Part shown: one piece after another, positions 1 through 64,000 of the stretch
How positions within the stretch are numbered: position 1 is the stretch's first letter
How the letters are laid out: the number at the start of each line of letters is the position of its first letter
Source of the DNA: Halothiobacillaceae bacterium
Lineage (GTDB): Bacteria; Pseudomonadota; Gammaproteobacteria; Halothiobacillales; Halothiobacillaceae
Reading direction: 5' to 3'
Assembly: GCA_028696185.1 (NCBI GenBank)
Contig: JAQVHL010000003.1
Coordinates: 1-64,000 of the forward strand
DNA: 64,000 nucleotides
Position numbers and translations under genes: made by a program
Notes under the pieces: generated by a model
Databases searched by the model: none
Told to the model about the DNA's origin: nothing
Seen by the model: the letters and a program-made list of their open reading frames with translations, nothing else

Positions 1-77
1 GAACTCAGAAGTGAAACGCGCCATCGCCGATGATAGTGTGGGGTCTCCCCATGTGAAAGTAGGTCACCGCCAGGCTC
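1..77 (+). rRNA. rrf: 5S ribosomal RNA, 3' part
   Basis: The first ~77 bases match the 3' half of bacterial 5S rRNA: the GAACTCAGAAGTGAAACG segment, the GTGTGGGGTCTCCCCATG helix IV/loop region and the closing GCCAGGCT strand are all recognisable. The 5' part lies outside the window, so an rRNA operon runs in from the left. The exact 3' end is estimated. A strong hairpin terminator follows about ten bases later. Confidence 0.95.
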
Positions 78-86
78 CCATTCCTG

Positions 87-118
87 AACCCCAGCTCTAT
101 CTATACAGCTGGGGTTTT
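87..118 (+). terminator. rho-independent terminator of the rRNA operon
   Basis: A 10-bp perfect stem (AACCCCAGCT at 87-96 with AGCTGGGGTT at 107-116) closes a 10-nt loop and ends in TTTT, just after the 5S rRNA. It is also placed to stop the leftward AMMECR1-like gene that ends at 136. Confidence 0.9.
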
Positions 119-135
119 CCTTTTGCGGCCGAAAC

Positions 136-714
136 TCACGAGGATTGGGTTGTTTCACCGTGTTCGCTAACCCGGTAGCGCCATGCGCGCAAGGGCATCC
201 CTATTTCGTGATCCCTTATGCCGGCTTTGAGTTTAAGTGCGGCAAGGAATTCTTTGGGCTCGGGAAGTTGTTCCCATACGCTGGGCAGAAATGTTGCGCG
301 ATGCCAGCCGGATTGGATGATAACGCCATGTATTCCCGGCTGTATTTGGTCCAGAAGCTCCTTCTCGTTCTGAAAATACAACTCTTCAGCGGGCTCAAGT
401 ACGCTGACATGGATGTATAGGGACGCGAGCTCGTCTTGTCTTACGGGTGGGAATCGCGGGTCTTCGAAAGCGGCGGCACGCGCGTTGTGGATCAAATCAT
501 CAATAAGCGGACGATATGCTTCCAGGCTGCCGATGCAGCCCCGCAGCTGGCCATTGGCCCGATTCAAGGTGACGAAGCAGGCACCGGGTGCAGCCAGGTA
601 ATCCGGTAACGGATCGGGAGACGGGGGTGGCACCCCTTGCAGGGCGGTGAGGATGCTTGCACGGGCAAGCATCACAAGCCTGAGGGGGTCATCAGTTGAA
701 GAGGACGGCGGCAT
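136..714 (-). CDS. AmmeMemoRadiSam system protein A (AMMECR1 domain)
   Basis: A 192-residue AMMECR1-family protein. The family signature LRGCIGSL is present, followed by YRPLIDDL, NARAAAFEDPRFPPV and VSVLEPAEEL, which are typical of the domain. The human homologue AMMECR1 is a disease-associated protein of unclear molecular role; bacterial members occur with a MEMO-like protein and a radical SAM enzyme, as they do here. I chose the ATG at 714 because homology begins right after it; the longer reading frame to 777 runs well into the upstream gene. The start overlaps the end of the MEMO-like gene (stop at 692), so the two are probably translationally coupled. The molecular function is not established. 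No signal peptide or membrane segment is seen, so it is probably cytoplasmic. Confidence 0.9.
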   Translation of the reverse strand: MPPSSSTDDPLRLVMLARASILTALQGVPPPSPDPLPDYLAAPGACFVTLNRANGQLRGCIGSLEAYRPLIDDLIHNARAAAFEDPRFPPVRQDELASLYIHVSVLEPAEELYFQNEKELLDQIQPGIHGVIIQSGWHRATFLPSVWEQLPEPKEFLAALKLKAGIRDHEIGMPLRAWRYRVSEHGETTQSS

Positions 715-1486
715 AACCCACCACACGGTCTCGTGGGCCGGCGGTATCACCGGAATTGCGCAAATCCACCACTTCAACGTTCATGTCGCGGGCTTCGGCG
801 GCGCGCAGCAGTCCGCGTATGGCCAGATTGCCGCAGGCATGGAGAGAGCCGATGTGCGCTTCTTCGAAAGTTTCGATATTGGATGCGGTGCGCGCATCTA
901 TCAGCTTGGCTTCATCGTAAGGCAAATAATGCGAGAGGTCGGAGCTGATTATGATTAGCGTACTGTCATCGCCCCACAATTGATCGATGACCTCACGTAC
1001 CTGATCGGGCTGGATGCTCCCGACCAACAGGGGGACAACCGAAAACCCCGTTCCAAGCACGATTTGCAGGAAGGGGAGCTGTACCTCAAGTCCATGTTCT
1101 GGTTCGTGAGCAAGATCGTCTTCACTGACCCAGGCCAATGTGTTGATTTCACTCAAGGCTTTTCGGTCGACAGGTACGTTGCCCAGCGGTGTGGCAAAGG
1201 ATTCTGCACTGGGATAGACCATGCCTTGGCAATGCCGGTAGTGGGCTGGGCCGATCAACACGACGCGGCGGATGCGCCCGGCCAATCCGCGTAGCTGGGC
1301 ATAAGCCGAAGCGGCGACGGGGCCGGAATAGATGTAACCGGCATGCGGGACGATCAGCGCCTTGGGCGCCTTTCCGGGCGCGCTTTTCACAGGGCGCAAA
1401 TAATCCATGACCGCCGTCCACAGGGCTTCTTTTTCGGCGGGGTAGAACTGTCCGGCAACGGCGGCTGGGCGAATAGGACTTGTCAT
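692..1486 (-). CDS. AmmeMemoRadiSam system protein B (MEMO-like)
   Basis: A 264-residue MEMO-family protein, structurally related to class III extradiol (LigB-type) dioxygenases. The residues matching the human MEMO1 metal site are all present: His48 in PHAGY, His82 in GPAHY, His186 in SSDLSHY and Cys218 in HACGNLAI, so the metal site should be intact. The ATG at 1486 is preceded by GGGAGGT about 8 nt upstream; this is better than the ATG at 1519, which lacks a good ribosome site. The gene is first in a two-gene leftward operon with the AMMECR1-like gene and is divergent from the radical SAM partner at 1805. Family membership is clear; the substrate is unknown. Confidence 0.93.
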   Translation of the reverse strand: MTSPIRPAAVAGQFYPAEKEALWTAVMDYLRPVKSAPGKAPKALIVPHAGYIYSGPVAASAYAQLRGLAGRIRRVVLIGPAHYRHCQGMVYPSAESFATPLGNVPVDRKALSEINTLAWVSEDDLAHEPEHGLEVQLPFLQIVLGTGFSVVPLLVGSIQPDQVREVIDQLWGDDSTLIIISSDLSHYLPYDEAKLIDARTASNIETFEEAHIGSLHACGNLAIRGLLRAAEARDMNVEVVDLRNSGDTAGPRDRVVGYAAVLFN

Positions 1487-1804
1487 GATCGGCACCTCCC
1501 TGGCGTCATGAGTTGACAACGATATTTCAGCATACGCTGTTGAACACTTGATTCAAGAGCCCTGCCGGGGGCAGGGCGATAAACGGTATTTTTTTGCAGA
1601 TTAAAGTGGCTTTTGGTGGTTTTTCCGGCTCATCCTGGGGGCGTGTCCTGCAGCGATGTATCGGCCTGCTATGCTCTAACAGAATGTTAAAGTATGGCTT
1701 TCTGCCTCTTTTGTGCTTGTGTCGGTCGTTCATGGTTTGCCATCTTAAGGGGCGTTTAAGAGCCTTTCGATAGCGCGTCAGGCCGAACGTGAGGAGCGCG
1801 TTGC
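1487..1804. other. divergent intergenic region of the AmmeMemoRadiSam genes
   Basis: This 318-base gap separates the MEMO-like gene (leftward) from the radical SAM gene (rightward). It contains an 8-bp perfect hairpin (GCCCTGCC 1559-1566 with GGCAGGGC 1570-1577) followed, 13 nt later, by a run of seven T. A weak extended -10 candidate, TGCTATGCT at 1667-1675, could serve the radical SAM gene, but I see no convincing -35. A 68-codon frame on the minus strand (1527-1733) has no recognisable features and is not called. Confidence 0.5.
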
Positions 1805-2899
1805 ATGGAATTACTTCCGGAGGGTAGGGGTAAAACCCGTTTCTGGCACCATCTTGATGACGGGCGGGTGCAGTGTGATGTGTGTCCGCGCGCTTGCAAG
1901 TTGCGCGAGGGACAACGCGGGTTGTGCTTCGTGCGCGCTTGTCAGGGGGGGGAGGTGGTGCTGCTCAGCTACGGGCGTTCCAGTGGGTTCTGCGTCGATC
2001 CGATCGAAAAAAAACCGCTCAACCATTTTCTGCCGGGCACACCGGTGCTTTCGTTTGGCACCGCGGGCTGCAATCTCGCCTGCAAGTTCTGCCAGAACTG
2101 GGACATGAGCAAGTCGCGCGAAATGGACACCCTGATGGACGCCGCGAGTCCGGAATTGCTTGCGCACACCGCTGAGCGTCTGGGGTGTCGCAGTGTGGCG
2201 TATACCTATAACGACCCGGTGATCTTCATGGAGTATGCCCTGGATACAGCCGCTGCCTGTCATGCGCGTGGCATCCGCTCGGTGGCGGTGACTGCCGGCT
2301 ATATTTGCCCCGAGCCGCGCGCTGAATTCTTTGCCAGCATGGACGCGGCCAATATCGACCTCAAGGGCTTCAGCGAGGCGTTTTACTGGAACATCTGTGG
2401 CGGTCATCTGCGCGATATTCTGGATACCCTCGTCTATGTGCGTCATGAAACCTCATGCTGGCTTGAGTTGACCACCCTGCTCATTCCGGGGCACAACGAC
2501 AGCCCCGAGGAAATCGATGCCATGACTCGCTGGGTGGTGGCCGAACTGGGGCCGGACGTACCCATGCACTTCACCGCATTTCACCCGGACTGGAAGATGC
2601 TCGACGTGCCGCCGACACCAGCGGACACCCTGCGTCGCGCGCGTGCGGTCGCGCGCGAAAATGGCGTGCGTTACGCCTATACCGGCAATGTCCATGATCC
2701 CGAAGGTCAAACCACCTATTGTCATGCCTGTGGCATGCCGCTGATCGAGCGCGATGGCTACCGCATTCTGGGCTGGCATCTGCGCGATACGGGCGTGTGT
2801 GAAAAATGCGGCACGCGGCTGCCTGGCGTGTTTGAATCCGAACCCGGTCACTGGGGGCCGCGCCGTCTGCCGGTGCATCTGGAGGGGAGTGTTTTGTGA
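1805..2899 (+). CDS. AmmeMemoRadiSam system radical SAM enzyme
   Basis: A 364-residue radical SAM protein. The cluster-binding motif is Cys89-x3-Cys93-x2-Cys96 (CNLACKFC), giving a 4Fe-4S cluster that cleaves S-adenosylmethionine. Two further cysteine groups stand out: an N-terminal set (CDVCPRACKLREGQRGLC, about residues 25-43) and a C-terminal rubredoxin-like zinc ribbon (CHAC near 310 and CEKC near 334). This arrangement is typical of the subfamily that travels with AMMECR1-like and MEMO-like genes, and it resembles pyruvate formate-lyase activases. No glycyl-radical enzyme is present in the window. The stop overlaps the start of the next gene (TGATG), indicating coupled translation. The substrate is unknown. 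Confidence 0.93.
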   Translation: MELLPEGRGKTRFWHHLDDGRVQCDVCPRACKLREGQRGLCFVRACQGGEVVLLSYGRSSGFCVDPIEKKPLNHFLPGTPVLSFGTAGCNLACKFCQNWDMSKSREMDTLMDAASPELLAHTAERLGCRSVAYTYNDPVIFMEYALDTAAACHARGIRSVAVTAGYICPEPRAEFFASMDAANIDLKGFSEAFYWNICGGHLRDILDTLVYVRHETSCWLELTTLLIPGHNDSPEEIDAMTRWVVAELGPDVPMHFTAFHPDWKMLDVPPTPADTLRRARAVARENGVRYAYTGNVHDPEGQTTYCHACGMPLIERDGYRILGWHLRDTGVCEKCGTRLPGVFESEPGHWGPRRLPVHLEGSVL

Positions 2900-3597
2900 T
2901 GCGTGTGTGGGCGGCTGGCGCGTTGCTGTGTTTTTTTCTTTTTGCAGGCGCGCATGCCGATGAGCCTACACCCACGCTCACGCTCCAACGTCCCGCGTTG
3001 TTTGTAAATGTGCATGATGTGGCGCCTGATGTGCTGTGCCAGCTACGTTACTTGGGGGCGGATAATTTCGTTGGTGCTCCGGTGGAGGGGTATCGTGCCA
3101 ATCGTTGTCTTCTGACCCGCCCGGCGGCTGAGGCCCTGGCGCGCGTGGATGCCCGACTGGCATCTTTCGGTCTGGGGCTGCATCTGTTCGATGCGTATCG
3201 ACCTCAGCGTGCGGTGGATCATTTCGTGCGCTGGGCACAGGATGTGGCTGATACGCGTACGCAGGCGATCTACTATCCCCGTCTGGATAAGGCGAGACTC
3301 TTTCCCGAAGGCTATATCGCAAAGCGCTCAGGACATAGCCGGGGCAGTACGGTGGATGTGACCTTGATCGAGCGTCGTACTGGGCAGCCGCTTCCAATGG
3401 GAACGCCTTTTGATTTCTTTGGGCCCGAATCCTGGCCGGACGATCCGGGGCAGAAGGCCGAGGTGCGCGCGCATCGTCTGCTCTTGCGCACACTCATGCA
3501 GTCGGAAGGATTTATGCCCTATGCCCAAGAGTGGTGGCATTTCACCTTGGGAAATGAGCCGTTTCCCGATACCTATTTTGACTTTCCCGTGGAGTGA
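2899..3597 (+). CDS. D-alanyl-D-alanine dipeptidase (VanX/DdpX type, M15D)
   Basis: A 232-residue zinc dipeptidase with an N-terminal signal peptide (hydrophobic core about residues 4-20, ending near AHA). The zinc and catalytic residues of the VanX family are present with the family spacing: His146 and Asp153 in SGHSRGSTVD, and Glu211 and His214 in EWWH. It should hydrolyse D-Ala-D-Ala released from peptidoglycan, in the periplasm. No vanH/vanA ligase genes accompany it, so it is better read as a cell-wall recycling enzyme than as vancomycin resistance. The ATG overlaps the stop of the radical SAM gene. Whether this linkage is functional or merely operonic is not known. Confidence 0.93.
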   Translation: MRVWAAGALLCFFLFAGAHADEPTPTLTLQRPALFVNVHDVAPDVLCQLRYLGADNFVGAPVEGYRANRCLLTRPAAEALARVDARLASFGLGLHLFDAYRPQRAVDHFVRWAQDVADTRTQAIYYPRLDKARLFPEGYIAKRSGHSRGSTVDVTLIERRTGQPLPMGTPFDFFGPESWPDDPGQKAEVRAHRLLLRTLMQSEGFMPYAQEWWHFTLGNEPFPDTYFDFPVE

Positions 3598-3606
3598 GCG
3601 GGTTTC

Positions 3607-4842
3607 GTGACTCTCGAAAAAGCCTTTCCTCTCTGGCTTGGATACCGGTTGGCGGGGATTTTACTTCTGATGTACGCGTTCAGTGGCTGGGCGGCGGATG
3701 CGTCGGGTATTGGCGTGTTCTCGCCCCGCGTGGTCACCGTGCATCTGTTCTGGGCCAAGGGCTGTCCGCATTGCGAACGCGAGCGGCGATTCCTGGCCCA
3801 GCTCGCGGCTCGCGACGCACGGGTGCGCGTGCAGGAGTACGAATTGACCGATGATTCGGACAAGCGCGTGCTTTTGCAGGAATTTGGCGCCGCGCTGGGC
3901 TTGGTCGATGTGTCGGTGCCCCTCACGGTGATCGGTGGGCGGGTCAATGTCGGCTACCAGTCCGACGAAACTACCGGGGCCTTGCTCAGTCAGTGGGTCG
4001 ATCAGTGTCTGCGTGAGGGCTGTACGGATGCGCTGCATCAATGGCGGCAGAGCGGTATGGTGAACGTATCTGGCGTCGTGGCCCCTACGGCCTCTTCGCG
4101 CATCGAATTGCCCTGGCTCGGGGTTGTGGACGCTTCGCTGCTGTCTCTGCCGGTGCTTACCGTGGTGCTGGCTGCACTCGATGGCTTTAATCCTTGTGCC
4201 ATGTGGACTTTGGTCTTCCTGATTGGTTTGCTCGTCGGCTTGCCTGACCGACGCCGGCGCTGGTGGCTGGGCACAGCGTTCATTGCCGGTTCTGCGCTAG
4301 TGTATTTCCTGTTCATGGCCGCCTGGCTCAACGCCTTGCTGTTTATCGGCGCCGTGGTCTGGGTTCGGGCGCTCATCGGCCTGCTGGCGCTTGCCGGCGG
4401 GGTTTATTATCTGCGCCGCTTCTTTTCCCGCGAGCCGGAAACCTGTCAGGTGACCGCGCCTGCACAGCGTCGTCGTGTATTCGAGCGTTTACGCGAGCTC
4501 GTGCGGCGTGACTCTTTGTGGTTGGCCACGGCCGGCATCTTGCTGCTTGCCTTTGCTGTGAATCTGGTCGAGCTGATCTGTTCGGCGGGCATCCCGGCAG
4601 TCTATACGCAGGTGCTGTCCATGCACGCGCTGTCCCGTCCGGCCTATTACGCCTGGCTGGTCTTGTATGTATTCGTGTTCATGCTCGATGATCTGGTTGT
4701 TTTTTATACCGCGATGCGCACCCTGGAGGTCACCGGACTGACCGGACGTTACACCCGCGCTTCACGCCTGTTCGGCGGGGTCTTGTTGCTGGTGCTGGGT
4801 CTTTTGTTGCTCGCGCGGCCCGAGTGGTTGATGGGCGGTTGA
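3607..4842 (+). CDS. thioredoxin-fold / CcdA-DsbD-like membrane fusion
   Basis: A 411-residue protein in three parts. Residues ~8-32 form a signal or first membrane segment. Residues ~38-130 are a thioredoxin/glutaredoxin-like domain with CPHC (WAKGCPHCERER). From about residue 170 on there are six or more hydrophobic helices resembling the DsbD/CcdA electron-transfer domain, with the two expected membrane cysteines in the contexts DGFNPCAMW and ELICSAGIP. It probably moves reducing power across the inner membrane to its own extracytoplasmic domain. The GTG at 3607 is used because it includes the signal segment; an ATG at 3670 would remove it. It lies 9 bp after the VanX-like gene and is likely cotranscribed. 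Its partner substrate is unknown. Confidence 0.8.
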   Translation: MTLEKAFPLWLGYRLAGILLLMYAFSGWAADASGIGVFSPRVVTVHLFWAKGCPHCERERRFLAQLAARDARVRVQEYELTDDSDKRVLLQEFGAALGLVDVSVPLTVIGGRVNVGYQSDETTGALLSQWVDQCLREGCTDALHQWRQSGMVNVSGVVAPTASSRIELPWLGVVDASLLSLPVLTVVLAALDGFNPCAMWTLVFLIGLLVGLPDRRRRWWLGTAFIAGSALVYFLFMAAWLNALLFIGAVVWVRALIGLLALAGGVYYLRRFFSREPETCQVTAPAQRRRVFERLRELVRRDSLWLATAGILLLAFAVNLVELICSAGIPAVYTQVLSMHALSRPAYYAWLVLYVFVFMLDDLVVFYTAMRTLEVTGLTGRYTRASRLFGGVLLLVLGLLLLARPEWLMGG

Positions 4843-4850
4843 GCAGGCGG

Positions 4851-5450
4851 ATGCGGGAATGGCTCTTGGCGCCGCAGGGGCGTTTGCGTCTCTTTGAAGA
4901 CTGGCTGGCGCCATCGGAAGCCCAATCCCTGCTCGCAGCATTGCCCAACGAACTGCACTGGCATGAGCCGCGCGTTCGCCTGTTCGGGCGCGAGCATGTC
5001 GCCCGGCGCTTGCAGGCCTGGGTGGGCGATGCGGGGGCGGATTATCGCTATTCGGGCGTTACGCTCACCCCGCAGGCATGGACGCCCGCGCTCGTGCGCT
5101 TGCGCGAGCGGCTTTCCGATGAATTCGGCCTGCGCTTCAACAGTGTATTGCTCAATCACTACCGCTGTGGCGAAGAGGGGATGGGGTGGCACAGTGACGA
5201 TGAGCCGTCACTGGGGCGCAATCCGTGTATCGCGTCCTTAAGTTTGGGCGCGACGCGGGATTTTTGTTTGAAACCGCGCCCCGGTGTGTCCGGTGAGCGC
5301 TTCTGCCTGCCCTTGCCCCAGGGCAGTCTGCTGCTCATGGAGGGCGATATGCAGCATCACTGGATGCATGCCGTGCCGCCCCGCCGGCGCGTTCGCGATG
5401 AGCGCTTCAATCTGACCTTCCGCCTGATTCGTGGTGTGCATGGCACTTGA
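4851..5450 (+). CDS. AlkB-family 2-oxoglutarate/Fe(II) dioxygenase
   Basis: A 199-residue AlkB-family protein, closest in layout to the ALKBH2/3-like short type. Fe(II) ligands are His114 and Asp116 (WHSDDE) and His173 (WMHAVP); the 2-oxoglutarate-binding arginines are Arg185 and Arg191 (RFNLTFR). The N-terminal LLNHYRCGEEGMG segment forms the usual substrate lid region. The likely role is oxidative demethylation of alkylated DNA or RNA. The ATG at 4851 is 8 bp after the preceding stop; a GTG at 4824 would overlap the upstream gene and is the alternative start. It ends an apparent operon that begins with the radical SAM gene, and it converges on relA. Confidence 0.9.
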   Translation: MREWLLAPQGRLRLFEDWLAPSEAQSLLAALPNELHWHEPRVRLFGREHVARRLQAWVGDAGADYRYSGVTLTPQAWTPALVRLRERLSDEFGLRFNSVLLNHYRCGEEGMGWHSDDEPSLGRNPCIASLSLGATRDFCLKPRPGVSGERFCLPLPQGSLLLMEGDMQHHWMHAVPPRRRVRDERFNLTFRLIRGVHGT

Positions 5451-5479
5451 AAGTTTGATAGGGGGGCGACTCAAGGCGG

Positions 5480-7573
5480 TCAAAGTTGCCGCACTTCGTC
5501 CACGTCACGTATCGAGGCGATTTTCTCTACCAGACCGCCCCAGGATGTCTCGGGCGGGATTTCCAGTGTCATGCGCATGCGCAAGAGTCCGGTGCGACGG
5601 TCGGTGTGGCTGTGACTGGCCGCAAGGCGGGCATGGTATTGGGCGAGTACATTGCCCACGTCGCGCAAAAGGTCCGGACGTTCCAGGGCCCAGATCTCCA
5701 CATCGATGCGCTGGGGGAGACGGGCGTTGCCCGGCCAGTCCACGGGGATGACCCGTTCCGGATGCTCCGCGCGCAGATGGCGCAGATTGGGGCAGTCGGG
5801 GCGGTGCAGGCGCAGGCCCTTGCCCCGCGTGACAAAGGCGATGACGGCTTCGCCGGGGCGGGGGCGGCAGCATTGCGCGGCTTCGGCCTGCATGCCGGCA
5901 AGGTTGAGGCTTCCCGGTGTGTTGTCAACGCGCTTGATGGTCGGAGCTTCCGCTTCCAGCGCGCCGGGAGCGAGCAGGGCGCGTGCGGCCTTGAGCAGGG
6001 CGGTGCGTGTCAGGCGGTTTTCGCCCAAGGCCTGCCAGGCGGCTTCCTCGCTGCGCAGGGACAGGGCCTGCAGCAGACGGGTCTGCTGTTCGCGGGACAG
6101 CCCCAGGCGGCGCATTGTACGGTCCCACAGTTCGCGCCCTTGGTGGCGCGCCGATTCGCGCTCGCGGGCGCGGAACCAGGCGCGTACCTTGTTGCGCGCA
6201 CTTTGGGAAACCAGATAGCCGGCCTGCGGGTCGGCCCAGTCGCGGCGCGGTTGGGGCAGTGTGCGGGTGAGGATTTCGACCTGGTCGGCATGGGCGAGTG
6301 GGGTATTCAGTGGGCTCAGGCGACCGTTGATGCGTGCGCCTCGGCAACGATGCCCCAGCTCGGTATGCAGGGTGTAGGCCATGTCCAGCGCGGTGGCGCC
6401 GCGTGGAAGTTCCAGTACTTCGCCGCGTGGGGTAAAGACATAGACGCGTTCGACCTTGACCCGGGTATCTTCGCCTTCGGCCAGGGCATGACGCAGGCGT
6501 TCTATTTCGTTCTGGAAAGGATCGCCGCCACCGGATTGGCCTTCCTTGTAGCGCCAGTGGGCGGCTACGCCCAGTTCGGCGCGACTGTGCATTTCGTCGG
6601 TGCGAATTTGCACTTCCAGGGTTTTTCCGTCCTCGGCGCGCACCGCCGTGTGCAGCGACTGGTAGCCATTGGGTTTGGGATGGGCAATGTAATCGTCGTA
6701 TTCCTCGGGAATCGGATCCCATAGTGTGTGGACCCAGCCCAGGGCAGCGTAGCAATCCGCCACGCTGTCCACATGCACGCGCAGGGCACGGACATCGAAC
6801 AGGCGGTCGAAAGACAACTGCTTGCGGCGCATTTTTCCCCAGATGCTGTACAGGTGTTTGGGGCGGCCGTACAAGCGAGCGGCAATGCCCGCTTCACTCA
6901 AGGTTACCGCCAGCCGTTGACGCATGTGTTCGATCCATTGTTCGCGCTCAACGCGTTTTTCTTCCGTGTAGGCCGCAATGCGCCGATAGGTTTCCGGTTC
7001 CAGGTGACGGAAAGCCAGGTCTTCCAGTTCCCACTTGAGCTGGCCCAGGCCCAGCCGGTGCGCCAGTGGTGCGTAAAGGTGCAGCGCCGTGGCGGCGCTA
7101 CGCTGGCGCTGTTGGGGGTCGTTCTGGTGGGGCAGGGCGCGTAGGGTTTCCAGTACGGCGGCGATCTTGACCAGCAGCACGCGCACATCGCTGACCAGTG
7201 AGAGCAAAAGACGCCGCAGGTTTTCCGCCTGGCGTGGGGCGGGTGAGCGCTCCGTCAGCTCCGGGGCATTGTCGAGCCGGCGCAGTTCCTCCAGCCTGTG
7301 CGCGATGGGAGCACCGAAATCGCGCGCCAGCGCCTTGTCATCGATGCGTTGTTGCAGGCGCGGGTCGCCCAGCAGCGCCGTCAGCAACGTGGTTTCGTCG
7401 GCATTGAGTCCGGCGAGAATCTGCGCCACACGCGGCCCGCGCGGCCGGGTGAGATCCCCGTCCCATGCTTCGCTTGTCAGGGCGCAGGCCGAGGCCAGCC
7501 GGGGCATCTCGGGGCGCAGCGCCAGTAGCTGATCGCAGAGGAGTTCGGGGGCGATGTCGATCGGGTGTTTCAT
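5480..7573 (-). CDS. relA: GTP pyrophosphokinase RelA (ppGpp synthetase I)
   Basis: A 697-residue long RSH protein with hydrolase-like region, synthetase domain, TGS domain and C-terminal ACT domain. The HD motif needed for ppGpp hydrolysis is lost: the equivalent position reads ALLGD (Gly69-Asp70). The synthetase domain carries the EXDD form (Glu291-Tyr-Asp-Asp294) found in synthesis-only RelA, not the RXKD of bifunctional SpoT/Rel. RPKHLYSIWGKM and PNGYQSLHTAV are the nucleotide-binding segments. It should make (p)ppGpp on stalled ribosomes; a separate SpoT must exist elsewhere. The gene is alone on this strand and converges on the AlkB-like gene with only 29 bp between stops. Confidence 0.96.
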   Translation of the reverse strand: MKHPIDIAPELLCDQLLALRPEMPRLASACALTSEAWDGDLTRPRGPRVAQILAGLNADETTLLTALLGDPRLQQRIDDKALARDFGAPIAHRLEELRRLDNAPELTERSPAPRQAENLRRLLLSLVSDVRVLLVKIAAVLETLRALPHQNDPQQRQRSAATALHLYAPLAHRLGLGQLKWELEDLAFRHLEPETYRRIAAYTEEKRVEREQWIEHMRQRLAVTLSEAGIAARLYGRPKHLYSIWGKMRRKQLSFDRLFDVRALRVHVDSVADCYAALGWVHTLWDPIPEEYDDYIAHPKPNGYQSLHTAVRAEDGKTLEVQIRTDEMHSRAELGVAAHWRYKEGQSGGGDPFQNEIERLRHALAEGEDTRVKVERVYVFTPRGEVLELPRGATALDMAYTLHTELGHRCRGARINGRLSPLNTPLAHADQVEILTRTLPQPRRDWADPQAGYLVSQSARNKVRAWFRARERESARHQGRELWDRTMRRLGLSREQQTRLLQALSLRSEEAAWQALGENRLTRTALLKAARALLAPGALEAEAPTIKRVDNTPGSLNLAGMQAEAAQCCRPRPGEAVIAFVTRGKGLRLHRPDCPNLRHLRAEHPERVIPVDWPGNARLPQRIDVEIWALERPDLLRDVGNVLAQYHARLAASHSHTDRRTGLLRMRMTLEIPPETSWGGLVEKIASIRDVDEVRQL

Positions 7574-7799
7574 GGCATTTTGATGATAGCGTATCGCTTG
7601 CGCGCGTAGCGTGAAAACGGGGGAGCGCAGGCTTTTGAGCGTGGATTATTCGTCCGGGCGGTGATTGCGTTATCATGCATTGCTTCACATGCTCGGTACG
7701 AGCAAACAAAAGCAAAAAAGCCGCCGCAGTGTACGGCAGGCCATGCCTTCAGCGCATAGCGCCAATCCAATCAGCCAACCGACGGAGTTGTTTGCCTCC

Positions 7800-8204
7800 A
7801 TGCAGGAAACCACCAATGCCCTTCAGCGCGCCCTGACGGCGCTGAACCAGATGAGCGATGAGGATCTGATGGCCCTGAAGCGTGCCATCGACAATACCTT
7901 TGAAACCCGCAAGGAAGCACGCCGGGCCACGTTGTTGCGCGAAGCGCGTTATCTTGCCGGACAGATGGGCGTTCCTCTGGAGGAAGTCCTCAAGACGCGG
8001 ACACTGCCGGAGCCTTCTTCCAGTGTACGCGTCGAGTCATCGACGGGGGGGGGCGAGGTCATGGGCGAAGGGGCGGGATTCCGCAACCCGGACAATCCGC
8101 AGCAAGTCTGGTCCGGTCGTGGCCGTCGTCCTGTCTGGTTCATCGAAGCCGTGGCCCGCGGCGTCGATCCTGAAGCGATGCGGATGGGTGGCGAAGGCGC
8201 ATGA
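7800..8204 (+). CDS. H-NS-family nucleoid-associated protein
   Basis: A 134-residue protein with an N-terminal helical oligomerisation region (about residues 5-60, charged, coiled-coil-like) and a C-terminal H-NS DNA-binding domain: [20 protein letters not shown], whose WSGRGRRP core is the AT-hook-like loop. This is the BpH3-like type. The start is uncertain: ATG 7800 (MQETTN) has GGAG about 12 nt upstream, and ATG 7743 (MPSAHS) would add 19 residues. Its stop overlaps the crcB start as ATGA, so it is coupled to the fluoride channel gene. A global silencer or a local regulator are both possible. Confidence 0.88.
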
Positions 8205-8590
8205 GCCTGCTTGGCGCTCTGGCCGTGGCGCTGGGCGCTGCGCTGGGCGCCTTGTTGCGCTGGGGGCTTGGTCTTTGGCTCAATCCAGCCTGGCCGACCT
8301 TGCCGCTGGGTACCCTGGCCGCCAACCTGACGGGGGGGTATCTGGTGGGGCTCGCCCTCGCGGTTTTCATGCACTGGCCTTCCATCGCACCGGAATGGCG
8401 CTTGTTCCTGGTAACCGGGTTGCTGGGTGGGCTGACCACGTTTTCGACCTTTTCGGCCGAGGTCGTGGGGGCAATGATGCGCGGTGAGGCGCTATGGGCC
8501 TTGCTGATCGCGGCGGCACATCTGCTGGGTTCGCTGTTGATGACCTGGTTGGGGTTCATGAGCCTGCGTGCCCTGACATCGCTTGCATAA
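8201..8590 (+). CDS. crcB: fluoride ion channel CrcB/Fluc
   Basis: A 129-residue protein with four hydrophobic helices. Family marks are ALGALLRW near the N-terminus, [14 protein letters not shown] and [12 protein letters not shown], the last containing the Phe and Thr/Ser residues lining the Fluc pore. It exports fluoride across the inner membrane as a dual-topology dimer. The start overlaps the H-NS-like stop by 4 bp. I searched upstream of the H-NS-like gene for a crcB fluoride riboswitch and saw none. Confidence 0.95.
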
Positions 8591-8603
8591 AGGTGTGGAT
8601 TCG

Positions 8604-8927
8604 GTGAAGGACGGATATTTCCTGCGTTTTTATCTCGAACCCCGTCAGCGCCTGGAGGGATTGCCGGGTGAGGAGTGGCTGTTGCGTTTGGGGCGTGAAC
8701 TGGGTCTGGGGGGGGCTTCGGTGTTCCTGGCCAGTGAGGGCTTCGGGCGTGATGCTGTGGTGCATTCCGAACGCTTTTTTGAATTGGGGGGCGACACGCC
8801 GCGGGTGGTGGAGTTCGTCGTCGAGGAAGGGCAGGACGTGCAGGTCTTGGCGAAGATCCGTGTCAGCGGTTTGCGTGCCTTTGCCGTTCGTTTTCCCGTG
8901 TGCTTTGAGTCCATTGGAGAGCGCTGA
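8604..8927 (+). CDS. DUF190 (UPF0166) family protein
   Basis: A 107-residue protein matching DUF190, a small PII-like fold family that often neighbours crcB. Supporting segments are LPGEEWLLRLGRELGLGGASV, then SEGFGRDAVVHSERFFELGGDTPRVVEFVVEEG. I place the start at GTG 8604, with AAGGTG 8 nt upstream; TTG 8583 and GTG 8595 are alternatives. It is the third gene of the H-NS-like/crcB/DUF190 unit. Function is unknown; a regulatory or accessory role in fluoride export is inference from gene neighbourhood only. Confidence 0.82.
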   Translation: MKDGYFLRFYLEPRQRLEGLPGEEWLLRLGRELGLGGASVFLASEGFGRDAVVHSERFFELGGDTPRVVEFVVEEGQDVQVLAKIRVSGLRAFAVRFPVCFESIGER

Positions 8928-8984
8928 ACAGCGTTTCAAGCCTCTTTTTGCCCAGTATTTGGCTATCCGCTGAGGGTGTTTGGC

Positions 8985-9101
8985 AAACGAAGGTTTGTTG
9001 GACAATTCAGCGCCGGACGAAGGATTCCCAGATCCCCCTTGGCGGTCCCAAGGGGGCCCTTCCCTCCGCCCACGCTCGTCCAACAAACCTTCGTTTTGTA
9101 A
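8985..9101. repeat. dispersed repeat copy 1, with 19-bp inverted arms
   Basis: A perfect 19-bp inverted repeat (8985-9003 with 9078-9096, core GGTTTGTTGGAC) flanks a 74-nt spacer containing GGCGGTCCCAAGGGGGC. The right half (9041-9101) is repeated near 33883-33940 (reverse orientation) and 46781-46838 (same orientation). It lies between the convergent ends of the DUF190 gene and the MASE1-GGDEF gene. Confidence 0.85.
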
Positions 9102-9139
9102 ACACACTGAAGACATCCCGCTATTTTCCTTTCGCGGGA

Positions 9140-11287
9140 TTAGCTGTTGCTCGTATCCTGTTTTTCCTTTTGGCCATGCTTTTGGCCGTACATTTTTGAA
9201 TCTGCATGGCGCAGCAGGCCGGCTTCGTCGCTGGCATCGTCGGGATAACAGGCCAGGCCGATACTGGCGCCAATCACGATACGGCGGCCTTCGATCATAA
9301 AGGGCTGCATCAAGCGCAACCGGAGAGTATCCATGCGTTCCTCGGCCCAGCGGCGCTCGGGGAGATGCTCGATCAGGTAGACGAATTCATCGCCGCCGAT
9401 ACGGGCCAGGAATTCGCCTTCCAGCCGCTCCGATTGCATGCGCCCCGCAACGGCGCGCAGCAAGGCGTCACCGATGGCGTGCCCATAACGGTCATTGACC
9501 GGTTTGAAATCGTTCAGGTCGATATACAACAGCGCAAAGCCCCGTTTTTCTCGCCGTGCCCGCGAGAGGGCTTCGGTGAGTCTTGTGAAGAAGAAGGCAC
9601 GGTTGGGAAGCCCCGTGAGGGGGTCGTGATGGGCCAGACGCTCCAGGCGCGTTTCCAGGGCCTTGCGTTCACTGATGTCGCTGAAGGCCACAACCATGGC
9701 GGGAATGCCGTCGAAGATCGCGAGGCTGGCGGAAAGGCTGGCCCAGAACGGTTCGTTTCTGCCGTCGAGCAGGCGTGTTTCGAAGTTGCTGATATGGCTG
9801 CGCGATTGCAACAGGGTAATCAGACGTTCGCGGTCGCTCCTGTCGGCATAGAAAACGGCCGCCGGTCGGCCAAGAAGTACAGTGCGCGGCAGGCCAATGC
9901 GCTCCACGGTGCGGTCATTGACATACAGCACCGTGCTATCAGCCTGTTGGGTGATGACCAGGGGATTGGGGCTGGTGTCGAGCAGGGTACGGTAGTTCTC
10001 CTCGGAAGCACGCAGGCGCTTTTCCAGTTGCAGGCGTTCGGTGATCTCCAGGGCAATGCCGCCGATCAGCGGTGTGCCCTCGGTGCTGGGGATGAGAAAC
10101 TTGCGGGTGTGAAACGCATGCAGCTGTCCATCGCTGCAGGGCAGCCATTCGTCATTTTCGTTGGCGCCCTGTTCAAGGGCCGTGCGATCCGCGTCCAGCA
10201 GGGCCTGCGCGATGGCCTCCGGGTAGATGTCCCGTACGGAGCGGCCTTCATGGTGAGGGTCGATCTGATCGTGGTACTGGCGGTTGACATACAGGTAGCG
10301 ACTGGCCGTGTCCTTGATGAAAGCGGCAGCGGGCAGGTGATCCATGAAGGCCTCGAAACGTTGCTCGGTATTGAGCAAACGGTGTATTTCGTCGAGGCGA
10401 CGTTCGCTGATCATGGCCGAGACCAGCAGTACGGTGAGTGTCTGCCCGGCGATGAACAGCGCGAGAGTGTCGAGCGTCGTGTCGATTTGTTCCTGGTGAA
10501 GTACGCCACGCTCGATCAGGGTGCCGGTCAGGGCGATGAGGTTGGCGATGAACAGGATCAAAAAGACCTGTCGGGGTGGATGGCGTACGCTGGCCCAGAT
10601 CAGCGGAATGGACAGCAGATAGCTCAGGCCGATCAGTTCGTTGCCGCGTGCGGGGATGAGCAGGAAGAGCAGCAGGGCCATCACGGTGACCGACAGCGCG
10701 TTCAGCCACAACTCGAAGCGATCGGCCAGGCGTGGGGCAAGTGGAGCCGGGCGGCTCCACAGGATGAGCAGTGGCGCGAGCAGTAAGCTGCCGGCGGCAT
10801 CGGAAAGAAACCAGTTCAGGGCGATGGCCGAAGGCGCGTTGTCCCCCTGCGGCGCCAGAAAACCGTAGGCCAGTGTGCCGCCGATGCTGGTGATCAACGA
10901 GGAGACACCCACCCCGGCCCAGAGAAAACGCAAGGCGTCCTCCAGCGTGTAGAACGGTGCGGGCGGCGGTGCATGGCCGGCAAGCAGCAGACGCGAGCCG
11001 AGATAAGGCCCCAGGCTGTTGGTGAGGGCGATCAGGAGGGCCAGTGGCCAGGGTGTGCCGAAGCTCAAGCCATTGATGAGCAATGCGCCCAGGGCGACGC
11101 CGGGCAGGGCGTTGTGGTTCCAGCGCAACAGCGCCGCCAGGGCAATGGCGGCCGGTAGCCACACGGGGGAGGGGAACAGGTGCAGGGCACTGAAGAAGGC
11201 CTCGGTAAGCACGCCAGCCAGCCAGTAGCACAGGGCGACCGCGAGATTGATGGCCACGATGCGCGCGGCTCGGGAGGCGTTTGGCAC
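9140..11287 (-). CDS. MASE1-PAS-PAS-GGDEF diguanylate cyclase
   Basis: A 715-residue sensor protein. Residues ~1-300 form a MASE1-type integral membrane domain with eight or more helices. Two PAS-like domains follow (about 310-420 and 430-550), then a GGDEF domain ending near residue 705. The active-site motif is intact (RIGGDEF), with LYIDLNDFKPVNDRYGH as the metal/substrate segment. The inhibitory RxxD site just upstream is degenerate (RLEG), suggesting weak product inhibition. No EAL domain is present. It should make cyclic di-GMP in response to an unknown signal. The start is a GTG without a strong ribosome site. Confidence 0.93.
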   Translation of the reverse strand: MPNASRAARIVAINLAVALCYWLAGVLTEAFFSALHLFPSPVWLPAAIALAALLRWNHNALPGVALGALLINGLSFGTPWPLALLIALTNSLGPYLGSRLLLAGHAPPPAPFYTLEDALRFLWAGVGVSSLITSIGGTLAYGFLAPQGDNAPSAIALNWFLSDAAGSLLLAPLLILWSRPAPLAPRLADRFELWLNALSVTVMALLLFLLIPARGNELIGLSYLLSIPLIWASVRHPPRQVFLILFIANLIALTGTLIERGVLHQEQIDTTLDTLALFIAGQTLTVLLVSAMISERRLDEIHRLLNTEQRFEAFMDHLPAAAFIKDTASRYLYVNRQYHDQIDPHHEGRSVRDIYPEAIAQALLDADRTALEQGANENDEWLPCSDGQLHAFHTRKFLIPSTEGTPLIGGIALEITERLQLEKRLRASEENYRTLLDTSPNPLVITQQADSTVLYVNDRTVERIGLPRTVLLGRPAAVFYADRSDRERLITLLQSRSHISNFETRLLDGRNEPFWASLSASLAIFDGIPAMVVAFSDISERKALETRLERLAHHDPLTGLPNRAFFFTRLTEALSRARREKRGFALLYIDLNDFKPVNDRYGHAIGDALLRAVAGRMQSERLEGEFLARIGGDEFVYLIEHLPERRWAEERMDTLRLRLMQPFMIEGRRIVIGASIGLACYPDDASDEAGLLRHADSKMYGQKHGQKEKQDTSNS

Positions 11288-11395
11288 GTCTTTTCGTTAC
11301 CGGTGAGTTGGCCGTACGGGACACCCGCCTTGCCTTGGTCTGTGATATCAGGATAATGCGCCACTTCGAGAACCACGTGCGGACACGCAGGATTC

Positions 11396-11614
11396 ATGGC
11401 AAAAGAAGATTATATCGAAATGCAGGGGACGATCATCGAAACTCTGCCAAATACGATGTTTCGCGTCCAGCTGGACAACGGGCATATCGTTACCGCCCAC
11501 ATCTCCGGACGCATGCGCAAGAACTACATCCGTATCCTCACCGGCGACAAGGTGACGGTACAGCTGACCCCTTACGATCTGACCAAGGGACGCATTTCCT
11601 TCCGCGCCCGTTGA
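11396..11614 (+). CDS. infA: translation initiation factor IF-1
   Basis: A 72-residue single S1/OB-fold protein, the standard IF-1 length. [33 protein letters not shown] and KGRISFRAR are essentially canonical. It binds the 30S A site during initiation. It converges on clpA, the arrangement common in gammaproteobacteria, but no tRNA gene separates them here. A hairpin at 11678-11708 terminates both. Confidence 0.98.
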
Positions 11615-11677
11615 GGGGGGGCGGTTAGAGGAGCGCACCGGGGCGAAGGCCCTTGTCCTGAGTTCCTGGTGTAATGA

Positions 11678-11708
11678 CGAACATCGCGGCCTGGTGCCGC
11701 GATGTTCG
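11678..11708. terminator. hairpin between infA and clpA
   Basis: A 12-bp perfect stem (CGAACATCGCGG 11678-11689 with CCGCGATGTTCG 11697-11708) with a 7-nt loop lies between two convergent genes. The T-rich tail is short, so it is a probable bidirectional terminator. Confidence 0.7.
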
Positions 11709-11745
11709 TTTGGCTGTGCGCCCGCCCAGGCAGGCGCCTGCCAGA

Positions 11746-14040
11746 TCAGTCCGTAATTTCCGCCAGGGCCGTGCCCGGTACTTCCACGCGCAGAACCGGC
11801 CCGTCCTCGCCCAGTGCGATGCGTGCGATACCGCCTTTCTCCAGCGGCCCGAACAGCAGCTCCTCGGCCAGCAGGCGTTTGATGCGCTCCTGAATGAGCC
11901 GGGCCATCGGGCGGGCGCCCAGCTGCGGGTCGTAGCCCTTCTCGCCCAGCCAGTGGCGCACGTCCTCCTCCACACGCAGGCTTACGCCTTTTTCTTCGAG
12001 CTGCTGTTCCAGCTCGACCAGCTGCTTGTCGATCACGTTGAGGATATGACGCGGGGTGAGCGGCTGGAACTGGATGATCGCATCCAGACGGTTGCGGAAC
12101 TCCGGCGAGAACCCGCGCCGTATGGCTTCCATGCCATCGCTGCTGTGATCCTGGATCGTGAAGCCCAGCGAGCGGCGTGAGAGGTTTTCCGCACCGGCGT
12201 TGCTGGTCATGATGAGTATCACGTTTCGGAAATCCACCTTGCGGCCGTTGGTGTCGGTCAGGGTGCCGTGATCCATGACCTGCAGCAGCAGGTTGAAAAG
12301 ATCCGGATGCGCCTTTTCCACTTCGTCGAGCAGGAGCACGGCGTGCGGATGCTTGTTGATGGCCTCGGTCAGAAGCCCGCCTTCCTCAAAACCGACATAG
12401 CCCGGAGGGGCGCCGATCAGCCGTGACACGCTGTGGCGCTCCATGTATTCGGACATGTCGAAACGTACAAGCTCGATGCCCAGCAGGCGCGCAAGCTGAC
12501 GGCTGACCTCGGTCTTGCCCACGCCGGTCGGGCCGGCGAACAGGAAGCTGCCGATGGGTTTGTCGGCCTGCCGCAGTCCGGAACGGGCGAGCTTGATTGC
12601 CGTGGCGAGCTGCTCGATGGCCTCGTCCTGCCCGAATACCACCATTTTCAGGTTGCGCTCCAGGTTCCGCATGACTTCGCGGTCGGAGGTGGACACCGTA
12701 CGCTCGGGGATGCGTGCGATACGCGCGATCACCGCTTCGACTTCCGGCGTGTCCACCGTACCCGGTGTGGACAGGGCGTCCTCGCTGCGGACCTGATGCA
12801 TACGGTGGTGCGCGCCGGCCTCGTCGATCACATCAATGGCCTTGTCCGGTAGGTGGCGGTCGGTGATGTAGCGGGTGGACAGGCGTACCGCCGCTTCCAG
12901 CGCGGCATCGGTGTAACGCACACCGTGGTGGCTTTCGTAGCCCGGTCGAAGTCCTTTGAGAATCTCAATGGCTTCGCTGGTGCTGGGTTCGGGCACATCG
13001 AGCTTCTGGAAGCGGCGGGTCAGGGCCGCGTCTTTCTCGAAAATGCCGCGAAATTCCTGGTAAGTTGTCGAACCGATGCAGCGCAGGCTGCCGTTCGCGA
13101 GCGCCGGCTTGATGAGGTTGGACGCATCCATCGAGCCGCCGGAGGCAGAACCGGCGCCGATCAGGGTGTGGATTTCATCGATGAACAAAATGGCATGCGG
13201 CTGCTTTTCCAGCGCCTTGAGTACACTTTTCAGGCGCTTTTCGAAATCTCCCCGGTACTTGGTGCCCGCTACCAGCGAGCCCAGGTCCAGGGCATAGATT
13301 GTGGCTTCCCGGATGGCGTCAGGCACCTTGCCTTCCACGACCAGACGCGCCAGTCCTTCGGCAATGGCTGTTTTGCCTACGCCAGCCTCGCCGACCAGCA
13401 GCGGGTTGTTTTTGCGCCGCCGGCAGAGGATCTGGATGGTACGCTCGATCTCGTTGCTGCGCCCGACCAGCGGGTCGATGCGCCCTTCGCGTGCCAGCGC
13501 GTTGAGGTTGGTGGTGTAGCTTTCCAGCGCGCCGGCTTCCTCGTCGGCGGCGCGCGGCCCCGCGCCGGGGGCGGCCTCGCTGCCTTCGTTCTGACCGGGG
13601 GCGGGTTCGGTGCGCGACACGCCGTGGGAGATGACGTTCACCACATCCAGACGTTCGATGCCCTGGTTGTGCAGCAGAAAGACGGCGTGCGAATCCTGCT
13701 CGCCGTACAGCGCAGCCAGTACATGCGCGCCGGTGACTTCGCGCCGTCCGGCGGATTGCACCTGGAGCACCGCGCGTTGCAGCACACGCTGGAAGCCCAG
13801 GGTAGGCTGGGTTTCCCGATTGTCATCGTCGTGCAGGCGTGGGACATGGGCGTTGATGAAATTTTCCAGCTCGCCGCGCAGCTGCGTCAGATTGGCGCCA
13901 CAGGCCTCCAGCACGCCCCGGGCGTCACCGTTTTCAGTCAGCGCATGGAGCAGCTGCTCCAGCGTGACGAACTCCAGGCGGCGTTCGCGGGCACTACGGA
14001 ACACATGGTTGAGGGTTTCTTCCAGTGTCTTGCTCAACAT
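11746..14040 (-). CDS. clpA: ATP-dependent Clp protease ATPase subunit ClpA
   Basis: A 764-residue class I Clp/Hsp100 unfoldase with an N-terminal double Clp repeat (residues ~1-150), a first AAA+ domain with Walker [10 protein letters not shown], and a second with GPTGVGKTE. The ClpP-docking loop appears as [12 protein letters not shown]. It unfolds substrates and feeds them to ClpP, which is not in the window. The ATG at 14040 ([12 protein letters not shown]) aligns with known ClpA starts and has GGAGGG about 8 nt upstream, so the longer frame to 14067 is rejected. The adaptor gene clpS lies immediately upstream on the same strand. Confidence 0.97.
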
Positions 14041-14129
14041 CTCGTTGCCCTCCGGCGAAGCGTTCAAGCGGTGACGCCGTGCGTCTTAAGGTCGTGAATA
14101 GGGGCGGGATGCCTTATTTCAAGACCGTG

Positions 14130-14465
14130 TCAGGCCCTTTCCATCACAGATAGCAGAGGGTGGCCGTTTTGTCTTGCGCTCTGGTTGACTTGCATGACCT
14201 TGGTTTCGGCCACATCGCGGCTGAAGGCGCCACACAGGCCCTGTCCCTGAGTATGGACTTCCAGCATGACACGGGTGGCTGATTCACGGTTCATGCCAAA
14301 AAACTGCTCCAGCACCGCGATGACGAAGTCCATTGGGGTGTAGTCGTCATTGAGCAGCAAGACGTTGAAAAGCGGGGGCGGATCGGCGCGAAGGGCCTGC
14401 TCGCCCAGCGCCAGATCGGACTCTTCTTGAGGCGAATGCGCCGATAGGGTGCGTGTGTGTTCCAT
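14130..14465 (-). CDS. clpS: ClpS adaptor
   Basis: A 111-residue adaptor that delivers N-degron substrates to ClpA. The core [20 protein letters not shown] is the conserved ClpS signature, including the Asn-Asp-Asp residues that bind the N-terminal amine; [14 protein letters not shown] follows. It precedes clpA by about 90 bp on the same strand, the standard pairing. Confidence 0.97.
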
Positions 14466-14477
14466 TCGGGTGAGTTG

Positions 14478-15440
14478 TCAATGGGGCAGGGGCACGAAGG
14501 AGGCGCTGACCAGGGACTGGGCGACCTGGGTGCCGATACGGCTGAAGACGCGCTCGAAAACGTCAGGTTTCGGTGTGACGTTGACCAGTTTTTCGGCGCC
14601 GATCACGTCGCGGGCGACCGATTCCACGCTGCCGCGTGCGTCGGCAAGCCCCAGGCGGATGGCTTCGTCGCCTGTCCAGATCAGGCCGGTGAACAGGTTT
14701 GGGTTGTCGGACAGACGCTCACCGCGACCGTTTTTCACCACTTCGATGAACTGCCCGTGAATCTGGTCGAGCATGGTCTGGATGTGTTGTTTTTCTTCTG
14801 GAACGACCGGAGCGAAGGGGTCGAGCAGGCCCTTGTTCTGCCCGGCGGTGAGCAGGCGGCGCTCAACACCGAGCTTTTCCATGGCGCCGACAAAGCCGAA
14901 GCTGTCCATGCGCACGCCGATGGAACCGACGATGCTGGCCTTGTCGACATGGATCTGTTCGCCGGCTACGGCGGCGTAATAACCGCCGGACGCGCAGATG
15001 TCGGTGACCACGACGTGCAAGGGCTTGTTCGGGTGTTTTTCGCGCAGGCGCAGCATCTCGTCGTGGATCAGGCCGGCCTGGACCGGACTGCCGCCGGGGC
15101 TGTTGATGCGCAGGATCACGCCCTTGGCGTTCTTGTCTTCGAAGGCTTTGCGCAAGCCGCGAATGACGGTTTCGGATGCGCCTTCCTCGCCGTCCATGAT
15201 AATGCCATTGAGTTCCACCAGGGCGGTGTGCGGGCCGGTCGTTGCCGGGGTGCTTTCACCCATGCGCCCTGGCGCGAACATGACCGCCAGCAGGATGAAC
15301 AGATAACCGAAGCCGAGCAGCTTGAAGAATATCCCCCAGCGGCGGGCGCGGCGTTGTTCGATGAGCCCGGCCTGGGCGATTTTCATCAGCGCTTCGCGCT
15401 CCCATTGGGGGGAAGCAGTGTCCTTGTCCGTCGTGTTCAT
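14478..15440 (-). CDS. sppA: signal peptide peptidase SppA, 36K type (S49)
   Basis: A 320-residue S49 peptidase with a single N-terminal membrane anchor (about residues 35-57). The serine nucleophile lies in the conserved CASGGYYAA segment and the general-base lysine in TAGQNKGLLDP, about 50 residues later, matching the short bacterial SppA. RINSPGGSPV is the oxyanion/substrate strand. It degrades cleaved signal peptides in the inner membrane. The start overlaps the upstream HAD gene by 4 bp, forming the rluC-HAD-sppA operon known from pseudomonads. Confidence 0.93.
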   Translation of the reverse strand: MNTTDKDTASPQWEREALMKIAQAGLIEQRRARRWGIFFKLLGFGYLFILLAVMFAPGRMGESTPATTGPHTALVELNGIIMDGEEGASETVIRGLRKAFEDKNAKGVILRINSPGGSPVQAGLIHDEMLRLREKHPNKPLHVVVTDICASGGYYAAVAGEQIHVDKASIVGSIGVRMDSFGFVGAMEKLGVERRLLTAGQNKGLLDPFAPVVPEEKQHIQTMLDQIHGQFIEVVKNGRGERLSDNPNLFTGLIWTGDEAIRLGLADARGSVESVARDVIGAEKLVNVTPKPDVFERVFSRIGTQVAQSLVSASFVPLPH

Positions 15441-16141
15441 GCGGAGGTTCCTTGTAGGGCCAGGTTGTGGGTAGCGTTTGCAGAGGCGCGGTCAAGTACG
15501 GCGGTGAGCTCATTCAGCTGGCGCAGGCAGGCGAGCGGGGCGTGGCGGGCCAGGCGTTCGCAGCCATGCACGCCGTGCGCCACGCCCACGCTGGGCACAC
15601 GCGCATTGCGCGCCATCAAAAGATCGAATTCACTGTCACCGATCATGAGGGTTTCCTCCGGGGTGCAGCCGAATTCGTCCATCAACGAAATCAGCATGTC
15701 CGGGTGTGGCTTGGATGCGGTTTCATCGGCGCAGCGTGTCGCGAGAAAGTGCCCGGCAAGTCCCGTATCGGCCAGAACCTGATCCAGGCCGCGTCGACTC
15801 TTGCCGGTGGCAATGCTCAGCCAGTAGCCTTCCTCACGCAGTTGTTCGAGCAACTCCAGCGCCCCGGCAAACAGGCGGACTGGGGTCGGGTCGTCGTGCA
15901 GGTAATGCTGGCTGTAGCGGCTCGCCAGGGCTTGGGCATCGCTCAGGTCGATGTCGGGATACAGGCTGGCAATGGCTTCGGGCAGCCCCAGGCCGATGAT
16001 GTCGCGGATGGTGTCTTCCGCAAGCACCGGCAGGCCGGTGTCGCGCATCGCGCCCCGGAAGGCGCTGACGATGCGTGCGGTGGAGTCCATGAGGGTGCCG
16101 TCCCAGTCGAAGGCCAGCAGTCGGAAACGGTTTGTGCTCAT
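15437..16141 (-). CDS. HAD-IA family hydrolase (phosphoglycolate phosphatase-like)
   Basis: A 234-residue HAD hydrolase. All motifs are present: FDWDGTLMDS (nucleophile Asp and acid/base Asp), IATGKSRRG, KPHPDM with the lysine, and MIGDSEFDLLMA with the metal-binding Asp pair. The helical cap between motifs 1 and 2 is the Gph-like type. It is a phosphatase of uncertain substrate; 2-phosphoglycolate or a nucleotide are possible. It overlaps both neighbours by 4 bp (rluC and sppA), so the three genes form a tight operon. Confidence 0.9.
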   Translation of the reverse strand: MSTNRFRLLAFDWDGTLMDSTARIVSAFRGAMRDTGLPVLAEDTIRDIIGLGLPEAIASLYPDIDLSDAQALASRYSQHYLHDDPTPVRLFAGALELLEQLREEGYWLSIATGKSRRGLDQVLADTGLAGHFLATRCADETASKPHPDMLISLMDEFGCTPEETLMIGDSEFDLLMARNARVPSVGVAHGVHGCERLARHAPLACLRQLNELTAVLDRASANATHNLALQGTSA

Positions 16142-17103
16142 GGGCGGGTGAGAGCCTCGATGACGTTGACAAGTTCCACAGGCAGCGGGGCGCTGACCTC
16201 CAGCGTGCGGCCGGTGACGGGGTGCGTGAAGCGCAGGGTACGCGCATGCAGAAACAGGCGGCGCAGACCCTTTTCGCGCAGGCGACGGTTGAAGTCGGCA
16301 TCACCGTATTTTTCGTCGCCGGCCAGGGGGTAACCGATGTGCGCCGCGTGCACGCGAATCTGATGGGTGCGGCCGGTGGGGATTTCAACCCGCATCAGGC
16401 TGGCCTGGGCAAAAACCTTCTCTGGCGCGAAGATGCTGCGCGAAGGCTTGCCCTCCCGCGGGTCGACCCGCACCATGCGTTCGCCGCCGGACAGGGTGTT
16501 CTTGCGCAGCGGGGCATCGACTTCCCGCTGCCCGCCGCGCCAGACCCCCCGCACCAGGGCCTGGTATTGCTTGTATAACCCGCCACGCCGGATCAGTGTT
16601 TGCAGGCCGGTCAGCGCCGCACGGTTTTTCGACAGCATCAGGCATCCGCTGGTGTCGCGATCCAGCCGGTGCAGCAGTTCCAGCTCCGGCAGGTCGGGGC
16701 GTGCCTCGCGCATGGCTTCGATCACGCCATAGTCCACGCCGCTGCCGGCATGCACGGCGAGTCCTGCCGGCTTGTTGATGATCAACAGGTCGGCGTCCTC
16801 GTGCAGTACGCAGTCGCGCAACAGGGCGAGCAGGCCGGGCGGGATGTCGGGGCCTTCCTTGGGCTCACTCATGCGTACCGGCGGCAGGCGCACTTCGTCG
16901 CCGACGCACAGCTTGCGCGAGGCGTCGCAGCGGCCGCGGTTGACGCGCACCTGACCGGTGCGCAGCAGGCGGTAGATGTGGCCGCGTGGCACGCCCTTGA
17001 GCTCGCGCATCAGGAAGTTGTCCAGGCGTTGCCCGTCGTGGCGGGCATCGATGGTCACGATGCGCACGCCCGTGACGGTTTCAGTGGAAGGCTGTGTGCT
17101 CAT
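16138..17103 (-). CDS. rluC: 23S rRNA pseudouridine(955/2504/2580) synthase RluC
   Basis: A 321-residue RluA-family synthase with an N-terminal S4 RNA-binding domain (about residues 20-85) and a catalytic domain containing LLHRLDRDTSGCLML, whose Asp is the catalytic residue. The ATG at 17103 (MSTQPSTETV) is chosen because the family begins here; the upstream extension to 17379 covers the rne leader and has no similarity. Placement divergent from rne and upstream of a HAD/sppA pair supports RluC over RluD. Confidence 0.93.
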   Translation of the reverse strand: MSTQPSTETVTGVRIVTIDARHDGQRLDNFLMRELKGVPRGHIYRLLRTGQVRVNRGRCDASRKLCVGDEVRLPPVRMSEPKEGPDIPPGLLALLRDCVLHEDADLLIINKPAGLAVHAGSGVDYGVIEAMREARPDLPELELLHRLDRDTSGCLMLSKNRAALTGLQTLIRRGGLYKQYQALVRGVWRGGQREVDAPLRKNTLSGGERMVRVDPREGKPSRSIFAPEKVFAQASLMRVEIPTGRTHQIRVHAAHIGYPLAGDEKYGDADFNRRLREKGLRRLFLHARTLRFTHPVTGRTLEVSAPLPVELVNVIEALTRP

Positions 17104-17649
17104 GCCGCACATGATACCGTTTTGCGGCGCGGGTCGGCACTGCTCGCTGCATTGATGGGATTTGACATTCTTGTTATAGTCCGTGGGCCGGATGCTGGCT
17201 TGAAGGTCAGCATCAATCGGTGAATTTCCCGGATTGCCAGGGCGGGCTACCCCGCATCGGTCCGGCTCCTGCCTAGCAGGTTTTTCGCATTCCTTCGTGC
17301 TTCGCCCAGGCGAGGTCCGAAAGGCCTGAATCCAGGCCGCCGTTCGTGGAGCCCGCTTCCCGGACGCGTCAAACGTCAAGATAAAGACAAGTAAACAAGA
17401 ACGTGTTGATCCCCGGTTTCTTCAAGGCGATGCGCGGTACGGTCCTCTGGCTGGAGGTCGGTGCGCTGCTCGTTCAGGCCCTCGTGCGCCCGCAAACGGG
17501 CTTGGCCGTGCATCGGAGAAACCTTGCCGCGCATCCTGTTCCTGCCGTTTCGCTTCGTGTCGTCCGCCCCGGTTTTCCGGGCGTGAGGACACGACGCGGC
17601 GGTATGCCTGTGTGCGGAATCGGGGATGACCCCTGCCGAGATTTCCGTC
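17104..17649. other. rluC-rne divergent region and long rne leader
   Basis: This 546-base stretch holds no gene. It contains the rne promoter (17152-17180) and about 460 nt of leader. A small hairpin CCTGC-CTA-GCAGG (17268-17280) directly followed by TTTTT resembles an attenuator. In E. coli the long rne leader mediates autoregulation by RNase E; a similar role here is inference. Confidence 0.6.
17152..17180 (+). promoter_or_regulatory. sigma-70 promoter with extended -10 for rne
   Basis: A -35-like TTGATG (17152-17157) and -10-like TATAGT (17175-17180) are separated by exactly 17 bp, with TG one base before the -10 (TGTTATAGT). Transcription would begin near 17187. Confidence 0.6.
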
Positions 17650-20600
17650 ATGAAGCGCATGCTGATCAATGCGACGCACCCCGAGGAGTTGCGCGTCGCG
17701 CTTGTCGATGGTCAGAAACTCTACGACATCGACATCGAAACCCCGTCTCGCGAGCAGAAAAAGGCCAATATCTACAAGGCCGTCATCACCCGCGTCGAGC
17801 CTAGCCTCGAAGCCGTTTTCGTCAATTACGGCGCCGAGCGTCACGGCTTCCTGCCGTTCAAGGAAATTGCCCGAAATTATCTTGCCCCGGAAGCGGCGGA
17901 TGAAAAAGGGCGTGTCATTCTCAAGGAAGCCCTGAAGGAAGGCCAGGAGCTCATCGTCCAGGTCGACAAGGAAGAGCGTGGCAACAAGGGGGCGGCCCTG
18001 ACCACCTTCGTCAGTCTGGCCGGTCGCTATTTGGTGCTCATGCCCAATAACCCCCGTGCGGGCGGTGTGTCGCGCCGTATCGAGGGGGATGACCGCGCCG
18101 AGCTCAAAGAAGCCATGTCCTCCCTCAACGTGCCCGAGGGTATGGGGCTGATCGTGCGCACGGCCGGGGTGGGGCGCACCCCGGAAGAGCTGCAATGGGA
18201 TCTGGACTACCTGCTCTCGGTCTGGAAGGCCATTGAGCAAGGTGCGGTCGAGCATGCCGCGCCGGTGCTGATCTATCAGGAAAGCAACGTCATCATCCGC
18301 GCCCTGCGCGATTACCTGCGCAATGATATCGGCGAGATCTACATCGACGACCCGGCCGTGTTCGCGCAGGCAGAAGACTTCGTCAAGCGCGTGATGCCTT
18401 CCGCGATACGCAAGCTCAAGCTCTACGAAGATCGCATTCCGCTATTCACCCGTTTCCAGATCGAAAGCCAGATCGAATCGGCCTATCAGCGCAGCGTTTC
18501 CCTGCCTTCGGGCGGTGAGCTGGTCTTCGACCATGCGGAAGCGCTGACCGCGATCGACATCAACTCCGGCCGCAATACCAAGGGGCAGGATATTGAGGAA
18601 ACCGCCCTCAATACCAACCTGGAAGCGGCGGACGAGATTGCCCGTCAGCTGCGTCTGCGCGATCTGGGGGGGCTGATCGTCATCGACTTCATCGACATGG
18701 CGCCTTCCAAGCACCAGCGCGAGGTGGAAAACCGCCTTCGCGAAGCGCTGAAAATGGACCGTGCGCGCGTGCAGATCGGTCGCATTTCGCGCTTTGGTTT
18801 GCTGGAAATGTCCCGTCAGCGCCTGCGTGCCTCGCTGGAAGAGTCCAGCCAGGTGGTCTGCCCGCGCTGCTCGGGTCAGGGCACCATCCGCAGTACCGAA
18901 TCCCTTTCGTTGTCCATTCTGCGCCTGATGCAGGAAGAATCGCTCAAAGAGAACACAGGACGTCTGATCGCCCAGTTGCCGGTCAAGGTGGCAACCTATC
19001 TGCTCAACGAAAAGCGGGCGCAGATTGCCAGCATCGAAACCGCGCACCGCATCTCCATCATCATCGTGCCCAATGCCAATCTGGAAACGCCGCATTACCG
19101 CCTGGAGCGTGTGCGTCGAACCGATATGGATAGCCAGCCCTCGTCCACACATGAACTGGTTGAAGGGCGCACCGAGGAGGCGTATGAGCCCAGCCGTGCC
19201 GCGCCCCGAGTGCCTCTGGACAAGCCGGCTGTCGGCCGGGTGGCCCCAGGTCCGGTCATCGACCTGCGTCTGAGTGCGCCGGTGCCGGCGCCGGCGTCCC
19301 TTCGTGAACAGGCCCCAGTCCCGGCTCAGGCCCCGGCTGGGGCGGCCGCACGTCCCGGGCTGCTGCGCCGGGTGTGGAATGCCTTGTTCGGCGTGGCAGA
19401 GGAAACCCCGTCCGATAACGGGGCCGCCGCTTCGGCCACAGCGCCTGCCGCAGGGCGCAGCGAGCCCCGTCCGCCGCGGGCGCGTGACGAGCGTTCGCGC
19501 AAGGGGCCGGAAAAGCGTACCGAGCGCGAGCGTCCCGAACGGGAACGACCGGAGCGTGAACGCGGGCGCGGTGGGCGTCCGGAGTCACGCGGCGAGCCGC
19601 GTCCGGAGTCGCGTGCTGGTGCTCGCCCGAGCGAAAACCGGCCTGTCGCCGTGACCGAGCCGACGCGCCTGCCTCCCCGTGTCGCGGAGGAAGAGAGCAA
19701 GCATGCCGCCGAGCCGCCGCGCGAGCGCGAAGTGCGAGAAGAGCGTCCACGTCCGCTTTCAGCGCGCGACGAAGCGATGATCGCCCAGCAGCTTTCGGCC
19801 CCGCTGGCGGCGCCGTCGGCCTTGCCCATCGATCTTGCGCGCAAGACCAGCATTGCCGAAACCCTGCCGCCCAATGCGGCCATCCGCCTGGAGCAAGGCG
19901 ATCGCGTCGTGGAAGGGGCGATGGATGGAACCCCGGCTCACTCCGTGCTCATAACGCGCGTGGAGAGCGAGCGGGCCGCGCCTGAAGGCGCGGATGAGGC
20001 GGAAGCGCCGGCCCTTTCGGAATCGATGGACAGCGTAAAGCATGCGCCCGCCGTAAGGGCAGTTGAGGTGACGGTGGACGAAACGCCCGCGGAGCCGACC
20101 GGCGTTGTCGTGGAGCAGACCGTGGATACGGCGTCCCTGGACGAACCTCTGGACGAACCTCTGGACGAACCCCAGGGCGCATTCCAAGAGAGCCTCCAGC
20201 CGGCATCGATGACGGCGGCTGTTGAAACGGTCGAGGAAGGCGTGCCGCCTCTTGCCGTCGCGAGCGAAATGCCCAGTGAAGGGGCCAGTAAATGGGCCAG
20301 TGACGTGCCCGCCGAAGTGCTGCCGGTGTCGGACACATCGGCGCCGGAGGCATCCGTATCGCCAGAGGCGATGGTGGAGCCCCGCACCGAAGGCGAAACC
20401 GGGACGGCGGTAAGCCCGGCACAGACAAGCGCGCCCGAAGTGCCCGGTGCGCCAAGCGTTGAAGAAGTGCCCGCCCCCCGCCGTCGTCCGCGTCGTGCCG
20501 TAAAGGAAAAAACGCTGGAAGAAACAGGCGATCTGCTCGCACTCGCGCCGGGTGGGGCGCAGGCGTCGAGTGAGGCACCCCAGGAAGACACCCTGCCTGT

Positions 20601-20658
20601 CGAATCCATCCCCTCCGTGGCCCACGATGAAGCGGCAGGCACACCGGAAAAGCAGTAA
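17650..20658 (+). CDS. rne: ribonuclease E
   Basis: A 1002-residue RNase E. The N-terminal half is catalytic: S1 domain near 35-120, metal-binding Asp303 and Asp346, and zinc-link Cys404-Pro-Arg-Cys407, all at E. coli numbering. Around residues 570-582 [13 protein letters not shown] forms an amphipathic helix like the E. coli membrane-targeting segment. Residues ~610-690 are Arg/Glu/Pro-rich, probably RNA-binding, and the rest is a low-complexity, acidic Ala/Glu/Pro-rich scaffold with a triple LDEP repeat and a basic RRRPRR patch near the end. It processes rRNA and decays mRNA on the inner membrane. The start is ATG 17650 (MKRMLINAT), as in E. coli. Confidence 0.97.
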
Positions 20659-20702
20659 AGCCTGAGGACGCTTTACGGTCTACCGGATAGGCTGGACCCA
20701 TG

Positions 20703-20745
20703 AAAAAAACCCGCAACGCGTGAATTCCGCGTTGCGGGTTTTTTT
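20703..20745. terminator. strong bidirectional terminator between rne and the M48 gene
   Basis: CCCGCAACGCG pairs perfectly with CGCGTTGCGGG around a 7-nt loop, flanked by A7 on the left and T7 on the right. It can terminate transcription from both convergent genes. Confidence 0.95.
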
Positions 20746-20815
20746 ATCATGTACCCGCTCGTACGGGGACATCCGCTTGCCCTGACAGACAGCCTGTGGT
20801 TGGGCTGGTGGGAGA

Positions 20816-21571
20816 TCAGCGGGCGGAGACTCGCTCTTCCATGCGTTTTGCCCGCTCGCCGGGGGAGGGATGGCTGGAGAAGACCGAGCGTTCGTTGCCG
20901 TACATTTTTTCCAGCTTGCGCAGTGCCGTAACGGAGCCTTTCGGATTCAGGCCGCGTTTTTTCAGGAAATCGACAGCGTAATCGTCCGCTTCGTTTTCCT
21001 GCGCCTGGGAGAACTGCGCATTGACCAGGGCTTCACCGATGGCGCCCAGCTGCGAGGCCGACAGTGCGGAAACCGCCTGGTTGCCACTGGCGGCTGCCGC
21101 TTCACGTGCCGCTGCCGTGGTATAGGCGGTTTGCAAGGCTTTTTTGGAGTGCCCGCTCATGATGTGTCCGATTTCGTGGGCCAGCACGTAGCGCAGTTCA
21201 TCGTCGCTGAAGTTGTCCATCAAACCCGAATACACGCGCACGGAGCCGTCAGGCACAGCGAAGGCGTTGATCTCGCTGGACTGGTAGGCTTTGAAGTTGA
21301 TTTTCATTCCATCGACATCGGTCCAGCCTTTGGTCAGGGCGGCAAGGCGCTTCCCCTGTTTGCTGGAGGCGTCAAGCGCGGTGTGCTGACTGTCTTCGAG
21401 CGCGCTGGTTTTCAGTCCGAGGGCCTTCACATCCTCGTCGCTCAGTGTGGCCGCCTTGGCAAGGCTGGCCCCTGCTGTCGCCATGCCTCCGATGTCCACA
21501 CCGGTCGATTGGCACCCGGCGAGGGGCAGTCCGGCGCTCAGCATGGCAATGATCAGCAGCTTCTTTTTCAT
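20816..21571 (-). CDS. loiP: M48 metalloprotease lipoprotein, LoiP (YggG)-like
   Basis: A 251-residue protein with a lipoprotein signal (LPLAGC, Cys about residue 20) and the zinc protease motif HEIGH, with the third ligand expected in the ENEADDYAVDFL segment. Similarity to E. coli LoiP runs throughout (INAFAVPDGSVRVYSGLMD, NAQFSQAQENEADDY). It probably acts on misfolded outer-membrane or periplasmic proteins. ATG 21571 has a perfect AAGGAG upstream, so a longer frame to 21601 is rejected. It is a single gene bounded by terminators. Confidence 0.9.
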   Translation of the reverse strand: MKKKLLIIAMLSAGLPLAGCQSTGVDIGGMATAGASLAKAATLSDEDVKALGLKTSALEDSQHTALDASSKQGKRLAALTKGWTDVDGMKINFKAYQSSEINAFAVPDGSVRVYSGLMDNFSDDELRYVLAHEIGHIMSGHSKKALQTAYTTAAAREAAAASGNQAVSALSASQLGAIGEALVNAQFSQAQENEADDYAVDFLKKRGLNPKGSVTALRKLEKMYGNERSVFSSHPSPGERAKRMEERVSAR

Positions 21572-21687
21572 GGGGTTCTCCTTGTGATCCCTTTGTTCCA
21601 TTGATTGGCTTTATGAGGCCAGAAACATTTTAACAAGAGACGCGATGCGCCGGAGAATCCATTTGGAAAATGGGCTTTTGAGCCAGG

Positions 21688-21713
21688 AAAAAGCCCCGCG
21701 ACGCGGGGCTTTT
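21688..21713 (-). terminator. terminator after actP
   Basis: AAAGCCCCGCG (21690-21700) pairs with CGCGGGGCTTT (21702-21712). Read leftward, it follows actP and ends in a T-run, closing the acs-yjcH-actP operon before the M48 gene. Confidence 0.85.
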
Positions 21714-21759
21714 GTAAGCGGGGGACGGGGCGTTCTCCCCATCCGGGAAACAGTGCGAC

Positions 21760-23406
21760 TCAGTGGCTGGACGCCCCTTCGGCGCCAATACCGGTTTCCG
21801 AGCGGATGTACTGGGCCGTGAAGGCTTCGCGCTCGCGCTGCGCCTGAGCGCTCTTGTCGGTGATCGAGAAGAACCAGGCAAACAGGAAGGCGACCGGCAT
21901 GGAGAAGATGGCCGGATCCTTGTAGGGCACAATGGCCTGCGCGTAACCGAATACATCCACCCATACGGTCTTGGACAGGACCACCAGTACCACGGCGGTA
22001 ATCAGGCCGCCCAGGCCGCCCATGACCGCGCCACGGGTGGTCAGGTTGCGCCAGTAGATGGCCAGGAACAGGATCGGGAAGTTGGCTGAGGCCGCAACGG
22101 CGAAAGCCAGACCCACCATGAAGGCGATGTTCTGTTTTTCGAAGGCGATGCCGAGGAAAATGGCAACGATGCCCAGCGCGATGACCGCCATCTTGGAGAA
22201 GCGCATTTCCGCCTGTTCATCGACCTGACCGCGCTTGAACACGTTGGCATACAGGTCGTGGGATACGGCCGAGGCGCCGGCCAGGGTCAGACCGGAAACC
22301 ACGGCCAGAATGGTGGCGAAGGCCACGGCCGAAATGAAGCCGAGGAAGATATCGCCGCCGATGGCATGCGAGAGGTGGATCGCGGCCATGTTGTTGCCGC
22401 CGATCAGCTTCTTGGCCGCATCCAGGTAGGCCGGGTCGGTGGACACCATGATGATGGCGCCGAAGCCGATGATGAAGGTCAGGATATAGAAGTAGCCGAT
22501 GAAGCCGGTGGCGAACAGTACGGACTTGCGCGCTTCCTTGGCGTCGGAGACGGTGAAGAAACGCATCAGGATGTGCGGCAGGCCCGCCACGCCGAACATC
22601 AGGGCAAGGCCCAGGGAAATGGCGGAGACCGGATCCTTCACCAGGCTGCCGGGGGCCATGATGGCCTCATGCTTCGGGCTGATTTCGATGGCCCTGGCGA
22701 ACATGCCTTCGATGCCGAACATATACAGCACGGCCAGGGCCATGAACGTGGCGCCGGAGAGCAGCAGCACGGCCTTGATGATCTGCACCCAGGTGGTGGC
22801 GAGCATACCGCCGAAGGTGACGTAGAGGATCATCAGTACGCCGACGATGACGACTGCGTAGGTGTAGGGCAGGCCGAACAGAACCTCGATCAGCTTGCCC
22901 GCGCCGACCATCTGCGCGATCAGGTACATGGCCACGACAATCAGCGATGCAACGGCGGCCGTGGCGCGCACCGGCATCTGCGAGAGGCGGTAGGACGCGA
23001 CGTCGGCGAAGGTGTACTTGCCGAGGTTACGCAGCTTTTCCGCCAGCAGGAAGAGCATGATCGGCCAGCCGACCAGAAAGCCGATGGAGTAGATCAGGCC
23101 GTCGAAGCCGTTGGCGAACACGAGGCCCGCGATGCCAAGGAAGGAGGCGGCGGACATGTAGTCGCCCGCCAGCGCCAGGCCGTTCTGGAAGCCGGTGATG
23201 CCGCCGCCTGCAGTGTAGAAATCCTTGGCGGTGCGGGTGCGCTTCGCGGCCCACCAGGTGATGACCAGGGTGGCGGCGACAAAGAGCAGGAACATGACCA
23301 CAGCCGGCACATTGAGGGCTTTTTCCGGGGCGTCGGCCGCGAGGGCGATGCCTGCGTAGCCCAGCGCGGCGAGTCCTGCCGCAAGCAGGGTGTAGGGCAG
23401 TCTCAT
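21760..23406 (-). CDS. actP: cation/acetate symporter ActP
   Basis: A 548-residue sodium:solute symporter (SSS) family protein with an N-terminal signal-like segment and about 13 membrane helices. It matches ActP closely, for example [20 protein letters not shown] and [16 protein letters not shown]. It takes up acetate and related short acids with a cation. It overlaps the small yjcH gene by 4 bp and is third in acs-yjcH-actP, as in E. coli. Confidence 0.96.
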
Positions 23407-23711
23407 TGCGCGTTCTCCTTGATCTGGCGGGTCAGTTCGTCGAACTCGCTGTTGGCGCGGCGCACATAGATGCCGGTCAGGACGAAGGCGATGAGAATCA
23501 CCAGAAAGCCGGAGACGATGCCAATGGAAATCACTGAACCGCTGCTGATCTTGGCGCCCAGCGCGGTGGGGTTGAACGCGATGAAGGCGATCATCGCGTA
23601 GTAGATGACCATCATGGCGATGGCCAGCGTCCAGGCAAAACCGGAACGCTTGCGGACCAGTTCGTGAAAACGCGGATCCGACTGGATACGCGCGATGTGC
23701 TCCTCGTTCAT
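23403..23711 (-). CDS. yjcH: YjcH-like DUF485 membrane protein
   Basis: A 102-residue protein with two membrane helices (about residues 25-47 and 58-82) and the DUF485 pattern [13 protein letters not shown]. Such proteins are almost always encoded between acs and actP and are thought to assist the symporter, though the mechanism is unknown. GGAGGG precedes the ATG. Confidence 0.92.
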
Positions 23712-23744
23712 GAGGCCCTCCTATTTCGTTCTACTAGGCAAAAA

Positions 23745-23765
23745 AACCGGCGCCAGGCGCCGGTT
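23745..23765 (-). terminator. hairpin between acs and yjcH
   Basis: AACCGGCGCC and GGCGCCGGTT form a near-continuous palindrome centred at 23755; read leftward it is followed by a T-run. It lies inside the acs-yjcH-actP operon and could partially terminate transcription, lowering yjcH-actP relative to acs. Confidence 0.6.
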
Positions 23766-23784
23766 GATTACGTGGACATCCGTT

Positions 23785-25749
<1,965 letters not shown>

Positions 25750-25959
25750 TAAAACGCCTCCGGGGGGTCATTATTTGCGCGCGCGCCCTTTTATAAGGGC
25801 ACATGCGCATTCATCGGGATGCAACAAGCCGGATATGTTGCGCGAACGGGCGCCTTTTTCCAAGTTTTGCACGTGGAAAACCCGCTTGGGTACCGCTTGC
25901 AAAGGGCGCTGCGATTGGCAATCCTTGCCAGGCTTTCATCGTCAGGTCCGGGAGTACTC

Positions 25960-26997
25960 ATGAAGCCCGCGCAGCTCGCGCGTCTGCTCGACGCGGAATT
26001 TGCCTCGGTCGAACGCGGCGAACACACGCCGGTGATGATCTGGGGGCCGCCAGGGGTAGGCAAGTCGCAACTGGTGGCCCAGGCCGCCCGGATCCATGGG
26101 GTGGCGGTCATCGACCTGCGGCTATCGCAGCTGGAGCCTTCCGATCTGCGTGGCATCCCCTACCGCGAGGGCTCGCGTGTGGAGTGGGCGCCGCCTTCGG
26201 CCCTGCCCGATGCGGAGCGTCACGGCCCGCGCGGCTTTCTTTTTCTCGATGAAATCACCTCCGCCCTGCCGTCCGTCGCGGCAGCGGCCTACCAGCTCAT
26301 CCTTGACCGTCGGCTGGGGGATTACCAGGTGCCGCCGGGTTGGGCGATTATCGCCGCCGGCAACCGGCTCTCGGATCGGGGCGTGGTGTATGCCATGCCT
26401 GCGCCCCTGGCCAACCGTTTCGCGCATGTGGAGCTGCAGCCGGACATCGACGACTGGCTGGCCTGGGCGCAACAGGCAGGGCTCGATGCACGCCTGCGTG
26501 CCTTTCTGGCCGACAATCCGCGCTGGCTGTTCGATTATGACCCGGATCTGCGCCCGCTGGCTTTTCCCACGCCGCGCGCCTGGGCCTTTGTCGACCGCGC
26601 CTTGCGCAAGTTCGGCGATGATGCGCAACTGCTGCCCTCCGCTGTGGCCGGGTGTGTGGGGGAAGCCGCTGCCAATGCCCTGCTGGGTTTTCTGGCCTCC
26701 GGGGCGGTTGAGGTCGAGGGCTGGTTGAACGACCCGCCGCGCGTGCGGGGCCTGGATGCCGCGCAGCTGGCGGAGCTGTCCACCCGTGCGCTGGCGTGGC
26801 TGGATCGACAGGCGGCACCCCTGGATGCGGCGCCGCGCCTGCTGGCGCTGGCCGCACAGATCGACGATCCGGGCTTGTCCTTGCATCTGGTGCTGGGCTT
26901 GCGTGAGCGGCTGGGTGAGTCCCTGTACCGCCTGCCGGCCTTCTCCGACTGGTGCGACGCGGTCGGTGACGCGCTGGTGGATGTCGTTCAGGCGTGA
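25960..26997 (+). CDS. MoxR-type AAA+ ATPase
   Basis: A 345-residue MoxR-family ATPase with Walker A WGPPGVGKSQ (near residue 28), Walker B FLFLDEIT and sensor-1 IIAAGNR. GGGAG lies about 8 nt before ATG 25960; the upstream extension of this frame has no homology. It overlaps the next gene by 4 bp (GTGA). MoxR ATPases generally work with VWA-domain partners, often to mature or insert cofactors into target proteins, and the downstream gene is such a partner. The target is unknown. Confidence 0.92.
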   Translation: MKPAQLARLLDAEFASVERGEHTPVMIWGPPGVGKSQLVAQAARIHGVAVIDLRLSQLEPSDLRGIPYREGSRVEWAPPSALPDAERHGPRGFLFLDEITSALPSVAAAAYQLILDRRLGDYQVPPGWAIIAAGNRLSDRGVVYAMPAPLANRFAHVELQPDIDDWLAWAQQAGLDARLRAFLADNPRWLFDYDPDLRPLAFPTPRAWAFVDRALRKFGDDAQLLPSAVAGCVGEAAANALLGFLASGAVEVEGWLNDPPRVRGLDAAQLAELSTRALAWLDRQAAPLDAAPRLLALAAQIDDPGLSLHLVLGLRERLGESLYRLPAFSDWCDAVGDALVDVVQA

Positions 26998-28160
26998 GCG
27001 GGATGCGGCAAGCCCTGATCCAGGCGCGTGCGCAAGTGGTCGCGCGTTTGCCCTGGCTCGCGGCTTTTGTTGCGGCGGCGCCGGGGGGGCTCGTCGAGCG
27101 GGGGCGGCGGCTGGGGCTGGATGCCGCCGGGCGCTTGCAGGGTTCGGAGGATAGTCTGGTGGGGCGGACTCCGGAAGAGCTGCAGTGGCTCATTGCGCAT
27201 CTGGCGCTGCATCGGCAGCTGCGCCATTTCGAGGGGCGTCGGCGCGATGCCCTGTGGGATGCGGCCTGCGATCTGGAGGTGATCGCCCGCCTGCGTGCAC
27301 TGGGGCTACCGGAGCCGCGTGAGCTGGCGGGCTGCGCTGCGCCGCGCGGCTGGAGTGCCGAGCGCCTCGCGGACGCGCTGCGCGCCGGAACACTGTCCCC
27401 ACCGCCGGCTCTGGATGCGCATGAATCGACCGTCGAGGCGCTCGAAGCGGCGTCGCCGGAGGATGCCGTACCGGGCGGCGGAGAGGGCGCGCGTGAGGAA
27501 CAAGGCACGGCCAGCACCCAGGATGAGACTGAGGATATCTCGTTGCGCGCCTTTGAGCCGGGGGATAGCGGCACGCCGGGACCGGCCGGGCAGGGGGGGC
27601 TTCTGGCGACGGGGCATCGGCTGCTGCCTGTGGCCGGTGTGCCGGTGGCGGGTGTTGCCTGGCGGGCGGTGCTCGATCCCTGGCTTTCGCGGGTGCTGTT
27701 TGGCGAGCGGCGCTACGACCGCCCTTCGCGTCGACGCGAGAGCAGTGAATTCCTGTGGCCGGGGGAGGGCGGGCGAACGGCCGAGCTGGCAGTGGCCCTG
27801 GATGTGAGCGGTTCGATCGATGCCGAACGGCTGGCGCATTTCATCAACGAGCTGGCCGCCTTGCGCGCCATGTTGCCCCTGGATATTTATGTTCTGGCGG
27901 CCGATACGCATGTGCGCTGGGCGCGCGAGGTGGCGTCACACGAGGCCTTGCGCCTGCCTGATGCCGCCGGGGGCGGCGGAACGGATTTCCGCCCGGTGTT
28001 CGAGTGGCTGGAAGCGCGTGGCCGTCCTCCCGATGCCCTCCTGTATTTCACCGATGGCGAAGGGCGTTATCCGTCGCAGGCCCCGTCCTGGCCGGTGCTG
28101 TGGATCGTTCCGCCGGGCATCGAACCGCCCTGGGGGGAGAAGGTGGTCGCCGATGTCTGA
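26994..28160 (+). CDS. VWA-like protein (DUF2201) with degenerate metallopeptidase domain
   Basis: A 388-residue partner of the MoxR ATPase. The C-terminal part (about 260-388) is a VWA-like domain with DVSGSI (DxSxS of the MIDAS site) and GGGTDF. The N-terminal part resembles the putative metallopeptidase domain of this family, but its zinc motif reads HLALH (His69 to His73): both histidines remain while the catalytic Glu is Leu. The middle (~140-200) is acidic and low-complexity. The domain may bind metal without protease activity. It starts at GTG 26994 overlapping the upstream stop, or at ATG 27003. Confidence 0.82.
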   Translation: MSGMRQALIQARAQVVARLPWLAAFVAAAPGGLVERGRRLGLDAAGRLQGSEDSLVGRTPEELQWLIAHLALHRQLRHFEGRRRDALWDAACDLEVIARLRALGLPEPRELAGCAAPRGWSAERLADALRAGTLSPPPALDAHESTVEALEAASPEDAVPGGGEGAREEQGTASTQDETEDISLRAFEPGDSGTPGPAGQGGLLATGHRLLPVAGVPVAGVAWRAVLDPWLSRVLFGERRYDRPSRRRESSEFLWPGEGGRTAELAVALDVSGSIDAERLAHFINELAALRAMLPLDIYVLAADTHVRWAREVASHEALRLPDAAGGGGTDFRPVFEWLEARGRPPDALLYFTDGEGRYPSQAPSWPVLWIVPPGIEPPWGEKVVADV

Positions 28161-29079
28161 ACCCCGTTTGGCACTGCGCAGCGATGACGAGGCGCGTGTC
28201 CGGGCTTTCCTGGACGCACTGTGGGTCGAGGACGGGCTGTCACAGAACACCTGCGCGGCCTACGGCGCCGATCTGCGTGATTTCGCCCGCTGGCTGGCCG
28301 CGCGTGAGGCGGCGCCGGCCATGGAAGAGAGCGAGACCTCCTTGCTGTATGCCTATCTTGCCGCCTGCTCTTCCGCCGGCCTGCATGCGCGCAGCCTGGC
28401 GCGCCGTCTGTCCAGCCTGCGGCGGTTTTTCGCCTGGCTGCTTCGCGAAGGACAGCGTGCCGATGATCCCTGTGTGGAAATCGAAGGCCCGCGTGCCGGG
28501 CGTGCCCTGCCGCACAGCCTGTCCGAAGCCGAAGTGGTGGCCCTGCTGGAGGCTCCGGACGTATCGGAGCCGCTGGGGCTGCGTGATCGCGCCATGCTGG
28601 AGCTGATTTACGCCACCGGCCTGCGTGTTTCGGAACTCGTTGGGCTGACGCATGGTCAGATCAGCCTGAATCACGGGTTGGTACGGGTGACCGGCAAGGG
28701 CGGCAAGGAGCGTCTGACCCCGATGGGGGAGGAGGCTCAATACTGGCTGGGGCGTTATCTGGTCGATGCCCGTCCGCCCTTGCTCGACGGGCGGGCGATG
28801 ACCGATGCGCTGTTCGTCACCCGGCGCGGCGGGCCGTTGACGCGGCAGATGTTCTGGGTGCTGGTCAAGCGGTATGCCCGCGAGGCGGGCTTGCGCACGG
28901 AGCCGTCGCCGCATACCCTGCGCCATGCGTTCGCTACGCATCTGCTGAACCACGGCGCGGATCTGCGCGCCCTGCAGATGCTGCTCGGACACAAGGATCT
29001 GTCCACCACCCAGATTTACACCCATGTCGCGCGGGAGCGGCTCAAAGCGCTGCACCGTGAGCATCACCCGCGCGGCTGA
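28153..29079 (+). CDS. xerD: site-specific tyrosine recombinase XerD
   Basis: A 308-residue tyrosine recombinase with a core-binding domain (residues ~10-95) and catalytic domain. Catalytic residues: Arg158 (ATGLRVSEL), a Lys in GKGGKER, His254 and Arg257 (HTLRH), His280 (LLGHKDL) and Tyr289 (QIYTHV). With XerC it resolves chromosome dimers at dif. The following dsbC gene is the conserved neighbour of xerD, which favours XerD over XerC. It overlaps the VWA gene by 8 bp. Confidence 0.94.
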   Translation: MSEPRLALRSDDEARVRAFLDALWVEDGLSQNTCAAYGADLRDFARWLAAREAAPAMEESETSLLYAYLAACSSAGLHARSLARRLSSLRRFFAWLLREGQRADDPCVEIEGPRAGRALPHSLSEAEVVALLEAPDVSEPLGLRDRAMLELIYATGLRVSELVGLTHGQISLNHGLVRVTGKGGKERLTPMGEEAQYWLGRYLVDARPPLLDGRAMTDALFVTRRGGPLTRQMFWVLVKRYAREAGLRTEPSPHTLRHAFATHLLNHGADLRALQMLLGHKDLSTTQIYTHVARERLKALHREHHPRG

Positions 29080-29264
29080 TGCCTTACGAAAGCGCTGAAT
29101 AATTCGGCGCTTCCTGTTCGCGGCAGGATGCCGCAACGCGAACAATGGCTAAACCATTGATTCGCGGAGCCCGTCCCGGTCATGTGCCGGGGCGAGGCGA
29201 GCTGAATAAAACCAGGGAGGGTATTATTCAGTATTTCATTATTTTGCACGGAGTGTTTTTTCTC

Positions 29265-29999
29265 ATGTTGTTCCCGCGTTACGCCCTGCCGTTTGCCGGC
29301 GCACTCGCCCTGTGCGCCCTTGTGTCCCTGTCCGCCCAGGCGGCAGATACCGAAACCACGCTCCGTCAGAGTCTGGAAAAAGCGATGCCCGGCCTGCCGG
29401 TATCCAAGGTGACGGCCGCTCCGGTGTCCGGTCTGTACGAGGTGCAGGCCGGTCCGGAAATCTTCTATGCCACCACCGACGGGCGCTATGTCTTTACCGG
29501 CAACCTGATCGACCTGTCCACGCGGCAGAACCTGACCGAGAACGTGCGCGCCACCCAGCGTGTGGAACTGCTCAAGACCCTGCCGGCGGAAAAGCTCCTC
29601 GTCTACCCGGCCAAGGGCACGCGCAAGCATGTGCTGACCATCCTCACCGACCACACCTGCCCGTACTGCCGCAAGCTGCATGCCGAGGTGCCGGCCTTGA
29701 ACGAAGCCGGGGTGGAAGTGCGCTACCTGCTCACGCCGCGTGCGGGTGCGGATTCGCCGGCCTACAAGGACTCGGAAAGCATTCTGTGCGCCGCGGACAA
29801 GCGTGAGGCCATGGACAAGGCCATGTCGGGCCAGAGCGTGGTGGCCAAGAGCTGCGCCGATACGCCGTTGCCGGCCTATATGGGCATGGCCGAGCAGATG
29901 GGCATGAGCGGTACGCCGTTCATTGTCACCGATACCGGTCAGGTTGTGCCGGGCTATCGTCCGGCCAAGGATCTGGTGCGCATGCTCGAAGGCAAGTGA
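29265..29999 (+). CDS. dsbC: thiol:disulfide isomerase DsbC
   Basis: A 244-residue periplasmic protein with a signal peptide (about residues 1-26, cleaving near AQA), an N-terminal dimerisation domain (~27-85) and a thioredoxin fold with active site Cys132-Pro-Tyr-Cys135. A second Cys pair (SILCAAD and AKSCAD) fits the DsbC structural disulfide. It corrects wrong disulfides. ATG 29265 is used because the signal peptide begins there. Order xerD-dsbC matches E. coli. It might be kept reduced by the DsbD-like protein at 3607, but that link is inference. Confidence 0.94.
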   Translation: MLFPRYALPFAGALALCALVSLSAQAADTETTLRQSLEKAMPGLPVSKVTAAPVSGLYEVQAGPEIFYATTDGRYVFTGNLIDLSTRQNLTENVRATQRVELLKTLPAEKLLVYPAKGTRKHVLTILTDHTCPYCRKLHAEVPALNEAGVEVRYLLTPRAGADSPAYKDSESILCAADKREAMDKAMSGQSVVAKSCADTPLPAYMGMAEQMGMSGTPFIVTDTGQVVPGYRPAKDLVRMLEGK

Positions 30000-30110
30000 G
30001 CCGTGTCGTTTGTGCTTGGGTGGTTTTTGCAGCAAAACCCGTTGCAAAGCGTGTAAAGGCGGGTTGAAATGGCGCTCTGATAAAAACAATACCCAGGCAA
30101 GGAGGCGCGC

Positions 30111-31838
30111 ATGCCTTTGCGTCCCCTGATGGCTTCCGACCAGCCGGTGGGCAGCATCGTCCGACCCCATATCCTCTCCTGTCCGCCCAACCTGTCCCTG
30201 CGGCAGGTGGCGCGCTTGATGAGCGAGGCGCGCTTCAGCTCCATCGTTGTGATGGAGGACGGGAAGGTGCTGGGAATCTGGACGGAACGCGACGCCTTGC
30301 GCGTGGATTTTTCCGAACCGGCCTCCTTCGAGCGGCCAGTGCGGGAGGTCATGAGCTCGCCGGTCAAGACCGTCGGGCGCGATACCACGTTGCAGCAGCT
30401 GGCCATCCTGTTCCGTGAAGATCACATCCGCCATTACCTGGTGACCGAAATCGATGGGCGCCCGCTGGGTGTGGTGTCTCTCACCGATGTCGTAACCCAC
30501 CAGGGCGTCGAGCACTTCCTGCGCATGCGCGAAGTGCGCTCCGTATTGCGCGGCAGCATGCACGTCCTGGCTGAAACCGATTCACTCAACGAGGCGGCGC
30601 GCATCATGCGTGAGGGCGGCGTGGATGCGGTCATTGTCGGTTATGCCGATGGGGAGTACGGCATCCTCACCGAGCGTGACATCGTGCGTTTCGTCTCCAG
30701 TGATCTGGGCAATGAGGCTGTGGGCGGCTTGGCCAGCCGTCCTTTGCTCACGGTGTCCGAAGGGGCCAGTCTGTTCCAGGTGCGCAATCTGCTCATCGAA
30801 CGTCGCGTGCGGCATATCGGTGTGGTGGATGCGCAAGGCTCGCTGGTGGACGTGGCGAGCTTTCCCGATATTTTGAACGGTATGGAGCTCATGTACGCGC
30901 GTGAGCTCCATGCCGCCCTGCAGGAGCGTGACGAAGCGCTCAATACCTCGCAGCGTAATCTGCATCTGGCGGAAAAGGTCATTGCCACAGCGCTTGAGGG
31001 CATTATCGTGACCGATGCCAGTGGGGTCATCATCTCCGTGAACCCCGCCTTTACCCGGCTCACCGGTTACAGCGCCGAGGAAGCCGTAGGGCGCCCGCCG
31101 TCCATGCTGCGTTCCGGGCATCATGACCTGGGCTTCTACGAAGCCATGTGGTCCTCTCTGCGGGACAGCGGTCACTGGCAGGGGGAGATCTGGAACCGGC
31201 GCAAGAACGGTGAGGTGTACCCCGAGCTGTTGACCATCACCGCCATTCATGACATGGATGGGCGGCTGACCAATTACGCGGCGATTTTCAGTGATATTTC
31301 CGAGTTGAAGGCGCGCGAAAAGCAGATCAGCGATCTGGCCTACTACGACCCCCTGACCGGCGTGCCCAACCGGCGCCTGCTCGACGACCGTCTGCGCATG
31401 GCCATTGCCCACGCGCGGCGGCATGGATTGGCCATCGCACTGGTGTTCATCGACCTGGACCTGTTCAAGCACATCAATGATCGTTACGGGCACGAGGTGG
31501 GGGATCGCGTCTTGGTCGAAGCGGCAAGGCGTATGCAGGAGGCCGTACGCGAGGGCGATACGGTCGCCCGTCTGGGCGGGGATGAGTTTGTTCTGCTGCT
31601 CGATGGCATCGAAACGCAGGAGATGGTGCGTGGCGTGGTGGAGCGCGTTGTCGCATCGCTGGCCTCGCCTATCCGGCTGGATGGCGGCATTGAAACGCAG
31701 ATCACCGCCAGTGCTGGTGTGAGTGTTTTTCCCTGGCACGCGGCGGATGTCGATGTGCTCATGCGCATGGCCGATCAGGCCATGTATCGCGCCAAAGCGG
31801 GCGGTCGCAATGCGGTGCAGGTGCACGGTAGTCTTTGA
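30111..31838 (+). CDS. CBS-PAS-GGDEF diguanylate cyclase
   Basis: A 575-residue soluble protein. Residues ~10-255 contain four CBS motifs (two Bateman modules), which usually sense adenine nucleotides. A short coiled region follows, then a PAS domain (~285-400) and a GGDEF domain (~410-570) with intact RLGGDEF and an intact inhibitory site (REGD). It should make cyclic di-GMP under nucleotide control. No EAL domain and no membrane segment are seen. AAGGAG precedes the ATG. Confidence 0.93.
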   Translation: MPLRPLMASDQPVGSIVRPHILSCPPNLSLRQVARLMSEARFSSIVVMEDGKVLGIWTERDALRVDFSEPASFERPVREVMSSPVKTVGRDTTLQQLAILFREDHIRHYLVTEIDGRPLGVVSLTDVVTHQGVEHFLRMREVRSVLRGSMHVLAETDSLNEAARIMREGGVDAVIVGYADGEYGILTERDIVRFVSSDLGNEAVGGLASRPLLTVSEGASLFQVRNLLIERRVRHIGVVDAQGSLVDVASFPDILNGMELMYARELHAALQERDEALNTSQRNLHLAEKVIATALEGIIVTDASGVIISVNPAFTRLTGYSAEEAVGRPPSMLRSGHHDLGFYEAMWSSLRDSGHWQGEIWNRRKNGEVYPELLTITAIHDMDGRLTNYAAIFSDISELKAREKQISDLAYYDPLTGVPNRRLLDDRLRMAIAHARRHGLAIALVFIDLDLFKHINDRYGHEVGDRVLVEAARRMQEAVREGDTVARLGGDEFVLLLDGIETQEMVRGVVERVVASLASPIRLDGGIETQITASAGVSVFPWHAADVDVLMRMADQAMYRAKAGGRNAVQVHGSL

Positions 31839-31970
31839 CCGGGTCTGCCCTTTCGGGTTTTTTCCTCGCCTGGTGGGTTCGTGCGAACGTGCTTGAGTTG
31901 GCATCGAACCTGCAAACGCACTGGCTAAGCGCAGGCCTGCGAACCTGAATTCCCAGGCCGTATGCAATCA

Positions 31971-32006
31971 TGGCATGGATGTCGACGAAAAATCGACACT
32001 CATGCC
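31971..32006. other. imperfect palindrome upstream of the chemoreceptor gene
   Basis: GGCAT-N-rich arm with GTCGA pairs across a CGAAAAA loop with TCGAC and ATGCC, leaving internal mismatches. It could be an operator or a hairpin terminating the cyclase gene. No clear FliA promoter was found in this 246-bp gap. Confidence 0.35.
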
Positions 32007-32085
32007 ACCTAAAAATTGCACGAGCGTCAACAAAATAACGAAATAATGCGGCCTGACCGCTTAACCTGACTCTGGAGTCAACGCC

Positions 32086-33729
32086 ATGCCTTCTCTATCG
32101 ATCAAGATGCGCCTGATCCTGCTCACCGTGGTGTTCGTGATCGTCGCCACGTCGATTGCCGGTTTGGGAATCTACGGCATGATGCAGTCCAATCATGCCT
32201 ACAAGGATAACTACGAACGGCGCATGATTCCGCTGTATGAAGTGGAGCGCGTCGGGGGCTCGCTGGTGAAGCTGAGGGCTCAGCTCCTGCTGGGAATGCA
32301 GCATGACCCTAGCGGCGATTTTGTGAAGATGCACGACCATCCCCTGGCCCTGCATCTGGATCAGATCCAAAAGGACCGCGAGGAAATCGACAGGTTATGG
32401 ACGCATTTCATGTCGGTCAGTCATGGCAAGGAAGCGCAAGCCCTGGCAATGAATTTCCAGGGGCTCATGCAACGTTATCTGCGTGAAGTCGAGGTCGCTG
32501 TGGATTTGTTGCGCAAGGGAGAGTATCACCGCTCAAACGAGCATCTTCTGGTGACGATCAACCCCTTGATGCGTGAGTTGAATGAGGCCGAGGTCAAATT
32601 GTCCGAGCGCAAATTGCTTGGTGCACGTGAAGGTCTCGCTCAGGTTGAGCAGGCCTATCGTCAGGAACTGATCTTCTCTATTGGCCTGACCATACTGGGC
32701 GTTCTGGTGGTGCTGATTCTGGCGTTCTGGACCATCAAGCGCCTGCAGGCAGGGGTTGGTGCGCTGAGTTTTGCGGCAGGCCGTCTGGCCGAGGGCGATC
32801 TGACGGTGCGCGTTGAGTATGCCGATCATGACGAGCTGGGGCAGATTGCCGAGGCTTTCAATCGGATGCGCGATGGGATGCGCGACACCATCCATCACAT
32901 TAATGGCGCGGTGGCCCAGTTGGCGGCGGCCGCCGAAGAAACGGCGGCCATCACCGAGCAGACCAATTCTGGTGTGCGCCAGCAGGCCAGCGATACCGAA
33001 TCGGTGGCGGCGGCGATGAACGAGATGAATGCCACCGTGCATGAAGTCGCCGAGAATGCGAGCTCTGCCGCGAGCTCTGCCCAGCGCGCGGACGAGGAAG
33101 CCGAATCGGGCAAGCGGGTGGTTACCCAGACCATCGAGGCGATTACCCAACTGGCACGGGAGGTCGAGCAGGCTGCCGGTGTCATCCATCAGCTGGAAAA
33201 AGAGTCGGAGAGTATCGGATCGGTGGTTGATGTGATCCGTGGCATTGCCGAGCAGACCAACCTGCTGGCGCTCAATGCGGCGATCGAAGCGGCCCGTGCC
33301 GGCGAGCAGGGTCGCGGCTTTGCCGTAGTGGCGGAGGAAGTGCGCTCGCTCGCCAGTCGCACCCAGCAGTCGACCCAGGAAATCCAGGACATGATCGGCC
33401 GTCTGCAGGCCGGTGCCGGTCGTGCCGTGAAGGTCATGCAGGCCAGCCAGCAGCGCGCACAGGAAGGCGTGGAGCAGGTGGGGCATGCCGGTGAGGTGCT
33501 GGCGGCGATTACGACGGCGGTGGGCACCATCAACGACATGAACTTCCATATCGCTAGCGCGGCTGAGGAGCAGAGTGCCGTCGCCGAGGAAATCAACCGC
33601 AATATTGCCAATATCAGCCGTGTGGGGGAGCAGACCTCCCAAGCTGCCCAGCAGACGGCGGTGGCGAGCAGCGAACTGGCGCGTCTTGCGGAGGAGCTCC
33701 AGGTTCGCGTCGGGCGTTTTCGGGTCTGA
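32086..33729 (+). CDS. methyl-accepting chemotaxis protein
   Basis: A 547-residue chemoreceptor: first membrane helix ~7-30, a periplasmic four-helix-bundle sensor (~35-190), second helix ~192-215, a HAMP domain and a cytoplasmic signalling domain with the hairpin tip [20 protein letters not shown]. There is no C-terminal NWETF-type pentapeptide, so methylation enzymes such as the CheR encoded at 57263 must find it without that tether. The ligand is unknown. Confidence 0.94.
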
Positions 33730-33882
33730 AGGCGCTTGAAAAATAGCGCCCCGCAGGGGGCGCTGGCTTGCGTTAACAGGGCGTTTTTCAACGCCCTAAA
33801 CCCTTTTCACAAAGTCGCCCCACGACCGGAGAGTCGCGTTCTTTTTAGGAAAATCTCTGCGGCTTCTGTGAGGGGGCAGAGT

Positions 33883-33940
33883 AAAGGTTTGTTGGACGAC
33901 AGTGGGCGGAGGGAATCGCCCCCTTGGGACCACCATGGCC
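33883..33940 (-). repeat. dispersed repeat copy 2
   Basis: Read on the minus strand this matches copy 1 (9041-9101) through GGTCCCAAGGGGGC, TTCCCTCCGCCCAC and TCGTCCAACAAACCTT with only scattered mismatches. It lies between convergent genes. Confidence 0.85.
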
Positions 33941-34030
33941 GGGGCGGCTCCGACCGGGCCGTCCCGAATTCGAGCGCCGCACCCGTCAGGGCTTGGAGCG
34001 TAGAGGCGCATCACCCCTGCAGCGTACAGA

Positions 34031-34213
34031 CTAGCCGCATTTCTCACACTGGCACGTCACGAGGGGGCCGAGGCGCCGTCGTGGTGCGCCGCACGGAGCG
34101 AGCGGCGCCGAAGGCGTAGCTGACACTACGTCGAGGCGGCGCGAGCGAGTACGGCGTGCCACGGCGAGCGTATCGGCACCCGCAGCAGGGACGGTGTGAG
34201 AAATGCGGGCTAG
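34031..34213. mobile_element. MITE-like element with inverted ends and CTAG duplication
   Basis: The ends CCGCATTTCTCACAC (34035-34049) and GTGTGAGAAATGCGGG (34194-34209) are inverted repeats, differing by one extra G, and both are bordered by CTAG (34031-34034 and 34210-34213 within one base), consistent with a 4-bp target duplication. The 145-bp interior encodes no transposase. The 4-bp duplication and CC-ended termini recall IS1380-type ends, but this assignment is tentative. Confidence 0.6.
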
Positions 34214-34255
34214 CGCCAGTGCCGCCGGATCAATCCGTGCGGAGGTGCTGACGTT

Positions 34256-35119
34256 TCAGTGCAGCAGACCAAACATCCGGCGACGGTTGGCCTGGACCAG
34301 TGGGTGATCGGTACCGAGCATGTCGAACAGGGCAATCAGGCCCTTGCGTCCGGCATCGTCATTGTAGCCGCGGTCACGACGCATGATTTCCAGAAGCTCC
34401 TCAATGGCGCCTTCGTAGTCGCCCTGCATGGCCAGGCGTGCCGAGAGCTGTTCGCGTGTGCCCAGATCGCCCGGTTCTTCCGCAAGACGGGTGCGCAGCG
34501 TGCTGATATCCGGGGTGCCGGCGGCCTGACGGGCAATGTTCAGTTGCGCGCGCAGTTCGCGGGCTTCTTCCGATTCGCGCTTGTCGGCCGGCAGGGCCTG
34601 GAGGATTTCCAGTGCCTCGTCGAGTTGCCCTTCGTTGGCGGTCAGTCGGGCGATGTCGAGCAGCACCTCAGCGTTGTTCGGGTCGAGCTTGTTGGCCTCG
34701 CGCAGAAGCTCCATGGCCTGATCGATGGCGCCGGCGGAATAGACCTGCAGGGCCTTCTGACGCAGCAGGTCGGAGGGGCGCACGACGTGGCGTTCGATGA
34801 TCTTGCGGATTTCGCTTTCCGGTTGCGCACCCATGAATTCGTCGACCTTCTGGCCGTTGCGGAAGACCTGGACGGTCGGCAGGCTGCGGATGCCGTACTG
34901 GGCGGCCAAGTGTTGCTCCTGATCGGTGTCGACATAAGCAAGCTCGATGTCGCCGCCATAGGATTCGACCACTTTTTTCAGCAGCGGCTTGAGCATCTGA
35001 CAGGGGCCGCACCAGGCAGCCCAGAAATCGACGATGACCGGGCGGGTGTAGGAGGTTTCCAGCACGCGCTGCACGAAGTCGGCTTGGGTGACGTCGTGGA
35101 TGTAGGAGGTGGGATTCAT
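34256..35119 (-). CDS. ybbN: co-chaperone/thioredoxin YbbN (CnoX)-like
   Basis: A 287-residue protein with an N-terminal thioredoxin domain (about 8-110) and C-terminal TPR-like repeats (~118-287), the CnoX/YbbN architecture. The active site is WCGPC, with both cysteines retained, unlike the single-cysteine form of E. coli CnoX, so thioredoxin activity is plausible. CnoX holds stress-damaged proteins and passes them to GroEL or DnaK. It is monocistronic between the repeat-rich gap and the yqhA-like gene. Confidence 0.9.
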   Translation of the reverse strand: MNPTSYIHDVTQADFVQRVLETSYTRPVIVDFWAAWCGPCQMLKPLLKKVVESYGGDIELAYVDTDQEQHLAAQYGIRSLPTVQVFRNGQKVDEFMGAQPESEIRKIIERHVVRPSDLLRQKALQVYSAGAIDQAMELLREANKLDPNNAEVLLDIARLTANEGQLDEALEILQALPADKRESEEARELRAQLNIARQAAGTPDISTLRTRLAEEPGDLGTREQLSARLAMQGDYEGAIEELLEIMRRDRGYNDDAGRKGLIALFDMLGTDHPLVQANRRRMFGLLH

Positions 35120-35200
35120 ATCGGCACGGTTCCTCGATGAGGGGAGACCGGCAGAGAATGGGGGCGGTGGCGGGCCTTTGCAAGCCCGCCGTCCAAAGAC

Positions 35201-35707
35201 TCAGTGGCTGCCGCCCTGCAGACGGTCCATGAGTGCGTACATGACGCCGGAGAAGACGAAAGTGATGTGGATGCCGACCATCCAGCCCAGGTGCGTGTCG
35301 GTCATGTTATCCACGTTCATGAAGGCCTTGAGCAGCTCGATACCCGAGATCGCGACAATCGAACCGATGACTTTGATCTTCAGATCGGAGAAGCCGATGT
35401 GCCCCATCCAGTCGGGGCGGTCCTGATGTTCGTGCAGGTCTTCCATCTTGGAAACGAAGTTTTCGTAGCCGCTGAACATGATGATGATCAACAGGTTCAT
35501 GATGAGGGCAATATCCACCAGCGACAGCACGCCGATGATGATCTCGCCGCCGCTGGCCGTCAGTACATGGGTCAGCAGGTGCCATACTTCCTTGCCGAAC
35601 TTGATGAGCAGGACAACCATGGCCACGATGAGTCCGAAATAGACGGGTGCCATCAACCAGCGGCTGGCAAAAATGGTGTGTTCGAAGATGCTTTCGATAC
35701 GCTTCAT
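35201..35707 (-). CDS. yqhA: YqhA/UPF0114 family membrane protein
   Basis: A 168-residue protein with three or four membrane helices (about 17-37, 53-78, 105-125 and 135-157) and the UPF0114 hallmark FEHTIFASRWLMAPVYFGL at the N-terminus. GFSDLKIKVIGSIVAISGIE is also family-typical. Its function is unknown. It lies about 80 bp upstream of the ybbN-like gene on the same strand. Confidence 0.9.
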   Translation of the reverse strand: MKRIESIFEHTIFASRWLMAPVYFGLIVAMVVLLIKFGKEVWHLLTHVLTASGGEIIIGVLSLVDIALIMNLLIIIMFSGYENFVSKMEDLHEHQDRPDWMGHIGFSDLKIKVIGSIVAISGIELLKAFMNVDNMTDTHLGWMVGIHITFVFSGVMYALMDRLQGGSH

Positions 35708-35781
35708 AAATCAATCTTTGTCTTGAGAAGTGGTTTTTATTGTAGCAAGTTGAAATGAGACTGCGATGACGAGTTTCAGGT

Positions 35782-36714
35782 TCATCGGCGCAGATACCTG
35801 GGGGCAATCGCTTCCAGCGCGGTCGGCTGGCGCGGGCAGGCTTCCGGGCAAACGCTGGGCAGGCTCAGCGAGGCAAGATTATCGCGCGAGAACGGTTTTC
35901 CTGGCAGATATTCCATCACGCGCGCCTGCATGCGCGCGGCCCAGTCTGGCAGGGGTAGCACCGTCAGCGGATGGTCGATGAGCTGGGCGGTGTAGGTGAC
36001 CAGCTCACCCAGCGTGTAGTCGCGCGGTCCGCACAGATCGAGGGCCTGACCTTCAAGCTCCCGGGTTTCCAGCGCGTGCAGGAAGGCGGCCACGACATCG
36101 CCGACATAAACCGGCGCAAAGCGGGCGTCGGCGCGGGCCAGGGGAAAGACACCGGGCATGCGCCGGATCAGCCCCGCAAAGCGGTTGAGGAAGCTGTCCC
36201 CGGGGCCAAAGATGACCGAGGGTCGGAAGGAAACAACGGCGAGTTTTCCGTTGCTGGCGGCCGCGTGAACCTTGCGTTCCGCCTCACCTTTGGTGCGCAG
36301 GTAGTGGCTGGGCCCCTGTTCGTCGGCATTCAGGGCGCTCATGTGCAGCAGGCGTGGCGTGCCCGCGCTCTGGCAGGCGGCGATGACTCGCTCGGTCAAT
36401 TCCACATGGGCGCGGCGAAAGCCGCTGCCGTCATGGCCGCGTTCATTGAGGATGCCGACCAGATTGATGACCGCGCTGGATGACTGGCACAGGCGCTCCA
36501 GGGTGGCGGGGTCGAAAACATCCGCTTCGATCAGTTGCACCCCTGGGATCAGCTTGAGTTCCCGCACCTGCTCAGGGCGGCGGGTGGGGATCAGCACCCG
36601 CGCGCCACGGGCGCCAAGGCGCGCGGCCAGGGCGTGCCCTACAAAGCCGGCGCCGCCGAGAAGGCTGATGGTCTGACCGGTAAGAGGGAAGGGGGCTTGC
36701 GGAAATCGTGCCAT
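35782..36714 (-). CDS. NDUFA9-like NAD(P)-binding protein (atypical SDR)
   Basis: A 310-residue atypical short-chain dehydrogenase related to the complex I subunit NDUFA9. The Rossmann loop reads LLGGAGFVGHALAARL, and SYLRTKGEAER-like sequence (HYLRTKGEAERKV) supplies the Tyr-x3-Lys-like region. SFRPSVIFGPGDSF is also typical. In bacteria these are soluble or peripheral proteins of uncertain role, possibly quinone or lipid metabolism. It is divergent from the aldehyde dehydrogenase gene. Confidence 0.85.
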   Translation of the reverse strand: MARFPQAPFPLTGQTISLLGGAGFVGHALAARLGARGARVLIPTRRPEQVRELKLIPGVQLIEADVFDPATLERLCQSSSAVINLVGILNERGHDGSGFRRAHVELTERVIAACQSAGTPRLLHMSALNADEQGPSHYLRTKGEAERKVHAAASNGKLAVVSFRPSVIFGPGDSFLNRFAGLIRRMPGVFPLARADARFAPVYVGDVVAAFLHALETRELEGQALDLCGPRDYTLGELVTYTAQLIDHPLTVLPLPDWAARMQARVMEYLPGKPFSRDNLASLSLPSVCPEACPRQPTALEAIAPRYLRR

Positions 36715-36877
36715 GCGCGGGGTCTCGTCTGCCGGGAAAGGGTTATAGCGAGAGTAGCATGTCCGGTCCCGCTTGCGCCTGCATCGACGGGGGAAGCGAT
36801 GGCCCTGATATACTGCTACAGGGTGGATGCGCGACGCGATGGCGGTTTTCAGTTAGCCCCCCGGCTTGGAGGTTTTC

Positions 36878-38245
36878 ATGCAGTTTCAGTCCATTGATCC
36901 CTATGACGGCCGGGTCCATGCCCGGTTTGATGTCTGGGACGCCGGGCGGATTGAGCAGGCGCTGGGCGATGCGGCCGGGATGTTTCCTCTGTGGCGGGAT
37001 ACCTCTTTGCGCAGGCGTGCCGAGCTTCTGGCGCGGGTTGGCGAGCGTTTGCTGATGCAGCGTGATGAGCTGGCCGAGGTCATGTGCGCGGAAATGGGGA
37101 AGCGATTGGTCGAGGCGCGCGCCGAAGTGGAGAAATCCGCCTGGGTCTGCGCGTATTACGCCGAACAGGCCGAGGCGTTCATGGCCGACGAGCCGGTGCA
37201 TTCCGGCGCCGGGCGTAGTGTTGTGGTCCATGAGCCGCTCGGGCCGGTACTGGCCGTCATGCCGTGGAATTTTCCGCTCTGGCAGGTGTTCCGCTTTGCT
37301 GCGCCGGCCCTGGTGGCCGGAAACGTCGGTCTGCTCAAGCATGCGTCGAACGTGCCGCAGTGCGCCGTACTGATCGAGGACGTGATTCGCGAAGCGGGCG
37401 TGCCTGCAGGTGTGTTCCAGACGCTGATGATTCGCTCCGGGCAGGTCGATGCTGTGGTGCGCGATGCGCGCGTGCGGGCGGTCAGCCTGACCGGCAGTGA
37501 GCCGGCGGGGCGCGCGGTGGCGCGGGCGGCGGGCGAGTCCTTGAAGAAGGCGGTCCTTGAGCTGGGCGGTTCGGATGCCTTTATCGTGCTGGAGGATGCG
37601 GATCTGGCCTGGACCGTGGAGCGGGCCGTGCAATCGCGTTTTGCCAATGCCGGTCAGAGCTGCATTGCCGCCAAGCGCTTTCTGGTGGTCGAGGCGGTGG
37701 CCGACGATTTTGTCGCCCGCCTGGCCGAGGCGGTGCGTGCCCTGGAGCCTGGTGATCCGCGTGCGCCACAGACCACGCTGGCCCCCCTGGCCCGAGCGGA
37801 TCTGGTGAGTGAGATCGACGCCCAGGTGCGCGATGCGCTGGCGCAGGGGGCGCGCTGTGTTACCGGCGGTACGCCTCTGCCGGCCTTGGGGCCGAACTTC
37901 TATGCCGCGACCGTGCTCGAAGGTATCCGGCCCGGCATGCGCGCCTGGGAGGAGGAACTGTTCGGACCCGTCGCACTCGTTACCCGTGTGGCGGATGAAG
38001 AGGAGGCGCTGTCCATTGCCAACGGCTCGCGTTTCGGACTGGGGGGCAGCGTGTGGACGCGTGATGTGGCACGGGGCGAGGCACTGGCGCGGCGTCTGAC
38101 CTGTGGTGCGGCTTTTGTCAATGATCTGGTGCATAGCGATCCGCGTCTGCCCTTCGGGGGATGCAAGGATTCCGGCTACGGGCGCGAGCTTTCGCGGCAT
38201 GGCTTGCGCGAGTTCGTCAACGTCAAAACCCTGTGGGTGCGTTAA
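36878..38245 (+). CDS. sad: NAD(P)+-dependent succinate-semialdehyde dehydrogenase (Sad/YneI-like)
   Basis: A 455-residue aldehyde dehydrogenase. The catalytic Cys lies in NAGQSCIAAKRF and the general-base Glu in LELGGSD; the NAD region includes MPWNFPLWQ. It aligns along its length with E. coli Sad (YneI), including the short N-terminus, so succinate semialdehyde is the best guess, though other aldehydes are possible. ATG 36878 has GGAGG 7 nt upstream. A long open frame on the opposite strand is a codon-bias shadow. Confidence 0.9.
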   Translation: MQFQSIDPYDGRVHARFDVWDAGRIEQALGDAAGMFPLWRDTSLRRRAELLARVGERLLMQRDELAEVMCAEMGKRLVEARAEVEKSAWVCAYYAEQAEAFMADEPVHSGAGRSVVVHEPLGPVLAVMPWNFPLWQVFRFAAPALVAGNVGLLKHASNVPQCAVLIEDVIREAGVPAGVFQTLMIRSGQVDAVVRDARVRAVSLTGSEPAGRAVARAAGESLKKAVLELGGSDAFIVLEDADLAWTVERAVQSRFANAGQSCIAAKRFLVVEAVADDFVARLAEAVRALEPGDPRAPQTTLAPLARADLVSEIDAQVRDALAQGARCVTGGTPLPALGPNFYAATVLEGIRPGMRAWEEELFGPVALVTRVADEEEALSIANGSRFGLGGSVWTRDVARGEALARRLTCGAAFVNDLVHSDPRLPFGGCKDSGYGRELSRHGLREFVNVKTLWVR

Positions 38246-38297
38246 CGCTGCACGCCCTGCATGCCCCCCGGCCGGTCGCCGGGGTCTGGAGAATATC

Positions 38298-39197
38298 GTG
38301 TCCGCTGCCTGGGCCTATTGGGGCGTGATTCTGATCTGGTCGACCACGCCTCTGGCTATCGACTGGAGCGTCGAGCCCGGCGTGGACTGGCTGTTCGCCC
38401 TGGCGTTGCGCATGTGGGGCGGGCTGGTCGTCGCTTTTGTCTTTCTGGCGGTGCTGCGCGAGCGTTTCCCGCTCGATCGCCGTGCCTGGCATGCCTATGT
38501 GGCGGCGGCTCTGGGCGTGTATCTGTCGATGCTGCTCACCTACTGGGCGGCGCAGCATCTCTCCAGCGGGGTATTGGCGGTGGTGTTCGGCCTCACGCCG
38601 TTCTTCACCAGCCTGCTGGCAGGGGTTGGCCTGGGCGAACGACTGACCTGGAACAAGATCCTGGGCATGTTGCTTGGTTTCGGTGGTCTGTGGCTGTTCT
38701 TTCACGATCAGCTGACCCTGGGGGATTGGGGGTGGATTGCCGTGATGGTGATGGCCTTGAGTACCTTCCTGCACGCGCTGAGCACGGTTTGGGTGAAACG
38801 GGTCGGCGCACAGGTTTCGGGGCTGGCGGTGACGGCCGGCGCCCTCTTGCTGTCCGCGCCCCTGTATGCGCTGAGCTGGGTTATTCTGGGTGTCGAATGG
38901 CCGCAGACGCTGGCACCGCGCACGCTGGGTGCGATAGCTTATCTGGCCGTGGTCGGTTCGGTATTGGGGTTTTTTCTTTATTTTCATGCCCTGCGCGTGT
39001 TGCCGGCCAGCCGCATGGGCTTGATTCCGCTTTTGACCCCCTTGCTGGCCGTATCCCTGGCCATGATATTGAATGATGAACATTTTACCCCGATGGCCTG
39101 GGCGGGGTTCGCCTCGGTCATGGCCGGTCTGCTCTTGCACGAATCGGCCGCCTTGCGCCGGTGGGGGGTATCCAGGATGAAAGGAAGATCGATATGA
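38298..39197 (+). CDS. EamA-family (DMT) transporter
   Basis: A 299-residue membrane protein with ten predicted helices arranged as two EamA repeats, for example TYWAAQHLSSGVLAVVFGLT in the first and AYLAVVGSVLGFFLYFHALR in the second. It probably exports a small metabolite, substrate unknown. GTG 38298 has GGAG 8 nt upstream; the frame extends further up but overlaps the dehydrogenase and lacks homology. It overlaps the next gene by 4 bp (ATGA). Confidence 0.9.
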   Translation: MSAAWAYWGVILIWSTTPLAIDWSVEPGVDWLFALALRMWGGLVVAFVFLAVLRERFPLDRRAWHAYVAAALGVYLSMLLTYWAAQHLSSGVLAVVFGLTPFFTSLLAGVGLGERLTWNKILGMLLGFGGLWLFFHDQLTLGDWGWIAVMVMALSTFLHALSTVWVKRVGAQVSGLAVTAGALLLSAPLYALSWVILGVEWPQTLAPRTLGAIAYLAVVGSVLGFFLYFHALRVLPASRMGLIPLLTPLLAVSLAMILNDEHFTPMAWAGFASVMAGLLLHESAALRRWGVSRMKGRSI

Positions 39198-40567
39198 ACG
39201 CGCATCCGCAAACGCCTGTGCTGGTCATCGGTGCGGGGATTTCCGGGTTGGCCACGGCGTATTTTCTGCACCGCAAGGGAGTGCCGGTTCGTGTGCTGGA
39301 GGCCGCCCCCGGCGTGGGTGGCTGCGTGAGCACACTGCGCCAGGACGGGTGGCTCATCGAACGTGGGCCGAATTCGACCCTGGACAATACCCCGGCGCTG
39401 GGGGAGCTCATTCGCGCGCTGGGTCTGGAAGGGGCCGTACTGGAAGCCAATCCGCTGGCCAAGCGCCGCTATGTGGTACGCAAGGGAAAAACCCTGGCCT
39501 TGCCGGGTTCGCCACTGGATTTTTTGCGTACGCCGCTGTTTTCGGCCATGGATAAGCTGCGTCTGCTCAAGGAGCCGTTCGTCGGGCGTAGCGAGGAAGA
39601 CGAAACACTGGCTGCTTTCGTACGCCGTCGCCTGGGGCCGGGTTTTCTGGACTGGGCTATCGATCCTTTCGTCTCCGGCGTTTACGCGGGCGATCCGGCG
39701 CGCTTGTCCGTGCGTGCGGCCGTACCGAAGGTATGGCAGCTTGAACAGGCGCACGGTTCGTTGATACGGGGGGCACTGGTGCGCCTGCGTGCGCGGCGGC
39801 AGGAGGGACTGCAGACCGGGCCGGTCGGTCGCATGCTCTCCTTCGTGCAGGGCATGGAAATGCTGCCCGCCGCCATGGGCCGGGCGCTGGGGGATGCCGT
39901 GGAGACAGGTGTCTCCGTCGAGCGTATGGAACCGATACCTTCCGGCTGGCGCGTTCTGGCGGGGGCGCGCTCCTGGGAAGCTTCGCAGGTGATCCTGGCC
40001 GTGCCGGCTTACGCCGCCGCTCGATTGCTGGCGGACCTGGATGCTTCGCTGGCCGGTGAGCTGGCGGGAATCCACTATCCGCCGGTCGCCTCTGTCGCCC
40101 TGGGGTTTCCCCGTGTGGCGGTGGAGCATCCCCTGGATGGTTTCGGGTGTCTGATTCCCTCACGGGAAGGGCGGCGTACGCTGGGTGCGCTGTTTTCCAC
40201 GACTCTGTTCCCGGAGCGCGCTCCGGACGGGCATGTGTTGCTGACGGCTTTCATCGGTGGTCGTCGTCACGCCGTCGCGCTGGATCAGGATGATGCCGGT
40301 CTGGTAGAGGAGGTCGTGAGCGATCTGACGCCGATCCTGGGGCTGCAGGGGCGTCCGGATCATGTGCGTGTGCGTCGCTGGCCGCAGGCCATTCCCCAGT
40401 ACGAAATGGGGCACCTTGAGCGTATTGCGCGTATCGACGAGCGTTTGGCGCACTGGCCAGGTTTGCATACCCGTGCCAACTGGCGCGACGGTATTTCGGT
40501 ATCCGACTGCGTGCGAAACGCGCACGCACTGGCCGAGCGCCTGGCAGAAGAGCAGTCCGCGGGGTAG
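39194..40567 (+). CDS. hemY: protoporphyrinogen oxidase, HemY/PpoX type
   Basis: A 457-residue FAD flavoprotein. The nucleotide-binding segment VIGAGISGLATAYFLHRKG lies at the N-terminus, followed by CVSTLRQDGWLIERGPNS typical of oxygen-dependent protoporphyrinogen oxidases. It converts protoporphyrinogen IX to protoporphyrin IX in heme synthesis. AGGAAG precedes ATG 39194, which overlaps the transporter stop. Some archaeal-type and coproporphyrinogen enzymes share this fold, so a coproheme-route enzyme cannot be excluded. Confidence 0.9.
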   Translation: MNAHPQTPVLVIGAGISGLATAYFLHRKGVPVRVLEAAPGVGGCVSTLRQDGWLIERGPNSTLDNTPALGELIRALGLEGAVLEANPLAKRRYVVRKGKTLALPGSPLDFLRTPLFSAMDKLRLLKEPFVGRSEEDETLAAFVRRRLGPGFLDWAIDPFVSGVYAGDPARLSVRAAVPKVWQLEQAHGSLIRGALVRLRARRQEGLQTGPVGRMLSFVQGMEMLPAAMGRALGDAVETGVSVERMEPIPSGWRVLAGARSWEASQVILAVPAYAAARLLADLDASLAGELAGIHYPPVASVALGFPRVAVEHPLDGFGCLIPSREGRRTLGALFSTTLFPERAPDGHVLLTAFIGGRRHAVALDQDDAGLVEEVVSDLTPILGLQGRPDHVRVRRWPQAIPQYEMGHLERIARIDERLAHWPGLHTRANWRDGISVSDCVRNAHALAERLAEEQSAG

Positions 40568-40608
40568 CGGGCAGCACCGCCTGCCGGGCAGGGCCAGGGC
40601 GGCGGTGT

Positions 40609-41589
40609 TCAGCCCCCGGTCATGGACATGAAGCGGATGATTTTCTCCGGGCGTTCGCGGAATTCGTGACGCTCCGGTTTCAGGCCGATGGCCGCGATCA
40701 GCGCGTCCTGGAGCTCGTCGTCCGGAATGCCCTTGCGCAGCAGGTCGCGCAGGGGGAAGTTGTGCTCCTGGCCCAGGCACATGTACAGGGTGCCGTCCAC
40801 CGACAGGCGCACGCGATTGCAGCTTTCGCAGAAATGCTGGGATATCGGTGTGATGAAGCCGACGTGCACGTCGGTCCCCGCCACGCGCATGTACCGCGCC
40901 GGACCGGCACCAGGCATTACGCTGGGGATCAGGTTGAAGCGTTCCTGCAGACGGCGACGAACCTGCTGCAGATCGACGTAGTGATCGGTGGCGGAGCGGC
41001 CGGTGTCGCCCATCGGCATGGTTTCGATGTAGCGCAGGGTAAAGCCCTGCTCGATGCAGTAATCGAGCATGTCTTCGGCTTCGTCGTCGTTGACGCCCTT
41101 CATCAGCACCATATTGATCTTGATCGGGCTGAAGCCGGCCGCGCGAGCGGCGGCAAGACCCTCCAGCACCTTGTCCAGACGTCCCTGGGTGATGGATTTG
41201 AAGCGTTCGGGATGCAGGGTGTCCAGACTGACGTTCAGTCGATCCACGCCGGATGCACGCAGCTCGCCCGCCATGCGTTGCAGGCGGGTGGCATTGGTGG
41301 ACAGCGACAGATCTTCGATGCCCGGCAGCGCGCGGATACGGCGCGCGATGTCCGCAACTCCGCGTCGTACCAGAGGTTCGCCACCGGTGATGCGTACATG
41401 TGCGAGCCCCATTCCGGACATGACGCCCAGGACGCGCTCGACTTCGTCCGGGGTCAGCCAGTGCGCGGGTTCCTCGAAATCGGTGAACCCTTCGGGCATG
41501 CAGTAAAAACAACGCAGGTCGCATCGGTCGGTGACCGAAAGCCGCAGATACTCGATCCGGCGGCCAAAGGGGTCGATCAGCTCGCGCAT
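40609..41589 (-). CDS. moaA: GTP 3',8-cyclase MoaA
   Basis: A 326-residue radical SAM enzyme that starts molybdenum cofactor synthesis. N-terminal cluster: Cys23-x3-Cys27-x2-Cys30; the second, C-terminal cluster uses CESCNRVRLS and the later Cys in GTLYMC. The C-terminal Gly-Gly (MTGG) required for activity is present. It is the last gene of moaE-moeA-moaC-moaA and is separated from moaC by 159 bp containing two palindromes. Confidence 0.97.
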   Translation of the reverse strand: MRELIDPFGRRIEYLRLSVTDRCDLRCFYCMPEGFTDFEEPAHWLTPDEVERVLGVMSGMGLAHVRITGGEPLVRRGVADIARRIRALPGIEDLSLSTNATRLQRMAGELRASGVDRLNVSLDTLHPERFKSITQGRLDKVLEGLAAARAAGFSPIKINMVLMKGVNDDEAEDMLDYCIEQGFTLRYIETMPMGDTGRSATDHYVDLQQVRRRLQERFNLIPSVMPGAGPARYMRVAGTDVHVGFITPISQHFCESCNRVRLSVDGTLYMCLGQEHNFPLRDLLRKGIPDDELQDALIAAIGLKPERHEFRERPEKIIRFMSMTGG

Positions 41590-41666
41590 GAGTCGTTAAG
41601 CCCTTGTTGCCCCGAGAGGGGCATGTGTTGCAGGGAAACTTGGCTACTTTGTGCAGGAGTGAGCAA

Positions 41667-41741
41667 CGTTATTCCACAACGGAAATAACGATACCCGAGC
41701 CCTGTGCTGGGTGCAAGTGTTATTTCCATGGGGATATAACG
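41667..41741. promoter_or_regulatory. two tandem ModE-like palindromes before moaA
   Basis: Site 1 is CGTTATTCC-N5-GGAAATAACG (41667-41690) and site 2 TGTTATTTCC-N4-GGATATAACG (41718-41741). They share the half-site CGTTATxTCC, and their centres lie about 51 bp apart, close to five helical turns. The half-sites resemble the CGTTATAT/ATATAACG boxes bound by the molybdate regulator ModE. This suggests moaA has its own molybdate-responsive control. Confidence 0.55.
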
Positions 41742-41748
41742 CCTGCGT

Positions 41749-42222
41749 TCACGCCTGCCAATGGCCGCTTTTTCCACCCATTTTTTCCAGAAGGCGCACT
41801 TCCTCGATGCACATGCCGCGATCAACGGCCTTGCACATGTCGTAGAGAGTCAACGCGGCCACGCTGGCGGCGGTCAGGGCTTCCATTTCCACCCCCGTCT
41901 GGCCGTTCAAGCCGCAGGTGGCCAGGATGCGCACCGCGTTTTCTTCGGGCAGAGGGGTGAGCTCGACGCTGACTTTGGTCAGCATCAGCGGGTGGCACAG
42001 GGGGATGAGCTCCGGGGTGCGTTTGGCGGCCATGATGCCGGCGATGCGCGCTACGGCGAGCACATCGCCTTTCTTGTGGCCGCCTTCTACGATCAGGCGC
42101 AGGGTGTCCGGCTGCATGCGGATCAGGGCGGTAGCGGTGGCCTGGCGGGTGGTTTCCGGCTTGTCGCCGACGTCGACCATGCGTGCCGCGCCGGTTTCAT
42201 CGATATGGGTCAGTGCGCTCAT
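41749..42222 (-). CDS. moaC: cyclic pyranopterin monophosphate synthase MoaC
   Basis: A 157-residue Moa[31 protein letters not shown] and [20 protein letters not shown] are the conserved segments, with catalytic Lys and Asp residues in the latter. It converts the MoaA product to cPMP. The ATG at 42222 overlaps the moeA stop by 4 bp. Longer readings of this frame run into moeA and are rejected. Confidence 0.97.
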
Positions 42223-43439
42223 GACAGGAACTCGCTGAAAGGGAGAAAATCGAGAAGCTGGCCGGGAACGACCGTCTGGTCTTCGGGGACGACGGCCAGG
42301 CCGTCGGCCCAGCACACGCCCAGAAGCGCGGAGGAACTTTGATTGTCGTAAGGCCGCAGGCGGGTGATGCCGTCGGCATCGGTTTCGGCACGTGCGCGCA
42401 GGTATTCCCGGCGATCGGAAGGGGAGGGGCGTGCGAAGTCGGCCGGAAGGCGCAGGGGCCGTGGCAGAACCTCGCGCGCGCCCTGCAGGCGCAGCAGGAA
42501 GGGGCGGGCGAACAGGGCGAAGGTGGTCAGGGCCGAGACAGGGTTGCCGGGCAGGCCGATGAAGGGCGTATTGCCTACCGCACCGAAGGTAATCGGCTTG
42601 CCGGGTTTCATGCGCACTTTCCATAGGTCGATGCGCCCAAGGCGGGAAACGGCCGTTTTGACGTGATCCTCTTCGCCGACGGACACCCCGCCGCTGGTCA
42701 TGAGCACGTCGCAACGGGGGGCGGCCTGCGCTAGCGCAGCAGTGACCGCATCGGCTTTGTCCGGCAGCGTGCCCAGATCGATCAGCGGAAGGCGCAAGGC
42801 CTCCAGAAGACCGCGCAACAGGCTGTGATTGGCATTGTAGATGTGCCCGGCAGGCAAAGGCTGGCCGGGTTCGACGAGTTCATCGCCCGTAGAGAAAAAA
42901 CCGATGGTGAGAGGCTGGTAGATGTCGATTTCCGGCACTCCCGCCGAGGCGAGCAATCCAAGCTCGCGCGGACCCAGCCGGGTGCCTCGGGGCAACACGC
43001 ACTGGCCACGGTGGAGGTCGCTGCCTGTGGGGCGGACATCCTCGCCGCTGGCGGGGTGATGGTTGAAGAGGATATGTCCGTCCTCGACGCGCACGTTTTC
43101 CTGGGCCACGATGGCATCCGCCCCTTCGGGGAGGGCCGCTCCGGTGAAGATGCGTGCCGCACTGCCGGGCTCAAGCGGGTTGCCTACCGCACCGGCGGCT
43201 ATGCGCTGGCCGATGCGCAGGCGCGTGGACGGCGTACCCAGGTCGCGGGTGGAAATGGCATAGCCATCCAGACGGCTGGTGGCCGTGGGCGGGATGTCAC
43301 AAGGGGCGAGGACGCTTTCGGCCAGCACCGCGCCCAGGGATTCGCCCAGCGCTTGACGAAGTGTGTCGCGCTCACGTTCGGCCAGACGAAGAAGATGTTC
43401 AAGCGCCACCTCGACGCTCATCAGGGACGCGGTGCTCAT
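42219..43439 (-). CDS. moeA: molybdopterin molybdenumtransferase MoeA
   Basis: A 406-residue MoeA with domains I-IV. Marks include TSRLDGYAI, the [14 protein letters not shown] nucleotide-binding loop, and [14 protein letters not shown]-like sequence (GLPGNPVSA). It inserts molybdate into adenylated molybdopterin. It overlaps moaE and moaC by 4 bp each. Confidence 0.97.
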
Positions 43440-43888
43440 GGGTGTGCCCAGCGTTGCGCTGCGCGGTCGTCGCTTTCGCGCGCATCCACCCAGCGGGCGC
43501 CTTCGCCGGTTTCCTCACGCTTCCAGAACGGGGCGCGGGTCTTGAGATAATCCATGATGAATTCACAAGCGGCGAAGGCTTCACCGCGGTGGCGGCTGCT
43601 TACCGCGACAAGAACAATCTGATCCTGGGGCCGCAGCGGTCCCACCCGGTGAATGACCAGCACCTCTTCCAGTGTCCAGCGCTGGCGCGCTTCCTGTTCT
43701 ATGGCTTCCAGGCAGCGTTCGGTCATGCCTGGGTAATGTTCCAGTGTCATGCCGTCTACCGATTGCCCTTCATTGAGGTCGCGCACCGTGCCCAGAAACG
43801 AGGCAACGGCGCCCACTTGCGGTGAATTCGCACGCAGACGGGTGATTTCAAGACCCAGGTCGAAATCTTCGCGCTGTACCTTGATCAT
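43436..43888 (-). CDS. moaE: molybdopterin synthase catalytic subunit MoaE
   Basis: A 150-residue MoaE with FLGTVRDLNEG, LEHYPGMTE, IHRVGPL and the catalytic lysine region FIMDYLKTRAPFWKRE. It converts cPMP to molybdopterin together with the sulfur carrier MoaD. The moaD gene is not adjacent and not in the window. This is the first gene of the moa operon and is divergent from soxC. Confidence 0.96.
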   Translation of the reverse strand: MIKVQREDFDLGLEITRLRANSPQVGAVASFLGTVRDLNEGQSVDGMTLEHYPGMTERCLEAIEQEARQRWTLEEVLVIHRVGPLRPQDQIVLVAVSSRHRGEAFAACEFIMDYLKTRAPFWKREETGEGARWVDARESDDRAAQRWAHP

Positions 43889-44243
43889 GCAGACTCCCGA
43901 AGTGATGTGAATATTTTTGATGGGCCATCATGCCGTCGCAGGGGGCCGGGTCAAGTCGTGGATGCGCATCCTACCGTAATTTCAGCGATTGTTAATATTC
44001 TTCGATTGCGTTAAATTGCCCGGCAGCGCGCAGGCCAGCAGCGCATTCGGGTTTACTTATTGGCGATAAAACTAGTTTTATTGACCGTGACACCCGCGTG
44101 ACGTGAAACTTGCGCCCCAGAAGTCGGCGTCTCGACGTTCGCCTGACCATCGCAGGCTCGATGCGATGGTCAGGCGGGCTCAGGTAACGGCACAACAGGG
44201 GAGTTTCCCTGTGTATCACTTGCTTAGTGTGCAGGAGTGAGTA
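43889..44243. promoter_or_regulatory. moaE-soxC divergent control region
   Basis: This 355-bp gap holds a 16-bp perfect palindrome ATAAAACTAGTTTTAT (44066-44081) and a 15-bp perfect hairpin (CGCCTGACCATCGCA 44140-44154 with TGCGATGGTCAGGCG 44162-44176, 7-nt loop) without a T-run. The palindrome could be an operator for soxC or for both directions; the hairpin would lie in the soxC leader. No matching known motif was identified. Confidence 0.55.
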
Positions 44244-45599
44244 ATGTCTGAAACGATGATCAAAGAGCAGTCACCCGCTGTGGCTGTCGGAAGCGAAGGC
44301 GTGGCCTCCGAAGGGCGCCGCAAGTTCCTTCGCAAGAGCATGGCCGTTGCCGGTGGTGCTGCCCTGGCCGCTGGCGCCGGTGCGGGCGCAGCCGTCGCCG
44401 CGCCTCTGGCCATCCCCCCGACCAACAAGGTTCTGGGGCGTGGCGTGGTCAGTGTACCGTACGGTATGCCGTCCAAGTTTGAAGCCCACGTGGTGCGCCG
44501 TAACGTCGAGTGGTTGACCGCCGACACCATCGCCTCCATCAGCTTTACCCCGCTGCAGGATCTGAACGGCATCATTACCCCGAACGGCCTGCACTTCGAG
44601 CGTTACCACAGCGGGGCCGTCGACATTGATCCGGCCACCCATCGCCTGGTCATCCATGGCATGGTATCCAAGCCGATGATCTTCACCGTTGAAGATCTCA
44701 AGCGCTTCCCGTCCCACACCGGTATCTGGTTCCTGGAGTGCCCGGCAAACGGCGCGATGGAATGGCGTGGCGTGCAGATGAACTCCCTGCAGTTCACCCA
44801 TGGCATGATCAGCTGCGCCGAATGGACCGGTGTCAAGCTGACCGACCTGATGGAATACTGCGGTGTTTCCAAGGACGCGACCTGGCTGTACGGCGAAGGC
44901 GCCGACGGTTCCGCCCTGCAGCGCTCCATTCCGCTGCCCGGCGCCAAGGACCAGTTCGGCAAGCCCATCCCCGATGCCGACAGCATCTACAAGGACATCA
45001 TCATCGCTTACGCCCAGAACGGCGAAGCGCTGCGTCCTGAGCAGGGCTACCCGATCCGTATCATCGTTCCGGGTTGCGAAGCCAACGTTTCCGTCAAGTA
45101 CCTGCGTCGCATCAAGTTCACCAACAAGCCCTTGGTGACCTACCAGGAAACTCGTCACTACACCGACGTACTGCCGGACGGCAAGGCACGCCAGTTCAGT
45201 CTCATCAACGAGACCAACTCCGTCATCACCACCCCCTGCCCGGATTACAAGCTGAACGGCAAGGGCTTCCACGAGATCCGTGGTCTGGCCTGGTCCGGCC
45301 GTGGCAAGATCAAAGGCGTGGACATCTCCGTTGACGGCGGCAAGAACTGGGCGCCGGCCAAGCTGGTCGAGCCTGTGATGAGCAAGTGCATGACGCGCTT
45401 TACCTTCCCTTGGGACTGGAACGGTCAGGAAGCCCTGATCATGAGCCGTGCGACCGACGAAACCGGTTTCGTACAGCCCACGCTGGCCCAGCTCAGGAAA
45501 GTGCGTGGCACGGAGAGCATCTATCACAAGAACTCCATCCAGGTGTGGAAAGTCGAAGCGAACGGTGAGGTGAAGAATGTCCAGATCGAAAATGTTTAA
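44244..45599 (+). CDS. soxC: SoxC, molybdenum subunit of sulfane/sulfite dehydrogenase
   Basis: A 451-residue sulfite-oxidase-fold protein with a twin-arginine signal (Arg25-Arg26 in RRKFLRKSM, then an Ala/Gly-rich segment). The Moco-binding cysteine is Cys166 in FLECPANGAMEWRG. LNGIITPNGLHFERYHSG and the C-terminal dimerisation domain agree with SoxC. With SoxD it oxidises the sulfane sulfur bound to SoxYZ in the periplasm. The Moco biosynthesis genes lie divergently just upstream. AGGAG precedes the ATG. Confidence 0.95.
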   Translation: MSETMIKEQSPAVAVGSEGVASEGRRKFLRKSMAVAGGAALAAGAGAGAAVAAPLAIPPTNKVLGRGVVSVPYGMPSKFEAHVVRRNVEWLTADTIASISFTPLQDLNGIITPNGLHFERYHSGAVDIDPATHRLVIHGMVSKPMIFTVEDLKRFPSHTGIWFLECPANGAMEWRGVQMNSLQFTHGMISCAEWTGVKLTDLMEYCGVSKDATWLYGEGADGSALQRSIPLPGAKDQFGKPIPDADSIYKDIIIAYAQNGEALRPEQGYPIRIIVPGCEANVSVKYLRRIKFTNKPLVTYQETRHYTDVLPDGKARQFSLINETNSVITTPCPDYKLNGKGFHEIRGLAWSGRGKIKGVDISVDGGKNWAPAKLVEPVMSKCMTRFTFPWDWNGQEALIMSRATDETGFVQPTLAQLRKVRGTESIYHKNSIQVWKVEANGEVKNVQIENV

Positions 45600-46281
45600 G
45601 CTGAGCGCGGTTGCCGGCACCCTGCTGCTGGCAGGCACCGCTGCTGTTGCAGCCCCGAAGGTCCAGGGCATCGGCAACGCCATCTCCGACGCCGACATCA
45701 AGCCCTGGGACATCAGTGTGTTCTTCGATGGCGAGAATCTGCCGGCCGGTCAGGGTTCCGTGAAGGAAGGCGAGCCGATCTATCAGGCCAAGTGCGCCAT
45801 GTGTCACGGCGAGTTTGGTGAAGGCGCTCGCGGTTATCCGAAGATGCTGGGCGGCACGATGGAAGAGTTCCATCACGCGGCTCAGCACGGCGAGGACAAC
45901 GTAGGCATCCGTGGTGTCAACAACATGTGGGGCCACGCGCCGACACTGTATGATTACATCCGTCGCGCCATGCCGTTCTTCGCGCCGCAATCGCTGAACG
46001 ACAACGAGTCCTACGCCACCACCTGCTACGTGCTGTATCTTGCCGAGGTCATTGACGACGAGAAGACCGTGTGCAACGCGGATGTCTTGAAGAAAATCAA
46101 GATGCCGGCACAGGACAACTACGTCACTGACAACCGTCCAGATACCAACAGCAAGCGCTGCATGAAGGACTGCTACCAGGGCGAGCCGGTCGTCAAGGGC
46201 ATGGCCGTTATCGGTGACGTTGCCGTAGGCGCGGTCAAGAAGCGTAACGAAGCCGAAGAAGGCAAGCCGGCAGGTCACTGA
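45577..46281 (+). CDS. soxD: SoxD, c-type cytochrome subunit (single heme)
   Basis: A 234-residue periplasmic cytochrome: signal peptide (about 1-25, ending AVAA), one heme site Cys73-Ala-Met-Cys76-His77, and an axial Met in KIKMPAQDNYV. The DNRPD segment matches SoxD. Only one CxxCH is present, whereas Paracoccus SoxD has two; an additional CMKDC near residue 190 lacks the His and is probably a disulfide. ATG 45577 has GAGG 6 nt upstream and overlaps soxC by 23 bp, so the pair is coupled. Confidence 0.92.
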   Translation: MSRSKMFKLSAVAGTLLLAGTAAVAAPKVQGIGNAISDADIKPWDISVFFDGENLPAGQGSVKEGEPIYQAKCAMCHGEFGEGARGYPKMLGGTMEEFHHAAQHGEDNVGIRGVNNMWGHAPTLYDYIRRAMPFFAPQSLNDNESYATTCYVLYLAEVIDDEKTVCNADVLKKIKMPAQDNYVTDNRPDTNSKRCMKDCYQGEPVVKGMAVIGDVAVGAVKKRNEAEEGKPAGH

Positions 46282-46312
46282 GCCTTTCGCTTCGACGCTG
46301 TCTGCTGATGAG

Positions 46313-46336
46313 GGGCCCGAGTCATCGGGCCCTTTT
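46313..46336 (+). terminator. terminator after soxCD
   Basis: GGGCCCGA (46313-46320) and TCGGGCCC (46325-46332) form an 8-bp stem with a 4-nt loop followed by TTTT. Confidence 0.9.
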
Positions 46337-46405
46337 GTATTTTCAGGGTCCGGGCCTTTGCCGGTGACCGCGTAGCGGTCTGCCGTCTGTCCGGGCTTTT
46401 GTTTG

Positions 46406-46437
46406 GTACCTTTCTTTGGGCAAGCAAAGAAAGGTAC
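46406..46437. repeat. 12-bp perfect inverted repeat
   Basis: GTACCTTTCTTT (46406-46417) pairs with AAAGAAAGGTAC (46426-46437) around GGGCAAGC. Similar CTTTCTTTGCTTG-type palindromes are scattered in many proteobacterial genomes. Confidence 0.75.
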
Positions 46438-46662
46438 TCGCCCGCGCGCGATTCAAGCCGTTCGAAGTGCGCCGCTTAAGGTGGGCGAAACAGCGCGTAA
46501 GCCTGTCCTGATCGCTTTCTGAAAAACGTATCCAGCTTACCGCTTGCTTTAAAAATAAAGTCGTTCGGCAGCCGGTTAAAGCCGCTTTCAAGAACCGTTG
46601 GAGCCCTTTTTTGCCCGCCTTGAGGTTTGGCCTTTCATACAAGCGCCAACGCAAGCGGGCAA

Positions 46663-46694
46663 GTCACTTTTCTTGCTTGTGCAAGAAAAGTGAC
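46663..46694. repeat. 14-bp perfect inverted repeat
   Basis: GTCACTTTTCTTGC (46663-46676) pairs with GCAAGAAAAGTGAC (46681-46694) with a TTGT loop. Confidence 0.75.
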
Positions 46695-46780
46695 CCAAAG
46701 CCCCCCCACGGGACCGCCCTTCGGGCAATCCCTGGCCTGACCTGTTCCAGCCGCGACCCGACTTCCACAGGCCAGTCCAT

Positions 46781-46838
46781 GGCGGTCTCAAAGGGGGGCT
46801 TCCTTACGCCCACGCTCGTCCAACAAGCGTTTTTTGTA
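46781..46838 (+). repeat. dispersed repeat copy 3
   Basis: Aligned without gaps to 9041-9090, about 42 of 50 bases match, including an identical 10-base block CACGCTCGTC followed by CAACAA. It is again between convergent genes (soxD and rpoH). Confidence 0.8.
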
Positions 46839-46848
46839 AAAACCCTCT

Positions 46849-47709
46849 TCAAGCCTCAATGGCGCTGCGCAGCTTGCGCAGCGCGTTCTGCTCGATCTGG
46901 CGGATGCGTTCGGCAGAGACGCTGTAGGTTGCGGCCAGCTCGTGTAGAGTGGCTTTTTCGCCGTCCTGCAACCAGCGTTGCTGGAGGATGTCCCGGCTGC
47001 GTGCGTCGAGCTTTTCCAGGGCCTGCTGCATGCGTTCGACGCGCTGGTGATGGGCGTCGCCTTCTTCGAGGCGCAAGGCCGGGTCCGCATCCGGGGCGGC
47101 GAGATAGGCGATGGGGCCCGGTGCGGCGTCCTCATCTTCTGTGTTCAGCGGGTCGAGCGCGAGATCCTGCCCATAAAGGCGGGACTCCATCTCAACCACG
47201 TCGCGGGCGGGTACACCCAGCTCTTCAGCGATGCGCTCTGCCTCGTCCTGGCTCATCCAGCCCAGCTGCTCGCGTGCACCGCGCAGACGGAAGAACAGCT
47301 TGCGCTGGGATTTGGTGGTGGCCACACGCACGATGCGCCAGTTGCGCAGGATGAATTCGTGGATTTCGGCGCGTATCCAGTGCACGGCGAAGGAAACCAG
47401 ACGCACCTTGTGATCCGGCTCGAAGCGCTTGACCGCCTTCATCAGGCCGATGTTGCCTTCCTGAATGAGGTCGGGCAAGGGCAGGCCGTAGCCACGGTAA
47501 CTGCGTGCGATATGCACGACGAAGCGCAGATGTGACAGCACGAGGGTGCGCGCGGCTTCGAGGTCCTGCTCATCGCGCAGCCGGCGAGCGAGACGGTATT
47601 CTTCGTCGGCGTCGAGCAGTGGGAGGCGACGAAGCTCGTCAAGATAGGCTTGCAGCGTATCGCCCGTCGGGGCGGGCAGGGTCTGTGACTTGAGCATCAG
47701 GGATGTCAT
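46849..47709 (-). CDS. rpoH: heat-shock sigma factor RpoH (sigma-32)
   Basis: A 286-residue sigma factor with regions 2 and 4. The RpoH box appears as QRKLFFRLR, and DLIQEGNIGLMKAVKRFEP is region 2.2. It directs transcription of chaperone and protease genes. It lies after ftsYEX in the conserved order. A perfect CIRCE operator sits 21 nt before the ATG, so transcription is probably also under HrcA control. Confidence 0.96.
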   Translation of the reverse strand: MTSLMLKSQTLPAPTGDTLQAYLDELRRLPLLDADEEYRLARRLRDEQDLEAARTLVLSHLRFVVHIARSYRGYGLPLPDLIQEGNIGLMKAVKRFEPDHKVRLVSFAVHWIRAEIHEFILRNWRIVRVATTKSQRKLFFRLRGAREQLGWMSQDEAERIAEELGVPARDVVEMESRLYGQDLALDPLNTEDEDAAPGPIAYLAAPDADPALRLEEGDAHHQRVERMQQALEKLDARSRDILQQRWLQDGEKATLHELAATYSVSAERIRQIEQNALRKLRSAIEA

Positions 47710-47730
47710 CGCGGTGGAACTCGCCTCATG

Positions 47731-47757
47731 TTAGCACTCTTGATATTGGAGTGCTAA
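47731..47757 (-). promoter_or_regulatory. CIRCE operator (HrcA site) upstream of rpoH
   Basis: TTAGCACTC (47731-47739), nine bases, GAGTGCTAA (47749-47757): identical to the CIRCE consensus in both arms and in spacing. It lies between ftsX and the rpoH start. Confidence 0.9.
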
Positions 47758-47780
47758 AGCGCGGGGCGGTTCCCCGGAAT

Positions 47781-48722
47781 TCATTCCGTACTCAGGCGGC
47801 GCAGGAAAAAAGTGGCGGTAATCCAGGCGCCCAGCCAGCCGAGCAGGCCCCCTCCGGCGATCAGCGAGGCGAGTACGATCACGGGCAGGCCGTCGGTGGG
47901 CAGCACCAGGCCGTAGCCCTGGGTGAGTGCAACGAGTGGTGCATTGAGCAGGGCCAGCATCAGGCTGACGATCAATCCGGCGGCGAGTCCGCCCAAGGCG
48001 CCCTGAATCAGACCGACATAGAGCAGCGGACGGCGTATGAAGCGGCGTGTGCCACCGATCAGCTGCACGAGCCGCACTTCGGCGATGCGATCCTGGAGCT
48101 CAAGGCGTACGGTGTTGCCGATGACGAAGGCGACGGAGGCGCCAAGCAGCCAGGAAATCAGCAAGGCGGCTTCGCGCGCGCCGGCCAGTATGGTTTCCAG
48201 ACGGTCCAGCCAGTCAGCATCACGGCTGACGCGGGCCACGCCAGAGAGCGTGCCGGCGCGTTCGCGAAGGGAATCGACATGCTGGCTGTCGCTGTAGGCC
48301 GGGGAGGGGTGCAGGATCAGCACGGTCGGCAAGGGGTTGTGCCCCAGGCTGGCGGCGGTCCCCTGGATGCCGAGGCGCTCTTCCAGCTCGCGTAGGCCCT
48401 GTTCGGGGGTGATCAGGCGCGCTTCGCTGATTTCCGGCCAGCCGCGCACCTGCGAGAGCAGGGCGTTGGCGTTTTCCGCACGGATGTTCTCGTCAAGATA
48501 GAGGCTCAGGTGGCTGGCGCGCTCGCGCCAGGTGGCACTCATCTGTTCAAGATTGACGAGTACGGCGTAGAGCACGCCGGGCAGGGCCAGTGCCACACCG
48601 ATCACCAGGACGGTGAGCAGGGCGCCGACGGGACCATGGCGGAAGCGGCCCAGGGCGTCGAGCAGGCTCTGTCGGTGATGATGGCGCCAGGAGTCCAGGC
48701 GGCGGGCGAGATCCTGCTTCAT
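47781..48722 (-). CDS. ftsX: cell division protein FtsX
   Basis: A 313-residue permease-like protein with four membrane helices (about 33-55, 180-200, 235-260 and 280-305) and a periplasmic loop between the first two. With FtsE it regulates peptidoglycan hydrolysis at the septum. It overlaps ftsE by 4 bp. Confidence 0.95.
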   Translation of the reverse strand: MKQDLARRLDSWRHHHRQSLLDALGRFRHGPVGALLTVLVIGVALALPGVLYAVLVNLEQMSATWRERASHLSLYLDENIRAENANALLSQVRGWPEISEARLITPEQGLRELEERLGIQGTAASLGHNPLPTVLILHPSPAYSDSQHVDSLRERAGTLSGVARVSRDADWLDRLETILAGAREAALLISWLLGASVAFVIGNTVRLELQDRIAEVRLVQLIGGTRRFIRRPLLYVGLIQGALGGLAAGLIVSLMLALLNAPLVALTQGYGLVLPTDGLPVIVLASLIAGGGLLGWLGAWITATFFLRRLSTE

Positions 48723-49387
48723 GGCTGGGCCTCGTCGCTGGCGAGCTGCCCGTTCTCAAGTATCAGACGCGGCGTGTCAAAGCGTTCGATCAGGTCGTGA
48801 TCGTGACTGGCGACCAGGACGGTGACCCCCACTTCATTGAACTTGCAGAATTCGTTCATGATTTCCAGCGACAGATCGGGGTCGAGATTGCCGGTGGGTT
48901 CGTCGGCGAGAATGATGGCCGGTCGATTGACCAGGGCGCGGGCGATATTCACACGCTGCTGCTCGCCCCCGGAAAGCTCAAGCGGGTAGGCACGCTCGCG
49001 ATCGAGCAGACCCACTTTGTCCAGCGCGGCACGCACGCGGCGCGCGATTTCCGCCGGGCGGTAGCCGCTGACGACCAGTGGCAGGGCGACGTTATCGTAG
49101 AGGGTGCGGTCTTCGAGCAGGTGATGGTCCTGGAAGATCAGGCCGATACGGCGCCTCAGGTAGGGAATGCGGTAGTCCGGAAGGCGGGCGATGTCCACGC
49201 CATCCACCAGCACGCGTCCGGCGGTGGGGCGCAGCAGGGCGGGAATGAGTTTGAGCAGCGTGCTCTTGCCGGCGCCGGAGTGGCCGGTAAGAAAGGCCAT
49301 GCGCCCACGCTCCAGCGAGAAATTCACATTGAGCAGCGCTTGCTGACCTGTCGTGAAACGCTTGCTGACATTCTCGAAGCGGATCAT
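48719..49387 (-). CDS. ftsE: cell division ATP-binding protein FtsE
   Basis: A 222-residue ABC ATPase with Walker [10 protein letters not shown], signature [14 protein letters not shown] and Walker [12 protein letters not shown]. It is the partner of FtsX and overlaps both ftsY and ftsX by 4 bp. Confidence 0.96.
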
Positions 49388-50568
49388 GGGCGTTCGTCGT
49401 CCGGCACGACATCGAGCATGGCATCGACGAAGTCGCGGGCGCCGAAGGGACGCAGATCGGCCATGCTTTCACCGACGCCGAGAAAACGTATGGGCAGCCC
49501 CAGCGCGTGGGTGATGGCGAACACGATGCCGCCCTTGGCGGTACCGTCGAGTTTGGTAAGGATCAGGCCGGTGACACCCAGCGCCTCGTTGAACTGCCGT
49601 GCCTGGTTGAGGGCGTTCTGGCCGATGCTGGCATCGAGCACCAGCAACACTTCCTGCGGAGCGTCGGGGTCGAGTTTGCTCATCACGCGCTTGACCTTGC
49701 GCAGCTCGTCCATCAGGCCGGACTGGGTGTGCAGGCGGCCAGCCGTGTCGGCGATGAGAATGTCAATGCCGCGCGAGCGCGCGGCCTGCAGGGCGTCGAA
49801 AATCACCGCACTGGAGTCCGCACCGCTATCCTGCGCCACCACGGTGACGCCGTTGCGTTCACCCCAGGTCTGGAGCTGCTCTACGGCGGCGGCACGGAAG
49901 GTATCACCCGCAGCCAGCATGACGGAGCGGCCTTCGCGCCCGAAATGGTGCGCCAGCTTGCCAATGGAGGTGGTCTTGCCCGCACCGTTCACACCGGCGA
50001 CCAGAATGACGAAGGTGCCCTGTCCCCGCGGTGGCGTGAGCGGTACTTCGGCTTTTTCCAGGCGGGCGGTCATGTCCTCGCGCAGGGCACTGAACAGGGC
50101 GTCGGCGTCGGCCAGTTCCTTGCGCGAAACCTTGCGGGTAAGGTTCGCGATCAGTTCCTGGGTGGTTTCAACCCCCACATCGGCCAGCAGCAGGCGGGTT
50201 TCCAGCTCTTCGAGCAGATCATCGTCGATCTGCTTGCGGCCGAGGAAAAGCTCGGACAAACCTTCGGTGAAGCTGCGCCGGGTTTTGGCCAGGCTCTGGC
50301 GCAGGGAGGCAAACAAGCCGGCGCGCGGCTTTTCGGCTTCGACAAGGGCGGGGAGGGGAGCGGCCGTCTCCTGTCGGAGAGGCGCACCTGGGCCTGTGTC
50401 CGGGCCTGTATCCGGCGAGGATGGGGTCGTGGGCGCCTCGACGCGTTCAGGTTCACCGGAGGGGGCTGCTGGAGGCGCGGTGGGAGCCTCTTCAGGCGGG
50501 GTGATCCGGGGCTCCGGGGCGGGAGCGGGCGGGGTCTCGGTCTTTTTTCGCCGAAGGAAACCAAACAT
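49384..50568 (-). CDS. ftsY: signal recognition particle receptor FtsY
   Basis: A 394-residue SRP GTPase. The N-terminal ~90 residues form a Pro/Glu-rich acidic A domain; the NG domain carries GVNGAGKTTSIGKLA (G1), DTAGRLHTQ (G3) and TKLDGTAKGG (G4). It targets membrane proteins to the translocon. It heads the ftsYEX-rpoH cluster. Confidence 0.96.
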   Translation of the reverse strand: MFGFLRRKKTETPPAPAPEPRITPPEEAPTAPPAAPSGEPERVEAPTTPSSPDTGPDTGPGAPLRQETAAPLPALVEAEKPRAGLFASLRQSLAKTRRSFTEGLSELFLGRKQIDDDLLEELETRLLLADVGVETTQELIANLTRKVSRKELADADALFSALREDMTARLEKAEVPLTPPRGQGTFVILVAGVNGAGKTTSIGKLAHHFGREGRSVMLAAGDTFRAAAVEQLQTWGERNGVTVVAQDSGADSSAVIFDALQAARSRGIDILIADTAGRLHTQSGLMDELRKVKRVMSKLDPDAPQEVLLVLDASIGQNALNQARQFNEALGVTGLILTKLDGTAKGGIVFAITHALGLPIRFLGVGESMADLRPFGARDFVDAMLDVVPDDERP

Positions 50569-50661
50569 GCGTGGTAGTGTCCGAAATGGGCGCGGAAGCG
50601 GGTGTGGGATAGTGCTGTTATCCTAGCAGCCCGCTCGGGTGGAGCCAAACGGGGCAAATAA

Positions 50662-50695
50662 ACAGGGTGTTGAAAAACGCTTTCCAACACCCTGT
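50662..50695. other. 11-bp inverted repeat between ftsY and the M16 genes
   Basis: ACAGGGTGTTG (50662-50672) and CAACACCCTGT (50685-50695) are perfect inverted repeats separated by 12 nt. They lie between divergent genes, so an operator role is possible; no T-run is present. Confidence 0.5.
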
Positions 50696-50742
50696 CAAAT
50701 TCCGCGTGTCCTTTTGCTATCGCAATCTTTCGGGAGTCTTGC

Positions 50743-52128
50743 ATGAGTTTGTCAGGCCGTCTGGTTTCGGGAGCCCTGCTGTGGGTTGCCTGCCTCCTGC
50801 CGGTGTCCGCCGCGACGCCGGTTGTTCATGAGTACCGGCTGGAAAACGGGCTGGAGTTGCGCGTATTGCCGGATCATCGTGCGCCGGTCGTCACCTCGCA
50901 GGTGTGGTACCGGGTGGGGTCGGCGGATGAGCCTGGGGGTTCGACCGGGCTGTCGCATGCTCTGGAGCATATGATGTTCAAGGGGACGCAAACCCTGCCG
51001 CCCGGTGCTTTCTCGCGCGTCATCGCCGAGCATGGCGGGCGTGAGAATGCCTTCACCTCGCGCGATTACACCGCGTATTTCCAGACGCTGGCGCCCGAAC
51101 ATCTGGAGATTGCCTTCCGCCTGGAGGCCGATCGGATGCGTTCGCTCAAGCTCGATGCGGGGGAGTTCGCTCGTGAGATCGAAGTCATCAAGGAAGAGCG
51201 CCGTCTGCGTACCGAGGACGACCCCGAGGCGCGTCTGAATGAGCTGTTCCAGGCCACGGCCTTTGTCAGCAATGGGTATCACCATCCGGTTATCGGCTGG
51301 ATGGCGGATCTGGATCACATGCGTGTGGAGGATCTGCGTGCCTGGTATGCGCGGCATTACGCACCGAACAATGCCATTCTGGTGGTGGTTGGTGATGTCG
51401 AGCCGCAGGCCGTGTTAGGTCTGGCCAAAAAATATTTCGGCGCCTTGCCATCGGGTGAGCTGCCGTCCCGCCGTCTGCGGCGCGATACCGCGCAGGACGG
51501 CGAGCGCCGGGTGGTGCTGCGCGCTCCCGCCAAATTGCCCAGCCTGCTGATGGGCTACAAGGTGCCGACATTGGTCGAAGCGCCTGAATCCTGGGAGCCG
51601 TATGCCCTGGAAGTACTGTCCGGGGTGCTTGATGGAGGGGAGGCGGCGCGCTTTGCCAACCGGCTGGTTCGTACAGGGCTTGCCGCTGGCGCGGGGGCAG
51701 GTTACGACCCGATGGCGCGCGAGGGCGGCTTGTTCATCCTGGGCGGCACGCCTTCGGAGGGGGTGGAGCCTTTGAAACTCGAACAGGCCCTGCGCGGCGA
51801 GATCGAGCGTCTGCGCAACGAACCGGTCGATCCGGCAGAGCTTTCGCGCGTGAAGGCGCAGGTGCTGGCCCAGGATATCTTCGGTCGCGATTCGAATTTC
51901 TATCAGGCGATGCGTATCGGCATCGCGGAAACCGTGGGTCTGGGGGCGGCGAGTCTTGACGCTTATCTCGCCGGTATCGAGGCGGTGACGCGCGAGCAGG
52001 TGCAGGCCGTGGCGCGCAAATACCTGATTGACGATCATCTGACGGTGGCCCGCCTCGATCCCCTGCCAATGGACGTCAGCGCGCGTCCGGTGGCTTCTGC
52101 GCAAGGAGGAACCTTCCATGCTCGCTAA
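50743..52128 (+). CDS. M16 family zinc peptidase (catalytic subunit)
   Basis: A 461-residue M16 peptidase with a signal peptide (about 1-23) and the inverted zinc motif HALEH (HxxEH) followed by a Glu about 75 residues later. It is probably periplasmic. It pairs with the next gene, which lacks the motif, to form a heterodimer of active and inactive halves, as known for this family. The targets are unknown. The genes overlap by 11 bp. Confidence 0.92.
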   Translation: MSLSGRLVSGALLWVACLLPVSAATPVVHEYRLENGLELRVLPDHRAPVVTSQVWYRVGSADEPGGSTGLSHALEHMMFKGTQTLPPGAFSRVIAEHGGRENAFTSRDYTAYFQTLAPEHLEIAFRLEADRMRSLKLDAGEFAREIEVIKEERRLRTEDDPEARLNELFQATAFVSNGYHHPVIGWMADLDHMRVEDLRAWYARHYAPNNAILVVVGDVEPQAVLGLAKKYFGALPSGELPSRRLRRDTAQDGERRVVLRAPAKLPSLLMGYKVPTLVEAPESWEPYALEVLSGVLDGGEAARFANRLVRTGLAAGAGAGYDPMAREGGLFILGGTPSEGVEPLKLEQALRGEIERLRNEPVDPAELSRVKAQVLAQDIFGRDSNFYQAMRIGIAETVGLGAASLDAYLAGIEAVTREQVQAVARKYLIDDHLTVARLDPLPMDVSARPVASAQGGTFHAR

Positions 52129-53479
52129 TCTTCTGAAAAACCGGCGGGCCTTCGCGGGCGTATGGTTCGCTCTGCTGCTGTTTCCCCTGGTGTCTGTCGC
52201 GGCGCCCAGGATCGAACACTGGACGACGCCGCAGGGTGTGCCCGTGTATTTCGTGCGCAGCGACAGCCTGCCGATGGTCGATGTGCGCCTGTTGTTCGAT
52301 GCCGGCAGCGCGCGTGATGGTGCAACGCCGGGGTTGGCCCAACTTACCGGCAGCCTGCTTTCCGAAGGGGCGGACGGGCAATCTGCCGAAACGCTGGCGC
52401 GGGGCTTCGAGGATGTTGGCGCGCAATTCAGCGCCGGGGTGAGCCAGGACAGTGCCTATCTTTCCCTGCGCAGCCTGAGCGACAAAGCGCGTCTGGCGTC
52501 GGCGCTGGATGGGCTGGCGCGTATCCTCCGTGCGCCGGATTTTCCCGAGGACGCCTTCGTGCGGGAGCGCGACCGCCAGTTGCTGGCCATACGCGCGCGC
52601 GCGCAGTCGCCTGGCGAGGTGGCGGACGAGGCGTTCATGAGCGCGCTGTTCGGAACGCACCCTTACGCACACCCGGTCGATGGCAACGCGGTCAGCGTGG
52701 GCGCCCTGACGCGCGATCAGGTGCGCGCCTTTCATCAGCGCCATTACACCACGGGCACGGCCTTGATTGCGCTGGTCGGCGCTCTGGATCGGGTGCAGGC
52801 CGAGGCGCTGGCCGAGCGTCTTGCCGGCAGTTTGCCCAAGGGTGAGGCGCTGCCGGCCCTGCCGCCGGTCCTGCCGTTGGATACGTCGCGCCGTATCGAC
52901 GTGCCTTTCCCCGCCCAGCAGGCGTCCATCCTGATCGGTCAGCCGGGCATTGCGCGCCTGGACCCGGATTATTTCCCGCTTTATGTGGGCAATCACATTC
53001 TCGGTGGCAGCGGCTTTTCCTCGCGCCTGGTGTCTACAATCCGCGAGGAACGTGGGCTGGCCTACAGCGTGTACTCGTATTTCATGCCCATGCGTCAGGC
53101 CGGGCCGTTCCAGATGGGCATGCAGACCAAGCTGGCGCAGGGCGAGATGGCCATCGGCCTGCTTGAAGCCGATCTGAAGCGCTTCATTGCCGAAGGGCCG
53201 AGCGAGGAGGAACTGGCGCATGCGCGCAAGAACATCCTCGGGGGCTTTGCCCTGCGTCTGGACAGCAATCGCAAGCTGGTCGAGAACATCGCCGCCATCG
53301 GGTATCTGGGCTTGCCGTTGGATTACCTCGACCGTTACCGCGATAGGGTGGCCGCCGTGACCCGCGAGGACATCAAACGCGCCTTTGCCAAACATTTGAG
53401 GCCTGAGACGATGGTTACGGTTGTGGTTGGCGGGCCGCAGGCAACGGAGCAGGGTGATGCGCAAGGCAAGCAGCCCTAA
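52118..53479 (+). CDS. M16 family peptidase-like protein (non-catalytic subunit)
   Basis: A 453-residue M16 homologue with a signal or anchor segment (about 12-30). The zinc motif is absent at the expected place (TPGLAQLTGSLLSEG), while the substrate-binding C-terminal region (SSRLVSTIREERGLAYSVYS) is conserved. It is likely the partner of the preceding peptidase. AAGGAGGA precedes the ATG. Confidence 0.92.
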   Translation: MLANLLKNRRAFAGVWFALLLFPLVSVAAPRIEHWTTPQGVPVYFVRSDSLPMVDVRLLFDAGSARDGATPGLAQLTGSLLSEGADGQSAETLARGFEDVGAQFSAGVSQDSAYLSLRSLSDKARLASALDGLARILRAPDFPEDAFVRERDRQLLAIRARAQSPGEVADEAFMSALFGTHPYAHPVDGNAVSVGALTRDQVRAFHQRHYTTGTALIALVGALDRVQAEALAERLAGSLPKGEALPALPPVLPLDTSRRIDVPFPAQQASILIGQPGIARLDPDYFPLYVGNHILGGSGFSSRLVSTIREERGLAYSVYSYFMPMRQAGPFQMGMQTKLAQGEMAIGLLEADLKRFIAEGPSEEELAHARKNILGGFALRLDSNRKLVENIAAIGYLGLPLDYLDRYRDRVAAVTREDIKRAFAKHLRPETMVTVVVGGPQATEQGDAQGKQP

Positions 53480-54032
53480 CACGGTTCGTATCATCGGAGG
53501 CGAGCATCGCAGCCGCCGCGTGCGTTTCGCCAGCCGTGAGGGTTTGCGTCCGACACCGGATCGGGTGCGGGAAACCCTGTTCAACTGGCTGAATTTCGAC
53601 GTGCCCGGCGCGCGCTGCCTTGATCTGTTCGCGGGTAGCGGCGTTCTGGGCTTCGAGGCGGCCTCACGCGGCGCGGCGCAGGTTGACCTTGTCGAGCGCG
53701 ACCCGGTCAGTCAGGGGCTGCTGCGCGAGGCGGTGCATGAGTTACGTCTGGAGGCGCGGGTTCGCGTGCATGGCGAGGACGCGCTGAGCTTTCTGGCGCG
53801 GCCCTGCAGCACGCCCTATGCCGTGGTGTTTCTCGATCCGCCCTACGCCCTGGATATTCTGGAGCCCGTGTTGCAGCGCTTGCACGCGGGGGGATGGGTT
53901 TCACCCGGCGGCGCGGTGTATTTCGAGCAGCCCGAAACACGAGCGTTGCCGGCCCTGCCCGAGGGTTGGACACTGGCCCGCTCGCGCAAGGCGGGTGAGG
54001 TGGGCTATCATCTGGCGCGTTTTTCAGGTTAA
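53457..54032 (+). CDS. rsmD: 16S rRNA (guanine(966)-N(2))-methyltransferase RsmD
   Basis: A 191-residue methyltransferase with the SAM motif LDLFAGSGVLGFEA and the catalytic motif LDPPY. RIIGGEHRSRRVRF and RPTPDRVRETLFNWL at the N-terminus are typical of RsmD. ATG 53457 overlaps the peptidase gene end by 23 bp; GGAG lies upstream. M16-rsmD order is common in gammaproteobacteria. Confidence 0.95.
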   Translation: MRKASSPNTVRIIGGEHRSRRVRFASREGLRPTPDRVRETLFNWLNFDVPGARCLDLFAGSGVLGFEAASRGAAQVDLVERDPVSQGLLREAVHELRLEARVRVHGEDALSFLARPCSTPYAVVFLDPPYALDILEPVLQRLHAGGWVSPGGAVYFEQPETRALPALPEGWTLARSRKAGEVGYHLARFSG

Positions 54033-54133
54033 CAGGGGCTTGAAATCAATTTTCAACTCCCGGTTAAGGCCCCCGGCGGGCTTCTTTGTCAATCAGGCCG
54101 TTCAGTGGGCCCTTTATCAGGTATGTGTCTGAC

Positions 54134-54415
54134 ATGTTTAAAATCAACGAGTATTTCGAAGGCAAGGTCAAGTCCATCGGTTTCCAGACCGAAAGCCTGC
54201 CTGCCACCGTGGGCGTAATGGCGCCGGGCGAGTACGTGTTTTCCACGTCGCGCAAGGAAACGATGAAGATCATCAGCGGCGCCATGCGTGTGCGGTTGCC
54301 GGGGAGCGAAACCTGGACCCGTTACGGCGAAGGCGAGTCCTTTGAAGTCCCGGCGGAGGCCAAGTTTGATGTGGCGCTGGATGGCCAGACGGCGTATCTG
54401 TGCCTCTACCACTGA
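54134..54415 (+). CDS. ppnP: pyrimidine/purine nucleoside phosphorylase PpnP
   Basis: A 93-residue single-domain cupin of the PpnP (YaiE) family, the standard length. FKINEYFEGKVKSIGF, GVMAPGEYVFST and YGEGESFEVPAEAKFDV are canonical. It phosphorolyses several nucleosides. ATG 54134 is used since homology begins there; a longer frame to 54086 is unlikely. Confidence 0.95.
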   Translation: MFKINEYFEGKVKSIGFQTESLPATVGVMAPGEYVFSTSRKETMKIISGAMRVRLPGSETWTRYGEGESFEVPAEAKFDVALDGQTAYLCLYH

Positions 54416-54559
54416 GTTGGGTTTGGTTCAGGCTGCACAAGACGTAGTCGAGCTCAGTTGAAGGCGATGCCGTACTCCCGGCCATGGATGGCCCGACTCA
54501 CGAGGGCAAAGAGCCCTGTTCCGGTTTTGACTCTGTGAGTGGATAGTGGCGAGAGCGCC

Positions 54560-55033
54560 TCAGGCACTTCCCAGATCACGCCCTTCACGAACCGTGGTGG
54601 ATTGCCCGCTCGGGTTGTAGCTGGGCAGGGAAGGGCTGCCGCGCAACACGTCCAGCGCGCGCGTGTAGGCGGCGCCCAGACGCGAGAGGCTCATGGCATT
54701 GGCCGTGTTGCGGTCGCGCAGGATGGGAAGCACATCGAGCAGGCGCTGCCAGGAATCGCGGGCCAGTGCCCCGTGGGTCTCAATGAGACGGTGCATGTTT
54801 TCTGCTGTGTCTTCCAGACCCGCCGCCCGCAGGTGCTCGCGGCGCTGCATTTCCAGCTGCGCGAAATGATCGAGCATGCCGATGAGTTCCGCGCCGGTGA
54901 TTTCGATATCCGTGCCGCTGGGCGAGGCCAGCTCTTCGGCCAGCCGCTCATGCATCCCGCAGAGGGCGGTGGCGGTGGCGCTCATTTCAAGCAGGCATTC
55001 GCCCAGCGGCGGGAGATCTGTAATTTCATTCAT
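54560..55033 (-). CDS. flgN: flagellar chaperone FlgN
   Basis: A 157-residue, mostly alpha-helical FlgN-family protein; the C-terminal region ends in a Ser/Gly-rich tail. FlgN chaperones the hook-filament junction proteins FlgK and FlgL, which lie outside the window. It follows flgM by 2 bp, and the order flgA-flgM-flgN is the usual one. Confidence 0.85.
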   Translation of the reverse strand: MNEITDLPPLGECLLEMSATATALCGMHERLAEELASPSGTDIEITGAELIGMLDHFAQLEMQRREHLRAAGLEDTAENMHRLIETHGALARDSWQRLLDVLPILRDRNTANAMSLSRLGAAYTRALDVLRGSPSLPSYNPSGQSTTVREGRDLGSA

Positions 55034-55035
55034 GG

Positions 55036-55368
55036 TCAGCGCAATCCCAGGGCCATTTCCAGTTCCACGAATTTCTCCGCGATTTTTCCTGGATCGACCA
55101 CATAGCGACCTTCGGCCAGCTGCGCCTTGATGCGCTGTACTTTGTCCTGGTCGAAGCCATTGCTTTCGTCGACCTGTCGCTGGAGGTTTTGTATGCGCGA
55201 CGCGCTCTCGGTCAGGGTTACGGTGTCGTCCTGCTTCGTGGCGGAGGGGGTGGTTTCGCGTGATTCCGGGCCCGCCGCCGGCGCGGCGCCCTGACGCGGG
55301 TTGCGCACGCGATCATCCTGCACGGTGTCGGCAGGGCGATTGCGTATGAGCGGATCAAGTGTGTTCAT
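55036..55368 (-). CDS. flgM: anti-sigma-28 factor FlgM
   Basis: A 110-residue FlgM: a disordered N-terminal half and a C-terminal sigma-binding helix region (VQRIKAQLAEGRYVVDPGKIAEKFVELE). It holds FliA inactive until the hook is complete. ATG 55368 has GGAGCC upstream. A FliA-type promoter precedes it, as in other bacteria. Confidence 0.93.
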   Translation of the reverse strand: MNTLDPLIRNRPADTVQDDRVRNPRQGAAPAAGPESRETTPSATKQDDTVTLTESASRIQNLQRQVDESNGFDQDKVQRIKAQLAEGRYVVDPGKIAEKFVELEMALGLR

Positions 55369-55396
55369 GGCAGGCTCCATGTTCGATTGTTCAAGT

Positions 55397-55423
55397 ATAT
55401 CGGACGATTCGGGAAAAAGTTGA
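55397..55423 (-). promoter_or_regulatory. FliA (sigma-28) promoter for flgM
   Basis: On the minus strand TCAACTTT-N11-TCCGATAT fits the TAAAGTTT-N11-GCCGATAA consensus at 6 of 8 positions in each box, with exact spacing. It ends about 29 bp before the flgM ATG. Confidence 0.65.
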
Positions 55424-55464
55424 GTATCCGCGGCGCGTTGTTGTCTCTGTGTGCCGGTTGCGAA

Positions 55465-56178
55465 TCAGGGAGTGAGGGTGACGAGGCCGGGTGCGCTGAC
55501 CCAGCCCTCGACGACACGCCGGGATGAATTGTTGCGCACGGGGATGCGTTCCCCTTCGCCACCGGCCTTGAGCGCGGTACCGCTCATGGCGATGGCGAAT
55601 CCGGGATACTCGCTGACGATGCGCACGTTGTCGCCCTTGTTGACCAGCTTGGTGGTTTCAAGGGCCGAGGGTAGCAGTACCTCGCCGGCCCGGATGGGGC
55701 GACTGGCCGTTTTGCCAAGGGCGTCGCTCTCATCGAGAAGATAGCCACGCACGAGGGGGGCGGTGTCTCGCTCCTGTGTTTCCAGATGCTCCGGGCCGAT
55801 GCGTTCGCCCTTGCCCAGGTTCTGGCGTAGCACGAGGATGGGACGGTAAAGCTGGACCTGGGCGGACAGATAAACGAGCCAGGGCGAGTCGCCCTCGCAG
55901 CGTACGCCAACGGTCACGCGGGCGCCCTGGCGGTTGCCGTCGGGAAAGGTGAGTTGCGGTGGCTGCGTGCATTGCGGCAAGCGCAGGCGCGGATCGGGCG
56001 GTGAAACGCGGATTTCTACCCGTGCATCGTTCTGACGGCTGTATTCTTGCGTGAGAAACTGGTGTACGCTTTCCACGAGTGCATTCAGGGAATGGGTAGT
56101 TGCTCCCGCACTCGCCGGGGCGAGCAGCAGTGCCGCCGCTGCGGTTTTCAGAAGGATCTTCCAGCGCTTGAGAGTCAT
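55465..56178 (-). CDS. flgA: flagellar P-ring assembly chaperone FlgA
   Basis: A 237-residue periplasmic protein with a signal peptide (about 1-26) and a C-terminal SAF domain (RPILVLRQNLGKGERIG, PIRAGEVLLPSAL). It assists FlgI assembly. It heads the flgA-flgM-flgN unit and is divergent from cheV. Confidence 0.93.
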   Translation of the reverse strand: MTLKRWKILLKTAAAALLLAPASAGATTHSLNALVESVHQFLTQEYSRQNDARVEIRVSPPDPRLRLPQCTQPPQLTFPDGNRQGARVTVGVRCEGDSPWLVYLSAQVQLYRPILVLRQNLGKGERIGPEHLETQERDTAPLVRGYLLDESDALGKTASRPIRAGEVLLPSALETTKLVNKGDNVRIVSEYPGFAIAMSGTALKAGGEGERIPVRNNSSRRVVEGWVSAPGLVTLTP

Positions 56179-56230
56179 GGCCTTGCCCTGTGTCGATGCC
56201 GGGATGGCGTGGCTGAGTTTGAATACGTAT

Positions 56231-56247
56231 AAGCATTATCCGGGCCA
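56231..56247 (-). promoter_or_regulatory. sigma-54 type promoter for flgA
   Basis: Minus strand TGGCCC-N5-ATGCTT has the invariant GG and GC exactly ten bases apart, as needed for RpoN, and lies about 53 bp before the flgA start. Confidence 0.55.
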
Positions 56248-56315
56248 TGAACGCGGGGCGCTCCCGCGCTTCGGCAGCGGTCGATTCGGGCCGAACCTTG
56301 GAGGAACTGTAGGTG

Positions 56316-57254
56316 ATGAAGAACATGCTGGCGTCGGTGGATTCCCGAACCAAGCTGGCGGGGCACAACCGACTCGAACTTCTGGTGTTCGGGTTGGGTG
56401 GCGGTCAGAAGTTCGGCATCAATGTGTTCAAGGTGCGCGAGGTGATCCGCTGCCCGCCGCTGACCCATGTGCCCAAGGCCGACAGTGCGATCAAGGGAAT
56501 CGCCGATGTGCGTGGTAATACGCTCACCATCATCGATCTGGCGCAGGCCATCGGCTTGCCGCCGATGAGTGACAGCGAGCTGAGTGAAGCCTTCGTCATC
56601 ATCACCGAATATAACCGCGCGGTGCAGGGCTTCCTGGTGCGTTCGGTTGACCGCATCGTGAACCTGAGCTGGAAAGAGATCATGCCGCCGCCCAGTGGCA
56701 CAAACACCAGCAATTACCTGACGGCGGTTACCCGCGTGGACGGCACGCTGGTGGAAATTGTCGATGTGGAACAGATTTTTTCCTCCGTTGTAGGAGTGAA
56801 CGAGAACGTTTCAGACGAAATCCTGCGTGAAGCGGCGGGTATCGCCTCTCCCGACAGCCTGGTACTGGTGGTGGATGATTCCTTCGTGGCGCGCAACCAG
56901 ATCAAGGGCACGCTGGATCAGTTAGGGATCAAGTGCATGATGGCCAAAAACGGCGCGGAAGCGCTCGCCCTGCTCAAGGGGTGGGCGCAAGGGCAGGCGC
57001 CGCAGCTCAATGACCTCATCATGGTCATCTCCGATGTCGAAATGCCGACGATGGATGGATATACCTTGACCTCCGAGATTCGTAAGGACGAACGCTTGCG
57101 TCATTTGTTTGTCGTGCTCCACACCTCGCTTTCCGGGGTCTTCAACCAGGCCATGGTCGAGAAGGTAGGGGCCGATCGCTTCATTCCCAAATTCCATCCC
57201 GATGACCTGGCTTCGGTCATCGTGGAGCGCGTAGCGCAGATGAGCAAGTCCTGA
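56316..57254 (+). CDS. cheV: chemotaxis protein CheV (CheW-receiver hybrid)
   Basis: A 312-residue protein with a CheW-like domain (about 15-165) and a receiver domain (~185-310) with acidic pair VDDS, phospho-acceptor Asp in VISDVEMP, Thr/Ser in LHTSLSG and Lys in FIPKFHPDD. It couples chemoreceptors to CheA in a phosphorylation-dependent way. ATG 56316 aligns with known CheV starts; GTG 56313 is the alternative. Confidence 0.94.
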   Translation: MKNMLASVDSRTKLAGHNRLELLVFGLGGGQKFGINVFKVREVIRCPPLTHVPKADSAIKGIADVRGNTLTIIDLAQAIGLPPMSDSELSEAFVIITEYNRAVQGFLVRSVDRIVNLSWKEIMPPPSGTNTSNYLTAVTRVDGTLVEIVDVEQIFSSVVGVNENVSDEILREAAGIASPDSLVLVVDDSFVARNQIKGTLDQLGIKCMMAKNGAEALALLKGWAQGQAPQLNDLIMVISDVEMPTMDGYTLTSEIRKDERLRHLFVVLHTSLSGVFNQAMVEKVGADRFIPKFHPDDLASVIVERVAQMSKS

Positions 57255-57262
57255 GTCAGCCC

Positions 57263-58087
57263 ATGTCGAGTCGCCCCGAGCATTACCAGGCCTTTCAGCA
57301 GTTTCTTGAGCGCGAATGCGGAATCGTGCTTGGCGAGGGAAAGCAATATCTTGTCGATACCCGCCTGTCGCGCCTGATGCGGGATGGCGGATACGCCGAT
57401 CTGGGGCAACTCGTCAACAAACTGACGACCTCGCGTGACTCCTCGCTGGTTACCCGTGTCGTCGATGCCATGACGACCAACGAAACACTCTGGTTCCGAG
57501 ACGAGTACCCCTTCGAAGCTTTGCGCAAGCGAATCTTGCCGGAGTTCGAGACCCGTGGTACCAGTAGCGTCAAAATCTGGTCGGCTGCGTGCTCCTCAGG
57601 GCAGGAGCCGTACTCGATCAGCATGATCTTCGAGGAGTACAAGTCGGAAAAGCCAGCCTGCCGTCTGAACTTGTCGATTACCGCCACCGATATTTCCGAA
57701 ACGGTTCTGGCCGCTGCCCGTGCAGGACGTTACGATGATATTGCCTTGGGGCGCGGGTTGTCGGATGCCCGTCGCACGCGCTTTTTCGACAGGGGGCCGG
57801 ATGGTTGGACGATCAAGCCGCCGCTGCGTTCGCGCGTGACTTTTTCCTTCCAGAACCTTTTGGGTGATTTCACCCGCCTGGGCCGATTTGACATCATCTT
57901 CTGCCGTAACGTGCTGATTTATTTCTCGCGTGATACCAAGGCGACCATCATCAACCGCATGGCAGCCTGTCTGAACCCCGGTGGGTATCTCATCCTCGGC
58001 GCCTCCGAGTCGCTCAATCAAATCTCCGATCGTTTTGAAATGGTGCGTCTGGTTGGGGGGGGCATCATTCACCGTCTCAAAGGCTGA
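57263..58087 (+). CDS. cheR: chemotaxis protein methyltransferase CheR
   Basis: A 274-residue SAM-dependent methyltransferase with an N-terminal helical domain and the CheR core (WSAACSSGQEPYSISM, DIIFCRNVLIYFS). It methylates glutamates of chemoreceptors such as the one at 32086. It follows cheV by 8 bp. Confidence 0.96.
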   Translation: MSSRPEHYQAFQQFLERECGIVLGEGKQYLVDTRLSRLMRDGGYADLGQLVNKLTTSRDSSLVTRVVDAMTTNETLWFRDEYPFEALRKRILPEFETRGTSSVKIWSAACSSGQEPYSISMIFEEYKSEKPACRLNLSITATDISETVLAAARAGRYDDIALGRGLSDARRTRFFDRGPDGWTIKPPLRSRVTFSFQNLLGDFTRLGRFDIIFCRNVLIYFSRDTKATIINRMAACLNPGGYLILGASESLNQISDRFEMVRLVGGGIIHRLKG

Positions 58088-58110
58088 TTTTCCTTTCATT
58101 CGCTTATCTC

Positions 58111-58127
58111 TGGCATGCTTTCTGCTT
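58111..58127 (+). promoter_or_regulatory. sigma-54 type promoter for flgBCDE
   Basis: TGGCAT-N5-CTGCTT has GG (58112-58113) and GC (58124-58125) exactly ten bases apart and is 38 bp before the flgB ATG, immediately after cheR. Confidence 0.65.
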
Positions 58128-58164
58128 ATGCTCTGGGCAGGATGATTCATGAGGAGGATGTGCG

Positions 58165-58572
58165 ATGAGCAGCATTTCCGACCGCGTCTTTGGCCTGCAC
58201 GACGAGGCGCTGCTTCTGCGCTCCCGGCGCTCGCAGGTACTGGCCTCCAATCTGGCCAATGTCGATACGCCCAACTACAAGGCCCGCGATTTCGATTTCC
58301 GTGCCGCACTCGCGGCCAGCCAGGGCAGTGGTGGTGTCGGTTCGCTGACACGCACGCATGAGCGGCATCTGCCTCCCGTCGGTATGGATGCTCTGGGGGC
58401 TCGGATGCAGTACCGTGTACCGGATCAGGCGTCGCTGGATGGCAATACGGTCGACCCCGATAGCGAGCAGGTCGAGTTCATGCAGAACGCCGTGCGCTAT
58501 CAGTCCACCCTTTCCTTTCTCAATAGCCGTATCGGTTCATTGACCGATGCCCTGAAGGGAGATAAAGCATGA
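58165..58572 (+). CDS. flgB: flagellar basal-body rod protein FlgB
   Basis: A 135-residue proximal rod subunit with the family motif LASNLANVDTPNYKARDFDF near the N-terminus. GAGGA precedes the ATG. It overlaps flgC by 4 bp. Confidence 0.96.
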   Translation: MSSISDRVFGLHDEALLLRSRRSQVLASNLANVDTPNYKARDFDFRAALAASQGSGGVGSLTRTHERHLPPVGMDALGARMQYRVPDQASLDGNTVDPDSEQVEFMQNAVRYQSTLSFLNSRIGSLTDALKGDKA

Positions 58573-58970
58573 GCCTCTTTGGTGTCTTCGATGTCTCCGG
58601 TTCGGCGATGAGCGCGCAGATGCTGCGCCTGAACACCACCGCGAGCAATATGGCGAACGTCGATTCGATCGCCTCCCGCCCGGAAGAAGCCTACAAGGCC
58701 CGTCATCCGGTTTTTCAGGAAATCCTGCAGCAAAGCGGGGGTGTTGGTGTTCAGACCCAGGCTATCGTCGAAAGTCAGGCGCCGGCCAAGGCGCGTTATG
58801 AACCCGACAATCCCATGGCGGACGAGCAGGGCTATGTCTATGCTCCCAATGTAAATATGGTCGAAGAGATGGTGAACATGATTTCCGCGTCGCGGTCTTA
58901 TCAGACCAACGTGGAGATGATGAACACCTCCAAGGACATGATTCTCAAAACCCTGAGTCTGGGCCAGTAA
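58569..58970 (+). CDS. flgC: flagellar basal-body rod protein FlgC
   Basis: A 133-residue rod subunit with the N-terminal rod signature (MLRLNTTASNMANVDS) and the C-terminal NVNMVEEMVNMISASRSYQ helix typical of rod/hook proteins. Confidence 0.96.
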   Translation: MSLFGVFDVSGSAMSAQMLRLNTTASNMANVDSIASRPEEAYKARHPVFQEILQQSGGVGVQTQAIVESQAPAKARYEPDNPMADEQGYVYAPNVNMVEEMVNMISASRSYQTNVEMMNTSKDMILKTLSLGQ

Positions 58971-58993
58971 TTCGGACCTGAGGAGTGAGCACG

Positions 58994-59716
58994 ATGAGCA
59001 ACGTGAATAGCACCAGCAACACCACCGCGTCCGATAACCCCTGGGCGGATATTGGCTTGCGTGCGCCGCAGACCGAATCTTCCAAGTCGCGCAATTCGCT
59101 GGGGCAGGACGAGTTTCTGCAGCTGATGACAGCGCAGCTACGCAACCAGGATCCCATGGCGCCTATGGAAAATGGCGAATTCCTCGGCCAGATGGCCCAG
59201 TTCTCGACCGTGCAGGGGATTGAGCAACTCAATCAGTCCATGGCCAGCATGGCCAGCCTGATGCAGTCCAATCAGATCATGCAGGCCACCTCGATGGTGG
59301 GCAAGCAGGCGCTGGTTGCCGGGGATTCTGGCATGCTCACGGTACAAAAAAAGGAAGATGGCTCGATTGAGAGCGCGAGCCTGCGTGGTTCGGTCGGGGT
59401 GCCGGAAGGCGCCACCAATGCGCGCGTTTCCATCTACACCGAAAAAGGTGAGCTGGTTGCCGAAGTGCCACTGGATAAGGCCAGCGGATTGACCGATTTC
59501 ACCTGGGATGGCAAGAAGACCGACGGCAGTTATGCCGAGCCTGGAAAATATCTGTTCAAGGCAACCGCGCAGGTTGCCGGAAAATCCGAGGCACTGGAAA
59601 CCTTTACCCTGGCGCGCATCAGCAGTGTTTCGTTGGGTGGGTCTTCCGGCCCCTTGCTGAATCTTGAGGGCCTGGGCCAGATTGGCATGGGCGAAGTCAT
59701 CGAGATTCACGCCTGA
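58994..59716 (+). CDS. flgD: flagellar hook capping protein FlgD
   Basis: A 240-residue scaffold for hook growth. LGQDEFLQLMTAQLRNQDPM is the N-terminal family signature and an Ig/tudor-like domain follows. ATG 58994 is 9 nt after GAGGAG; the GTG at 58985 overlaps the ribosome site and is rejected. Confidence 0.95.
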   Translation: MSNVNSTSNTTASDNPWADIGLRAPQTESSKSRNSLGQDEFLQLMTAQLRNQDPMAPMENGEFLGQMAQFSTVQGIEQLNQSMASMASLMQSNQIMQATSMVGKQALVAGDSGMLTVQKKEDGSIESASLRGSVGVPEGATNARVSIYTEKGELVAEVPLDKASGLTDFTWDGKKTDGSYAEPGKYLFKATAQVAGKSEALETFTLARISSVSLGGSSGPLLNLEGLGQIGMGEVIEIHA

Positions 59717-59740
59717 ATCCTGTTTAGTGGAGGATAAAAC

Positions 59741-61018
59741 ATGTCATTCAATACTTCCCTGAGCGGCCTGAACGCCGCTTCCAAGGACCTGGCGGTCACC
59801 AGTAATAACATCGCCAACGCCAACTCCACGGGGTTCAAGAAATCGCGCGGCGAGTTCGGCGACATCTATGCCGTCAGTGCGCTGGGCAACAGCAAGACGG
59901 CCGTAGGACAGGGGGTGGCAACCCAGTATGTCCGTCAGCAGTTCACTCAGGGGCAGCTCGATTTCACGGAAAACAGCCTGGATCTGGCGGTTTCCGGTCA
60001 GGGCTTCTTTGCCTTTCAGCCGAGCCTGACCTCCACCGAAGCGATTTACAGCCGTGCCGGGGCGCTGGGGGTGAACAAGGAAGGCTTTGTGGTCAACAAT
60101 GCCAGCCAGTACCTCAAGGTGCTGCCGGTCAACTCGCAGACCGGGGCGGTTACCTCGACCAGTCTGGCCACTGCGCGCCCCTTGCAGCTTCCGGCAGGGG
60201 CGGGGCAGCCGACGCCGACCTCCAATGTCAATCTGGCCTACAACCTGCCGGCGACGGCGACTGAACCGTTGGTCACGCCTTTTGACAGCACTACCGAGGT
60301 GCCCGCCGGCAGCGGTAACTTCGTGCCCAACACACAGAGTTACAACCAGGCCACCAGCGTGCAGGTCTACGACTCGCTGGGTAACGCGCACATCGTGACG
60401 ACCTACTTCGTCAAGACGGCCAACCCCAATGACTGGGAAGTCTGGTACCAGTTCGACAACAAGCAGCCGACCCAGGGGACGAATGTCACTTTCAACTCGG
60501 ATGGCACCATAACCGGTCCGGTGCAGGACACCATCACCATTACCGCTGCGGATCTCGCTAACGGTGCGGCGGATCTCACCTTCAATATCAATCACGGGGC
60601 CAATTCGACGCAGTACAACGCGGCTTTCCAGCTCTATGACCTCAATCAGGACGGTCAGGCGCCGGGGCGTCTGAGTGGCTTGTCGATTGGCGAGGATGGC
60701 CTGGTTAGAGCCACCTATACCAATGGATCGGCGGTCTACCTGGGCAAGATTCCGCTGGTGGACTTCAACAACGTCAATGGCTTGAAGCAGGTGGGCAACA
60801 ATTCCTGGATCGAGACACTCGATTCCGGCGCACCGCTGGTTGGCGAGCCGGGCTCCGGCAAGTTCGGCCTGATCCAGTCCGGCGCGCTGGAAGCCTCCAA
60901 CGTCGATCTGACCCAGGAACTGGTGCATCTGATTACCGCCCAGCGTAACTTCCAGGCCAATGCCAAGGCCATCGAAACCAACAAGGCGATCAGCGACACG
61001 ATCATCAATATCCGCTGA
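59741..61018 (+). CDS. flgE: flagellar hook protein FlgE
   Basis: A 425-residue hook subunit with N-terminal NTSLSGLNAASKDLAVTSNN and C-terminal QELVHLITAQRNFQANAKAI rod/hook helices and a variable middle domain. It closes the flgBCDE unit, followed by a terminator. Confidence 0.96.
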   Translation: MSFNTSLSGLNAASKDLAVTSNNIANANSTGFKKSRGEFGDIYAVSALGNSKTAVGQGVATQYVRQQFTQGQLDFTENSLDLAVSGQGFFAFQPSLTSTEAIYSRAGALGVNKEGFVVNNASQYLKVLPVNSQTGAVTSTSLATARPLQLPAGAGQPTPTSNVNLAYNLPATATEPLVTPFDSTTEVPAGSGNFVPNTQSYNQATSVQVYDSLGNAHIVTTYFVKTANPNDWEVWYQFDNKQPTQGTNVTFNSDGTITGPVQDTITITAADLANGAADLTFNINHGANSTQYNAAFQLYDLNQDGQAPGRLSGLSIGEDGLVRATYTNGSAVYLGKIPLVDFNNVNGLKQVGNNSWIETLDSGAPLVGEPGSGKFGLIQSGALEASNVDLTQELVHLITAQRNFQANAKAIETNKAISDTIINIR

Positions 61019-61040
61019 TCGATTTCAGCGTGATTCTTGA

Positions 61041-61066
61041 GAAAGGGCTTCGGCCCTTTCTTTTTT
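61041..61066 (+). terminator. terminator after flgE
   Basis: GAAAGGGC (61041-61048) pairs with GCCCTTTC (61053-61060) around a short loop and is followed by six T. Confidence 0.9.
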
Positions 61067-61081
61067 GGCACGGACAGTGCA
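61066..61081 (+). promoter_or_regulatory. sigma-54 type promoter for flgFGHI
   Basis: TGGCAC-N5-GTGCA differs from the RpoN consensus at one core position and has GG and GC exactly ten bases apart. It begins right after the flgE terminator and lies 40 bp before the flgF ATG. Confidence 0.75.
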
Positions 61082-61120
61082 TTGCTTCTGTCGAGACAAA
61101 ATTCCGACAGGAGGTGTGAC

Positions 61121-61861
61121 ATGGATCGGGCGATTTACCTGGCCATGCAAGGGGCGAGCAACGCGCTGCTGGCCCAGACCACCAACAGCCACAATCTGGC
61201 GAACGTCAATACCGTCGGTTTCAAGGCGGATATCGACCACTTCAAGGCGCTGCCGGTTTACGGGCCGGGGTATGCCTCGCGCGTTTACACCGAAGATCAG
61301 CGTGCGGGCGCCAATTTCCAGTCCGGGCCACTGATGACCACTGGGCGTGAACTCGATGTGGCGGTGCGTGGCGAAGGCTGGATTGCCGTACAAGCGCCGG
61401 ATGGGACGGAAGCCTATACCCGTGCCGGCGATTTGCGCATCGACTCCGCCGGAATATTGACGAACGGCGCCGGACATCCGGTGCTGGGCAATGGCGGTCC
61501 TATTGCCATTCCCCCGGCGCAGAAAATCGAGATCGGCAGCGATGGAACGGTGTCCATCATTCCTCTTGAAGGTCAGGTCAATCAGCCGGTTGCGCTGGAT
61601 CGGGTTCGCCTGGTCAATCCACCGGCCGCTGATCTGGAAAAAGGCAAGGACGGTCTGTTCCGCGCCCGCGAAGGAACGGCGGTTGCGCCGGATGCACGGG
61701 TGACGCTGGTTTCCGGCACGCTCGAATCAAGCAACGTCAATCCGGTCGACTCGATGGTCAAGATGATCGAATACAGCCGCATGTTCGAAACCCAGACCAA
61801 GATGATGAAGACCATCGAAGAAACCGAAAAAGCCGCAAGCCAGCTGCTGCGGCTTTCCTGA
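61121..61861 (+). CDS. flgF: flagellar basal-body rod protein FlgF
   Basis: A 246-residue proximal rod subunit with NSHNLANVNTVGFKADIDHF and the C-terminal ESSNVNPVDSMVKMIEYSR helix. AGGAGG precedes ATG 61121; the longer frame starts inside the promoter and terminator region and is rejected. Confidence 0.96.
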   Translation: MDRAIYLAMQGASNALLAQTTNSHNLANVNTVGFKADIDHFKALPVYGPGYASRVYTEDQRAGANFQSGPLMTTGRELDVAVRGEGWIAVQAPDGTEAYTRAGDLRIDSAGILTNGAGHPVLGNGGPIAIPPAQKIEIGSDGTVSIIPLEGQVNQPVALDRVRLVNPPAADLEKGKDGLFRAREGTAVAPDARVTLVSGTLESSNVNPVDSMVKMIEYSRMFETQTKMMKTIEETEKAASQLLRLS

Positions 61862-61874
61862 CGGAGGATGAATC

Positions 61875-62663
61875 ATGACCGCTCCCGCATTGTGGATTGC
61901 AAAGACCGGCCTCGACGCGCAACAGACGCGTATGTCGGTCATTTCCAACAACCTGGCCAACGTCAACACCACCGGTTTCAAACGCGACCGTGCCGTGTTT
62001 CAGGATCTGATCTACCAGAACTACCGTCAGGTCGGCGCCAATGCCACCCAGGATGCACAACTGCCCACCGGTCTGAATATTGGTACCGGTGTCCGGGTAG
62101 CCGCCACGGAAAAGCTGCACACCCAGGGGAACATCGTGCAGACGGAGAATGCGCTGGATCTGGCGATTACCGGACGCGGATATTTCCAGGTGCTGACGCC
62201 CGATGGCAGTATCGCTTACAGCCGTGACGGGGATTTCGAGCTGAACAACCAAGGGCAGGTCGTCACCTCCAATGGCCTGTTGCTCGAACCGGCCATTACC
62301 ATTCCCGAAAACGCCCAGAGCATCACGATTGGTAAGGACGGCACGGTCACTGTCCAGTTGCAGGGGCAGGCGCAGCCGGCACAGGTGGGCGCGATTACCC
62401 TGGCGGATTTCATCAACCCCGCCGGCCTGCAGCCCATTGGTGACAACCTGTATGTCGAATCCGCCGCCAGCGGCGCGCCGCAGGTCGGTAATCCGGGCCT
62501 CAACGGCATCGGCAACCTGCAGCAGGGTGCCTTGGAAAGCTCCAACGTCAACGTGGTCGAGGAGCTGGTGAACATGATCGAAACGCAGCGCGCCTACGAG
62601 ATGAATTCCAAGTCCATTTCTGCGACAGACGGCATGCTGCAGTTCCTCAACAACAATGTCTGA
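61875..62663 (+). CDS. flgG: flagellar basal-body rod protein FlgG
   Basis: A 262-residue distal rod subunit of standard length, with [20 protein letters not shown] and the C-terminal [19 protein letters not shown] helix. It follows flgF by 13 bp. Confidence 0.97.
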
Positions 62664-62687
62664 TCGTACTGAACCGGGGAGAACGCC

Positions 62688-63368
62688 ATGAATACCCAGC
62701 CCGCGCTGCGCACCGTCTGCATCCTCACCCTGGCCCTCGGGTTGGGCGCCTGCGCCAGCCAGCCGCCGGTACAGAGCGACCCCGCCTTTGCAGCCGTATT
62801 GCCCCAGGAACCGCTTGTCGCCACACCGGCGCAGATCAATGGCGCCATTTTCAATCCAGTCCAGGCCGACAGCCTGTTTACCGACATGCGGCCGTACCGG
62901 GTAGGCGATATCTTGACGGTGCTGCTCAGCGAGCAGACCAATGCCTCGAAAAGCGCCACCACCTCGACAGGCAAGAGTCAGTCGGTTGATGTCGGGGTGA
63001 CGCGGCTTCTGAATGTCCCGATCGACTGGGCCAATGCCGGTATTGAAGGGGAGAGGGATTTCAAGGGGACAGGCGACTCTTCTCAGAAGAACAATCTCAG
63101 CGGCAATATCACCGTCACGGTTGCGCGTGTGTTGCCCAATGGCAACCTGATGATTCAAGGAGAAAAATTCCTCAGCCTCAATCAGGGGACCGAATTCGTA
63201 CGCCTCTCGGGCATCGTGCGTCCGTCGGATATCAAGCCGGATAACACCGTTGAGTCCACTCGCGTGGCCAATGCGCGCATCGCCTATGGCAGCGATGGCG
63301 TGATCAACGACGCCAACAACATGGGCTGGTTGGCACGATTCTTCAATAGCCCCTACATGCCATTCTGA
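62688..63368 (+). CDS. flgH: flagellar L-ring protein FlgH
   Basis: A 226-residue outer-membrane lipoprotein with a lipobox (LGACAS, Cys about residue 21) and YRVGDILTVLLSEQTNASKS, ANARIAYGSDG typical of FlgH. It builds the L ring around the rod. Confidence 0.96.
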   Translation: MNTQPALRTVCILTLALGLGACASQPPVQSDPAFAAVLPQEPLVATPAQINGAIFNPVQADSLFTDMRPYRVGDILTVLLSEQTNASKSATTSTGKSQSVDVGVTRLLNVPIDWANAGIEGERDFKGTGDSSQKNNLSGNITVTVARVLPNGNLMIQGEKFLSLNQGTEFVRLSGIVRPSDIKPDNTVESTRVANARIAYGSDGVINDANNMGWLARFFNSPYMPF

Positions 63369-63411
63369 AAATATGCACGGCTTGCGCCTCGCGCGGGCCG
63401 GGGGGAGTTAG

Positions 63412-64000
63412 ATGATGAACGCTTGCACATTGCCTCTGCGCGGCCTGATCGGTCTGCTGCTCCTGAGCCTTTTTTTCAGCGGGCCGGTGAGCGCGGAGCG
63501 CATCAAGGATCTGGCCTCGATTGCTGGGGTACGCAGCAATCAGTTGGTCGGGTATGGTCTGGTCGTCGGCCTCAACGGGACGGGCGATCAGACCACCCAG
63601 GTGCCGTTCACCCTGCAAAGCATCAAGAACATGCTCGAACGGCAGGGGATCTCTCCCCAGGGACCGGGCAACGTGCAGCTCAAGAACGTGGCGGCGGTGA
63701 TGGTTACCGCCGAGCTGCCGCCTTTTTCCAAGCCCGGTCAGAAAGTGGACATCACGGTTTCGTCCATCGGTAATGCCAAGAGCCTGCGTGGCGGCACCCT
63801 GTTGCTGACGCCGCTCAAGGGGGTGGATGGCAACATCTACGCCATTGCCCAGGGTAATCTCATCGTCGGTGGCCTCGATGCCAGCGGCAAGGACGGCTCG
63901 CGTATCACCATCAACCAGCCCAATGCCGGGCGCATTCCCGATGGGGCGATTGTCGAGCGCGCCGTGCCCTCGATGATGGGCGATGAAGGCTCCATTTACC
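63412..64000 (+). CDS. flgI: flagellar P-ring protein FlgI, 5' part
   Basis: The first 196 codons of FlgI are present; the gene runs off the window. After a signal peptide (about residues 1-27) the mature start [20 protein letters not shown] and [13 protein letters not shown] match FlgI. GGGGGAG lies before the ATG at 63412; a second ATG at 63415 is equally possible. The protein forms the periplasmic P ring with help from FlgA. Confidence 0.95.

Follow-up and report, generated by a model that had tools for sequence, protein, structure and literature searches.

A palindromic, CTAG-flanked element with the ends of IS1380-family insertion sequences, very probably a MITE, in a Halothiobacillaceae genome

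The window analyzed here, a stretch of 64,000 nucleotides from the genome of a Halothiobacillaceae bacterium, carries at positions 34031–34213 a short palindromic element that is very probably an IS1380-family MITE, moved in trans by an ISMaq4-like IS1380 transposase into CTAG-type tetramers. The case is built by sequence comparison, which reveals several copies with common ends, 4-base duplications that match on the two sides, an orthologous interval in another genus from which the element is missing, and full-size IS1380 partners with these ends and this duplication. It supports the original prediction, which had proposed a nonautonomous element mobilized by a transposase encoded elsewhere, perhaps of IS1380 type: IS1380-family insertion sequences (ISs) that have the same ends and are bordered by CTAG do exist, in other genomes.

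Results

The interval at 34031–34213 consists of CTAG, a 175-base element, and a second CTAG. The left target-site duplication (34031–34034) is followed by the left terminal inverted repeat, CCGCATTTCTCACAC (34035–34049, + strand), which lacks one C relative to its right-hand counterpart, CCCGCATTTCTCACAC as read on the − strand (34194–34209); the right duplication occupies 34210–34213, and the overall layout is CTAG-CCGCATTTCTCACAC ... GTGTGAGAAATGCGGG-CTAG. Between the repeats, 34050–34193 is a noncoding interior whose two arms make up a single long, imperfect palindrome, an assignment based on fold z-scores and on covariation across 19 homologs. The tip of the hairpin, GGCGTAG-CTGACA-CTACGTC (34113–34132), is, like the duplications and the right repeat, a direct reading of the sequence. 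The CTAG borders are thus where they had been predicted, and inverted ends of 15 and 16 bases were likewise recovered, although the single-base difference between them proves to be the missing left C (the sixteenth base) and not a mismatch, the ends being identical at 15/15 positions. The view that the element has no coding content also holds: the open frames extending into it are mechanical, and neither a plausible gene nor a PF13701/NF033539 transposase lies within the 175 bases, so it is not an autonomous member of the IS1380 family. It is short (175 bases between the CTAGs) and without a transposase gene, as is expected of a MITE.

Such an arrangement is rare by chance. In dinucleotide-preserving shuffles of the window, perfect inverted pairs of 15 bases within 250 bases of each other occurred 0.02 times on average (maximum 1 across 100 shuffles); the real window contains four places with such pairs, the MITE candidate being one of them. 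The other three are at 8985–9096, 20703–20745, and 44140–44176. The repeat copy that had been placed within 100 bp of the element was confirmed as a separate dispersed repeat at 33884–33938, whose longer genomic copies match the window as far as 34007. This repeat recurs in the window at 9037–9108 and 46777–46846 and has 49 matches in the genome; because a number of these lie near contig ends, it may break the assembly.

A full-length DNA search identified one other full copy of the element in the same genome, on contig C8 (L002:1501–1684), with CTAG on both sides, and a covariance-model search gave a count of two as well. The two copies are identical over 178 consecutive bases, including the right CTAG and two bases beyond it, while their flanks differ. 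Inside the element, all differences are confined to the left terminal repeat, which in the second copy is 16 bases long and carries two substitutions (CTCACATTTCTCACAC). Judging from gene names assigned by reading, the first copy lies between the 3′ ends of chemoreceptor-like and thioredoxin-like genes and the second just upstream of ruvB. Beside the second copy, at about 950–1440 of L002, there is a small two-gene module between ruvA and ruvB that is toxin–antitoxin-like by eye.

A 176-base relative occupies 40 near-identical places in another genome, G230, and dispersed copies, a hallmark of MITEs, are therefore present both there and, as the pair just described, in the genome of the window. 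Among 26 G230 loci (29 pairs, with L271 at 677, L281 of 193 bases, and L290 at 269 outside this set), 17 are flanked by CTAG/CTAG, 4 by other matched 4-mers (CTAA/CTAA, TTAG/TTAG, ATAG/ATAG, and CTGG/CTGG), and 4 by unmatched 4-mers, and 1 is cut by a contig end. The matched variants indicate that the four duplicated bases come from the target and not from the element. Target-site duplications of the kind that characterize MITEs are seen at both copies in the window's own genome and in these G230 variants.

The original prediction had also called for empty sites in relatives, and here the outcome was partial. In G333, which represents another genus of the family to which G230 belongs, the same convergent gene pair that surrounds one G230 copy is present and the element is absent. 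The matching parts are 354 bases apart in G333 and 543 in G230, a difference that approximates the 180 bases expected from the element together with one CTAG. The aligned G333 junction is without CTAG; as the tetramer is not kept, we regard G333 as an element-free interval and not as a perfect empty site. A further genome of the G230 genus, G106, did not match the query for this convergent-pair copy; at another G230 copy, the flank matches in G106 are 142 instead of 374 bases apart. For the first copy of the window's genome, the chemoreceptor/thioredoxin synteny was not seen in family relatives, and with no syntenic relative in the family there is no empty site for this copy.

The whole element is predicted to fold as one hairpin (RNA fold of −118.7 kcal/mol versus a shuffled mean of −77.6; z = −10.6, with 0/200 shuffles as good), and with DNA parameters the z-score is −7.65. 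It belongs to a length class of 176–177 bases that aligns almost gap-free, within which 22 elements of exactly 176 bases, compared position by position, have median identities of 0.55–0.77. Alignment A2 contains 19 of the 25 elements of 176–177 bases (L001, L034, L070, L103, L031, and L118 were left out as near duplicates or close relatives) and spans 178 columns, with gaps only around L102. Its consensus is a single hairpin of 67 pairs in which 86.5% of cells are paired, and 39 of the 67 pairs have changed on both sides. The hairpin scores 0.331 for covariation, compared with 0.139 (SD 0.010) in shuffles, a control that does not preserve relatedness, and with 0.05–0.09 when the partner columns were slid, a control that favors the A2 hairpin because that alignment was also the source of the structure. 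The TA...TA core of the tip is invariant in the 19 homologs (A2 columns 82–97, pairs 84/95 and 85/94). As judged from this alignment, the full-length hairpin of the 176–177-base class is kept by compensatory changes.

Compensatory change need not mean selection on structure. Template-switch correction is known for quasi-palindromes and would give compensated changes without function, and it is a tenable, if tentative, reading that the element is a MITE as stated whose arms have been kept alike by mutational template switching between them. Two observations bear on this. Nearly invariant asymmetric boxes, CTRCTGCG on the left and CTCGYNACG on the right, persist across the 19 A2 sequences, and the changes among the G230 copies are, by eye, mostly isolated single ones. 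Both mildly favor selection over template-switch correction of the pairing, although both are still compatible with a slow form of such correction.

The distribution of the family is wide and sporadic. A DNA search of 57 related genomes at E 0.001 matched only the window's genome and two genomes from other families (G040 and G035), with 0/26 family relatives matching. Of the 369 genomes of the class, 25 (from 23 of the 272 genera) contain the pattern CTAGCCCGSATTTCTYAC, one of them with as many as 51 + 60 (111) ends; the reversed-pattern control had 0 matches in every row among those listed. Similarly, a covariance model of the 176-base class matched 24 of the 369 genomes (22 of the 272 genera). 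Across a collection of 84,980 species genomes, the pattern CTAGCCCGSATTTCTCAC was present in at least 119 stretches. Since by our own estimate some fifteen single matches are expected by chance in the whole collection, we relied on loci with paired ends. These carry the titles Gammaproteobacteria, Alphaproteobacteria (L105 and L122), a Deltaproteobacterium (L210), Acidobacteria (L193 and L204), Gemmatimonadetes (L102), Phycisphaerae (L116 and L176), Opitutia (L207), and an Actinomycetota bin (L188); because many of the paired-end loci are metagenome bins, single placements among them may be wrong. No match to the element was found at the DNA level in plasmid and phage records. Among viral contigs, 12 stretches (L083–L094) carry the CTAG-plus-end pattern, in several cases about 100 bases from the contig end.

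Pairing of ends across loci yielded 91 short elements of 47–405 bases, with L123 counted twice via two left ends. Their lengths cluster at 176–177 (25 elements), 159–161 (13 elements), and 238–243 bases (9 elements). Identical 4-mers flank 55 of the 91 on both sides, and in 54 of those 55 the flanks are CTAG/CTAG; the other 36 are without identical 4-mers. The 159–161-base class (L074, L075, L077, L079, L141:688–847, and others) has the same ends and a symmetric hairpin with a different interior, and it is weakly matched by the 176-base model in G078 and G377. There are also tiny elements of 47–50 bases (L080 239–288, L132, L142, and L096) that contain little beyond two terminal repeats, which suggests that the ends alone may suffice for mobility.

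Many members of the family lie exactly at stop codons. Taking open frames as a rough stand-in for genes, we scored frames of at least 150 codons that run toward the element and end at the TAG of CTAG, in 65 elements bordered by CTAG left and right and with sufficient flanking sequence (123 ends). Such a frame stops at the TAG at 37 of the 123 ends, representing 32 of the 65 elements, whereas the other two frames gave 6/123 and 3/123 ends. Control CTAGs, which were drawn from loci L083–L213 only, had such frames on 88 of 997 strands (p = 6e-10 versus 37/123). The enrichment is retained when G230 is removed (23/93 ends, p = 2e-5) and in genome-contig loci alone (14/56, p = 5e-4). At a threshold of 100 codons, both sides qualify in five elements. 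In L289, the flanks read across the element indicate that two convergent genes would have ended at a single common CTAG, and each gene has its stop restored. The two copies in the window's genome, examined separately from the 65 elements, end no such open frames and are not at stop codons, and no such frames are ended by the autonomous ISs L214, L215, L264, and L265 (L216 is without a right flank). Because the CTAG predates the insertion and the frame already ended there, the adjacent genes are intact and not truncated. CTAG, being its own reverse complement, contains a stop codon whichever strand is read, so an element landing at a gene's CTAG stop gives that stop twice and does not alter the protein. 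Harmless insertion of this type probably explains the survival of many copies exactly at gene ends. IS1380 insertions are described as over-represented between genes (PMC9208149).

A full-length hairpin of 176–177 bases kept by covariation, with many copies directly after stop codons, is also what a host-selected hairpin would look like, be it a terminator, a REP-like site, or a structured RNA, with mobility incidental or ended. The sporadic spread through the class, the lack of matches in family relatives, the many near-identical copies in one genome, and the exact 4-base duplications all argue against this explanation, which we regard as very unlikely. Further, Rfam gave no match above the gathering score in 33700–34300, its one subthreshold match (33775–33819) lying outside the element, and the only terminator-like match in 33650–34350 lies outside it too.

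The link to IS1380 comes from full-size ISs with the same ends. In L215 (1748 bp) and L216 (1738 bp), an IS1380 gene is located between CCCGCATTTCTCAC ends with CTAG outside both; in L214, the flanks are CTAG/CTTG and the ends contain one mismatch. The transposases of L214–L216 score 393–406 bits against the NCBIfam IS1380 model (cut-off 180) and more than 520 bits against PF13701, over its curated cut-off. Two plasmid elements are bordered by CTAG on both sides as well, an IS1380 element of Stutzerimonas zhaodongensis (L264, 1655 bp) with the ends CCCGCATTTCTCACAG and an ISMaq4-family element on the Methylophaga frappieri plasmid NC_017858.1 (L265, 1559 bp) with the ends CCCGGATTTCTCAT. The terminal inverted repeats are thus common to L215, L216, and L264, and nearly to L265, and termini of the type found at the left end of the window element bound the first three. 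Ends that diverge further, again with CTAG, are found in the related L226 and L244, the reading of L226 being one of several with equal scores. Only part of the IS1380 family fits, since a scripted end search gave no qualifying ends for L266 and L267 (annotated as ISBdi2 and ISPme1) and the IS1380-like L228 has other ends, CCTAGAAAAATCAGTTACC, and a 5-base duplication. An IS5-group MITE like MITEPsy1 of Pseudomonas syringae, which shares with the present family (CTAG, with CTAA and TTAG variants) a 4-nt duplication of CTAG or YTAA (PMC3189936), can be set aside as extremely improbable, because the MITEPsy1 ends, GGAAGGTCTGAAAAAGCC (PMC3189936), are unlike CCCGSATTTCTCAC, the window element does not have ends of MITEPsy1/ISPsy2 type, and the full-size ISs that do have its ends encode IS1380 transposases.

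With the MITEs, these ISs share only the terminal 14–16 bases, and words from the IS subterminal regions matched 1 of the 91 short elements. By its interior, the element seems to belong to a separate, conserved hairpin lineage and does not resemble an internally deleted form of the ISs described here. Three candidate progenitors or partners were rejected. L227 (1245–3007, in G184) has an IS1380-like gene inside CTAG-bounded ends (CCCGCTTTTCTCAC) with the same subterminal sequence as the 176-base class. An end resembling the L228 terminus, CCTAGAAAAATCAGTTACC, occurs within L227, and the two transposases are similar; we therefore interpret L227 as containing an IS from a different branch, bearing L228-like ends, that looks nested centrally in a small CTAG-bounded hairpin MITE. 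L064 (G081:C6) is a CTAG-bounded stretch whose ends, identical to those of the family and separated by 1795 bp, enclose an IS110/IS1111-type transposase gene; since its right end matches the L214–L216 subterminal sequence by eye, it is read as an IS1380 relic with another IS inside. Between the ends of L063, which are 1625 bp apart, lie another short element and open frames of ordinary appearance.

Genomes that carry the ends encode the transposase more often than noncarriers do. PF13701 exceeded the curated cut-off in 11 of 25 carrier genomes versus 6 of 75 noncarriers (Fisher p = 1.5e-4), the latter hand-picked from 344 pattern-negative genomes, with complete ones favored, and not random. 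The contrast weakens to 12/25 versus 13/75 when E 0.001 is used in place of the curated cut-off, with 13 of the 25 carriers giving no PF13701 match at this threshold. The genome of the window has no PF13701 match at E 0.001, and its copies therefore look like orphans. They were probably acquired horizontally, and their partner IS is absent, lost, or in sequence missing from the 112-contig assembly. The searches that had been suggested, for other copies and for an IS with matching termini, thus yielded a second copy in the same genome and ISs with matching ends in other genomes, none in its own by PF13701 at E 0.001; the combination named as counting against the prediction, absence of any further copy and of an IS with matching ends, was not what we found.

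Discussion

Collectively, these analyses suggest how the element may have moved. An ISMaq4-like IS1380 transposase, supplied in trans, would recognize the 14–16-base ends CCCGSATTTCTCAC, would cut the element out or copy it, and would insert it into CTAG, or less often into CTAA, TTAG, ATAG, or CTGG, with duplication of those four bases. We infer that an IS1380 transposase acts on the MITE and that the copies in the genome of the window came with, or from, an IS-bearing host.

A bolder proposal, which we consider possible and advance only tentatively, is that the 176-base hairpin is a selected, ancient working part, and that these MITEs represent a structured parasite lineage of IS1380 transposases that crosses phyla with a fixed length and a fold maintained by compensatory change, and that occupies a safe niche at CTAG stops. 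If the safe-site niche is real, the target duplication would restore the stop codon at a single gene end, or the stops of two convergent genes, at no cost in protein sequence. The stop-codon sites illustrate one way in which a transposable element can insert beside genes harmlessly. A widespread MITE family with the ends of the CTAG-targeting branch provides a handle on what IS1380 transposases recognize, and its fixed-length, covarying hairpin raises the question of whether the folded shape is part of the transposition mechanism or a by-product. ISEcp1, a member of the IS1380 family, mobilizes resistance genes (PMC9330008). Of the 3397 plasmid records with an IS1380-like match, 40 matches were listed, and 26 of these are annotated with ISEcp1 or ISEc9.

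In the openly licensed literature, searches for IS1380 together with MITE and for CTAG together with stop codons gave no description of an IS1380-type MITE among the matches listed, although an ISfinder entry or another description may exist. The end sequences had one match, an unrelated rat paper, and ISMaq4 had none. The available portions of PMC3542288, PMC3281130, PMC10813416, PMC9208149, and PMC9330008 likewise contain no description of an IS1380-type MITE that we could find.

Several known systems resemble the window element in part. MITEPsy1, an IS5-type element of P. syringae whose mobility has been demonstrated, is also small and noncoding and duplicates 4 nt, CTAG or YTAA, but it has different ends and a different presumed transposase, that of ISPsy2 (PMC3189936). 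MITEPye1 of Paracoccus yeei is similar in its low copy number, its long stem–loop, and its presumed mobilization in trans; it differs in its IS1182-type ends, and neither cross-phylum distribution nor covariation is mentioned for it in the available portion of the source (PMC11578231). The Tn3-derived TIMEs of Pseudomonas are likewise nonautonomous and rely on the ends of a larger transposon, whereas those ends are of Tn3 type, the duplications are of 5–6 bases, and the length is 262 bp (PMC4133298). The ISMaq4 group, represented by the M. frappieri plasmid element, shares with the window element the CTAG duplication and ends of the same family (CCCGGATTTCTCAT compared with CCCGCATTTCTCAC). 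The ISMaq4-family element, however, is 1559 bp long and contains a transposase gene, while the window element has 175 bases, no gene, and an unrelated, palindromic interior.

Follow-up and report, generated by a model that had tools for sequence, protein, structure and literature searches.

A predicted HrcA operator overlapping a putative σE promoter upstream of rpoH in gammaproteobacteria

CIRCE is the operator bound by the repressor HrcA, usually at groE and dnaK, and HrcA is kept active by GroEL. The heat-shock sigma factor σ32 is encoded by rpoH, whose transcription is classically driven by σE; an anti-sigma factor holds σE until envelope stress. To our knowledge, Escherichia coli has no HrcA, so textbook accounts of σ32 control leave this repressor out. 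What, then, does an HrcA operator do at rpoH? The question is raised by a 64,000-nucleotide stretch of DNA from a Halothiobacillaceae bacterium (contig JAQVHL010000003.1; hereafter the window), in which a CIRCE element precedes this gene. A first-pass annotation of the site had proposed that HrcA represses σ32 here, placing the two heat-shock circuits in series rather than in parallel.

The rpoH operator and the predicted HrcA regulon

We searched for CIRCE as the inverted repeat TTAGCACTC-N9-GAGTGCTAA, tolerating up to three mismatches. The sole match in the window lies at 47,731–47,757 (− strand; as a palindrome it reads the same on both strands) and is perfect, with exact 9-nt arms, exact 9-nt spacing and no mismatches. 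It is TTAGCACTC-TTGATATTG-GAGTGCTAA as the window reads and TTAGCACTC-CAATATCAA-GAGTGCTAA on the gene strand. None of 100 dinucleotide shuffles of the window contained a match at this tolerance, the expected number being 0.

The adjoining gene (46,849–47,709, − strand) encodes a 286-residue σ32 recognized by two curated models (TIGR02392, 393.9 bits against a cut-off of 323.1; NF005143, 409.3 bits). Its ATG is at 47,709, leaving a gap of 21 nt (47,710–47,730) between operator and start codon, just as the first-pass annotation had stated. A Shine–Dalgarno-like GAGG can be read at 47,724–47,727 (− strand), 14 nt 5′ of the ATG, a longer distance than usual. Upstream on the same strand are ftsX (47,781–48,722), ftsE (48,719–49,387; TIGR02673, 280.7 bits) and ftsY (49,384–50,568; TIGR00064, 351.6 bits), giving the order ftsY–ftsE–ftsX–rpoH. 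The nearest named RpoH comes from a Halothiobacillus metagenome-assembled genome (MAG). Elsewhere in the window (44,244–46,281), a sulfur-oxidizer gene pair encodes a soxC-type sulfite dehydrogenase (TIGR04555, 600 bits) and, after it, a protein resembling c-type cytochromes.

The genome encodes HrcA (TIGR00331, 303.6 bits against a cut-off of 197.2; PF01628, E = 9.9 × 10−60) in an hrcA–grpE–dnaK cluster; the gene whose absence the first-pass annotation had named as grounds for discarding its reading is thus present. At the same tolerance of three mismatches, a whole-genome search returned four palindromes, of which the rpoH site is the best and the only perfect one, and a reversed control pattern returned none. 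Two of the others are the further CIRCE sites that the earlier reading had suggested looking for, before groES (C90:35116, one mismatch) and before hrcA–grpE–dnaK (C90:9743, two mismatches). The fourth (C43:36855, three mismatches) falls within a type IV pilin-like open reading frame, and we take it to be most likely a chance match.

Given hrcA and two further CIRCE sites in the genome, HrcA most likely represses rpoH. It would also repress groESL and hrcA–grpE–dnaK directly, and the groES promoter region carries a σ32-like pair, CTTGACG-N13-CCCTATT, directly 5′ of its CIRCE; σ32-like boxes (CTTGA(A)..CCCTAT-type) also lie 5′ of the groES CIRCEs in most of the relatives displayed. For these reasons the predicted wiring is a feed-forward loop rather than a pure series, in which HrcA reaches the chaperones by two ways, directly and through σ32. 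The repression half of the first-pass proposal is therefore strengthened, both by the presence of hrcA and by the way in which CIRCE at rpoH tracks hrcA over 108 testable loci (below), whereas its series wiring gives way, because groES and hrcA–grpE–dnaK carry CIRCE themselves and groES has a σ32-like promoter.

A predicted σE-type promoter beneath the operator

The operator lies over a match to a σE promoter, defined here by a GGAACTT-like −35 box, a spacing of 15–17 nt and a TCnnA −10 element. The −35 box, GGAACCG (47,767–47,773, − strand), starts 16 nt 5′ of CIRCE, immediately past the ftsX stop codon, at an offset conserved in relatives; it is two positions off the consensus GGAACTT and keeps the GGAAC core. 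Sixteen nucleotides after this 7-nt box, the −10 element TCCAA (47,746–47,750, − strand), with TC..A intact, occupies CIRCE positions 8–12, that is, the final two bases of the left arm and three bases of the spacer. The composite, GGAACCG-N16-TCCAA (GGAAC-N18-TCCAA), is placed 64 nt 5′ of the ATG. From the usual −10 to +1 spacing, transcription is predicted to start at 47,738–47,742 (− strand), in the right part of CIRCE, and the operator overlaps this predicted σE start site. The first-pass annotation had missed both the overlap and the class-wide commonness of CIRCE at rpoH. The genome encodes rpoE (TIGR02939, 284.9 bits against a cut-off of 236.15). Two contigs (C54:11500–15500 and C72:11400–15400) carry the rpoE region as identical copies (100% over 4,000 bases), probably an assembly duplicate.

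When 61 rpoH leaders were aligned on CIRCE, the flanks proved near random, except that GGAACTT stands out strongly some 16 nt before the operator, where it corresponds to the σE −35 box. GGAAC occurs 43 times within 120 nt in these leaders, 36 times at −16 (28) or −17 (8), so that the motif sits at the fixed offset in 36 of the 61. A 16-nt spacer from the −35 box lands on CIRCE positions 8–12 (TCTCA, TCTAA, TCTTA, TCCAA and so on), which read as a σE −10 element. The CIRCE consensus does not include the spacer, yet where the −35 box stands at the fixed offset, 94% of leaders have A as the third spacer base. Spacers and flanks of the relatives have otherwise diverged freely and the CIRCE arms have not.

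We also scanned 370 genomes of the class, a few of which overlap with the set of relatives, for GGAAC-N11/12-CIRCE. The composite is present in 94 genomes, exactly once in each, the window's copy (47,731–47,773, − strand) among them, and a reversed-control pattern had no match in the same 370. All 30 composites that were inspected lie directly 5′ of an RpoH gene. hrcA is found in all 94 composite genomes, against 277 of the 370 overall (Fisher P = 1 × 10−14, which, like the other P value given here, overstates the evidence because relatives are not independent). Of 91 distinct spacers, 85 have A as their third base (the A of TCnnA), and the fifth −10 position is A in 88 of the 94 composites. 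Since the mirror base across the palindrome is unbiased, we attribute this preference to the promoter, not the operator. At the matching offset, GGAAC was found at none of 19 groES CIRCEs and none of 13 hrcA CIRCEs. The strict composite is absent from 183 of the 277 hrcA-bearing genomes, a figure that pools other −35 variants, shifted sites and rpoH genes without CIRCE. A broader statement, that every rpoH CIRCE overlies a σE box, was rejected; some Burkholderiales have CIRCE without a box at this offset. The −35/−10 match and its conservation, like the operator, hrcA, rpoE and the other CIRCE sites, are seen directly in the sequence.

The same arrangement of GGAACTT, about 16 nt and TCnnA before rpoH is shared with the σE-dependent rpoH promoter of E. 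coli (P3) and its relatives (PMC3490749, PMC4890791). In Vibrio, GGAACTT and TCAAA are common to RpoE promoters, and rpoH is activated by RpoE (PMC4890791); in Bordetella, the RpoE-like SigE transcribes the rpoH promoter region in vitro (PMC3490749). The difference lies in the repressor: the enterics, vibrios and pseudomonads that we sampled have neither hrcA nor CIRCE at rpoH, and σE acts without HrcA in them.

Co-occurrence with hrcA, rival readings and the predicted circuit

Among 30 genomes (the bacterium's own and 29 relatives), CIRCE precedes rpoH in all 17 that have hrcA. We added 80 named rpoH loci from a public collection, giving 108 testable loci in all, and allowed up to three mismatches. 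CIRCE then lies 5′ of rpoH at 56 of 62 testable loci with hrcA compared with 5 of 46 without it (Fisher P = 4 × 10−17, with one locus that has no upstream sequence, L059, scored negative and relatedness ignored). The five hrcA-less loci with CIRCE come from four draft MAGs (L008 and L036 are apparently one contig), and because these are draft genomes, hrcA may have been missed in them. Several genomes with hrcA, two Chromatiaceae among them, lack the operator before rpoH. CIRCE at rpoH is common in the class and not special to this genome. The σE-like rpoH promoter is kept in 27 of 41 hrcA-less genomes, where 0.5 would be expected.

All seven genomes of genus g3, in the same family, are without hrcA and without any CIRCE, which makes the genus a natural case of loss of this circuit.

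These observations bear on how the site works. HrcA on a leader operator could act as a roadblock 3′ of an ordinary promoter, be it σ70-type or read-through, with GGAAC irrelevant, which is the wiring of the first-pass annotation. Some genomes do have an rpoH CIRCE without a σE box at the fixed offset, and read-through from ftsYEX is possible, as a consensus scan found no terminator between ftsX and rpoH. That GGAAC stands at one exact offset in so many leaders (36/61) and genomes (94/370) is hard to square with an irrelevant motif, as is the matching spacer A, a bias found neither at the mirror position nor at groES or hrcA CIRCEs. A consensus scan of 47,600–48,100, spanning the interval between ftsX and rpoH, also yielded no σ70-type promoter, and we regard the roadblock as improbable.

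Less probable still is a role in the rpoH transcript, where the palindrome would fold into a leader hairpin governing mRNA stability or sensing temperature and would not be a DNA operator. Its position in leaders and its capacity to pair as a stem fit this, as does the translational regulation of σ32 in E. coli. Against this, its occurrence follows the hrcA gene, and a transcript begun at the predicted start, inside CIRCE, would be missing the left arm, a point against the hairpin role. The leader palindrome matched no Rfam family at E values up to 1. We give slightly less credence again to the view that the operator is an inherited relic, no longer used here: it is the only perfect CIRCE in a genome whose groES and hrcA sites have one or two mismatches, its arms have been kept while the spacers and flanks of relatives diverged freely, and the hrcA-less genus of the same family has retained no CIRCE at all.

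We therefore favour, with good though not full confidence, a reading in which HrcA uses this CIRCE as a functional operator, covering the −10 element and the start region of a σE-dependent rpoH promoter, inside a feed-forward loop. We infer HrcA binding, competition between HrcA and σE–polymerase, and the direction of the temperature response from the layout of the sites. In unstressed cells, HrcA, active through free GroEL, would occupy the rpoH site and block σE–RNA polymerase, so that transcription of rpoH would need both free σE and the departure of HrcA. Heat or misfolding would titrate GroEL, and HrcA would leave the operator; envelope damage would free σE from its anti-sigma factor, and rpoH would be transcribed once HrcA is off. 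HrcA would thus repress or tune rpoH and repress the chaperones, which σ32 would activate. We give even odds to a wider proposal, that gammaproteobacteria with hrcA have at rpoH a fused σE promoter and HrcA operator with AND-NOT logic (σ32 only if σE is free and HrcA is off). Such a circuit would be old and widely conserved, and the heat-shock system of E. coli, perhaps a simplified descendant, would be a form of it that has lost the HrcA arm.

Operator sequence and spacing, an HrcA-family repressor, and CIRCE at groES and hrcA–grpE–dnaK are all shared with the class I HrcA/CIRCE regulon of the Bacillus groE/dnaK type; here, by contrast, the activator gene rpoH is also a target, and the underlying promoter reads as σE and not housekeeping. 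Permina and Gelfand probably noticed CIRCE at rpoH in gamma- and betaproteobacteria in 2003. The literature that we searched, outside which that work fell, held no description of HrcA at a σE-driven rpoH promoter. CIRCE at rpoH had already been predicted and σE control of rpoH is long established; what we did not find in the literature searched is the overlap of CIRCE with the σE promoter, its fixed geometry and its spread. In Geobacter sulfurreducens, a deltaproteobacterium, a perfect CIRCE was predicted upstream of rpoH at position −51 (Rodionov 2004, PMC545781 Table 8), beside sites at hrcA–dnaK and groESL as here; the parts of that study available to us do not mention overlap with a σE promoter, and co-occurrence with hrcA in gammaproteobacteria lies outside their scope (PMC545781). 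With an HrcA site overlapping a predicted σE start at the σ32 gene, three stress sensors appear to meet: in about a quarter of the sampled gammaproteobacterial genomes, one promoter would join the heat-shock sigma factor to a chaperonin sensor in the cytoplasm (HrcA) and to a sensor of envelope stress (σE). The resulting wiring diagram is directly testable.

Variant sites in rpoH leaders

Four loci, from Xanthomonas, Luteimonas, Lysobacteraceae and a proteobacterium (L040, L050, L062 and L070), have a variant of CIRCE with GCAGTC/GACTGC arms in the rpoH leader, for example TTAGCAGTC-N9-GACTGCTAA. With up to two mismatches allowed, no canonical GCACTC palindrome was found in these four genomes except for a hybrid site in Xanthomonas. 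The variant possibly reflects a shift of HrcA specificity.

Rhabdochromatium and Thiohalocapsa (L063 and L087) retain hrcA and CIRCEs elsewhere, and their rpoH has no CIRCE. In Pseudoalteromonas luteoviolacea, a perfect CIRCE before rpoH is the only site found in the genome, and HrcA is represented by only a divergent match (46.6 bits, E = 1.2 × 10−11). One further leader (L028, 2,380–2,438) carries a tandem pair of CIRCEs 5 nt apart before rpoH, the second of which has one altered arm.
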